Shown: one piece after another, positions 1 through 36,272 of the stretch
Layout of the letters: every line of letters starts with the position of its first letter
How positions within the stretch are numbered: position 1 is the first letter of the stretch
Assembly (NCBI GenBank): GCA_027080995.1
Contig: JALWNT010000093.1
Span: forward strand, 1 to 36,272
Length of the DNA stretch: 36,272 nucleotides
DNA from: Campylobacteraceae bacterium
Lineage (GTDB): Bacteria; Campylobacterota; Campylobacteria; Campylobacterales; Sulfurovaceae
Direction: 5' to 3'
The notes under the pieces: generated by a model
The model's database searches: none
Seen by the model: the letters and a program-made list of their open reading frames with translations, nothing else
What the model was told of the DNA's origin: nothing
Program-made: the position numbers and the translations under genes

Positions 1-8
1 GGAGCAAG

Positions 9-809
9 ATGCAGCTCATCAAATACCTCGTGACGATTACGCTCATGGTCTTCTTCGCATCCGTCGAATGCCCGGCGGTGGTGGATCTCTCCGACAACGC
101 CCGATACCAAATGATCAAGGCACGATATGGCCTCACAAGCGGTGATCTCAAAAACTATATGATCGAAAGCCGGATCCATGTACTGGGTTGGTCGAGAAGC
201 AATCTCTTCGCCTACATCCTTCAAGCTCCAAACGAAGCGCGCGACTTTGAAAAAGCCGATCTCATCATCCAAAACATCATTACCGACAAAATCGTGGCGA
301 AATTTTCCTGGAGATTTAAAGGGGATAAAGCGTTTGAGCAGTCCATCAACAAACACTACGACCGAATCAGCCGCCTTCTGCAAAAGTTCAAAATCGATTC
401 ACGCCGTTACATGGTCGATTCGAATACCATGACGGAGCTCAAACGCTTCCCGATCGCCCATCGGGGCTACAAGATTGTGACGCAACGGGTCACACGCTAT
501 GCAAATTCGAGGAGTTTTCTGACCCGTTTTCGCCTGAAGCTGCTCCGTCAGAAAGGGACAATGCCCGTCGCTGAAAAAACCGTCTACAGCAAAAGCTATA
601 CGATCGACAATCGGGTTTTCGACGTTTTTGTCCTGGGGTATATCCCCTCCCCTTATACCGACAGGATCGCGATCTTCCTGGCGACCGTCTCTCGAGGGTG
701 GGAAGGCAAACCCCATGTCATCGATCTGGGGATCGTAGGAGCATCCCTGAGCAAAGCCTTCCGAAGAGGAGTTATTTGCGGTACGCAATCGCCAAAGTTT
801 CGAGAATGA
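9..809 (+). CDS. Secreted protein of unknown function
   Basis: A 266-residue protein that I do not recognise. The ATG is preceded by GGAG at bases 1-4 with ideal spacing, which fixes the start. Residues 1-24 form a likely signal peptide (charged Lys-5, hydrophobic stretch 6-17, then a small-residue region), so the product probably goes to the periplasm or outer surface. The rest is basic, mixed alpha/beta in character, with no cysteine pair or metal motif that I can name. The last ~20 residues (from about LGIVGASL) look less structured. The upstream gene lies outside the window, so operon membership is unknown. The next gene is convergent, 55 bases away. Confidence is high that it is coding, none for function. 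Confidence 0.7.
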   Translation: MQLIKYLVTITLMVFFASVECPAVVDLSDNARYQMIKARYGLTSGDLKNYMIESRIHVLGWSRSNLFAYILQAPNEARDFEKADLIIQNIITDKIVAKFSWRFKGDKAFEQSINKHYDRISRLLQKFKIDSRRYMVDSNTMTELKRFPIAHRGYKIVTQRVTRYANSRSFLTRFRLKLLRQKGTMPVAEKTVYSKSYTIDNRVFDVFVLGYIPSPYTDRIAIFLATVSRGWEGKPHVIDLGIVGASLSKAFRRGVICGTQSPKFRE

Positions 810-864
810 GCGCCGAAGGACGGAGAATCATCAAAAGCAGACGTGACAAGATATCGATCTCTTT

Positions 865-2199
865 TCACAACAAAAGATAGAGAGCAGGAACCAACGCCGC
901 ATTTTCGTAGCCTGCCTCATACGCGCCGATATCCCAGGTCTTGCCTTGAGGTCGGCTCTTTTTTTCGTAATCCAAACGTGAGTAGCCGTTTCGGATACCT
1001 GCATCGATAGCGGGAGAATCCGGCTGAAGATGAAAGTCGGCGTGTGCCTCGTCGACAAAACGAGGATCCGCCACGATATCGTTTTTTTGTCCATAGTCAT
1101 AGGGTTCGCTGTCGACCAGGTTTGAACGGATATCCACTTCTGAGACATCCACCCCCTCTTTCAGAGCGATGGGGGCCTCTTTTCGGTTGGTACTGCGGAT
1201 GATGTTGTTGTAGATTTTGATATCTTTCGCACCCTCATGGTGAATATAGATGCCAGTACTGCCGACGTTGTAAAAGGTATTGTTGATAATGTAAATGTGC
1301 TCGACGGGATGCGACGTTATATTCTCATCGGCGGTCCATCCGCCGACGATCATACCGCCGTCACCGTTGTTGTAGACGATGTTGTTGACAAAGATCACAT
1401 GCTCCAGCCGTCCACCCTGTTCACTCGCCACGGAAAGCGCGTTGCCTGTAATATCGTGGATGCGATTGGCTTCGAAGAGGATGTGATGGGTATGGAGATC
1501 GGAAGCGTCCGCATAGAGCGCCGGACGGGTGGTTCCGCGAATATGATGCACATGGTTGTATCGGACTCTGACATCGTGCGACCCCTGTTTGACATCGATC
1601 CCCTCGCCGCCGTTGGTACCCGGACCACTGTGGTGGACTTCGTTTCCCGTCACATCCACATGATGGGAGGTGGCGATAGTGATACACTCCTGCTCTCCAT
1701 CGTTGCAAGCAAGCTTCACTTCGTTGTTTCGGATCGAGATATGGTCGCACTCCCACACACCGATACCGCTGGAGAATGTATCATCGGTGGAGGAGTTTCG
1801 TACAGTAATGTAGTGTGAATTGTCCAAGAAGATCCCCGCGTGTGTGGAGTGCTCTATCTTCAGGCCGGATAGTACGATATGGCTACTGGCAAAAAGTTCG
1901 AAGAGGCCGCCCCACGTCCCCTCCCAGTCGATCCCCGTACCGTCGATGATCACACGGTCATGCCGATAGTTTCTGATCACGATGGGTTTTGCTTGGGTGG
2001 CTCTTTTTTTCTCCATGTAAACCCGTTCATGATATCTCCCCGCTTTGATATAGAGGGTATCCCCGGGTCGGAGGCGGTCGACCGCCTCCTGAATCGTGGT
2101 GAAATCTCCCTCCCCGGAGGGGGAGACATAATACTCTCTTGTAAATGCAACGGTAGTGAGCATACACAGCATTAACACGTAAATATTTGTTTTTTTCAT
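865..2199 (-). CDS. Secreted right-handed parallel beta-helix protein
   Basis: A 444-residue exported protein. Residues 1-20 are a signal peptide (MKKTN, then a hydrophobic core ending near TVAFT). Residues ~22-60 (YYVSPSGEGDFTTIQEAVDR, then GDTLYIKAGRYHE) match the opening of pectate-lyase-like/DUF1565 beta-helix proteins. Residues ~95-380 carry repeated rungs of the type HILFEANRIHDITGNAL and IYIINNTFYNVGSTGIYI. The C-terminal part (DPRFVD, FHLQPDSPAIDAG, WDIGAYE) is the capping module typical of such proteins. Family members bind or cleave acidic polysaccharides; no catalytic site can be assigned here. AGAGGA lies just upstream of the ATG. It sits 134 bases downstream of the lipoprotein gene on the same strand and may be cotranscribed with it. 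Confidence 0.85.
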   Translation of the reverse strand: MKKTNIYVLMLCMLTTVAFTREYYVSPSGEGDFTTIQEAVDRLRPGDTLYIKAGRYHERVYMEKKRATQAKPIVIRNYRHDRVIIDGTGIDWEGTWGGLFELFASSHIVLSGLKIEHSTHAGIFLDNSHYITVRNSSTDDTFSSGIGVWECDHISIRNNEVKLACNDGEQECITIATSHHVDVTGNEVHHSGPGTNGGEGIDVKQGSHDVRVRYNHVHHIRGTTRPALYADASDLHTHHILFEANRIHDITGNALSVASEQGGRLEHVIFVNNIVYNNGDGGMIVGGWTADENITSHPVEHIYIINNTFYNVGSTGIYIHHEGAKDIKIYNNIIRSTNRKEAPIALKEGVDVSEVDIRSNLVDSEPYDYGQKNDIVADPRFVDEAHADFHLQPDSPAIDAGIRNGYSRLDYEKKSRPQGKTWDIGAYEAGYENAALVPALYLLL

Positions 2200-2333
2200 C
2201 CGGATCCTCTTCTTGGTCGTATCTTAGTTTATCGAAAACTCAGGTACAAAACATCATTTGATACGATTAGGAAAAGCGAAGCGTAAAAATCGTTGCTGAA
2301 AAGTCGGGAATCACCCCGCAGGGAAGAAAAGTG

Positions 2334-2939
2334 TTATTGGTCGAGGTCCTTGCTCAGATCCACATTAACTGTACGGTTTTTCGGAACGTCGATCTCTTTG
2401 GCGACGCGAATCGTCTGCGGAGTATCATATCCACACTGCTGGGCACATCGTACGACGCCGATCAAATAGTAATGTCCTGCCGGAACCCCGTAGAAGGCGA
2501 AATGTCCGGAAGCATCCGAGGTAGTGAAACGTAGATAGTTGAAAAGACGGGGATCCGCTTTGGCCATTTTTTTGCCGCCGAGATAACTCTCCTGATACCA
2601 TTGACGAGAATAGCTTGTAACCGGATTAAGATAGAGACGGGTCTGTTTGCCGTAGACTTTCTCTCCACTGGGTCCGATCACATAGATGCTTCCCTTTACC
2701 GTGGCGTTTCCGCTACGTGGAAGGCGGCTGTATTCGGAAACGGGAAATGGTAAACGAGTCACGACCTGTTCTTCCTGCACATTCACGTTCAGATCAGAAA
2801 CGTCAACCGTTGCATTCTGCTCGGCGGGAGCCGAATAGGAGCTGTTCCCTGTTCCGGGCAGAAGCAGTTCCTGATGCACACATCCACTCATTGCCAAGAG
2901 CATAAAAGTAACCCATATCGTTCCCCAAATTCTTTTCAA
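2334..2939 (-). CDS. Lipoprotein with carboxypeptidase-regulatory-like (prealbumin-like) domain
   Basis: A 201-residue predicted lipoprotein. Residues 1-19 are a signal sequence ending in the lipobox MSGC, so Cys-19 would be lipidated. Residues 20-85 are a low-complexity linker. Residues ~85-195 include GNATVKGSIYVIGPSGEKVY and then FTTSDASGHFAFYGVPAGHY, the pattern of small Ig-like carboxypeptidase-regulatory or transthyretin-like domains. The start is TTG, chosen because GAGGAG lies 6-7 bases upstream and no ATG is better placed. These domains usually mediate binding rather than catalysis. With the downstream beta-helix gene it may form a two-gene envelope unit; that link is inference from order only. 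Confidence 0.75.
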   Translation of the reverse strand: MKRIWGTIWVTFMLLAMSGCVHQELLLPGTGNSSYSAPAEQNATVDVSDLNVNVQEEQVVTRLPFPVSEYSRLPRSGNATVKGSIYVIGPSGEKVYGKQTRLYLNPVTSYSRQWYQESYLGGKKMAKADPRLFNYLRFTTSDASGHFAFYGVPAGHYYLIGVVRCAQQCGYDTPQTIRVAKEIDVPKNRTVNVDLSKDLDQ

Positions 2940-3168
2940 AAGAGACTCCTCGATCTATTTTTTCACACGATATTACCGCACCAAATAAAATTCTGATCTC
3001 GAAGGAGGAATCTTTTGCCTCCCACGGCATCAAAATTTTTCCTCTTTTCCCGGTCCAACACGCTTGTCAGATCAACACCGAATTCCAAAAATTTCTGATA
3101 CGTGCAATATTTCAAAACCGGACAAAAACGATTTTCATTATACCGGACGAACTTTAGTCGACTCTTTC
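2940..3168. other. Intergenic region between mnmE and the lipoprotein gene
   Basis: 229 bases with no convincing gene. On the minus strand it holds TATAAT at 3142-3137 and TAATAT about 30 bases upstream of the lipoprotein start; either could be a -10 element for the lipoprotein gene. CCGG occurs on both sides of an A/T-rich stretch (3118-3146), but the four-base stem is too weak to call a terminator for mnmE. Confidence 0.3.
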
Positions 3169-4506
3169 TCATTTTCCAAGGCAAAACTCTCCGAACATCC
3201 GGTCCAGTATCTCTTCACTCTCGTAGGGACGCGTAATTTGTCCAAGAGCCTGTACCGCTTCTTGGAGATGATAACTGAACAGCTCCAGTTCTCCCGATTC
3301 AAGAGGTGCCAAGGCCGCCAAGATCTCTCTTTGGGCACGCCGCACCGCTTCGATCTGCCGATTGCCGGAGAGGAGAAGCTCTTCATCAAGACTATAGCGG
3401 TCGAGTAGTTCTTGGAGACGCCGAGGCAGTTGGGAAAAATTCTCGACGGTATCGATCTCTACAGGAGCGTAGGGCGCAAGTCCCTCCGTCTCCATCCTTG
3501 CCGGAAGATCACATTTGTTGAGAACCGCAATCCACTCTTTTCCCGAGCTGCGTAGTCGTTCGAGAATTACCTCATCTTCCTCTTCCCAGGGTCGGCTACG
3601 ATCGAAAAGTGCCAGCACGATATCAGCCTCTTCAATGGAACGAAGCGAACGTTCCACACCGATGGCTTCAATGCGGTCGCCAGCTTCGCGAATCCCTGCC
3701 GTATCGACAATCCGAAGGATGTGCGTACCGATACGGATCTCCTCTTCGATGGTATCGCGGGTTGTACCCGCAATCTCACTGACGATCGCTCTCTCATACT
3801 GCAACAGAGCATTGAGCAGTGAGCTTTTACCGACATTTGGCTTCCCGACGATGGCGACCCGGAATCCTTCGATGAGCCCCCTGCGCCGTTCACTGCTCTC
3901 CACAATCCGCTCGAGTCGATCGGAAAGGGTCCGAAGCTGCTTTTTCAATCCTTCGAGCAAATCCTCCGGGATATCCTCCTCGGCATAATCGATCGACACC
4001 TCACTGTGTGCCAATGCCCGAAGCAATGCTTCCCGGACTTCCTCGACGAAGCGTCCCAGTTCGCCTTTGAGTTGCCGTGTCAGGATCCGAGCCGCATCGA
4101 CACTTTTTGCTTCGATGAGTTTCGCGATCGCCTCCGCTTCGCTCAAGTCTATCTTGCCGTTAAGAAACGCACGTTTACTGAATTCACCCGGTTCAGCGAG
4201 CCGCGCACCGTAAGCGACCGCTGTTTCGAGTATCTCCTGTGCGATGACCTGCCCGCCGTGGCATTGAAACTCGACAATCTCCTCTCCGGTAAAAGAGCGG
4301 GGAGCTTGAAAGTAGAGGACAATACCCCGGTCAATGGCTTCATTCTCCTGATCGTAGAGGGTACGGAGTTCGGCAAGACGAGGAGTGAGTGTCGCAGCCG
4401 GGGCGATGCGACGGGCGATTTCAGGGGCAATAGGCCCGCTCAGACGGACAATCGAGAGAGAAGCCGTTCCATGTGCCGTCGCGATGGCCGCGATGGTATC
4501 GTTCAT
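3169..4506 (-). CDS. mnmE: tRNA uridine-5-carboxymethylaminomethyl(34) synthesis GTPase MnmE
   Basis: A 445-residue, full-length MnmE (TrmE). With MnmG it installs the carboxymethylaminomethyl group at U34 of certain tRNAs in the cytoplasm. The N-terminal folate-binding domain (1-~118) begins MNDTIAAIATAHGTASLSIV, as expected. The G domain, inserted in a helical domain, shows GKPNVGKSS (~221-229), a TTRDTIEE switch I, DTAGI (~268) and NKCD (~330). The C-terminus ends FCLGK, the FCxGK motif containing the catalytic cysteine. The ATG overlaps the jag stop codon by four bases (ATGA), so translation is probably coupled. It is the last gene of the rpmH-to-mnmE block. Confidence 0.97.
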   Translation of the reverse strand: MNDTIAAIATAHGTASLSIVRLSGPIAPEIARRIAPAATLTPRLAELRTLYDQENEAIDRGIVLYFQAPRSFTGEEIVEFQCHGGQVIAQEILETAVAYGARLAEPGEFSKRAFLNGKIDLSEAEAIAKLIEAKSVDAARILTRQLKGELGRFVEEVREALLRALAHSEVSIDYAEEDIPEDLLEGLKKQLRTLSDRLERIVESSERRRGLIEGFRVAIVGKPNVGKSSLLNALLQYERAIVSEIAGTTRDTIEEEIRIGTHILRIVDTAGIREAGDRIEAIGVERSLRSIEEADIVLALFDRSRPWEEEDEVILERLRSSGKEWIAVLNKCDLPARMETEGLAPYAPVEIDTVENFSQLPRRLQELLDRYSLDEELLLSGNRQIEAVRRAQREILAALAPLESGELELFSYHLQEAVQALGQITRPYESEEILDRMFGEFCLGK

Positions 4507-5450
4507 TTTCTGGAATTGAATTCGTTGACCAGCACGTAGCGTTTTCCGTCACGTTGTCGTTTGACCGCTACGTATTTATCCGGAAAAACACTTCGCAGAT
4601 GCTCCAGTGCCAGCTGGACAAGAATGCCGTCTAGTGTGCGTGTACGCCCCCATCCTTCCGTCCGTACATGCTCGATCACAGGTTCAAGATTTTTTCGGAT
4701 CATCTCCTCCTGGCTGGAGAGAAAGTGTGCTATCTCCAGTTTGGTATGCAGTCCATAGCGTGCATTGAGCCAATTGTAGAGGAGGTAGGAGAGTGCATTG
4801 TAACGGTATCCTTCTTTGCCGATTAGCAAAGCGGCATCCTCCCCGTCAATAAAAATGTATGCAGTCCCCTCCGCCACATCGACTTCGACGACATCTATCT
4901 CAAAACAGGATTTCTTCATCAATGCGCTAAGCGTATTTTCTATTTCCGAAGCTAGAGCCGCTTCGTCCACGGAATTAATCTCCTGTTTTTTGGAGTGTGT
5001 ATCGTTTTCGGATAACTCTGCACGTGCTGACTCTGCGAAAAAACCTTCCAGTATCTCTCTCTCGGCACCTTGTCCGTGCAGTGTTTTCTGCTTTTCTACT
5101 CCGGATGCCTTCCCGCTCTCCGAGCTGAACTCCAACGCCTCTACCTTTCGCGTTTCGCGCCTATCACCCTGATCAGTTACAGGCTCATTCGATAAGTTGT
5201 TCGACTCTTGGAGTGCTCTGTCGGAGTGCTTCTTCTCTTGAGAAAGCGCTGCCTCGACTTTCTCCGAAGAGGCTTTGCGCTTCTTCCAATCGATATCAGC
5301 GACGATAACGGCAGGTTTCGAGAAGAAACCCAACAGCCCCTTTTCGGGATATTGGACAATTTCGTATTTCAATTCACTCATCGAACACTCCAACTCCCGG
5401 CAGGCGAGGCTGTAAGCTTCTTCCAGTGTTGCGGCTTCGATTTTTCTCAT
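4503..5450 (-). CDS. jag: Jag/SpoIIIJ-associated RNA-binding protein (KhpB type)
   Basis: A 315-residue protein starting at MRKIEAATLEEAYSLAC; an upstream in-frame extension into yidC is rejected because this ATG lies 10 bases after the yidC stop. Residues 1-50 are the Jag N-terminal domain (including EKGLLGFFSKPAVI). Residues ~55-165 are a charged, low-complexity linker rich in Glu, Ser and Lys. Residues ~170-255 form a KH domain (AALLIGKEGYRYNALSYLL), followed by a C-terminal region resembling R3H (GRTRTLDG, ending VNEFNSRK). The family binds RNA and is habitually encoded next to yidC. The long linker is typical of the family. Its RNA targets here cannot be read from sequence. Confidence 0.93.
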   Translation of the reverse strand: MRKIEAATLEEAYSLACRELECSMSELKYEIVQYPEKGLLGFFSKPAVIVADIDWKKRKASSEKVEAALSQEKKHSDRALQESNNLSNEPVTDQGDRRETRKVEALEFSSESGKASGVEKQKTLHGQGAEREILEGFFAESARAELSENDTHSKKQEINSVDEAALASEIENTLSALMKKSCFEIDVVEVDVAEGTAYIFIDGEDAALLIGKEGYRYNALSYLLYNWLNARYGLHTKLEIAHFLSSQEEMIRKNLEPVIEHVRTEGWGRTRTLDGILVQLALEHLRSVFPDKYVAVKRQRDGKRYVLVNEFNSRK

Positions 5451-5460
5451 ACCGATATCC

Positions 5461-7062
5461 TCACGCTTCTTCGCCGTGTTTTGCCTTGAAACGCTCTTTG
5501 TGCTTTTCATAGGCACGATTGATGTAATATTGCTGGGCAATGGAGAGAATATTGTTCGTCAACCAGTAGAGAACCAATCCCGACGGGAAAGTCAGGAAGA
5601 AGAAAGTCATCAGGACGGGGAACCACTTGAAGATCTTCTGCTGCATCGGGTCGGTCATCGTGTTGGGGGTGATGTGCTGCTGCAGGAACATCGTCGCGCC
5701 CATCAGAATCGGCAAAATATAGTAGGGATCCTGACGGGAGAGGTCGGTAATCCAAAGGATCCAGGGTGCCCCCTGAAGCTCGTCGGCGTTGAGCAAGACC
5801 CGGTAGAGTGCGAAGAAGACGGGAATCTGCAGAATCATCGGCAAACAGCCCCCCATCGGATTGGCCCCGTGTTTTTTGTAGAGCGCCATCATCTGCTGGT
5901 TCATCTTGGCGGGATCTTTGCCGTAACGCTCCTTGATCTCTTTCATTTTGGGGGCGAGATCTTTGAGTTTTTGCATCGACATCATTCCCTTGTAGGAGAG
6001 CGGGAAAAGGACCAGCTTGACCAAGAGGGTGAAGAGCACGATCGCCCATCCCCAGTTGCCCACGAAGTTGTAGATCGCGAGCATCACGCGGAAGAAGGGT
6101 TTAGCAAGAAAGGTAAACCATCCAAACTCGATCGCATCGGTCAATCGCGGATCGAGTTGTTCAAAGAGTTTCCACTCCTTGGGACCGACATACGCCTTGA
6201 GCGAAAGCGACGCATCGCTTCGGACGAAAGGAAGCGGGTCGTTTTTGGCATCGGGAGTGACGATGACATGGAAAGGATGATCGAAGTTGTAAAAAAGCGA
6301 TGCGTAATAACGATCAAAAGAGGAGAGAATCGTCGCATCGGGAATCTTCGTCGTCTCTTTCGCTTTACCGTCTTCGATCGTAGTGATCACTCCCTTGGAG
6401 TTGCGGACCAACACTCCTCGGACAATCATATAACGAGATTTGTCGGCTTCAGGTCGATGACCGGAGGTGATGAAGTATTCGACCTTTTTGCTCACGTCGA
6501 CTTTCAGATCGTATTCTCCGTTGGGGTGAAAGGTCAATGTCTTGACCAGCGTTACTCCGGGAAGATTCTGCGTCAAAATCAACGTTGCCGCGCCTGTACT
6601 GGCATTGACCTCTTTGGCGGAAGCGGTATAGGGGATTTTGAAAGCTTCGTTGTTGAGCGTCGGATCGCTGAAACGCACCTCAAGAGGCATCGTTTTACTC
6701 GGATCAATAAGCTCCAGAGGGTTGCCGTCTTCATCCCGATATTTGTGCTGTTTGAGGATTACGCTTTCGATGCGGCCGAAGCGGTCGATCTTCATCGCGT
6801 ATTTCCGAGTGTCCACGTGCACCAGCATTTCGCCGGGCTTGGCCGTAGCGGCTTTCGCGGTTGCGGGAGCCGTCTGTGCTCCGACAGTTGGAGCCGGTGC
6901 GGCGCTGGCTTTACCCGCCGCTATCTGTGTCGCAGTACTACTCTGCGCCGTTGCGTTCGCTTCAGTATGTGCCGCTTTGGGCTTGGGAAAGAGATAACTG
7001 AATCCAAAGAGAATGACGAATGAGAGGACCACGGCAATGATCAATCGTTTGTTGAGATCCAT
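5461..7062 (-). CDS. yidC: Membrane protein insertase YidC
   Basis: A 533-residue inner-membrane insertase that inserts and folds membrane proteins with or without SecYEG. I chose ATG 7062 (MDLNKRLIIAVVLS) over an in-frame TTG three codons upstream because GGAA is correctly spaced from the ATG. Residues ~5-25 are the first membrane segment. Residues 30-75 are an Ala/Thr-rich linker. Residues ~75-310 are the large periplasmic domain of Gram-negative YidC. Residues ~325-520 are the conserved core, with LVLFPLSYKGMMSMQKL, the PMGGCLPMILQIPVFFALYR hairpin, and a last segment near SGLVLYWLTNNILSIAQQ. The tail is basic. It lies 118 bases after rnpA, without the usual yidD between them. Confidence 0.97.
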   Translation of the reverse strand: MDLNKRLIIAVVLSFVILFGFSYLFPKPKAAHTEANATAQSSTATQIAAGKASAAPAPTVGAQTAPATAKAATAKPGEMLVHVDTRKYAMKIDRFGRIESVILKQHKYRDEDGNPLELIDPSKTMPLEVRFSDPTLNNEAFKIPYTASAKEVNASTGAATLILTQNLPGVTLVKTLTFHPNGEYDLKVDVSKKVEYFITSGHRPEADKSRYMIVRGVLVRNSKGVITTIEDGKAKETTKIPDATILSSFDRYYASLFYNFDHPFHVIVTPDAKNDPLPFVRSDASLSLKAYVGPKEWKLFEQLDPRLTDAIEFGWFTFLAKPFFRVMLAIYNFVGNWGWAIVLFTLLVKLVLFPLSYKGMMSMQKLKDLAPKMKEIKERYGKDPAKMNQQMMALYKKHGANPMGGCLPMILQIPVFFALYRVLLNADELQGAPWILWITDLSRQDPYYILPILMGATMFLQQHITPNTMTDPMQQKIFKWFPVLMTFFFLTFPSGLVLYWLTNNILSIAQQYYINRAYEKHKERFKAKHGEEA

Positions 7063-7131
7063 CTGTTCCAAAATGATACCTTTGTCTGGGAGGGTTGCTG
7101 CCCAATAATAGTTTGGGGAAAACAGGGGCGG

Positions 7132-7137
7132 ATTATA
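7132..7137 (-). promoter_or_regulatory. Possible internal promoter for yidC-jag-mnmE
   Basis: A perfect TATAAT on the minus strand in the 118-base rnpA-yidC gap, about 70 bases upstream of the yidC ATG. No -35 hexamer is obvious at 16-18 bases, which is common for sigma-70 promoters in Campylobacterota. It would allow yidC-jag-mnmE to be transcribed apart from rpmH-rnpA. Confidence 0.4.
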
Positions 7138-7180
7138 TCCATATTCGGTTTACAATCCGATGGAAAAAGAGGAGCATTCG

Positions 7181-7522
7181 CTACCGGCGCAGAGCCCGGG
7201 AGCGTTTCAACGCGTTGTTCCAATCGTTTCGGAGCTGTGAAAAATCTGTTTCGAGAAGGGGGGGTTTGGCGACGAGGATGTAGACGCCGGAGACCAGACG
7301 GGTTTCGCTTTCACGAAAAAGTGCACGCATACGGCGCTTTGCCCGGTTTCGACGGACAGCGTTGCCGACTTTTTTGCCGGCGACGAAAGCGCATGCCTGG
7401 GTACTTCCGGCTTTGAAAAACAGTACAAAATCGGGGGTATGCCAGACTTTGTCCGCCCGGCGATAGACAGCATCAAAATCGCGCTGCCGTTTCAGAGAAG
7501 AAAAACGGGTTAAGCGGCTAAT
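7181..7522 (-). CDS. rnpA: Ribonuclease P protein component, start codon unusual
   Basis: Protein subunit of RNase P, which matures tRNA 5' ends with the RNA subunit. The core is clear: [36 protein letters not shown] (the RNR signature) and ALFRESE, ending at TAG 7183-7181. The start is the problem. No ATG, GTG or TTG lies near the family's normal N-terminus in this frame. The best fit is ATT at 7522-7520, giving 113 residues beginning (M)[12 protein letters not shown], with AAAGG nine bases upstream and a 13-base overlap with rpmH. The alternative is ATG at 7681, upstream of all of rpmH, giving 166 residues as in the Thermus arrangement, but it has no visible ribosome-binding site. A CTG at 7495 is also possible. 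Identity is certain, start is not. Confidence 0.85.
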
Positions 7523-7644
7523 CTTTTTCTGCCTTTTGCACGACGGGCATTGATGATTTTGCGTCCGTTTTTGGTTTTCATCCGGGCACGGAAACCATGC
7601 GTTCTTTTCCGGGGGGTATTGTGGGGTTGATAGGTTCGTTTCAT
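7510..7644 (-). CDS. rpmH: 50S ribosomal protein L34
   Basis: A 44-residue L34, shown by [18 protein letters not shown] and the basic C-terminus ending KGRKRLAA. The length is standard. AAGGA is eight bases upstream of the ATG. It is the first gene of the rpmH-rnpA-yidC-jag-mnmE block. The whole gene lies inside the longer possible reading frame of rnpA in another phase, and its last 13 bases overlap rnpA even if rnpA uses the ATT start. Confidence 0.97.
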
Positions 7645-7702
7645 TTGGATATCCTTGAAAAATTGGTTCTTCCCGGTCCATGCCGGGAAAATGATGGTCG
7701 CA

Positions 7703-7708
7703 ATAGTA
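7703..7708 (-). promoter_or_regulatory. Possible promoter for rpmH-rnpA
   Basis: A TACTAT -10-like hexamer on the minus strand in the short rpmH / Mut7-C divergent region. A start about seven bases downstream would give a ~50-base leader to rpmH that still includes the ATG at 7681. No good -35 is visible. Confidence 0.3.
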
Positions 7709-7730
7709 TCGAAGAGGAGCTTAACCGGAG

Positions 7731-8261
7731 ATGAACTCTACCAAGAAAAATCCGAAATTTCTTGCGGCAAGCCATCTGGGCTCATTGGGCAGACAACTCC
7801 GTTTCGCCGGATTCGACTGCTACATTATAGGAGAAGAATCTACAAAACCGAATTCCTCCTTACCTCCTATTGAAGAAGAGGAACGATACTTCCTGACAAG
7901 AAGCCGCCGTCCCTTCCCTGAAAAACTGGAAAAACAAACCCTCAGACTTCAAAGTACAAATCTGGAGGAGCAGATGCTCGAAATCGCCTTGAACGTCGAA
8001 CTCCGAGAGACATTCGTTCCTTTTACACGCTGCACACTCTGCAATGCACCTCTCAAAAAGATTTCTTCGGATGAAGCGAAAAACCATATCCCTGATCAGA
8101 TATTTCATACGTACAGAGATTTTCGCCAATGCCCAAACTGCCGACGCATCTACTGGAAAGGAGACCATTTCAATCGAATGCTAAAACGTTGGAAAAAGAT
8201 TTTCGAAGAAATTTCAAAAGAGAAAGAGTGCCAGCTTGATTTTTCGGAAAAAGCGCGCTAA
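7731..8261 (+). CDS. Mut7-C (PIN-like) domain protein with zinc ribbon; acidic residues apparently lost
   Basis: A 176-residue protein of the Mut7-C/DUF82 family, a PIN-like nuclease domain followed by a zinc ribbon. Family landmarks are present: [20 protein letters not shown] (residues 9-28), FLTRSRR (~54-60), the zinc-ribbon cysteines CTLCN and CPNC, and the terminal [10 protein letters not shown]. In typical members the first motif reads FLxDxxLGxLARWLR and the second LTRD. Here those aspartates are Ala/Ser (FLAAS) and Ser (LTRS), so a metal-dependent nuclease active site is doubtful while the zinc ribbon is intact. GAGGAG lies 11 bases before the ATG. It is divergent from rpmH, and a tRNA gene follows. 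Confidence 0.8.
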
Positions 8262-8264
8262 AAT
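8236..8264 (+). promoter_or_regulatory. Promoter of tRNA-Thr
   Basis: TTGATT at 8236-8241 and TAAAAT at 8259-8264 are separated by exactly 17 bases, a good sigma-70 match. The -10 ends 17 bases before the first base of the mature tRNA. The promoter overlaps the last codons of the Mut7-C gene. Confidence 0.6.
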
Positions 8265-8281
8265 GCTGTACTTTTTCCAAC

Positions 8282-8358
8282 GCTGATATAGCTCAGCTGG
8301 CTAGAGCACCTGATTCGTAATCAGGAGGTCGCGGGTTCGAGTCCCGCTATCAGCTCCA
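8282..8358 (+). tRNA. tRNA-Thr (anticodon CGT)
   Basis: A complete 77-base tRNA. The acceptor stem GCTGATA (8282-8288) pairs with TATCAGC (8348-8354), followed by T and an encoded CCA (8356-8358). The anticodon stem CCTGA/TCAGG encloses loop TTCGTAA with anticodon CGT at 8316-8318, which reads ACG (Thr). The T arm has GGTTCGAGTCC. It stands alone, with the next gene convergent six bases after CCA. Confidence 0.97.
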
Positions 8359-8363
8359 TGTGC

Positions 8364-8654
8364 TTACGCATTTTGCTCTTCATTTCCTTTTCTCTTTTTA
8401 CGCGGTTTCGGCATCAATTCTTTGAATCTCTGATAAGTGATTTTCACAGTTTTCCCTGTCCGAGTAACCGGCAATCTCCCCTCCTCTTCCAGGATTTCGT
8501 TCAACTTCTCTCTGGCTTCAGTCTGAGACATATGTTTGGCGAGATAACGAGCGGTCTTTTTCACTTCGGGGTCACGAAGCAGTTGTTCCATAGGAGAGAG
8601 GGTCTCCTTGTTTTGTTCTTTGACGACTTTTTTTGCTTTTTCCAATAAAGACAT
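8364..8654 (-). CDS. Small basic hypothetical protein
   Basis: A 96-residue cytoplasmic protein that I do not recognise. The start MSLLEKAKKVVKEQN is chosen because AAGGAA lies six bases before this ATG; a longer in-frame extension upstream runs into tamB and has no such site. It is highly charged and probably mostly helical (residues 1-65). The middle (LPVTRTGKTVKITYQRFKEL) might be a small nucleic-acid-binding or winged segment, and the tail PKPRKKRKGNEEQN is strongly basic. It follows tamB by 67 bases on the same strand and may be the last gene of that unit, though it may have its own promoter. Confidence 0.7.
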   Translation of the reverse strand: MSLLEKAKKVVKEQNKETLSPMEQLLRDPEVKKTARYLAKHMSQTEAREKLNEILEEEGRLPVTRTGKTVKITYQRFKELMPKPRKKRKGNEEQNA

Positions 8655-8721
8655 TGATGATTCCTTTCGCTTAAATTTTTGAAAATAATAGCACAAGAAA
8701 ATCAATATATTCTGAAAAGTT

Positions 8722-11700
8722 TCAAAACTCTTTTTTGTAGATGATATCGACACTTTGGGATTCGCTCCCGATATCGATATCAGTTTCCGTATGTTTGGAG
8801 TGTTGAATTCGCAAGATGACTTTGGGATTCTCCTCTTTCTGATCATATAGCACAGTGATTTTATCGGTGATTTTTTTGCCGACTTCAAACCCTTGTGTCG
8901 TCACGATCAGAGTGTCGACTTTCAATCCCATATTTCCCAGAATGGATTTGGCGATTCCGCCTCCGACCATCGAGAGCATATCATCAGCGCTCTGCCCCGA
9001 ATCCACGGTGTCGAAAAGTATGAACGAAAGAATCTGCGAGCGGGTCATATAGGGGTCGCTGGAGAAGTTGAGATTGGGCTCGGTCGCGACACCGTTAACG
9101 GTGATGTAGATGGTACGGCTGTAGCGGCGGTATTCGAGGTTGATATCCAAAAGGGGCTGTGTCGGTTTTCCCGTGAAGTTGACACTGCTATCTTGCAGGA
9201 CGAACTTCTTCCCATCAAAAATGTAATAGCCTCCTTTGGGAATCCGAACCGAACCAAGAACCTGAAGGTCTCCGTTAAAGGATTTGATAATGCTAAGCTG
9301 TGGATTCAGTTCGACGTAAACATTTTTCTGTTTAAAAACCAGAGGCTTTTTCGTTTCAATGTAGATCATCAGCTGCACATTCTTCTTGAAAAAACTTTCA
9401 TCGTTTTTTTTCTGATGCTGCAGGATAATGATGTCATCGTCGGTAGCGTAATGGCTCGCCGTCAGATCGTACATTACGTTACCGCCGAGGATGACAATTT
9501 TTCCCTTGGCGTCTACCTGATCTCCTGAGATCTTCGCCGTCAGGTCGATCGATGCATCGAGTTTCGCATTTTCATGGATCACTTTGAAATCGGGGGATTT
9601 GGCGACGAACTCACCTTTTTTCTTTTTGAGGTCGTAATAACCGGTCGCTTTGAGGGAATCATTGACCCAGAGCGCATCGAGATTTATCCGGTCGCCTTTC
9701 ATCTGGATCCGGCTCGGTTTGGTTGCGAAGATTTTCATCCCGGAACTCTCGAGGCTGTAGCGTTTTAGCAGCAGAGTTTTCGTCTTCAGGTCCGCTCCGA
9801 GTAGAAGGTCGATGTTTTTGATCGGGTTTTTGATCCTGGCACTCTCGTCGGGAACGAATTTTTTCGATTTGAGTTCGAGAGTCACGACGGAGAGTCTGTC
9901 GATTTTCATACTCAAGTCGATGTCACCATCGAGCTTGGGAATCTCTATTTTGTAGATTGCCCTCAGATTGCGGATGAGGTTTTTGAGCGAGCTGCTGTGA
10001 AGCTTTAGCGATATCGTTGACTTGGGGCTGCCTTCGATCGTTATCTTGCTGCCGGCAACTTTCAAAAACCCTCCGATTTTTTCATTCGTCAGGTCGTACC
10101 GGATGTTGGCGTTCATTTTTCTGCTTTGGAGGGCGAGAAGCCATTGGGAGCCCTTCTGAACGAGAGAAATCTTCAGAGGATCGAGTGCCGCGAGGTTCAG
10201 ATCGGGCAGCATTTTTTTTAGGAGAGAACTTTTCGGGAAATGAACGGTAAGCCCGGTACTGACGTTGCCGTCATAGATGATCTTTCCATTCAGATCGACG
10301 ACGTTGGAACGCACTCTCAGGTTTGTATCCAACGGCAGAGGTTTGGAGAAATCCACCGGAGTCGTAAACTGAAGTTCCAGGGCGGCTTTTTGCAACTCTT
10401 TGGGGAGTTTGAGATAGCGGGCAGGCTCGAGCCGTTTCTTCGTCCCGAGCGTCAGGAGCCCTTTTTTGAAATCGTCGCTGCAGAACGAACCGGTAAAAGC
10501 CCCTGCATCGAGTTTGGCGAGTACGGAATGCAGATCCCCTACGAAATCGATCTTCGGTTTGCCCAGGAGTTTTTCAAGTTTGGGATCTCCGAGCTTCACG
10601 CCGGGTGTCTTCAAGAAACCGTGGTAACGAATCGCTCCTTTTTCATCCGAACTCAGCTCGGCATGCAAGCTCAAAGGAGCCTGAGGCATCGTCATAAGCG
10701 TATCATCTACGATACTGAACTTTCCATTTTTGAAATCGAAATCGATTTGCAACCGGGAACGATCTATATCGACATTGAAGCTTACATTGCTTTCGTTGTT
10801 CTCTTTCAGGATTTTTTTCGCAGAAAAGGAGAGAGCGATTTTTGCACTTTTTTCGTCGACGGAACCGCCAATCACAATCGGGCTGAAAGCTTCCGGACGC
10901 AGGGGGAGCTTGTACTCCGAAAAAAGGCTCGGAGGCAAAAGAATGCGAGTGTGTTTTGGATCGAGAATCAAGCGGTTGTCCCGGATCGTTCCTGAAACGT
11001 TCAAATCGGCAAGATTGGAATCAAAAAGTACTTTGAGAGCCCCACTTTCCGCCAGTGCTCTACTGAGGTCTATGCGAAGCTTTTCCAATAAAATTCGACT
11101 GATCTTGGCATCGAGAGGATCGAACTTGAAGGGTCGGAGCTCGACCTCTGCGCGGTCGACTTCGACAAGCGAGGGGAGAAAAGGGATATCGATCCCTGCA
11201 CTTTTCGCTCCTTTGGCCTCTATACCGTGACCGGAAGGAAGACTTTTCTTTTGCGTCGTATTGCTTTCTGAGGAGAAACTCTTTTGCCACGTTATGATCT
11301 TTTGCGGATCGATTTCGCTCAGTGCCAACTCTTTGACATGCAAGCTTTTCGCTCCGATGGAAGCCGAGAAGTCGGCATGCGCTAGAGGGCTGTCGAGATA
11401 GGCGTCGATGCCTTTGGCCAGAAGCTTCTCTTTGTGCAGGTCGAGGCTCAGATCTTTGATTTTGGCGACGGCGGTGCGATAGGGGACTTTTTGCAGCTCT
11501 CCCGGCTTGAGCTCGACACGAAGTTGACGGATATCCACGTAGCGGGGGACGAAAGGGATCGTATCGTAGAAAGCGTGTGTGGCGTTGGCCTCTCTGAGCT
11601 CAGAGTTTCCGGTTTTTGTCGGCGGTTTCGGTTTCGCAGCATTGTCCTTTCCCAAAGCAGAGAGTGCCGGCAAATCCACATCTCCGATCAAACCGTTGTC

Positions 11701-12642
11701 GACGATAAAACGCCCTTTCTCCACGTGAAGCTTGAGCCGTGCCTGCGCAACATTGCTTTGTAGATCCGCTGTCAATTTACCGGAAACGACCCGACTCCGT
11801 TGCAAATCGACGTCAAGCTCATGTCCTTCGACCTGTGTCCACTTCAGCTTCAGTCCCTTCACCGGTTCATAAGGCAAAAGAGAAGCCCAAACTTTGCCTG
11901 CACGTATTCTCTTGGGAAGGAAAAGATCCTCCTCCGTCCTTTTCGTCGGATTTTTTTCCTTGATCTTTTCTTGGACATTCTGCTCTTGCACACCGCTTAT
12001 GATTGAGATGACGTTCTGCAATCTGGAGAGGTTCAAATCATCGACGATAAGATAATCCACGTCAAGGAAACGCTTGCGATAGGTTCCGGCCAATTCCACG
12101 CGTCCCAAAGAAGTATCGGCAATCTGATGCAGTTTCCCGACGCTGAAGCTGTCATCGGCATAATGGATCGAATCAATCGAAAGATCTTCCTTGGAGACAT
12201 CCACTCCGTAACGTGAAAAAGGAAGCAGCGTGAGCCGTATGTTGTTGATCCGGATCGAGAACGGCAAACCGCCTCCCGAACTCTCCTCCGTCGTTTTTTT
12301 TTCTTCGGATCCCGGTACGATGAAATCGCCGATCATCTTCTCCAAAACGGGGACATCCACTCCGAGAACTTCGAGACGGGAAACCGTCAACTGCTTTTCG
12401 AGTAGAGTGTAGGGATTGATCCGGATTCGGATCGTCCGGGCCAACTCCTGCCCCCGGTAACCCAGATCGTCGATCACGATCCCTTTGAGGGGGTTGCCGT
12501 GAATTTTCTTGTACGTAAAACCATATTCCGGAGCGTATTTTCGGGCAAGTTTGTCGATGAGCCAGGGAGAGTTGACAGCGAAATAAACCGCCGTCAGGAT
12601 CACGAAAACGAAAAGCAGTAAACCGAGAAAAAACTTCTTCAA
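8722..12642 (-). CDS. tamB: Translocation and assembly module protein TamB
   Basis: A 1306-residue TamB/AsmA-like (DUF490) protein. TamB spans the periplasm from an N-terminal inner-membrane anchor and works with TamA in outer-membrane protein assembly and/or lipid transfer. The TTG at 12642 is chosen because it overlaps the tamA stop (TTGA) and has AGGA eight bases upstream; it gives LKKFFLGLLLFVFVILTAVY as the anchor. The middle (~60-1050) is a long beta-rich repeat region with many short strands ending in DxxG-type turns. The C-terminal DUF490 domain is recognisable in GGYYIFDGKKFVLQDSSVNF, the DINLEYRRYSR region and the end QSVDIIYKKEF. Length is typical. Proven pairing with TamA rests on the adjacent gene. 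Confidence 0.9.
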   Translation of the reverse strand: MKKFFLGLLLFVFVILTAVYFAVNSPWLIDKLARKYAPEYGFTYKKIHGNPLKGIVIDDLGYRGQELARTIRIRINPYTLLEKQLTVSRLEVLGVDVPVLEKMIGDFIVPGSEEKKTTEESSGGGLPFSIRINNIRLTLLPFSRYGVDVSKEDLSIDSIHYADDSFSVGKLHQIADTSLGRVELAGTYRKRFLDVDYLIVDDLNLSRLQNVISIISGVQEQNVQEKIKEKNPTKRTEEDLFLPKRIRAGKVWASLLPYEPVKGLKLKWTQVEGHELDVDLQRSRVVSGKLTADLQSNVAQARLKLHVEKGRFIVDNGLIGDVDLPALSALGKDNAAKPKPPTKTGNSELREANATHAFYDTIPFVPRYVDIRQLRVELKPGELQKVPYRTAVAKIKDLSLDLHKEKLLAKGIDAYLDSPLAHADFSASIGAKSLHVKELALSEIDPQKIITWQKSFSSESNTTQKKSLPSGHGIEAKGAKSAGIDIPFLPSLVEVDRAEVELRPFKFDPLDAKISRILLEKLRIDLSRALAESGALKVLFDSNLADLNVSGTIRDNRLILDPKHTRILLPPSLFSEYKLPLRPEAFSPIVIGGSVDEKSAKIALSFSAKKILKENNESNVSFNVDIDRSRLQIDFDFKNGKFSIVDDTLMTMPQAPLSLHAELSSDEKGAIRYHGFLKTPGVKLGDPKLEKLLGKPKIDFVGDLHSVLAKLDAGAFTGSFCSDDFKKGLLTLGTKKRLEPARYLKLPKELQKAALELQFTTPVDFSKPLPLDTNLRVRSNVVDLNGKIIYDGNVSTGLTVHFPKSSLLKKMLPDLNLAALDPLKISLVQKGSQWLLALQSRKMNANIRYDLTNEKIGGFLKVAGSKITIEGSPKSTISLKLHSSSLKNLIRNLRAIYKIEIPKLDGDIDLSMKIDRLSVVTLELKSKKFVPDESARIKNPIKNIDLLLGADLKTKTLLLKRYSLESSGMKIFATKPSRIQMKGDRINLDALWVNDSLKATGYYDLKKKKGEFVAKSPDFKVIHENAKLDASIDLTAKISGDQVDAKGKIVILGGNVMYDLTASHYATDDDIIILQHQKKNDESFFKKNVQLMIYIETKKPLVFKQKNVYVELNPQLSIIKSFNGDLQVLGSVRIPKGGYYIFDGKKFVLQDSSVNFTGKPTQPLLDINLEYRRYSRTIYITVNGVATEPNLNFSSDPYMTRSQILSFILFDTVDSGQSADDMLSMVGGGIAKSILGNMGLKVDTLIVTTQGFEVGKKITDKITVLYDQKEENPKVILRIQHSKHTETDIDIGSESQSVDIIYKKEF

Positions 12643-14438
12643 AACGATTGTCCTATCATCAATGAGAATCGACTGATCGAGGGGTCGTGAATGTTGACAC
12701 CGTAATCGATTTTGAGCGGACCGATAGGAGTCATATAGCGCAGCCCTCCGCCTCCGGTCTGGATCCACTGGGAACCTGCCGTACTATAGCTCTCTTCGCA
12801 GATCAATGTGGCATCGTAAAAAAGGCCGGCATAGAGATCCCCCCAGATCGGATACTGCGCTTCGGCAGTAAAGTTGAGCCAGGTCCGTCCGCCGATCCCA
12901 AGATCACGTGTCGGAGAAACGGTGATCCCGATATCCCGATCTCCATAGGCGCGGTTACTGTAGGATCCTCCGGCGTAAAGATATTTCGACGCCGGCAACG
13001 CGGCTTTTTCTCCATCTTCCAAAACAGCCGCGTGCCCTACCGTCGCCAGGGTCAGCAGGCCGAAACTCTTGATGTAATGCCCTTCGAGCTCCAGCTTGTA
13101 GTAAGGATTGTTCTCGACCTCTGCCAGGCTCAATCCGTATTCGAAATACCCCGAGAGATAATACCCGTTACGAGGATTGGTCTTGGAGTCCCTTCGATCG
13201 TAAATCAGCCGACCGTAGCCGTAGATCAGATCGAAGAAACCCGGGAAGAAATCCTGTTCGTCGATGTCCGGCGTATCGGTCTGGACGATTTCGAGACGTT
13301 CGAGCGAAAAGCCGATATCCCATCCCCAGGTGCCGTCCGTGTAGGCGATCTTGCTATCGAAATAGACTTTTTTCTCGTCGTAATAATCGTAGGATTCCCG
13401 GTAATACCCTCCGTCGAGATAGAGGTTGTAGTAACGATCCCAGAATTTGAAGAGTGCCGGCTGAAAGAAATTGGCGCTTAGCTCCGTCACTTCGGTGGAA
13501 TACTGGGCCACCAACCCCAGCTTGCGCCCTCCTCCGAAGAAGTTGTAATGATCGTAGGTCCCCCGTGCACGAAAGCCCACCTCCGTATCGTAGCCCAAAG
13601 AGACGCTATAACGATGCATCTTCTGTTTGAGTTTGGCGAAGACTTCGGGGCGGACTTCGTTGAAATATTTCTTCTCTGTGTTGATGACCGTTTGCCCGAA
13701 AATCCCCAATTCGTTGAGGGCGGCGTAACTCTCATTGACCCGCTCGGTAGTGAAAAGGTCGCCGGGACGGTAACGCATCCGCGAGAGGATCACCGCGTCG
13801 GAAATCCCTTCGGGTTTCTCCACGACGGTGGTGTTGCCGAAGTGGCAGAGCCCGCCCTTTTTGAGACGGTAGATTAGATCCACGGTCCGTTTGTCGAGAT
13901 CGACATAGGCTTTGGTATCGAGATCGTAACTGCAATACCCCTCTTTGAGCAGGGCGGATTTGATCCGGCTCTTGATCCGGGTGAATTGATCGGTTTTGAA
14001 GGGTTCACCCTTTTTGAAAGTGACATAATCATCGATCGGAAAATCGCTGCTGATATTGATGTCGGCGACGGTAACCGGCTTGTTTTCATCGATATGGATC
14101 ACGACCTTTTTCGGAGTCACTTTTACCGTGAAAGAGGCATCGTAGTATCCCTGGCTGTCGAGATATCCCCGCAGGGTATTTTCGATCGAAGGGATCAAGT
14201 CGACGGGAATCCGTTTTTCATCGCTTTTCCAAAACTCCAGCCAAGAGTGGGTCTCGACCCCGAGTACTTTGTAGACATCATCGGGATCGAGCTTTTTGAG
14301 GCCTTCGATGACGATGGGAAGCGTCTTGATCGCTTTGTCACTCTTGCTGACGTTGGCATCTCTTGCGGCAGAGAGGGGATTCCCTGCTCCCAGCAGCGCC
14401 AAAACGATCAATGCCGCCGCGATTCGATCCCTTTTCAT
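12639..14438 (-). CDS. tamA: Outer-membrane assembly protein TamA (BamA/Omp85 family)
   Basis: A 599-residue Omp85-family outer-membrane protein. The start MKRDRIAAALIVLALLGAGN is chosen because its ATG overlaps the stop of the ABC ATPase gene (ATGA) and gives a clean signal peptide (cleavage near SAA, ~23-25). Residues ~38-265 hold POTRA domains (IVIEGLKKLDPDDVYKVLG; DINISSDFPI; RMRYRPGDLFTTERVNESYA). Residues ~290-599 form the 16-strand barrel region, with GDRDIGITVSPT, GGGGLRYMTPIGPLKIDYG and a terminal strand ending IGQSF with a terminal aromatic. TamA rather than BamA is chosen because tamB follows immediately and the protein is short. Confidence 0.92.
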   Translation of the reverse strand: MKRDRIAAALIVLALLGAGNPLSAARDANVSKSDKAIKTLPIVIEGLKKLDPDDVYKVLGVETHSWLEFWKSDEKRIPVDLIPSIENTLRGYLDSQGYYDASFTVKVTPKKVVIHIDENKPVTVADINISSDFPIDDYVTFKKGEPFKTDQFTRIKSRIKSALLKEGYCSYDLDTKAYVDLDKRTVDLIYRLKKGGLCHFGNTTVVEKPEGISDAVILSRMRYRPGDLFTTERVNESYAALNELGIFGQTVINTEKKYFNEVRPEVFAKLKQKMHRYSVSLGYDTEVGFRARGTYDHYNFFGGGRKLGLVAQYSTEVTELSANFFQPALFKFWDRYYNLYLDGGYYRESYDYYDEKKVYFDSKIAYTDGTWGWDIGFSLERLEIVQTDTPDIDEQDFFPGFFDLIYGYGRLIYDRRDSKTNPRNGYYLSGYFEYGLSLAEVENNPYYKLELEGHYIKSFGLLTLATVGHAAVLEDGEKAALPASKYLYAGGSYSNRAYGDRDIGITVSPTRDLGIGGRTWLNFTAEAQYPIWGDLYAGLFYDATLICEESYSTAGSQWIQTGGGGLRYMTPIGPLKIDYGVNIHDPSISRFSLMIGQSF

Positions 14439-15058
14439 GCGACTCTCCCACTGTGATTTTTGCCCGCATCGTCGTATTCTTCTTTCGCCAAATCGACGAT
14501 CCGGTCGGCGGCCCAGCGGGCCAAATCCAAATCGTGCGTGATCAGCAGGATTCCCAGCCGGTCGAGGAAACGAATCAAGAGTTTCATCGTCTCCAGTTGC
14601 GTCAGATTGTCCAATGCACTGGTCGGCTCGTCGCACAGCAGAAGTTCGGGCTCCATCAGAAGCGCGCGCAAAATGCTGCAGCGCTGCAGCTGCCCGCCGG
14701 AGAGTTCGTGGGGAAGCTTCTGCAGCAGGCTGCGTTCGAGGCCGAGATCGGGCAAATACTCCTGCATCTTCTGCGTCGGAGCGACGTCGGCGATCTGATC
14801 GACGATCCGGTAGCTGGGGTGAAAGGAGCTGTAAGGGTCTTGAAAAACCCATCCGAGTCTCCCGTGGCGAATCGTCCCGCGGCGCAGGGGAAGGTTGCCG
14901 GCGATGAGCTCGAAGAGGGTCGATTTGCCGCTGCCGCTGGGACCTACGATCGCGACACACTCTCCGCGCTTTACTTCCAGGGAAAAGTCCGTATAAAGTG
15001 CTTCCTTCCCCTCGTAAGCAAAGCGTAGATCGTCGATCTTCAATACCGTCTCGGCCAT
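14435..15058 (-). CDS. Orphan ABC transporter ATP-binding protein (Opp/Dpp/Nik-like)
   Basis: A 207-residue single ATPase domain. Walker A GPSGSGKST (39-47), Q-loop WVFQDPYSSFHP (70-81), signature LSGGQ (119-123), Walker B LLLCDEP (~139-145) and the H-loop THDLD are all intact, so it should hydrolyse ATP. The Q-loop and signature regions most resemble the peptide/nickel importer group (DppF, NikE). No permease or binding protein is nearby. Instead it lies 13 bases after proA and overlaps tamA by four bases. It may serve a permease encoded elsewhere, or act with TamA/TamB; the second is inference from coupling alone. Confidence 0.88.
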   Translation of the reverse strand: MAETVLKIDDLRFAYEGKEALYTDFSLEVKRGECVAIVGPSGSGKSTLFELIAGNLPLRRGTIRHGRLGWVFQDPYSSFHPSYRIVDQIADVAPTQKMQEYLPDLGLERSLLQKLPHELSGGQLQRCSILRALLMEPELLLCDEPTSALDNLTQLETMKLLIRFLDRLGILLITHDLDLARWAADRIVDLAKEEYDDAGKNHSGRVA

Positions 15059-15071
15059 TGTCCTCTCCGAA

Positions 15072-16304
15072 TTAACGGATCTGCCCCCGGCCGTAGACCT
15101 TGTATTTGTAAGTGGTCAACTCGTCGATTCCCATCGGGCCTCTGGCGTGGAGTTTGTTGGTCGAGATGCCGACCTCCGCTCCGAAGCCGAAGGCACCGCC
15201 GTCGGTGAAACGGGTCGACGCGTTGACGTAGACGCACGCGGCATCCACCGCATCGAGAAAACGCTCGGCGGCGGAATAATCCTCGGTGACGATCGCCTCG
15301 GAGTGACCCGAGCCGTGACGGCGGATGTGTTCGATCGCCTCTTCGAGCCCTCCGACCACTTTGACCGCCAAGATGTTGGCCAGGTATTCGGTATCCCAAT
15401 CCTCCTCGCCGGCCAGGGCCGCTTCGATGATCCCGCAGGCCTCCTCGTCGGCCCGCAGCTGGGTCCCTTCCGCCTCAAAAGCCGCCGAAAGCTTGGGCAG
15501 GATCTCCCGGGCGATGGCCCGATCGACCAGCAGCGTCTCCATCGCGTTGCAGACTCCGGGACGGTCGCATTTGGCGTTCAGGGCGATGCGCACCGCCATC
15601 TCCTGATCCGCAGCTTCGTGGATGTAGGTGTGGCAGAGCCCCTTGTCGTGCTTGACGACGGGGACGGTGGCGTTTTCCGAAACATAGCGGATCAACGCTT
15701 CTCCGCCTCGGGGGACGATCAGATCCACGTAGCGATCCTGCTTGATCAGCTGGGCGACCCCTTCGCGGGAACTGTCGGGCAGCAGGGAGATGATCTCTCG
15801 GGGAAGCCCCTCGGCTTCGAGGACATCTTCGAGGATCGTAGCGATGGCGCGGTTGGAGTGTTCGGCCTCTTTGCCACCTTTGAGGATCGCGACGTTGCCG
15901 CTTTTGAAGCAGAGTGCGCCGACATCGGCGGTGACGTTGGGGCGGGATTCGTAGATCACCCCGATCACACCGATGGGCACGCTGACTTTTTCGATCCGTA
16001 GGTCGGCATCGTTGCGCCATCCCTCGAGGACCCGTCCGACCGGCTCACGCAGCGCGGCGATCTCGCGCAGAGACTGCGCCATCCCGGCGATCCTCCCGTC
16101 GTCGAGGAGCAGTCGGTCTTTCAACGCATCGTTCAATCCGTTCTCATCCGCTGCGGCCATATCTTCGGCGTTTGCCGTCAAAATCGCTTGAGATTCCTTC
16201 TCCAGAGCGTCCGCCATTTTCTGCAAAATTTCACTTTTGCGTTTTCCTTCAAGTGTCGCGATGACCCCGCTACACTCTTTCGCTTTTTTCAGAAATTCCG
16301 TCAT
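15072..16304 (-). CDS. proA: Glutamate-5-semialdehyde dehydrogenase (gamma-glutamyl phosphate reductase)
   Basis: A 410-residue ProA, the NADPH-dependent second step of proline synthesis, converting gamma-glutamyl phosphate to glutamate semialdehyde. I see the expected family blocks: the VPIGVIGVIYESRPNVTAD region, LKGGKEAEHSNRAI, CDRPGVCNAMETLLVD (containing the active-site Cys), and the C-terminal VNASTRFTDGGAFGFGAEVG and HARGPMGIDELTTYKY. ATG 16304 (MTEFLKKAKEC) is chosen over a GTG two codons upstream because GGAG is five bases before the ATG. It heads the proA-ABC-tamA-tamB unit. proB is not in the window. Confidence 0.97.
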   Translation of the reverse strand: MTEFLKKAKECSGVIATLEGKRKSEILQKMADALEKESQAILTANAEDMAAADENGLNDALKDRLLLDDGRIAGMAQSLREIAALREPVGRVLEGWRNDADLRIEKVSVPIGVIGVIYESRPNVTADVGALCFKSGNVAILKGGKEAEHSNRAIATILEDVLEAEGLPREIISLLPDSSREGVAQLIKQDRYVDLIVPRGGEALIRYVSENATVPVVKHDKGLCHTYIHEAADQEMAVRIALNAKCDRPGVCNAMETLLVDRAIAREILPKLSAAFEAEGTQLRADEEACGIIEAALAGEEDWDTEYLANILAVKVVGGLEEAIEHIRRHGSGHSEAIVTEDYSAAERFLDAVDAACVYVNASTRFTDGGAFGFGAEVGISTNKLHARGPMGIDELTTYKYKVYGRGQIR

Positions 16305-16441
16305 CTTCACTCCGTCTTTGATAGATTTCCTATAATTGTATCGAAAGATGGTTGAAACTCGTTTTAATATTTATTAGTATTTAATCGGCGCTTTTTACAC
16401 CAGAAGCATCCAATTAATATCAAAGAATATAGGAGCGGATG

Positions 16442-16957
16442 ATGAAAACTCTTCTTCTGATGCGTCATGCCAAATCGAGCTGGAAGGAGCCCCTCCCCGA
16501 TCACGATCGCCCCTTGAACAAACGGGGAAGAAAAGCGGCCAAAAAAATGGGGAAATGGTTGAAAAAAGTGGGGTGGATCCCCGACTTGATTCTTTGCAGT
16601 GACGCTCTGCGTGCCGTAGAAACGGCCCGAAGAGTCCGCAAAGGTCTGCAGCGGGAAGATATCCCGATCCGTACAACTCCCACACTTTACGTAGCCGATG
16701 CCGACAAAATTTTCGATGCAATAGGCACGACGCAAGATTCCGTTGATCGTCTTCTTGTCATCGCCCACAATCCAGGGATCAGCGAAACCGCGGTACGGGC
16801 GACCGGCGGCAAGAAGACATTTACGTGGATGCCTACCGCGGCCATCGTCGGCTTAGTCTGTGAAATAAATCGTTGGAAAGAGATAGGGAAGAAGGCTCCG
16901 GCGCGCATACTTTTTTATCGCGTGCCGAAAAGTTTGGAGAAGAAAAACGCAGAGTGA
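16442..16957 (+). CDS. sixA: SixA-type phosphohistidine phosphatase
   Basis: A 171-residue histidine-phosphatase-superfamily protein. The N-terminal LLLMRHAKSSWKE contains the catalytic RHG-like motif (Arg-8, His-9) with the SSW that marks SixA. LCSDALRAVETARRV and VIAHNPGISE supply the second Arg and second His of the active site. SixA removes phosphate from phosphohistidine, for example on HPt domains or PTS proteins; its substrate here is unknown. Two adjacent ATGs occur; the second is chosen because AGGAG is six bases before it, versus three before the first. The C-terminal ~30 residues are basic and slightly longer than the minimal family. Confidence 0.88.
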   Translation: MKTLLLMRHAKSSWKEPLPDHDRPLNKRGRKAAKKMGKWLKKVGWIPDLILCSDALRAVETARRVRKGLQREDIPIRTTPTLYVADADKIFDAIGTTQDSVDRLLVIAHNPGISETAVRATGGKKTFTWMPTAAIVGLVCEINRWKEIGKKAPARILFYRVPKSLEKKNAE

Positions 16958-16967
16958 ATTTCTCCGT

Positions 16968-17501
16968 TTACTTCCCGGCTTTAGCGGCGTCTTGCTCCAA
17001 CTCTTTAGCGCGTGCGGCGACCGCTTTTTTGAGCTCGTCAGCGTGCTTGGCGATACGTTGCTGGGCCAGCAGCATACTCAGCTGGGTTAGTCGTGGCAGG
17101 ATCGTCAAAGATTTCTGTCCGACTTTGCTTCGGTAGAATTTGGTCAACTCCTTCATCTCGGCGGGAGTGAAAGCCTGGGCATACAGCTTGGCCAAGTCCT
17201 TCTTCATATCGTCCCACTTCGTGTATTTGTTGAAAAATTTCTCGTAAATATCTTTGTAGGGTGCCATTGCAGGCTGCCGCTTGATCTGAATCGCCAACGA
17301 CTGCATCAACGCATTGTGAATCCCCTCCTTCATCTTAAGCGCATCGAAGAGCGCATAGGCCGCCTTTTCCGCTTCGGGCGTCAGGGGCTTGAGTTTGGGA
17401 GCTTTGTGCGCTGCGGGAGCTTTCGCCTCACCGGCCATCAGAGTGTTTCCGCCCAAGAGCAACATTGCTGCGAGGGTACTTTTGAAAATCATTCTTTTCA
17501 T
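16968..17501 (-). CDS. Exported DUF2059 family protein
   Basis: A 177-residue periplasmic protein. The start MKRMIFKSTLAAMLLLGG is chosen because AAGGA is about six bases upstream; an ATG five codons earlier lacks this. Residues 1-23 form a signal peptide with cleavage after LMA. Residues ~40-150 are helical and contain the DUF2059 pattern (YAQAFTPAEMKELTKFYRSK, then GQKSLTILP). The function of DUF2059 is not known. The tail is Lys/Ala-rich. It is convergent with sixA, only ten bases away, and divergent from the next gene. Confidence 0.8.
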   Translation of the reverse strand: MKRMIFKSTLAAMLLLGGNTLMAGEAKAPAAHKAPKLKPLTPEAEKAAYALFDALKMKEGIHNALMQSLAIQIKRQPAMAPYKDIYEKFFNKYTKWDDMKKDLAKLYAQAFTPAEMKELTKFYRSKVGQKSLTILPRLTQLSMLLAQQRIAKHADELKKAVAARAKELEQDAAKAGK

Positions 17502-17543
17502 TGATATCCTTCTCATTGATTTATCCTAATTTAGAGAGTTGAT

Positions 17544-17593
17544 ATTGTAGCGAAGAACCGTTAATCTTAATTGCATTTTATGTCAGTTATAAT
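17544..17593. promoter_or_regulatory. Divergent promoter region for the DUF2059 and 137-residue protein genes
   Basis: TATAAT at 17588-17593 on the plus strand lies 45 bases before the ATG at 17638. TACAAT on the minus strand (17549-17544) lies about 43 bases before the DUF2059 ATG. Neither has a clear -35. The A/T-rich character of the gap fits promoters in this group. Confidence 0.4.
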
Positions 17594-17637
17594 GGTTTTC
17601 AAGATGATAAATTTTGAAAAGAATGTCGGAGTTTTCA

Positions 17638-18051
17638 ATGAAAAGAATTAAAAGTTTTAAGAAGTATTTGGCAATTTCCTCTCTCTGTATTGCTTGCATG
17701 AGTTCACTCTCAGCCAACAACAGTTTCGCAAGTGAAGCGAGTCATGTGGGCGGTGGTATGCTCATCGCAGGGATGACAACCGGCATCGTCGATCGATACT
17801 TTCCGCAATACCGAGAAGAGCGAGCCTGGATAGGATTTTGGACCAATGCCGCTATCGCCGCCGTACTTTTCGGTATCGAGACCACACAGGACCGTGACGA
17901 TGTCTCCGGAGAGCTTCTGGATCTGGGCTGCAATCTCGTCGGCGGTGCGATCGGCGCCTATACAACCGACAGATTTTTCCTCGCTCCCGTCGTTCACAAA
18001 GCTCCCGACGGCAGCCACGACTTCGGTATCAAAGCTATCCATAGATTTTGA
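17638..18051 (+). CDS. Small exported/membrane protein of unknown function
   Basis: A 137-residue protein. The start MKRIKSFKKYLAISSL is chosen over an upstream TTG because GGAG is seven bases before this ATG. Residues 1-33 form a probable signal peptide. GGGMLIAGMTTGIVDRYFP, WIGFWTNAAIAAVLFGIE and LGCNLVGGAIGAYTTDRFFL are glycine-rich hydrophobic stretches, probably three membrane segments, with GxxxG-like spacing. I do not recognise a named family, although the layout resembles small glycine-zipper-like envelope proteins. It stands alone with its own TATAAT box. Confidence 0.65.
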   Translation: MKRIKSFKKYLAISSLCIACMSSLSANNSFASEASHVGGGMLIAGMTTGIVDRYFPQYREERAWIGFWTNAAIAAVLFGIETTQDRDDVSGELLDLGCNLVGGAIGAYTTDRFFLAPVVHKAPDGSHDFGIKAIHRF

Positions 18052-18160
18052 CAACTCTCTTCGCTTTTTGGGAGTTTTTATCTTTTCGACAAACTATTAA
18101 CGATATCGTCACTCTATTTTTGTTATATTTCTCATTCCAATCCATTATAAAGGAGTCGGT

Positions 18161-18367
18161 ATGGCTATCGACGCAAAAAAATTGAGAAAATTCTGTCGTC
18201 CTTTTCGGATCGTTCTCGGACTCGTGCTTATAGGACTGGGGGTCTATACGGGAATCCGCTGGTTCTATCTCGGCGTGATTCCTCTGATCGCCGGTCTGGT
18301 CGGTTTCTGTCCTGCTTGCGCCATTACGGGACAGTGTACTATCTTCGGTAAGGATAAAACGGAGTGA
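18161..18367 (+). CDS. DUF2892 (YgaP-type transmembrane domain) protein
   Basis: A 68-residue inner-membrane protein. Two hydrophobic segments (~17-33 and ~36-52) flank a short turn, and the C-terminal half reads IAGLVGFCPACAITG, typical of the DUF2892 domain found alone or fused to rhodanese in YgaP. The cysteines in CPAC and the following Cys are conserved in the family. AAGGAG lies five bases before the ATG. The next gene starts at GTG overlapping its TGA, so the two are cotranslated, which ties this membrane protein to the haem-binding protein. Confidence 0.8.
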   Translation: MAIDAKKLRKFCRPFRIVLGLVLIGLGVYTGIRWFYLGVIPLIAGLVGFCPACAITGQCTIFGKDKTE

Positions 18368-18807
18368 AAACGCTCAAAGTCATGCTCGCGTGGCTTGCGG
18401 CCGGGCTCCTGCTGATCCAATTCATCCGCATCAACGTCCCTCCCGCTCCCAAAGCGAAGCCCGATGACGAAATTCAGGCTCCCCCGAAAATCATGGCGGT
18501 TTTGAAGCGCTCCTGTTACGACTGTCACTCCAATCATACGAAATGGCCCTGGTACAGTCACGTCGCTCCAATCTCTTACGAAGTGAGGATGCATGTCAAA
18601 GAGGGGAGGAAATGGCTCAACTTTTCGATATGGAATCAGTATGATGAGACGAAAAAGCAGAAGCTCTACCGTAGCATCGTCAAGGCGATCGATTGGAAAA
18701 TGCCTCCGCCGGATTATATGTGGATCCACAAAAACGCCCGATTGAGCCCGGAAGATCGGAAGATGATCAAAGCCTGGGCCCAATCCCACATCCGCTCGAC
18801 GGAATGA
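18364..18807 (+). CDS. Membrane-anchored c-type haem-binding domain protein
   Basis: A 147-residue protein with an N-terminal membrane anchor or signal (residues 5-22) and a single CYDCH site (Cys-51, Cys-54, His-55) for covalent haem. The context SCYDCHSNHTKWPWYSHVAP and the later PPDYMWIHKNARLSPEDR match the haem_bd family, in which a Met supplies the other axial ligand (a likely one is in KMPPP). It should reside in the periplasm. The GTG start overlaps the DUF2892 stop (GTGA). The electron partner is unknown; it may serve respiratory or redox-sensing roles. Confidence 0.85.
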   Translation: MKTLKVMLAWLAAGLLLIQFIRINVPPAPKAKPDDEIQAPPKIMAVLKRSCYDCHSNHTKWPWYSHVAPISYEVRMHVKEGRKWLNFSIWNQYDETKKQKLYRSIVKAIDWKMPPPDYMWIHKNARLSPEDRKMIKAWAQSHIRSTE

Positions 18808-18838
18808 CGCGATACCGCATAAAACCCCGGGAAGTTTC

Positions 18839-19693
18839 GTGACGGAGATCAAGTTTCTGCTGTTGAGCGGTTTTTTTCTCTACCTTGGGGCGTTTTTTTA
18901 CCTGTACATGATCCAGCGCTCCCTTCTTTATCACCCCTCTCATCTCACACCGAGGAAAGAGGGATTTTTTATCGACTTGAAGAATGCGCGGATCTGGGTT
19001 GAACGCATTGAGAGTGATACCAAGAAGGCGATACTCTATTTCCCCGGCAATACGGAAGACTACTGGATAGATCCGTGGAAGCTTGCGAAGATGTTTCCCG
19101 GGTTTACGATCTATTTTTTGCATTATCCGGGATACGGAGCCAGTACAGGAAAGCCTTCTCAAAAAGCGATCTACGAAGCCGCTTTGGCCCTTTATGATCG
19201 GGTGCATTCCGACCATCATCATCTCGTCTCTTTCGGGCGCAGTCTGGGAACCTCTCCGGCACTCTGGCTTGCAGCAAATCGTCCGGTGGATGCTCTGATT
19301 CTGACGACCCCCTTTGACAGCATCCTTCATCTCGGACAGCGGCGGTATCCCCTCTTCCCGATTTCACTTCTTCTGAAAGACCCATACGAGAGTATCCGGT
19401 ACGCTCCACAGGTCTTCTGCCCCACACTGATCCTCCTAGCCGAGAATGATCAGGTCGTTCCACGTTCCAGCAGTGAAAAGCTGATCGCCGCTTTTCCCCG
19501 AAGAGTCCCGGAACGGGTGACTCTCTCCGGCAGCGATCATACCGACATCATCGATCATCCGGATTACGCCTCCGTGATTCGCAACTTTCTTGCGCGGGTT
19601 CTTTCCGAAGACTCTGCACCGATTCATTCCCGGGCATCGGCCAGCGTAAGGGCAAAAAGCACCTCCACTCCCGAATTATTGAGCACACTATAG
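18839..19693 (+). CDS. Membrane-anchored alpha/beta hydrolase (Bem46/ABHD17-like)
   Basis: A 284-residue alpha/beta hydrolase. Residues 6-24 form an N-terminal membrane segment. The fold is shown by ILYFPGN (oxyanion region, ~65-71), the strand HYPGYGASTGKP, the nucleophile elbow FGRSLG (Ser-135), the acid in LAENDQVVP and the His in SGSDHTD. Length and layout match Bem46-like serine hydrolases whose substrates are mostly unknown. The GTG start at 18839 follows GGGAAG and is 31 bases after the haem-binding gene, so it probably belongs to the same unit. Its last 70 bases overlap the 3' end of comF on the other strand. Confidence 0.82.
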   Translation: MTEIKFLLLSGFFLYLGAFFYLYMIQRSLLYHPSHLTPRKEGFFIDLKNARIWVERIESDTKKAILYFPGNTEDYWIDPWKLAKMFPGFTIYFLHYPGYGASTGKPSQKAIYEAALALYDRVHSDHHHLVSFGRSLGTSPALWLAANRPVDALILTTPFDSILHLGQRRYPLFPISLLLKDPYESIRYAPQVFCPTLILLAENDQVVPRSSSEKLIAAFPRRVPERVTLSGSDHTDIIDHPDYASVIRNFLARVLSEDSAPIHSRASASVRAKSTSTPELLSTL

Positions 19694-20199
19694 GCCTCCC
19701 GAAGCGTTGTTCCCGTGGTGACAATATCGTCGATCAGAACCGCCCGGATACCGGAAGGACCCCGATAGTGAAAATTCCGCGGATGTGCCAGACGATAGCG
19801 AAGAGTCTTTCCGGCATAATTGACCCGGTTTTTCGCCACAAGCGCCGCAGAGAGGTTCGGCATCTTCCCGACCCTTCCGTAACGGGTCAATACCGCGGTG
19901 TGCGCGTATCCCGATGCAGGAAATTCATCGATACCGATCAACCAGACCTGCTCATCAAGCCCCTCGGCAAACGCTTCAAGGAAGGGAGCGATTTGTCGCT
20001 TGGCGAAATAGCGATAGATTCGGTAGCCCGCAGGACCGTGTTTTCGTAAAAGAAGCGGAGCGATTGTGCGATAAGGGAAAAGACTGATCACATCCAACGT
20101 CCCCACCTTGCGTGTCGAAACCGTCGGCTTCATAAGTTGCGTATGGCAGCGCTCGCAAATCACTTTCCCGGAAAACTTCCGGCAACTCAGACAACGCAT
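19624..20199 (-). CDS. comF: ComF family phosphoribosyltransferase-like protein
   Basis: A 191-residue ComF-like protein. The N-terminal MRCLSCRKFSGKVICERC is the four-cysteine zinc motif. The C-terminal phosphoribosyltransferase fold has the PRPP-binding loop VLIDDIVTTGTT (~151-162). ComF proteins are required for DNA uptake in competent bacteria; the biochemical step is not settled. The length is slightly short but normal for Campylobacterota. The 3' end overlaps the hydrolase gene by 70 bases tail to tail. It is divergent from the NifU-like gene. Confidence 0.87.
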   Translation of the reverse strand: MRCLSCRKFSGKVICERCHTQLMKPTVSTRKVGTLDVISLFPYRTIAPLLLRKHGPAGYRIYRYFAKRQIAPFLEAFAEGLDEQVWLIGIDEFPASGYAHTAVLTRYGRVGKMPNLSAALVAKNRVNYAGKTLRYRLAHPRNFHYRGPSGIRAVLIDDIVTTGTTLREAYSVLNNSGVEVLFALTLADARE

Positions 20200-20231
20200 T
20201 TACTCTTTATCTCCCATTAAGTCTCTTTGGA

Positions 20232-20237
20232 TATATT
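20232..20237 (+). promoter_or_regulatory. Possible promoter for the NifU-like gene
   Basis: TATATT lies about 36 bases before the NifU-like ATG in the 73-base divergent gap with comF. No -35 is clear. Confidence 0.3.
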
Positions 20238-20272
20238 CGCCCTCATTTCAACGAGTGAAGGAGCACAAACAG

Positions 20273-20560
20273 ATGATGCCTTTTAGCGATGAAGATCTCT
20301 GTATCGCCATCAAAAATTTTTTACCGGGTATCGAAGCCTACGTCAAATCCCATGAGGGGACGATGGGCTTCCTCGGCGTCAAAGACGGAACCGCCTACGT
20401 AGAACTGGGTGGAACCTGCAACGGATGTTCAATGAGTGTCATGACCACCAAAATGGTCATCCAGAAAAAACTGCGTGAATTGATCCATCCCGAGCTCAAC
20501 GTCGAGAGCGTCTTCCCCGACCAGCACGATCAACTCCCCTCCGATCTCGTCACCTGCTGA
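20273..20560 (+). CDS. NifU-like C-terminal domain iron-sulfur protein
   Basis: A 95-residue protein made only of the NifU C-terminal (Nfu) domain. The key motif GGTCNGCSMSVMT has Cys-49 and Cys-52 in the CxxC arrangement used to bind a bridging Fe-S cluster. Such proteins carry or deliver Fe-S clusters to apoproteins in the cytoplasm. The ATG at 20273 is chosen over a second ATG one codon on because AAGGAG lies nine bases upstream. Its last 31 bases overlap the 3' end of the convergent MGMT-type gene. Confidence 0.88.
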   Translation: MMPFSDEDLCIAIKNFLPGIEAYVKSHEGTMGFLGVKDGTAYVELGGTCNGCSMSVMTTKMVIQKKLRELIHPELNVESVFPDQHDQLPSDLVTC

Positions 20561-20871
20561 TCCTCGAATCGGTAAAGAAGCGAATCAAACGATACGATCC
20601 GTCCCTCGCGGACATGAACCCCCTCTTTGTTCAGAAGTGCAATTTTCCTCGCCACTCCTCCCTCCCCGCTGTAACGGCCTATCCGTCCGTCGGTGCGGAC
20701 GACCCGATGGCAGGGAACCTGCGGAGCGTAAGGGTTTTTGCCTACCGCCGTACCGACGGCACGGACCGCTTTTGTCCCAAGATATTTTGCGATTTCTCCG
20801 TAGCTCGTCACCCGTCCCTCCGGGATCAACCGAAGCGCCTCCCAGACCCGTCGCTGAAAATCCGTAGCCAT
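20530..20871 (-). CDS. MGMT-family methyltransferase domain protein (single-domain)
   Basis: A 113-residue protein consisting only of the C-terminal DNA-binding and active-site domain of O6-alkylguanine-DNA alkyltransferase. FQRRVWEALRLIPEGRVTSY is the family's helix-turn-helix start. VPCHRVVR holds the acceptor cysteine Cys-54, so it is not an alkyltransferase-like protein in which Cys is replaced by Trp. The N-terminal domain of Ogt/Ada is absent, as in many short Campylobacterota homologues. It lies 13 bases after the CAP gene on the same strand. Confidence 0.88.
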   Translation of the reverse strand: MATDFQRRVWEALRLIPEGRVTSYGEIAKYLGTKAVRAVGTAVGKNPYAPQVPCHRVVRTDGRIGRYSGEGGVARKIALLNKEGVHVREGRIVSFDSLLYRFEDQQVTRSEGS

Positions 20872-20884
20872 CCTTCTCCCTCTA

Positions 20885-21811
20885 CTACTTCGATCCGGTA
20901 CGAAAATGCCAACTTTTGGCCAGCGGGCGGCCGTCCGCTTCGGCCTGCAGTTCCACTCGATATTCTGTATGAGCCTTCAACGCCTTAAGCGGTACCAGGA
21001 TGAAAGTCCCCGCCGACAACTTTCGGTGGGGATCTTTTTTCGCGGAAAGCAATCGCGCCGCAATCCGTCCTCCTGCAGCATCGTAAAGACGAAAGCGCTC
21101 CACACGGACCTTGCGATAAAACGCGGGGTTGAACGCTGCACTGATCGGAAAGCCCGCTCCGTAGAGATCGGACAACGGATCGGGGGTCTCTCGAATATAA
21201 CGCAAGGGAGTGTTCATCATTCCCGGATAGGGATAGACAATCAGCGAAGCGCTCCGTCGTTCGATGCTGCGCAGAGCCTGAAAGAACTCTTTCGCATCGA
21301 TGCGCCGTCGCTTTTGGCTACAAAGCCCCGTCAAATAGCGTCTGGAAGCCGGCTTTTTCGGACGAAGGCAGAGCGCCGCAACCGTGGAAGGAGCCATATC
21401 ATAGACGTAAATTCTTCCCCTGCGGTTTCCATACTCGGAACTCCCCATCGTATCGATACGAAAGTCAAGAAACGCAAGACGATGATAGACCGTCGACATC
21501 AACACTCTCACCGATTCCCGATAATTCCGGTCACCGTAGGAGATATTTTCCACTCCGGCACGGGTGGGATAGCCTGCTTTGACAAAACGCTCGAAAGGCG
21601 TTCGACCGCTGAAGTAGGGATTGCCCGGATGCTCCATGTGTCCCTTGGCCCGCAGACGCCCCAGATATTTGGCATGTCGATAAGCCGCTTTTGCCAGACG
21701 CGCATCGTTTTTCAATGGGACCATTCCGCTGGCTTGGCGTATCCTATTGACCTCAGCCGCCCCTTCGCGGTCCATGGCTTGAAGGGTGGATCCAAGACAG
21801 AGCAGGAGCAT
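20885..21811 (-). CDS. Secreted CAP (SCP/PR-1-like) domain protein
   Basis: A 308-residue exported protein. Residues ~20-165 are a CAP domain: AEVNRIRQASG, RHAKYLGR, GHMEHPGNP, GVENISYGD and YHRLAFLDFRIDTMG carry the His/Glu/His groups of the cavity. Residues ~190-308 are a separate beta-rich region ending TEYRVELQAEADGRPLAKSW, perhaps an Ig-like domain. The start is uncertain. ATG 21811 gives MLLLCLGSTLQA, a signal peptide without its basic end; the codons just upstream (GRKWLQVF) would complete it, but no ATG, GTG or TTG is there. A longer start at the ATG near 21975 is possible but would bury the signal. CAP roles in bacteria are mostly unknown. Confidence 0.78.
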   Translation of the reverse strand: MLLLCLGSTLQAMDREGAAEVNRIRQASGMVPLKNDARLAKAAYRHAKYLGRLRAKGHMEHPGNPYFSGRTPFERFVKAGYPTRAGVENISYGDRNYRESVRVLMSTVYHRLAFLDFRIDTMGSSEYGNRRGRIYVYDMAPSTVAALCLRPKKPASRRYLTGLCSQKRRRIDAKEFFQALRSIERRSASLIVYPYPGMMNTPLRYIRETPDPLSDLYGAGFPISAAFNPAFYRKVRVERFRLYDAAGGRIAARLLSAKKDPHRKLSAGTFILVPLKALKAHTEYRVELQAEADGRPLAKSWHFRTGSK

Positions 21812-21985
21812 AAAAACCTGTAGCCATTTTCGTCCCCCTTTCGGATTCCCTCCGGTGTACCCAGATTCCTTGCGGTCCCGCAGAGAGGATACAATACATT
21901 TCCGATTTTTTTGAATTGAACCCACTGAATAACGTTCGAGTGAAATCGGTTGTTTTTCAGAGGGCTCAATTCTCATTGATATCTC

Positions 21986-21991
21986 TACAAT
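21986..21991 (+). promoter_or_regulatory. Possible promoter for the small lipoprotein gene
   Basis: TACAAT lies about 30 bases before the ATG at 22022 and sits within a short inverted repeat CTCTA/TAGAG. No good -35 is visible. Confidence 0.3.
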
Positions 21992-22021
21992 GCTAGAGAA
22001 TCTATCAAAAAGGTTGAAACG

Positions 22022-22342
22022 ATGAAACGCTTGAACATTCTCTTCTTTCCGAACTACGCGATGCCGCTTCTGATCACATTGATCCTCCTGAGCGGATGTA
22101 CGGGCTCGACGGGATCTTTGTGCACTCCTACGGATCGGCGAAGCGGATCTTTTTGCTACGACGGAATCAATTTCGGCAAAAACGAAGATCCTCTCTTCCG
22201 CCGGGGAGTCAGGGACGGATGCGAAACCGCCAAAGGCTACTTCCGAAAAGCCTACTCTCTCTCCGCTTCCTCGGCAAGTTATCGTCGAGGCTGGGAAGCG
22301 GGACGCGCCCGCTGCCGTATGGCGACGCCGTCGCGACCGTGA
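22022..22342 (+). CDS. Small cysteine-containing lipoprotein
   Basis: A 106-residue predicted lipoprotein. The signal segment runs from MKRLNILFF to the lipobox LLSGC, so Cys-26 should be lipidated. The mature part has FRRGVRDGCETAKGYFRK and YRRGWEAGRARC, two matching F/Y-RRG-x-x-x-G-C/x blocks ending in cysteines, a pattern I associate with small uncharacterised lipoproteins of this phylum. AAAGG precedes the ATG. Function is unknown. It is convergent with queC, 26 bases away. Confidence 0.7.
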   Translation: MKRLNILFFPNYAMPLLITLILLSGCTGSTGSLCTPTDRRSGSFCYDGINFGKNEDPLFRRGVRDGCETAKGYFRKAYSLSASSASYRRGWEAGRARCRMATPSRP

Positions 22343-22368
22343 CGAATCCGCTTCTCTTTCGGGAATGC

Positions 22369-23034
22369 TCATGACCGATAGCGTATCGGATCCCTCTCAC
22401 CGGCATTTTCGAAACCGGCCAGACGGAGACGGCAACTGTCGCAAAGACCGCAAGCCTCTTCTTCCTCAAGATAACAGCTCCAAGTATGTGAAAGATCGAC
22501 TCCAAGCTCCAGCGCTTTACGAACGATCTCTGACTTTTTCAGATGCACCAACGGTGTGAGGATTTTGAGTCGGGTCTCGTCCCGTGTCCCCAGATCGATG
22601 GCCCGCTCCATCGCCCGGATATAATCCTCACGACAATCGGGATATCCGCTGCTGTCTTCCTCCACGACACCGATGACGATCGCCTCGGCTTGCTCCTTCT
22701 CTCCCACCGCTGCGGCGATGGATAGAAAGATGCCGTTTCGAAAGGGGACGTAGGTGATCGGCACCCCCTCTTCGATCCCACCGGTAGGAACGTCGAGTGT
22801 TTCATCCGTCAGTGCCGAAGCTCCTATGGTTTTAAAAAAAGGCAGATCGATCTCATAGCGTTCTATGACCTTCAAATCTTCCGCAAGTTTTCGGAAACAC
22901 TCCCTCTCTTTTCGCTCCGTCCTCTGTCCGTAGTTGAAATGAACTGCAACGATCTCGTATCCTTGCGCTTTTGCGATCGCAGCACTCACCGCACTGTCCA
23001 TCCCGCCTGAAATAATACATACCGCTTTTTTCAT
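22369..23034 (-). CDS. queC: 7-cyano-7-deazaguanine synthase QueC
   Basis: A 221-residue QueC, which makes preQ0 from 7-carboxy-7-deazaguanine with ATP and ammonia in queuosine synthesis. SGGMDS (9-14) is the PP-loop. VPFRNGIFLSIAAA and GVVEEDSSGYPDCR are family blocks, and the C-terminal CYLEEEEACGLCDSCRLR supplies the four zinc cysteines. The ATG at 23034 is chosen because GAAGGGA is ideally placed. It is divergent from ybeY; other que genes are outside the window. Confidence 0.96.
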   Translation of the reverse strand: MKKAVCIISGGMDSAVSAAIAKAQGYEIVAVHFNYGQRTERKERECFRKLAEDLKVIERYEIDLPFFKTIGASALTDETLDVPTGGIEEGVPITYVPFRNGIFLSIAAAVGEKEQAEAIVIGVVEEDSSGYPDCREDYIRAMERAIDLGTRDETRLKILTPLVHLKKSEIVRKALELGVDLSHTWSCYLEEEEACGLCDSCRLRLAGFENAGERDPIRYRS

Positions 23035-23105
23035 TGATTTCCCTTCGGCCGGCATATCGTTATAAAAAGTCTCATTTTACTCCATTTTCGGTAAACTTCC
23101 TCCCC

Positions 23106-23528
23106 ATGATGAACCTGATCAATACAACGTCGATACCGATTGACGAAGCCCTGCTACAAAAAATTGTCGAAGCGATGAGTGAGCGGGAGGTTGAGGTACT
23201 TCTCTACGACGATGCCGCAATCCGGCAACTCAATCGGGAACACCGCGGAATCGACCGCCCCACCGACGTTCTGAGCTTCCCGCTCGATCAAAGCTTCGAT
23301 CAGACTCCTTTGGGGTCTGTTGTTCTCTCCGTCGACAGAGCGCGCGAAGTCGCCACGAGAGAAGGACACAGTATGAACGAAGAGCTTGCACTCTTACTTA
23401 TCCACGGAATGCTCCATCTTTTGGGATACGATCACGAAACGGATGACGGTACTATGCGTGCACAGGAAGCGCAGTGGATCCGCCGTTTCGATCTCCCCGA
23501 AAGCCTCATCGTCCGCACGGAAGGATAA
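23106..23528 (+). CDS. ybeY: Endoribonuclease YbeY (rRNA maturation factor)
   Basis: A 140-residue YbeY, a zinc-dependent single-strand RNase needed for 16S rRNA 3'-end maturation and ribosome quality control. The zinc site is intact: HGMLHLLGYDHE with the three histidines near 100, 104 and 110. RPTDVLSFPLD is the other family block. The ATG pair at 23106/23109 is preceded by no strong ribosome-binding site, so the start is somewhat uncertain, but length fits the family. The antiporter gene follows after four bases. Confidence 0.94.
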   Translation: MMNLINTTSIPIDEALLQKIVEAMSEREVEVLLYDDAAIRQLNREHRGIDRPTDVLSFPLDQSFDQTPLGSVVLSVDRAREVATREGHSMNEELALLLIHGMLHLLGYDHETDDGTMRAQEAQWIRRFDLPESLIVRTEG

Positions 23529-23532
23529 TGCG

Positions 23533-24480
23533 ATGGATTATCTGATTTTTGTCCTCTCACTTGCCGCTCTTATCTGGGGAGCCGACTTGCTCATCGCCCA
23601 GAGCGAAAAGATCGCGCTACGTTTCAATATTTCCGAATATGTCATTGGAGCCACGCTCATCGCACTGGGTACAAGTCTACCGGAGATGGCCGCCTCCGTC
23701 GCCGCCAGCTACAACGGCAAAGCCGAAATCGCTGTCTCCAACGTCATCGGCTCCAACATTCTCAACATCACTCTGGTCCTGGCAACAGTCTTCCTCCTGG
23801 CCAAAAAGATCAATCCTCACCGTGACTTTTTCGCCAAGGATAGCTCCTGGGCGCTCTTTCCGGTTCTTCTCTTTGGCGTGATGTCTCTCGAAAACAACTT
23901 CAGCCGCTTCGACGGAGTGTTACTCATCTTTCTGATGCTGGGTTATTTGATCTTTCTCAAGCAGAGCGGCAGCGACATTCTCGCCCTCGAAGATGAAGAG
24001 ATCGAGAAAGAAGAACATGCACCCTTCTCCTGGATGCATGTGAGTCTGCTCCTCGCAGTCGGCTTCGTCCTGGTGATCGTCGGAGCGGAGTTCACCGTCG
24101 AGAGTGCCTCCAGCATCGCCCGTTCTCTGGGGGTCAGCGAGTGGATCATCGGCATCGTGATGATCTCCATGGGTACGTCCATGCCCGAGCTCATCGTCTC
24201 GATCGTGGCCGCGACCAAAGGCAAGGCCGATATGGCCATCGGCAACATCATCGGATCCAACATGGCCAACATCACCGTCGTCCTCGGTAGTGCCGCCCTC
24301 GTGCGCGATCTCAAGCTCGATATGCACGCCTATCTCTTCGATATTGCAGTGCTTATCGCCGCGACGTTGATGCTCGTTTTCATCACCGCCAACCGGATGT
24401 ACTCCAAACCCGCCGGCATCAGCCTCCTCGTTTTGCTGGCACTTTTCCTCCACCACACCCTCGGCGCTCTCGCTCATTGA
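23533..24480 (+). CDS. Calcium/sodium antiporter (CaCA family, YrbG-like)
   Basis: A 315-residue inner-membrane exchanger with about ten membrane segments. The two alpha-repeats are diagnostic: GATLIALGTSLPEMAASVAA with SNVIGSNILNI in the first half, and GIVMISMGTSMPELIVSIVA with GNIIGSNMANI in the second. A charged cytoplasmic loop (LEDEEIEKEEH) lies between the halves. Members usually exchange Ca2+ for Na+ or H+. The ATG at 23533 follows AGGA by seven bases and starts four bases after the ybeY stop, so the two are likely cotranscribed. Confidence 0.93.
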   Translation: MDYLIFVLSLAALIWGADLLIAQSEKIALRFNISEYVIGATLIALGTSLPEMAASVAASYNGKAEIAVSNVIGSNILNITLVLATVFLLAKKINPHRDFFAKDSSWALFPVLLFGVMSLENNFSRFDGVLLIFLMLGYLIFLKQSGSDILALEDEEIEKEEHAPFSWMHVSLLLAVGFVLVIVGAEFTVESASSIARSLGVSEWIIGIVMISMGTSMPELIVSIVAATKGKADMAIGNIIGSNMANITVVLGSAALVRDLKLDMHAYLFDIAVLIAATLMLVFITANRMYSKPAGISLLVLLALFLHHTLGALAH

Positions 24481-24754
24481 ACCACCGGATATCGATCTAA
24501 ATATCACGCTCTTATCCGGCCATCTCCTTGTAAGCAGGCCCATGCACACAATAAGTGCAATTATTAACCCAAACAATGCATTAGCCAGCACGCCATCTGC
24601 ATCGATCATCGATCGTTTGGGTTTAATCATGCCACAATCACCTTCAGAAAACTCCCCAAGTTCACTGCTGTGAAGGTATCACTGCGATGCAGTATCTCCC
24701 AGAGGAAAGGAGGATATTTTGCCGCACCCTGAAAAAGCAGGAGCGGAAAGAGCG
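24481..24754. other. Intergenic region between the antiporter and oadB, with inverted-repeat element
   Basis: 274 bases between two convergent genes. It contains a CCGGATA/TATCCGG inverted repeat (24485-24519), repeat element copy A (24563-24627), and on the oadB side a weak stem CCGC-CCTG/CAGG-GCGG near 24722-24747 without a T-run. None is a textbook terminator, though convergent transcription must stop here. Confidence 0.4.
24563..24627 (+). repeat. Inverted-repeat element, copy A (~65 bp)
   Basis: The ends are near-perfect inverted repeats: ATTAACCCAAAC at 24563-24574 and GTTTGGGTTTAAT at 24615-24627. The interior 24566-24611 is the reverse complement of 36068-36116, with about 44 of 48 bases identical by eye. 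It therefore looks like a short form of the larger copy at the right of the window. No coding capacity. Confidence 0.65.
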
Positions 24755-26089
24755 TCAGTTGAAGATGGAAAGCAGCACGCCTGCGGCGACGGCGGAGCCG
24801 ATGACTCCGGCGACGTTGGGGCCCATGGCGTGCATGAGCAGGACGTTGCCCGGGCGGGCTTCGGCGCCGACTTTGTTGGCGACGCGGGCGGCCATCGGCA
24901 CGGCGGAGACGCCGGCGGCACCGATGAGGGGGTTGATCGGTTCTTTGCTGAAGCGGTTCATCAGCTTGGCCAGAAGCACTCCGGCGGCCGTTCCCACAGC
25001 GAAAGCCACAAGACCGATCACGAGGATTCCCATCGTATCGAGGACCAGGAATTTGTCCGCTTGGAGTTTGGAGCCGACACCCAGTCCCAGGAAGATTGTG
25101 ACGATGTTGATCAGAGAGTTTTGCATCTCGTGGCTCAGACGCTCGACGACGCCGGACTCTTTGGCGAAGTTGCCGAAAGCGAAGGCCCCGATCAGAGGGG
25201 TCGATTCGGGCAAAAGCATCGCCGAGAGAACAACGATCAAAAGCGGAAATATCAGTTTTTCACGTCTGTTGACTTTGCGCAGCTGAGGCATGACGATGCG
25301 CCGTTCTTCTTTCGTCGTCAACGCTTTCATAATCGGAGGCTGAATGACGGGGACCAGCGCCATATAGCTGTAGGCCGCTACGGCGATGGCGCCCAGCAGC
25401 TCCGGAGAGAGCGCCGAAGCGATGAAGATCGACGTTGGCCCGTCGGCCCCGCCGATGATGCTGATGGAGGCGCACTGGCGCATGGTAAAATCGACAAACC
25501 CTGTATACTGAGACAGTGCCGCGGCCCCGACCAGCGATCCGAAGATGCCAAACTGCGCCGCGGCTCCCAACAGTGCCGTCTTGGGATTGGAGAGCAGCGG
25601 ACCGAAGTCGGTCATCGCCCCGACTCCCATAAAGATGATCAACGGGAAAAATTCGTTGCCGATTCCCATATTGTAGATGATGCCCAAAAAGCCGTCGGGA
25701 CCGGTCATATTGACCACCGGGATGTTGGCGAGCAAGCCTCCGAAGCCGATCGGCAGCAGCAGCAAAGGCTCGAATTTTTTGACGATGGCAAGGTAGAAGA
25801 GGACGAAGACGACGATAAACATAATGATCCGCCCCCAGCTCTGGGCGAAGGCGGTCATCTTCTCCCCCTGGCCGTTGCGCGCTTCGGGGCTCGGGTTGAC
25901 AATGGCGTAGATCCCCGTCGTCTTGAAGAAGTCTTTCAGCAGTACCGTCAAAGGCTTGGGGACGTGCTCCTCTTTGGCCTGGACGCTTTGGCCCACGCCG
26001 CTTAGCGGTGCAGCTACAGCCGGTTCGGAGGCCCACACCGACGAAGCCCCCAGAAAAATCAGAATCGGCAGAAGGTATCGAATCAACAT
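24755..26089 (-). CDS. oadB: Sodium-pumping decarboxylase beta subunit (OadB)
   Basis: A 444-residue inner-membrane protein. In the family the beta subunit decarboxylates carboxybiotin and couples it to Na+ export. Residues 1-20 are a signal-like segment, then a periplasmic linker. Around 90-444 are about nine to eleven membrane segments with the diagnostic [33 protein letters not shown] (the Asp-bearing re-entrant motif), and [16 protein letters not shown]. The C-terminus has [19 protein letters not shown]. It is the last gene of oadG-oadA-oadB, four bases after oadA. Confidence 0.96.
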
Positions 26090-26093
26090 GTCA

Positions 26094-27896
26094 TCACTCC
26101 AACGTCGCCAGGAGACGCCCCTCCTCCACCGTATCGTTGGGAGCGACGTCGATGGTCGCGACGGTTCCCTGCATCGGGGCCGCCACTTCGATCTCCATTT
26201 TCATAGCCTCCAGGACCATGATCGTCTCTCCCTCGTCCACGTGGTCGCCGGGCTGCTTGAGGATCTTGAAGACCGTGCCGGGGGTCTGCGAGCGGATTTC
26301 GATGCTTCCTTTGCCGCCCGAAGGGCGGGGAGCTTGGGGCTCCGATTTGGACGTGGGAGTCTCCGAAGCCTTTTGGACCGTGATCTCTCCGTCGCCCTCG
26401 GCGACCTGGACACTGTATTTTTTGCCGTCTACGATGACCGTGTAATTGCCTGCCATTGCGTTCGTCTCCTCCGTTTTCGAGCTTGGATTGGGCCCTTTGC
26501 GGACCATCAGCGGGGATTCCCCTTTGAGGAAGGCGATGCCCTTTTTGTCGCAGGACGCCGCGATGAAAATGTTCTCATCCGTCGTCTCTATCCCCTCCTC
26601 TTCGAGGACCTTTTTCCAGTAGGCGATCGACTTTTTCTCCTCCCGGTCGGCGATGTCGACGGGAGATTCTGTCGTGGGCTTCAGCCCCAACTTGAGCGAC
26701 GCAAGCTTCACGATCTCGGGATCGGGAGCCACCGGCGTGCGGCCGAAATACCCCAGGACCATCCTGCCGTAGCCCGGAGAGATCTGCTTCCAGGGGCCGA
26801 AAGTGACGTTGGCGTAGGCCTGCTGCCAGTAAAACTGGCTCACCGGCGTCACTGAAGTGCCGTAGCCCCCCTTCTCCACCACTTCGGTCATCGCTTCGAT
26901 CACTTCATCGAATTTGTCCAGGTTGCCGCTGTCGCGCATCATCTGGGTGTTGGCGGTCAGCGCACCCCCGGGCATCGGCGCGAAGGGGATGATGGGATTG
27001 ACCCGCTGGGCTTCGGGCGGAGTGAAGTACTCTTTGAGGCACGCTTTGAAGCGCTGCTCGTATTTTCGCACTTTGGAGAGCTCCAGTCCCCCCAGATCGT
27101 AATCGGTCCCTTTGACGGCGTGCATCATCGTCAGGATGTCGGGCTGGGAAGTGCCGCCGCTGACGGGTGCCGCCGCCAGGTCGATTCCGTCGGCGCCCCC
27201 CTCCAGAGCCGCCAGATAGCAGGCGACGCTGACACCGGCCGTCTCGTGGGTATGGAGCCGGATGTGGGTCGTCGCTCCCAGAAGCCTGCGGGCCATCCGG
27301 AAGGTTTCGAAAACTTTGTGGGGGTTGGAGGTGCCGCTGGCGTCTTTGAAAGCGACGCTGTCGAATTCCAGGCCGCTGTCGAGAATCTGCCGCAGCACCT
27401 TTTCGTAGAAAGGCACGTCGTGGGCCCCTTCGCAGCCCGGGGGCAGATCCATCATCGTCACCACCACTTCGTGCTTCATTCCATACTTCTTGACGCAAGC
27501 ACCGCTGAATTCCAGGTTGCGTACATCATTAAGAGCATCGAAATTCCGCACGGTTGTCGTACCGTGTTTGGCAAAGAGTTTGGCGAAGAGGTCGATCATT
27601 TCTCGGCTTCCGGTATCGAGCATCACGGTGTTGACCCCGCGCGCGAGGATCTGGAGATTGGCCTCGGGCCCTACGATTTCCCGGAAACGGTCCATCATCT
27701 CGAAGGCGTTCTCCCGCAGATAGAAAAAGAGGCTCTGAAAGCGGGCTCCGCCTCCGAACTCGAAGTGGGTGATCCCCGCCTCTTTCGCCGCCTCGACGGC
27801 CGGGAAAAAATCCTCCATCAGCACCCGGCCCCCGAAGACCGACTGGAAGCCGTCGCGGAAACTGGTATCCATAATATCGATGTAACGTTTGGCCAT
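26094..27896 (-). CDS. oadA: Biotin-dependent carboxyltransferase alpha subunit (OadA/PycB-like)
   Basis: A 600-residue cytoplasmic subunit with an N-terminal HMG-CoA-lyase-like carboxyltransferase domain ([14 protein letters not shown], then [11 protein letters not shown] with the catalytic Lys, and RLHTHETAG with metal-binding His), a central conserved carboxylase domain, a Pro/Ser linker (~495-525) and a C-terminal biotinyl domain. LEAMKME places the biotinylated lysine at about 566. It transfers carboxyl between oxaloacetate/pyruvate (or possibly 2-oxoglutarate) and biotin. The neighbouring oadG and oadB favour the Na+-linked decarboxylase role. ATG 27896 follows GGGAG by six bases. Confidence 0.94.
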
Positions 27897-27898
27897 CG

Positions 27899-28150
27899 TC
27901 AACTCCCTTTGGTTTGGGTTTTGCGGTATTCGCGGATCGCGGCGACGATCGCGGCGACACGGGCTCTCTCCTCCTCTTCGCTCTCTCCGGTCGAAGTCGG
28001 AGCTCCTTCGGAGGGGCGGTCGGGGAAATAGCGTTCGATGATGATCGCCTGCAGGCGCATCAGCAGCACGAGAATGTAGAGAAAGACAAAAACGATCCCC
28101 ATCCCCAGGACCATAAATTTGAGGCTTTCGCTCACTAGATGGACTTCCAT
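27899..28150 (-). CDS. oadG: Sodium-pumping decarboxylase gamma subunit (OadG)
   Basis: An 83-residue single-pass membrane protein. ESLKFMVLGMGIVFVFLYIL is the membrane segment typical of OadG, followed by a Pro/Ser/Glu linker and a charged C-terminus (ARVAAIVAAIREYRKTQTK) that in the family helps tie the alpha subunit to the membrane. GGGAG is six bases before the ATG. It heads the oadGAB operon; oadA begins two bases after its stop. Confidence 0.9.
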   Translation of the reverse strand: MEVHLVSESLKFMVLGMGIVFVFLYILVLLMRLQAIIIERYFPDRPSEGAPTSTGESEEEERARVAAIVAAIREYRKTQTKGS

Positions 28151-28178
28151 AGGCTTCTCCCTTCCAATCTATCGGGCT

Positions 28179-28184
28179 ATTGTA
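28179..28184 (-). promoter_or_regulatory. Possible promoter of oadGAB
   Basis: TACAAT on the minus strand, about 29 bases before the oadG ATG, gives a short leader with the GGGAG site. No -35 match. Confidence 0.4.
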
Positions 28185-28261
28185 GAATAGTTTTCACTTG
28201 CCGGGGCTTAAAGAAATAATTGAAAAGAAAAGGGGGAAGAAAAGCGCCGCAGCAGCACCTT

Positions 28262-29647
28262 TTAGCGGCGGCGGCGACGCTTGCGGGAGGAGGTATTCTG
28301 TCGCTGGGACGACTCGTAGTCGTCGAGCAGGCGTTCGAGCTCCTCTTCGTCGTAGCCGATGCGGTCGCTCTCATCGAACGCTTCGGTTTCGAGGATGTAA
28401 CTGATCGCCTTTTTGATGAAGGTCGCCTGATCCATCTCGGCCATCTGGGCCAGGACTTGATCGACGAGGGGGTGCAGCGCCGTCTCTTGGAGCTTTTGGC
28501 TCAGCATCTCGATCTGCTCCGCTCCGACGCTGCCGCCTTGCACTTCCAGCGTCGCCAGACGCATGTCGGCACCGACCTCTTTGCGGATGCGCTGAAGCTC
28601 ACGAAACTCCTCCGTCGATACGAGGGTGATGGCCCGGCCCTGTTTGCCCGCCCGGCCGGTACGGCCGATGCGGTGGACGTAGCTCTGGGGATCGAAAGGG
28701 ATGTGGTAGTTGAAGACGTGCGTGACGTTTTTGATGTCGAGCCCCCGGGCCGCCACGTCGGTGGCGATGAGGATGCGGGTTTCACCCCGACGGAAGGATT
28801 TGACGATGGCGTCGCGCTCCATCTGATCGATGTCACCGTGCAGGCCCGCGGCGTTGAATCCCAGGTCCCTCAGATACTCCGCGAGGCGGTCGACCTCCCG
28901 CTTCATCCGGCAAAAGACGAGCGCCTTGTCGTAATCCTCCTGCTCCAAAAGCCGCACGATCGCTTCGTCACGCTGCGATTCGTTGATGACGTAGTAGAGC
29001 TGCTCGATGTCGACGTTTTTGGTCGTATCCCCGCTGACGACGGAGATAAACTCCGGCTCGTAGAGCAGCGTATCGGCCAACTCTTTGATCGGCTCGGGCA
29101 TCGTCGCCGAAAAGAGCAGCGTCTGGCGATTTTGCGGAATGTACTCGAAGATCTCCCGTACATCGTCGAGAAAGCCCATATCGAGCATCTCGTCCGCTTC
29201 GTCCAGGACGACGACTTCGGGGTTGAAGACATCGATCTTGCCTTTTTGATAGAGATCTTTGAGCCGCCCGGGGGTCGCTACGACGATCTGCACCCCCCGA
29301 TGGATCAGGGCGATCTGCCGCCCGTAGCCCACGCCGCCGTAGACCGCCAGAGTGCGGATCCCGGCGAAGCGCCCCAGATGGTAGAGCTCGTCGCTCACCT
29401 GGGTCGCCAACTCCCGCGTCGGGGTGATCACCAACGCCCGCTCGATCTCTCCGCGAGCGATGCGATCGAGGATCGGCAGGCCGAACGCCGCCGTCTTGCC
29501 AGTCCCGGTATGGGCCTGTCCGACCAAATCTCTGCCCTCCAAGATCAGAGGGATCGCCTCCTCCTGGATCGGGCTGGGCTCCTTGAAGCCCGCGATGCGG
29601 ACCCCTTTGGCCACCTCGGGATGCAAATCGAAATCTTTGAATGTCAT
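28262..29647 (-). CDS. DEAD-box ATP-dependent RNA helicase
   Basis: A 461-residue helicase. The Q-motif region GFKEPSPIQEEAIP, motif I AHTGTGKT (45-52), PTRELA, DEAD (within VVLDEADEML), SAT, ATDVAARGLDI and HRIGRTGRAG are all present, so two full RecA domains. After ~375 a C-terminal extension ends in KRRRRR, a basic RNA-binding tail. The start MTFKDFDLHPEVAKG at 29647 is preceded by AAGGAAAA; an extension upstream is not supported. Such proteins unwind short RNA duplexes in ribosome assembly or mRNA decay. It most resembles the RhlE/CsdA group. Confidence 0.95.
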   Translation of the reverse strand: MTFKDFDLHPEVAKGVRIAGFKEPSPIQEEAIPLILEGRDLVGQAHTGTGKTAAFGLPILDRIARGEIERALVITPTRELATQVSDELYHLGRFAGIRTLAVYGGVGYGRQIALIHRGVQIVVATPGRLKDLYQKGKIDVFNPEVVVLDEADEMLDMGFLDDVREIFEYIPQNRQTLLFSATMPEPIKELADTLLYEPEFISVVSGDTTKNVDIEQLYYVINESQRDEAIVRLLEQEDYDKALVFCRMKREVDRLAEYLRDLGFNAAGLHGDIDQMERDAIVKSFRRGETRILIATDVAARGLDIKNVTHVFNYHIPFDPQSYVHRIGRTGRAGKQGRAITLVSTEEFRELQRIRKEVGADMRLATLEVQGGSVGAEQIEMLSQKLQETALHPLVDQVLAQMAEMDQATFIKKAISYILETEAFDESDRIGYDEEELERLLDDYESSQRQNTSSRKRRRRR

Positions 29648-29733
29648 TGTTCTTTTCCTTCGGATGGAAGCCGACGCTTCCGATAATCTCTCGTCCAAAG
29701 CGCTATCGCCGGCTTCCCGCCGATCCTTTGAAC

Positions 29734-29763
29734 CTTTTCAACCCCCCGCGGGGGATTGAAAAG
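29734..29763. repeat. Long GC-rich hairpin downstream of uppP
   Basis: A 30-base palindrome: CTTTTCAA at 29734-29741 pairs with TTGAAAAG at 29756-29763, and the centre CCCCCGCGGGGG is self-complementary, with one mismatch (C-A). No T-run follows on either strand, so it is not a classical terminator. It lies in the gap between the uppP stop and the helicase start. Confidence 0.7.
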
Positions 29764-29790
29764 AATCAAATATTCTGCCTCTTACAAAAA

Positions 29791-29806
29791 GCGTTGCTTG
29801 CAACGC
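29791..29806. repeat. Mini-hairpin with CAC-rich tail, left of uppP
   Basis: GCGTTGC-TT-GCAACGC is a perfect seven-base stem with a two-base loop. It is followed by CCAAAACTCTTCACTCCTCA, which resembles the tract after the GTTGC-AAA-GCAAC hairpin on the other side of uppP (30713-30775). Confidence 0.6.
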
Positions 29807-29829
29807 AATCCAAAACTCTTCACTCCTCA

Positions 29830-30603
29830 CTAATTCCCCATACTCCAGAGCAGAAAAGCTCCGAAGAGAATCCGATAGATCCCGAAAGGGACGAAAGTGA
29901 AACGGGAGAGGAAGGCCAAAAAGAGTTTGATCGTCAGCCACGCCACGACAAAGGCAACGACAAAGCCCACAAGATAAGGCCCCCACTGCGCTCCGGCGAA
30001 ATCGTGATAGTGCTTGAGCAGGTCGTAGCCGCTCACCGCCGCCATCACGGGAATCGCCAGGAGAAAAGAGAACTCCGCCGATGTCTTGCGATCGAGGCCG
30101 GCAAGCAAGCCGCCGATGATCGTCGCCCCCGCCCGGGAAGTGCCGGGAATCAGGGCGAAGACTTGCGCGAAACCGATCGCCGTCGCCTGCATCCAGGTGA
30201 CCTTTTCCACATCACTAACACGCTCTTTGGCCTCTTCGTCGTAGAAATACTCCACGATCAGAAAGACCACGCCGCCGATGATGAACATCCACGCCACCAC
30301 TTCGACGCTGAAGAGCGCCTTGATCTGATGCCGCAGCAAAAAGCCGATCACTCCGATGGGCAAAAAAGCAAGCAAAAGCTTTTCCCAAAGCACGATCTTG
30401 CGGGGGCTGAGCTTGTCCCGATAGATCAGTATCACCGCCAAAATCGCCGCGAACTGGATGATCACGTCGTACGCTTTGGTCAAATCGCTCTGGGCAATCC
30501 CCAGATAGTGTTCGGCGACGATCATATGCCCCGTGGAGGAGATGGGGAGAAACTCCGTAAAGCCTTCGATGATCCCGATGATGATCGATTGGAAGTAGTC
30601 CAT
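29830..30603 (-). CDS. uppP: Undecaprenyl-diphosphatase UppP
   Basis: A 257-residue inner-membrane phosphatase (BacA/UppP) that recycles undecaprenyl diphosphate for peptidoglycan and other glycan synthesis. The catalytic motifs are clear: [15 protein letters not shown] near the N-terminus (active Glu/Ser/His) and [12 protein letters not shown] (~151-162). About eight membrane segments are visible. The start [10 protein letters not shown] is preceded by AAGAG. The gene is isolated between two hairpin-rich intergenic regions. Confidence 0.96.
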
Positions 30604-30683
30604 TTAAACTCTTGTTATTGGTATATTGATGTATTGGTTATTGGGTACACATAACATAGTCGCACATCGCAACTAAACGTGCA

Positions 30684-30785
30684 GGACTGAAGTCCCGCCT
30701 CCCAAAACAGACGTTGCAAAGCAACACAAACCAAAATCATTCATCACTCATCATTCACCATTCATCATCTGAAAGCAAAGCTTTC
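30684..30785. repeat. Cluster of perfect mini-hairpins upstream of uppP
   Basis: Three tight hairpins in about 100 bases: GGACT-GA-AGTCC (30684-30695), GTTGC-AAA-GCAAC (30713-30725) and GAAAGC-AAA-GCTTTC (30771-30785). Between the last two runs a CAT/CAC-rich tract (30738-30770) of imperfect TCATTCATCACTCA units. A fourth hairpin follows at 30801. The cluster lies between the ABC exporter stop and the uppP start. Confidence 0.65.
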
Positions 30786-30800
30786 TACTATTTCTCACTC

Positions 30801-30826
30801 GCACGAATGATTCAGATCATTCGTGC
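30801..30826. repeat. Hairpin spanning the 3' end of the ABC exporter gene
   Basis: GCACGAATGAT-TCAG-ATCATTCGTGC is a perfect 11-base stem with a four-base loop. The stop codon (30814-30812) lies in the loop and the last five codons form one arm. No T-run follows on the minus strand. It may act as a Rho-independent-like 3' end or mRNA-stabilising structure; the role is inference. Confidence 0.7.
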
Positions 30827-32578
30827 GAAGTATCCCTCTTCTTTCGCCATCAGCTCCTCGGGAGTGCCCCGGTCGACGAGACGGCCGTCTTCGAGGACGA
30901 AGACATACTCCGCTTTCTCGATGGTGCTCAGGCGATGGGCGATGGTGATGACCGTCTTGGGACGCACATACTCCTGCAGCTCCGAGAAGAGCTTCGCCTC
31001 GGTATGCACATCCAGCGCCGAGGTCGACTCGTCGAAGATCACGACCTCCGGATCGAGCAGAATCATCCGCGCGATCGCCACGCGCTGCCGCTGGCCGCCG
31101 CTGAGGCGCACCCCGTCACGGCCCACCGGCGTCTGCAAACCGTGCTCCAGCGTCGCAACCACATCCTCCAGCTGGGCGATTCGGATCGCTTCGGCGAGTC
31201 GTGTTTCATCAACTTTTCGCCCCAGCGTGAGGTTGAAAAGCATTGTATCATTAAAGAGCTTGGGGTGCTGGAGGATCACGTGGACGTGGGCGCGGATCGT
31301 CGGCAGCGCGATCCGGTCGTGCCGGACCCCTCCGTAGTAGAGTGCCCCCTCCTCCACCGGATAGAAACCGACGAGCAGATTGGCCAGGGTCGTCTTGCCG
31401 CTGCCGCTGGGGCCGACGATCGCGACTTTCGATGCGGCGGGGATTTCGAGCGAGATATTTTTCAGGATATGCCGCTCTTTGCGGTAGGAAAAGGAGAGCG
31501 CTTCGGTACGGATCTCCACCGCCTCTTTCCCGGCGAAGGGATCGACGCCGTCGGTGATCTCCGGCTCCCGCTCCATTGCGAAGATCCCGTCGATACGCCG
31601 GCAGGCGGCCCGGGCGGAAGCCAGAGCGTACTGGAAATTGATCACATCCTGCGTCGGTGTCATCATAATCCAAAGATAGCCGAAGACCGCCAGCATCAAG
31701 CCGACACTCAGCGTCCCGTGGGCGACGACCAGGATGCTCACCGAACGGAAGAGCTCGTAGCCCCCCAAAAAGACCAGAAAAGAGAGACGCATCGCCCGGT
31801 CGCTTTTGAAACTGAAGTCGATGGAGCGGTCGCGCAGCCCCTTGGCTTCCCGGACGATCCGGGAGAAGAAATACTCCTCCTTGTTGGCCGCCCGGATCTG
31901 CCCGAAAAGCTCCAGCGTCTCCGTCAACGCCGACTGAAACGCCTCCACCGCGCGGTTCTCCTCCCGCTTGAGCCGTCCGACGTTACGGGCCAGCCGGGCG
32001 GTGAAGTAGACGACGACGGGATTGGTGATCAAGATGAAGAGGGCCAGAGGCCAGTTGATGATGAGCAGAACGACCGCCGTAAAGAGCAGTGTCAGGATCG
32101 AAATCAGCAGCTTGCTGACCGTCGTCCCGATGAAGGAGTCGACGGTAGCGATATCGGTGACGAGCCTCGAGGCGATCGCCCCCGGGGAGCGGGTCTCGTA
32201 CTCTTTGAGCGAAACCCGTTCCAGATGCTCCGTCGCCGAACGGCGCAGGTGATAGGCCAAATCCTTGGAGATCCCGAGGAAAGTACGCACCTGATAGACA
32301 TTGAGCAAAAAGCCGAGCCCCCGCAACACCAGCACCAGAGCGAGGAAGAAAAAGACATACCCCTCCAGGCTCATCGGCATAATGTGCGTCGCGACCCAGT
32401 GCGTCAGCGTGTCGCTCTTTTTGAGCAGAAGCTCATCGACCAGCATCGGGATAAAGAGGGGAATCGTCACCGTCAGCAGGGTCGCGGCAACGGCGGCGAG
32501 ATGCCCGCGAATCAGTGCCGAGCGGTAACGCAACGTCCTGCGGAGCAGGTCGTCGATGCGGCAGCTGCGGAAATTCAC
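30812..32578 (-). CDS. ABC exporter, fused membrane and ATPase domains (MsbA-like)
   Basis: A 588-residue half-transporter. Residues ~20-310 hold six membrane segments (for example VAATLLTVTIPLFIPMLVDE and FLVFLGGYELF), with the ABC-exporter coupling region. Residues ~345-588 are the ATPase: VGPSGSGKTTLAN (Walker A), the Q-loop VILQHPKLFNDTM, signature LSGGQRQRVAIAR, Walker B VVIFDESTSALD and the AHRLST switch. It should work as a homodimer exporting lipid, peptide or drug; the substrate is not readable. GTG 32578 overlaps the serB stop (GTGA), so translation is coupled to serB. Confidence 0.93.
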   Translation of the reverse strand: MNFRSCRIDDLLRRTLRYRSALIRGHLAAVAATLLTVTIPLFIPMLVDELLLKKSDTLTHWVATHIMPMSLEGYVFFFLALVLVLRGLGFLLNVYQVRTFLGISKDLAYHLRRSATEHLERVSLKEYETRSPGAIASRLVTDIATVDSFIGTTVSKLLISILTLLFTAVVLLIINWPLALFILITNPVVVYFTARLARNVGRLKREENRAVEAFQSALTETLELFGQIRAANKEEYFFSRIVREAKGLRDRSIDFSFKSDRAMRLSFLVFLGGYELFRSVSILVVAHGTLSVGLMLAVFGYLWIMMTPTQDVINFQYALASARAACRRIDGIFAMEREPEITDGVDPFAGKEAVEIRTEALSFSYRKERHILKNISLEIPAASKVAIVGPSGSGKTTLANLLVGFYPVEEGALYYGGVRHDRIALPTIRAHVHVILQHPKLFNDTMLFNLTLGRKVDETRLAEAIRIAQLEDVVATLEHGLQTPVGRDGVRLSGGQRQRVAIARMILLDPEVVIFDESTSALDVHTEAKLFSELQEYVRPKTVITIAHRLSTIEKAEYVFVLEDGRLVDRGTPEELMAKEEGYFARMI

Positions 32579-33225
32579 GAGGCTTGGTCCGCTCCCACCG
32601 TCTCGGCGATCGCCAGGACCTCCGTCAGATCCTTGCGCTCGACGACGTGCGTCGCCGCCTCTTTGAGGACCGGCTTGGCGCAGAAGGCGACCCGGGTAGC
32701 GGCGTGGGCGAACATACTCAAGTCGTTGGCCCCGTCGCCGACGGCCAGCGTCTCTTCCGGCGTAATACCCAGAAGGTTTTGCAGACGCACCAGCATCTTG
32801 CCCTTGGAGTCGCCGAACATCATCTCCCCCCCGACTTTGCCCGTGAGGATCCCCTCGTCATCGTGGAGGATGTTGGCAAAGTCGGCGTCGAGCTTCAGGA
32901 CATCGGCCGCGTGGCTCGTGGCGACCCGGAAGCCGCCGGAGAAGCAGATCACCTTGCAGCCGCGACGTTTCAAGCCCGCCACCGTTTCGGAAGCTCCGGG
33001 CATAAAGGGCAGCGCTTCGCAGATCTCTTCGACCCGAACCCGCGGCAGCCCCTCCAGCAGAGCCACCCGCGCCTGGAGCGATTTGAAAAAGTCGAGTTTG
33101 CCCTCCATCGCCTGACGGGTGATGGCCGCCACCTCCTCCTCCAGCCCCAGCTCCGCGGCGAGAAAATCGATGGTCTCTCCATCCATCAGTGTGGAGTCAA
33201 AATCGAAGACTGCCAGTTTCAACAT
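32575..33225 (-). CDS. serB: Phosphoserine phosphatase SerB
   Basis: A 216-residue HAD-family phosphatase for the last step of serine synthesis. VFDFDSTLMDGE (motif I, nucleophile Asp-8 and Asp-10), FSGGFRVAT (motif II Ser), KGKML (motif III Lys) and AVGDGANDLSMF (motif IV) are intact. It lacks the N-terminal ACT extension of some SerB proteins. MLKLAVFDFDS at 33225 is preceded by AGGA seven bases away; a longer open frame upstream is spurious and overlaps the MTHFR gene. The ABC exporter overlaps its stop. Confidence 0.93.
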   Translation of the reverse strand: MLKLAVFDFDSTLMDGETIDFLAAELGLEEEVAAITRQAMEGKLDFFKSLQARVALLEGLPRVRVEEICEALPFMPGASETVAGLKRRGCKVICFSGGFRVATSHAADVLKLDADFANILHDDEGILTGKVGGEMMFGDSKGKMLVRLQNLLGITPEETLAVGDGANDLSMFAHAATRVAFCAKPVLKEAATHVVERKDLTEVLAIAETVGADQAS

Positions 33226-33281
33226 ACGGTATCCTGCCTTTTCCGCGGCCCTTTTTATAGAAGCGGCCGCCTCTTTTCTGC

Positions 33282-33291
33282 TAGAATTATA
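33282..33291. promoter_or_regulatory. Overlapping divergent -10 elements for serB and the MTHFR gene
   Basis: TAGAAT on the plus strand (33282-33287) and TATAAT on the minus strand (33291-33286) share bases. The starts would face opposite ways to serB (61 bases from its ATG) and the MTHFR gene (28 bases). RNA polymerase could occupy only one at a time, if both are used. Confidence 0.45.
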
Positions 33292-33315
33292 TCCAAAACA
33301 CCCAAGAGAGCTTCT

Positions 33316-34248
33316 ATGTCCGATACTCCCCTCTTCACACGATTTTGCGAACGGCTGCAGGGAACCGAGCCCTTCATCACCGTCGAGATCACTCCGCCGC
33401 ACGGTGCGTCGATGGCTCCGATCCTCGACGCCATCGACGCCTCGGGGATCTCCGAAAAGGTCAGCGGCTTCTCCGTCACCGACAACCCCCTCGCCAAACT
33501 CAAAATGTCGGCGATCCTCAGCGCCATCAAAGTCCAGCAGCGCTTCGGCAAACCGGTCATCGCAACGATGAGCATGCGCGACCGCAACAAACTCTCCTTG
33601 CAATCCTCCCTGCTCGGAGCCAACGACTTCGACGTCCGCCTCATCCTCGCGCTCACGGGAGACCCCGCGAAGTTTTCCGACCAGCCGGAGGTCAAAGGGG
33701 TACTGGAGCGCGACAGTACCCTGCTGCTGAGCATCATCTACCGCCTCAATAATGGCGTCGACTACTCGGGCCAGGCGCTCGATCCCAAACCCGCGCCGAT
33801 CTACCCCTTCGCCGTCAGCAACGCTTACGCCAAAGATATGAAGCAGCTGATGAAACGGATGGTCAAAAAGCTCGACTACGGCGCCAGGGCCATCATCACC
33901 CAGCCGGTCTTCGATCTGGACGACGCCCGCAGGCTGCTGGAGATCTTCGAGGAGGCCAAAGAGCGCAGCATCCGCCAAACCGCCAAAGAGGCACAACTTA
34001 TCCTGGGGCAGTTCCCCGTCGTCCGCGCCCGCACCGCCACCTTCATCGACGACAAGGTTCCGGGCATCAGCGTTCCCAAAGCGATCATCGACGAGATGAA
34101 TTTGGCGGCGATGGACGGTGTGGCCAAAGAGCAGGAGGTCGGCTTCACACTCTCCAAGCGTATCTTCGACGAAATTCTCGCCCTGCATCCCAAAGTCCAC
34201 CTGATGACCCACAACCGCTTCGATCTCTGTTCTCGCCTCATCGGCTGA
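33316..34248 (+). CDS. Methylenetetrahydrofolate reductase family protein
   Basis: A 310-residue (beta/alpha)8 MTHFR-type protein. VEITPPHGAS, SVTDNPLAKLKMSA, VIATMSMRDRNKLSLQSSLL and LALTGDP follow the order of the MetF catalytic barrel, including the FAD/folate-contacting TGDP. AIITQPVFDLDDA is a further family block. It should reduce CH2-THF to methyl-THF for methionine synthesis or C1 metabolism, though short MetF homologues of this type can have altered electron donors. AGAGAG lies six bases before the ATG. It is divergent from serB. Confidence 0.87.
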   Translation: MSDTPLFTRFCERLQGTEPFITVEITPPHGASMAPILDAIDASGISEKVSGFSVTDNPLAKLKMSAILSAIKVQQRFGKPVIATMSMRDRNKLSLQSSLLGANDFDVRLILALTGDPAKFSDQPEVKGVLERDSTLLLSIIYRLNNGVDYSGQALDPKPAPIYPFAVSNAYAKDMKQLMKRMVKKLDYGARAIITQPVFDLDDARRLLEIFEEAKERSIRQTAKEAQLILGQFPVVRARTATFIDDKVPGISVPKAIIDEMNLAAMDGVAKEQEVGFTLSKRIFDEILALHPKVHLMTHNRFDLCSRLIG

Positions 34249-34336
34249 TCCTCCCCCGCTTTTCTGTTTCGATCAAGGACACCCGCTCTGTCTCCCTTCC
34301 CCTTTCTCCGCGTTTGTATCCTTTATTTACCCGGGA

Positions 34337-34357
34337 GTGGGTAGAATGATCTATCCC
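34337..34357. promoter_or_regulatory. Promoter region with inverted repeat upstream of malic enzyme gene
   Basis: TAGAAT at 34342-34347 is a plausible -10 about 61 bases before the malic enzyme ATG. It lies inside GGGTAGA-ATGA-TCTATCCC, an imperfect inverted repeat with a one-base bulge. An operator or leader structure is possible but unproven. Confidence 0.35.
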
Positions 34358-34407
34358 AAAAAATCACTGGGTCCAAATCTATATCCAATACATTAGAAGG
34401 AGTGACC

Positions 34408-35709
34408 ATGAGTCAAGATCAATTCAAAGAAGAGTCCCTGCAATACCACAAAGCCCGCAATGAGTTTGACACCAACGGAAAGATCGGAACCCTGATCACC
34501 AAGCCCTGCGACACCGAAAAAGAGCTCTCGATGGCCTACAGCCCCGGCGTCGCCTATCCCTGCCTCGAAATCGAAAAAGACGAAGAAGCTGCCTACGAAT
34601 ACACCAACAAAGGCAACCTGGTCGCCGTCGTGAGTGACGGAACCGCCGTCCTGGGTCTGGGAGACATCGGCCATCTCGCCGGCAAACCCGTCATGGAGGG
34701 CAAAGCGGTCCTCTTCAAGACCTTCGCCAACGTCGACGCCGTCGACATCGAGCTCAACACCAAAGACGTGGACGAAATCATCGAGACCGTCGCCCGGATG
34801 GCCGACAGTTTCGGCGGAGTCAACCTCGAAGACATCTCCGCTCCCCGCTGCTTCGAGATCGAAGACCGCCTCAAGGAGATCTGCAACGTCCCCGTCTTCC
34901 ATGACGATCAGCACGGTACCGCCGTCATCACCACAGCAGGCCTTATCAACGTCCTCGATATGACGGGCAAGAAACCCGAAGACCTCAAAGTCGTCGTCAT
35001 CGGTGCCGGAGCTTCCGGGATCGCCTGCGCCCGGATGTACAAGCAGCTCGGAGTCAAAAACATCACGATGCTCGACTCCAAAGGGGTCATCCACAGCGGA
35101 CGGACCGACCTGAACAAATACAAGCAGGAGTTCGCTTTCGATACTCCCGACCGTACCCTCGAAGACGCGATGAAGGGGGCCGATATGGTCCTGGGCCTCA
35201 GCGGTGCCGACCTGATCAAACCCGAATGGGTCAAAACGATGAGCGAAGAGAGCCCCATCATCTTCGCCTGCGCCAACCCCAATCCCGAGATCAAGCCCCC
35301 TCTGGCCAAGGAAGCACGCCCCGACATCATCATCGGCACCGGCCGCAGCGACTACCCCAACCAGGTCAACAACGTCCTGGGCTTCCCCCAGATCTTCCGC
35401 GGCGCCCTGGACGTTCGCGCCACCAAGATCACCGAAAATATGAAGATGGCCGCCTCCCGTGCCCTCGCCGCCCTGGCCAAAGAGCCCGTGCCCGAACATG
35501 TCAAGAAAGCCCACGGCCGTGAGACGATGGAGTTCGGCCCCGACTACATCATCCCCTCTCCCTTCGACCGCCGTGTCCTGGTCTACGTCGCCTCCGCCGT
35601 CGCCCAGGCTGCGGTCGAGGATGGCGTCGCCCGGATCAAAGAGTTCGATCTGGATGCCTACAAGACCAAGCTCCAGCGCCTCGCCGACCACCTCGACGGC
35701 AAACTCTGA
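34408..35709 (+). CDS. Malic enzyme (malate dehydrogenase, decarboxylating), short form
   Basis: A 433-residue malic enzyme converting malate to pyruvate and CO2 with NAD(P). The N-terminal catalytic domain has LSMAYSPGVAYPC (catalytic Tyr), DGTAVLGLGDIG, GKAVLFK (catalytic Lys), and PVFHDDQHGTAV with the metal-binding Asp residues. VVVIGAGASGIACARMY (~194-210) is the dinucleotide site. It lacks the phosphotransacetylase domain of MaeB. ATG 34408 is preceded by GAAGGAG at five bases. Together with oadGAB it gives two routes between C3 and C4 acids. Confidence 0.95.
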   Translation: MSQDQFKEESLQYHKARNEFDTNGKIGTLITKPCDTEKELSMAYSPGVAYPCLEIEKDEEAAYEYTNKGNLVAVVSDGTAVLGLGDIGHLAGKPVMEGKAVLFKTFANVDAVDIELNTKDVDEIIETVARMADSFGGVNLEDISAPRCFEIEDRLKEICNVPVFHDDQHGTAVITTAGLINVLDMTGKKPEDLKVVVIGAGASGIACARMYKQLGVKNITMLDSKGVIHSGRTDLNKYKQEFAFDTPDRTLEDAMKGADMVLGLSGADLIKPEWVKTMSEESPIIFACANPNPEIKPPLAKEARPDIIIGTGRSDYPNQVNNVLGFPQIFRGALDVRATKITENMKMAASRALAALAKEPVPEHVKKAHGRETMEFGPDYIIPSPFDRRVLVYVASAVAQAAVEDGVARIKEFDLDAYKTKLQRLADHLDGKL

Positions 35710-36153
35710 TTTTCTTCAGCCGGAAGCAGCGTCGCACCTTTGGATTTCGGCATCTGCCGGAGTCCAGAGCCTCTCGTATTTGCAAAAGAGCAATCCCGAA
35801 TTGCCTCAATATTTCCAATCCAAACATTTCCGATCATTGAGTTCACATGGATAAGATTTATTAAATCCAAATTTTGCAGTAGTAAGTACGTCAAGTGCGT
35901 CGGTGCTCGGTGTGTAGGGGCATTCGGCCAAAACGTAGGCGCACCTAAGGGGGAGGAGCGTAAAGCGGAGGCAAACTGCTTTGCCTCCGTAGCTCCGCAC
36001 GGCGCTGCGTCTATGCCGCAGGCATCGCAAACGCCCAAAAAGGCTTTGGACGGATCGCCCATGCTGCCGATGATCGATACAGATGGCGTGCTGGCTAATG
36101 CAAATTTTGGGTTAAACTATCTACAAAGTATAGAGTTTACAAACTAAGAGAGT
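35710..36153. other. Gene-free stretch after malic enzyme, with repeat element copy B
   Basis: 444 bases. 35710-35860 shows no gene and no clear terminator. 35861-36116 is the larger repeat element copy. 36117-36153 is A/T-rich and leads to the tatD-family stop. Open frames across the region are not supported: no ribosome-binding site, and their sequence is dictated by the palindromes. Confidence 0.5.
35861..36116 (+). repeat. Inverted-repeat element, copy B (~256 bp, MITE-like)
   Basis: The left end TTAAATCCAAATTTTGCAGT (from 35861) matches, imperfectly, the reverse complement of the right end (TTTAACCCAAAATTTGCATT, ending at 36116), and the similarity continues inward for about 30 bases. 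The right 48 bases match copy A. The interior holds two perfect hairpins: CGGAGGCAAA-CTGC-TTTGCCTCCG (35966-35989) and ATGCC-GCA-GGCAT (36013-36025). No transposase is encoded. A non-autonomous mobile element is the simplest reading; no clear target duplication is seen. Confidence 0.6.
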
Positions 36154-36272
36154 TTATATCCCGAATAATCGTCGCGTGTTTTCCCGACAGATCCCGGTCA
36201 ACTCCTCAAAAGGCATTTCCGAGAGCTCGGCCATCTTTTCGGCGATGAGTTTGCAGTAGGCGGGTTCGTTGC
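36154..36272 (-). CDS. TatD-family metal-dependent hydrolase, 3' end only
   Basis: The last ~39 residues of a gene running off the right edge on the minus strand, too short for a full reading. It reads NEPAYCKLIAEKMAELSEMP and ends ENTRRLFGI before TAA 36156-36154. This is the typical C-terminus of TatD/YcfH DNases, where NEPxY follows the last metal ligand and the protein ends in N-x-RRLF. The active-site His and Asp residues lie outside the window, so catalytic competence cannot be judged. Confidence 0.8.
   Translation of the reverse strand, partial: NEPAYCKLIAEKMAELSEMPFEELTGICRENTRRLFGI

Follow-up and report, generated by a model that had tools for sequence, protein, structure and literature searches.

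Does a Mut7-C protein in which the aspartates of the putative active site have been replaced, and whose zinc ribbon has been kept, still serve the cell, and in what capacity? The question is posed by a gene in the window, by which we mean the whole stretch of 36,272 nucleotides that was analysed, one complete contig out of the 127 that make up a 1.97-Mb draft genome (G000 in the following). A search of the genome-contig collection gave a single relative, a Nitratifractor MAG, and we therefore take G000 to be a Nitratifractor-like Campylobacterota genome.

Family assignment and genomic position

The open reading frame at 7731–8261 (forward strand) runs uninterrupted from an ATG to a stop codon and encodes 176 amino acids. 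The original prediction had placed its product in the Mut7-C family, and a profile search bears this out: residues 8–152 match the Pfam family Mut7-C (PF01927) with 115.9 bits (cut-off 23.3) and an E-value of 2.1e-33, and this is the sole Pfam match at E-values up to 1. A match to the NCBIfam HypF profile (E 0.12) is at chance level and was discarded. Compensation by a second Mut7-C copy was considered and rejected, as G000 contains a single match to the profile.

Upstream, 86 bases separate the gene from the divergent rpmH (7513–7644, reverse strand; a 44-residue ORF for ribosomal protein bL34), beyond which lie rnpA (7184–7519, reverse strand; the RNase P protein) and yidC, and a tRNA-Thr(CGT) gene detected by ARAGORN (8282–8358, forward strand) follows 20 bases after its end. 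Across the genus, a Mut7-C gene was found in 8 of 13 genomes, and the remaining five, four of them at least 99% complete and one 73%, gave no match. Five of the eight copies are intact (G036, G038, G042, G043 and G044) and three are changed in their acids (G000, G037 and G041); all eight lie divergently beside rpmH and rnpA, in the same order, with tRNA-Thr(CGT) downstream, in four cases beyond a trmH-like gene. It had been remarked that the position between rpmH/rnpA and a tRNA gene may be chance, which the same placement of all eight genus copies contradicts, and on this ground we regard the window gene as a true orthologue. At 45 loci outside the genus, inspected over flanks of about 1.5 kb where the contig allowed, rpmH was never found beside Mut7-C.

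The gene that intervenes between Mut7-C and tRNA-Thr in G036, G038, G043 and G044, all with intact acids, is one that we take from its motifs to encode a trmH-like RNA methyltransferase (L061, 2075–2728, and L058, 1958–2584, both on the reverse strand). No close match to it was found in G000, G037 or the intact G042, and it occurs elsewhere in G041, where the acids are lost, and in G046, which is without Mut7-C. With a pattern so inconsistent across the genus, we rejected a link with this gene.

A promoter-like pair (TTGATT-17-TAAAAT; 8236–8264, forward strand), probably that of tRNA-Thr, overlaps the last codons and the stop of the Mut7-C ORF. The promoter scan is weak when taken alone, with two sites against 1.2 expected in shuffled sequences, and visual inspection shows a comparable pair ahead of tRNA-Thr in each of the eight genus copies. 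On the other side of the tRNA gene, the reverse strand at 8364–8654 holds a 96-residue ORF with no Pfam hit, which shares 98.8% identity with its G037 counterpart across 81 aligned residues and is strongly constrained (dN/dS 0.004–0.009 between G000 and G037).

Replaced aspartates and retained residues

Full-length homologues were gathered by three PF01927 searches over overlapping genome samples. At the family level (175 genomes), 38 genomes had matches, comprising 25 full-length proteins with that of the window included, one broken and 12 short; at the phylum level (397 genomes), 31 had matches and 23 full-length proteins were new; and at the order level (398 genomes), 54 had matches, adding 16 new full-length proteins and one new protein cut by a contig end. 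Plasmid records added eight full-length copies from Cyanobacteria, Thermomicrobiota, Actinomycetota, Proteobacteria and one haloarchaeon, these being eight out of 12 matches (three apparent close counterparts were left out and one remnant was dropped). Not counting the three changed copies, the comparison set therefore has 69 rows, 61 from Campylobacterota and eight from other lineages, which form 43 greedy clusters at 70% identity. Outside this count stand G000, G037 and G041, the truncated or broken L027, L088 and L110, and the short matches of DUF5615 type. Viral contigs scanned for Mut7-C relatives returned short pattern matches and no confirmed Mut7-C, and a phage search with one intact Mut7-C query returned no match. 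One of the excluded sequences, L027 (G075:C103:8304-8730), comes from a related genus and represents an apparently broken Mut7-C gene in two overlapping pieces, with stops in the second.

At the sites where the family reads FLxD and LTRD, the window protein reads FLAASHLG and FLTRSRR. Codon 13 (GCA; 7767–7769, forward strand) places alanine where the first invariant aspartate (FIAD) is expected, and codon 58 (AGC; 7902–7904, forward strand) places serine at the LTRD aspartate, and both columns hold aspartate in 69/69 other full-length homologues. The replacement had been predicted for these two positions and turns out to have been understated, in that a third, middle aspartate, conserved in 44 of 45 rows of one alignment and 68 of 69 of the other, is likewise missing: the window has T38 there (codon 38; 7842–7844, forward strand) by the 45-row alignment, or N41 by the 69-row alignment. 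G037 shares A13 and S58 and has, depending on the alignment, T38 or D41 at the middle position, and G041 carries E13, an arginine at the middle position, and A58. It had also been proposed that orthologues be surveyed for the same changes, with the thought that the family might do without both positions; the survey found the opposite, the exceptions being G037 and G041, where both aspartates are likewise replaced.

As the genomes are draft assemblies, one might suspect an error of sequencing or assembly, or an ORF that is open by chance. Against this stand the 115.9-bit family match and the conserved chromosomal position, and the recurrence of A13 and S58 in G037, whose protein is 76% identical, together with E13 and A58 in G041, indicates that the changes in the window are no assembly slip; we consider an artefact extremely improbable. 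On the sequence evidence, the protein has been retained while its putative active site was lost, a lineage-specific change that is real and well supported.

The original prediction also held that the zinc ribbon and the YWKGDHF motif are intact, and we find them so. The first cysteine pair, C101-x2-C104 (CTLCN; 8031–8042, forward strand), is present in all three changed copies, and the segment with the second pair, C134 and C137 (CPNC), and the motif RIYWKGDHF (8130–8171, forward strand; YWKGDHF at residues 141–147) retains C134, C137, W142, G144 and H146, each of which is found in 69/69 others. Eight columns are invariant in the 69 rows, namely the two aspartates, R24, C134, C137, W142, G144 and H146, and G000, G037 and G041 each keep the other six and lose exactly both aspartates. 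The 45-row set has 13 invariant columns, and here too the aspartates are the only two lost, which for a single lineage is a 1-in-78 draw; as the rows are related, these invariance figures are descriptive. When the threshold is lowered to 44/45, the window and G037 lose in addition the middle aspartate and T30, and G041 the middle aspartate, H15 and R52. In a leave-one-out control on the 45 rows, none breaks column 13 or 58, and four break another column, L019 among them at the middle aspartate. Cysteine stands at position 101 in 59/69 others and at 104 in 49/69, so that across the family the acids are more stable than the first zinc pair, and the three changed copies show the reverse. The variability of this pair in the family (L032–L036, L052–L054 and others) consists of serine for C101 in 10/69 and aspartate for C104 in 20/69.

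The surroundings of the lost acids are altered as well: residues ∼38–50 of the window protein are remodelled and slightly longer, and one extra residue follows S58. An alternative reading is that the protein is still a nuclease, its metal held by other acids that have moved into the site. E35 and E49, common to the window and G037, lie near the middle acid where the family mostly lacks them, G037 may offer D41, and the D13E change of G041 is conservative; yet neither the window protein nor that of G037 has an acid at or next to position 13 or 58, and we consider a rebuilt metal site unlikely. An AlphaFold2 model from a two-sequence alignment (window and L001) was too poor to use (pLDDT 40.9, pTM 0.32).

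Number of losses and constraint after the loss

In the YidC tree, the intact G042 is sister to G000 and G037 together (94/94), with the YidC of G037 partial and the deeper branches weak, and the Mut7-C tree likewise groups G042 with this pair (91/82). For YidC and RnpA combined, one tried tree that joins the three changed copies was rejected (AU p 0.007, three trees compared). As the trees of the neighbouring genes separate the changed copies, two losses of the aspartates within the genus appear likely. The acids of the N-terminal PIN-like domain would have been lost once in the common ancestor of G000 and G037, with the protein kept afterwards, and a second time, probably independently, in G041. 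Counting against this account, the Mut7-C tree alone permits a single loss, since one clade of changed copies is not rejected (AU p 0.43 and 0.17), and G037 may have D41 in the middle-acid column.

By parsimony, the sharing of A13 and S58 places the divergence of G000 and G037 after the loss, and the comparison of their genes (7731–8258 in the window, 1991–2515 in L001) thus reports on what followed it. Their dN/dS is 0.274 by NG86 and 0.382 by maximum likelihood (ML), against 0.166–0.290 (NG86, a range that includes 0.274) and 0.145–0.227 (ML) in three intact pairs, and is well above that of yidC (∼0.04). The two proteins differ at 42 amino acids, where neutral simulations with the same number of changes give ∼59; none of 5000 simulations from either sequence was as low as observed, and only 185/5000 and 234/5000 remained stop-free, with the qualification that the simulation ignores codon and GC bias and that the tRNA promoter may also hold the last codons. 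Purifying selection has acted on the window gene after the loss of the aspartates. Between the same two genomes, dS is 0.37–0.49 for Mut7-C, which is about half the value for yidC (0.9–1.1) and similar to that for rpmH (0.48–0.54). The earlier view that the putative metal-site acids were replaced and the rest kept is upheld by the orthologue survey and by the constraint after the loss.

Relative to YidC and RnpA (tree A), Mut7-C evolved at a rate of ∼11 on the stem of G000 and G037 and of 2.5–2.6 on their tips, the intact G042 and G036 being at ∼4.0 and G041 at ∼7. A rate that rises at the loss and is then held down by constraint speaks for a changed role more than for simple decay. GC3 is 0.455 in the window gene and 0.503 in that of G037, against 0.61–0.71 in G042, G041, G036 and G038; the low values fit relaxed codon selection, though the changed G041 has a high GC3.

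The main competing explanation is that the gene is on its way out, its function no longer needed, with the acids lost first and the frame still unbroken. The absence of Mut7-C from 5/13 genus genomes, which makes the gene dispensable, the probable double loss of the acids, the rate burst on the stem, the low GC3 of G000 and G037, and a dN/dS above that of yidC and, by ML, of the intact pairs all favour decay and count against a retained role. They are opposed by the post-loss constraint, with no neutral simulation as conserved and few free of stops, by the other six invariant residues, intact in all three changed copies, and by tip rates that have returned to or below the level of intact relatives. 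We assign decay a real but minor probability. That the gene is still under selection in spite of the acid loss suggests instead that the protein probably works without cutting.

Catalysis and RNA binding in the Mut7-C family

On balance, we lean towards reading the window gene as a positional orthologue of the standard Campylobacterota Mut7-C whose product is probably non-catalytic and has been retained for a role other than cutting, RNA binding being the most plausible. Without its aspartates, the protein would be unable to hold a catalytic metal and hence no longer cut; less certainly, the remaining domain and zinc ribbon may still bind RNA, and the protein might act by occupying RNA, by presenting it or through a partner that it binds. 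The term 'pseudo-nuclease', used in the original prediction, presupposes that the Mut7-C family cuts RNA, and whether it cuts or binds is disputed: passages of Iyer et al. (2006, PMC1779556) connect Mut7-C with PIN RNases through profile searches and through catalytic residues whose pattern is identical, and passages of Busetto et al. (PMC11347159) propose RNA binding as the ancestral MUT7-C function.

Our own profile searches bear on the first of these positions. The intact L006 matches PIN_10 and DUF5615 (PF18478 and PF18480), both with an E-value of 6.6e-4 and below the curated cut-offs, and the intact L024 matches only DUF5615 (E 0.2). From the other side, two DUF5615 proteins of the same bacterial family match the N-terminal half of Mut7-C above its cut-off (E 8.6e-8 and 7e-9). 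The DUF5615 proteins thus give a clear indication that this half is related to PIN_10/DUF5615, and the Mut7-C proteins a weak one. Neither the window protein nor the G037 copy matches PIN_10 or DUF5615, a weak test given that the intact L024 hardly matches either. The DUF5615/PIN_10 proteins differ from Mut7-C in having no zinc ribbon, and two aligned members keep the VDA and SKD aspartates. In profile searches of the PDB, the only plausible relative was MUT-7 (8q66), with weak matches (E 0.0013 at best); matches to collagen, Cys-tRNA synthetase, SLIT and a response regulator were judged to be due to chance, and a DUF5615 protein used as the query found no convincing structure. From these profile ties and the literature, we infer that the acids of intact members hold a metal, which the window protein would no longer do, and that its most plausible remaining role is RNA binding.

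A different starting point would lead to much the same outcome: the acids of Mut7-C may never have formed a nuclease site and may instead have a part in the fold or in holding a different metal or ligand, in which case the window protein would be a structural variant of an RNA-binding protein. The N-terminal part of the MUT-7 C-terminal domain (CTD-N) is described as similar to TOPRIM and receiver domains, with no related PIN domain found by Foldseek or DALI, and it is the same source that takes RNA binding to be ancestral (PMC11347159, in part); moreover, cutting by a stand-alone Mut7-C protein is not shown in the available portions of PMC11347159, PMC1779556, PMC7052010 and PMC9226535. Against it, the two aspartates are invariant in 69/69 prokaryotic homologues, the DUF5615 and PIN_10 matches given above link the domain to PIN proteins, and the residue pattern is reported to be the catalytic one of PIN domains (PMC1779556, in part). 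We hold it to be a minority possibility, which is compatible with the explanation that we favour rather than exclusive of it.

The putative RNA-binding role draws, by analogy, on published animal MUT7-C domains and on Rv0579. According to portions of PMC7052010, Rv0579, which carries a Mut7-C domain, held RNA tightly when purified, and whether it has RNase activity could not be established in that work. In the C-terminal domains of C. elegans MUT-7 (8q66) and human EXD3, the window protein has counterparts with a MUT7-C domain and a zinc finger that contributes to RNA binding; the finger is predicted to join the two halves of the animal domain without direct RNA contact, and earlier work had termed this domain a deteriorated PIN-like one (PMC11347159, in part). 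MUT-7 differs in that its domain is joined to an active DEDD exonuclease and carries an insertion that separates the cysteine pairs (PMC11347159, in part), whereas the window protein stands alone and has no insertion. In profile alignments with weak matches, an aspartate of MUT-7 falls on the first acid position, and the LTRD position has none. Counting against the RNA-binding part, the isolated animal domain binds RNA weakly (PMC11347159, in part), and the charge of the window protein is ordinary: the net charges of the window and G037 proteins, +5 and +6, lie within the span of −3 to +7 seen among five intact copies of the genus, and the notion of an unusually basic protein was rejected on this basis.

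With the stand-alone prokaryotic form of PF01927, the window protein shares a match over its whole length, the four zinc cysteines, the YWxGxH motif and the HLG/LR/G core, and it differs from it by lacking both invariant aspartates and the middle one. The RNase II-like fold of fungal Ssd1 is unrelated to that of Mut7-C. Fungal RNase II-like pseudonucleases such as Ssd1 nevertheless offer a parallel, with repeated loss of the nuclease site and a retained RNA-binding role (PMC8097288 and PMC8934651, both in part), and differ in being eukaryotic and in that RNA binding is reported for them and proposed here for the window protein. Among the literature matches listed, taken by title and start of abstract, there was no report of acid-less prokaryotic Mut7-C proteins.

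More speculatively, a stand-alone Mut7-C protein may have become, on two independent occasions within one genus and at one locus, a protein that binds RNA without cutting it, in parallel to the animal MUT-7 domain; we regard this double conversion as conceivable and rather doubtful. If true, the selected role would be RNA binding, and cutting an activity that can be shed. With intact, acid-less and absent versions at one locus, the genus provides natural matched pairs for the role of the aspartates. Elsewhere in the family, the Mut7-C gene of Natrinema (L087, CP031304.1) lies immediately after a PolX gene, an association already reported for Halobacteria in passages of PMC9226535.
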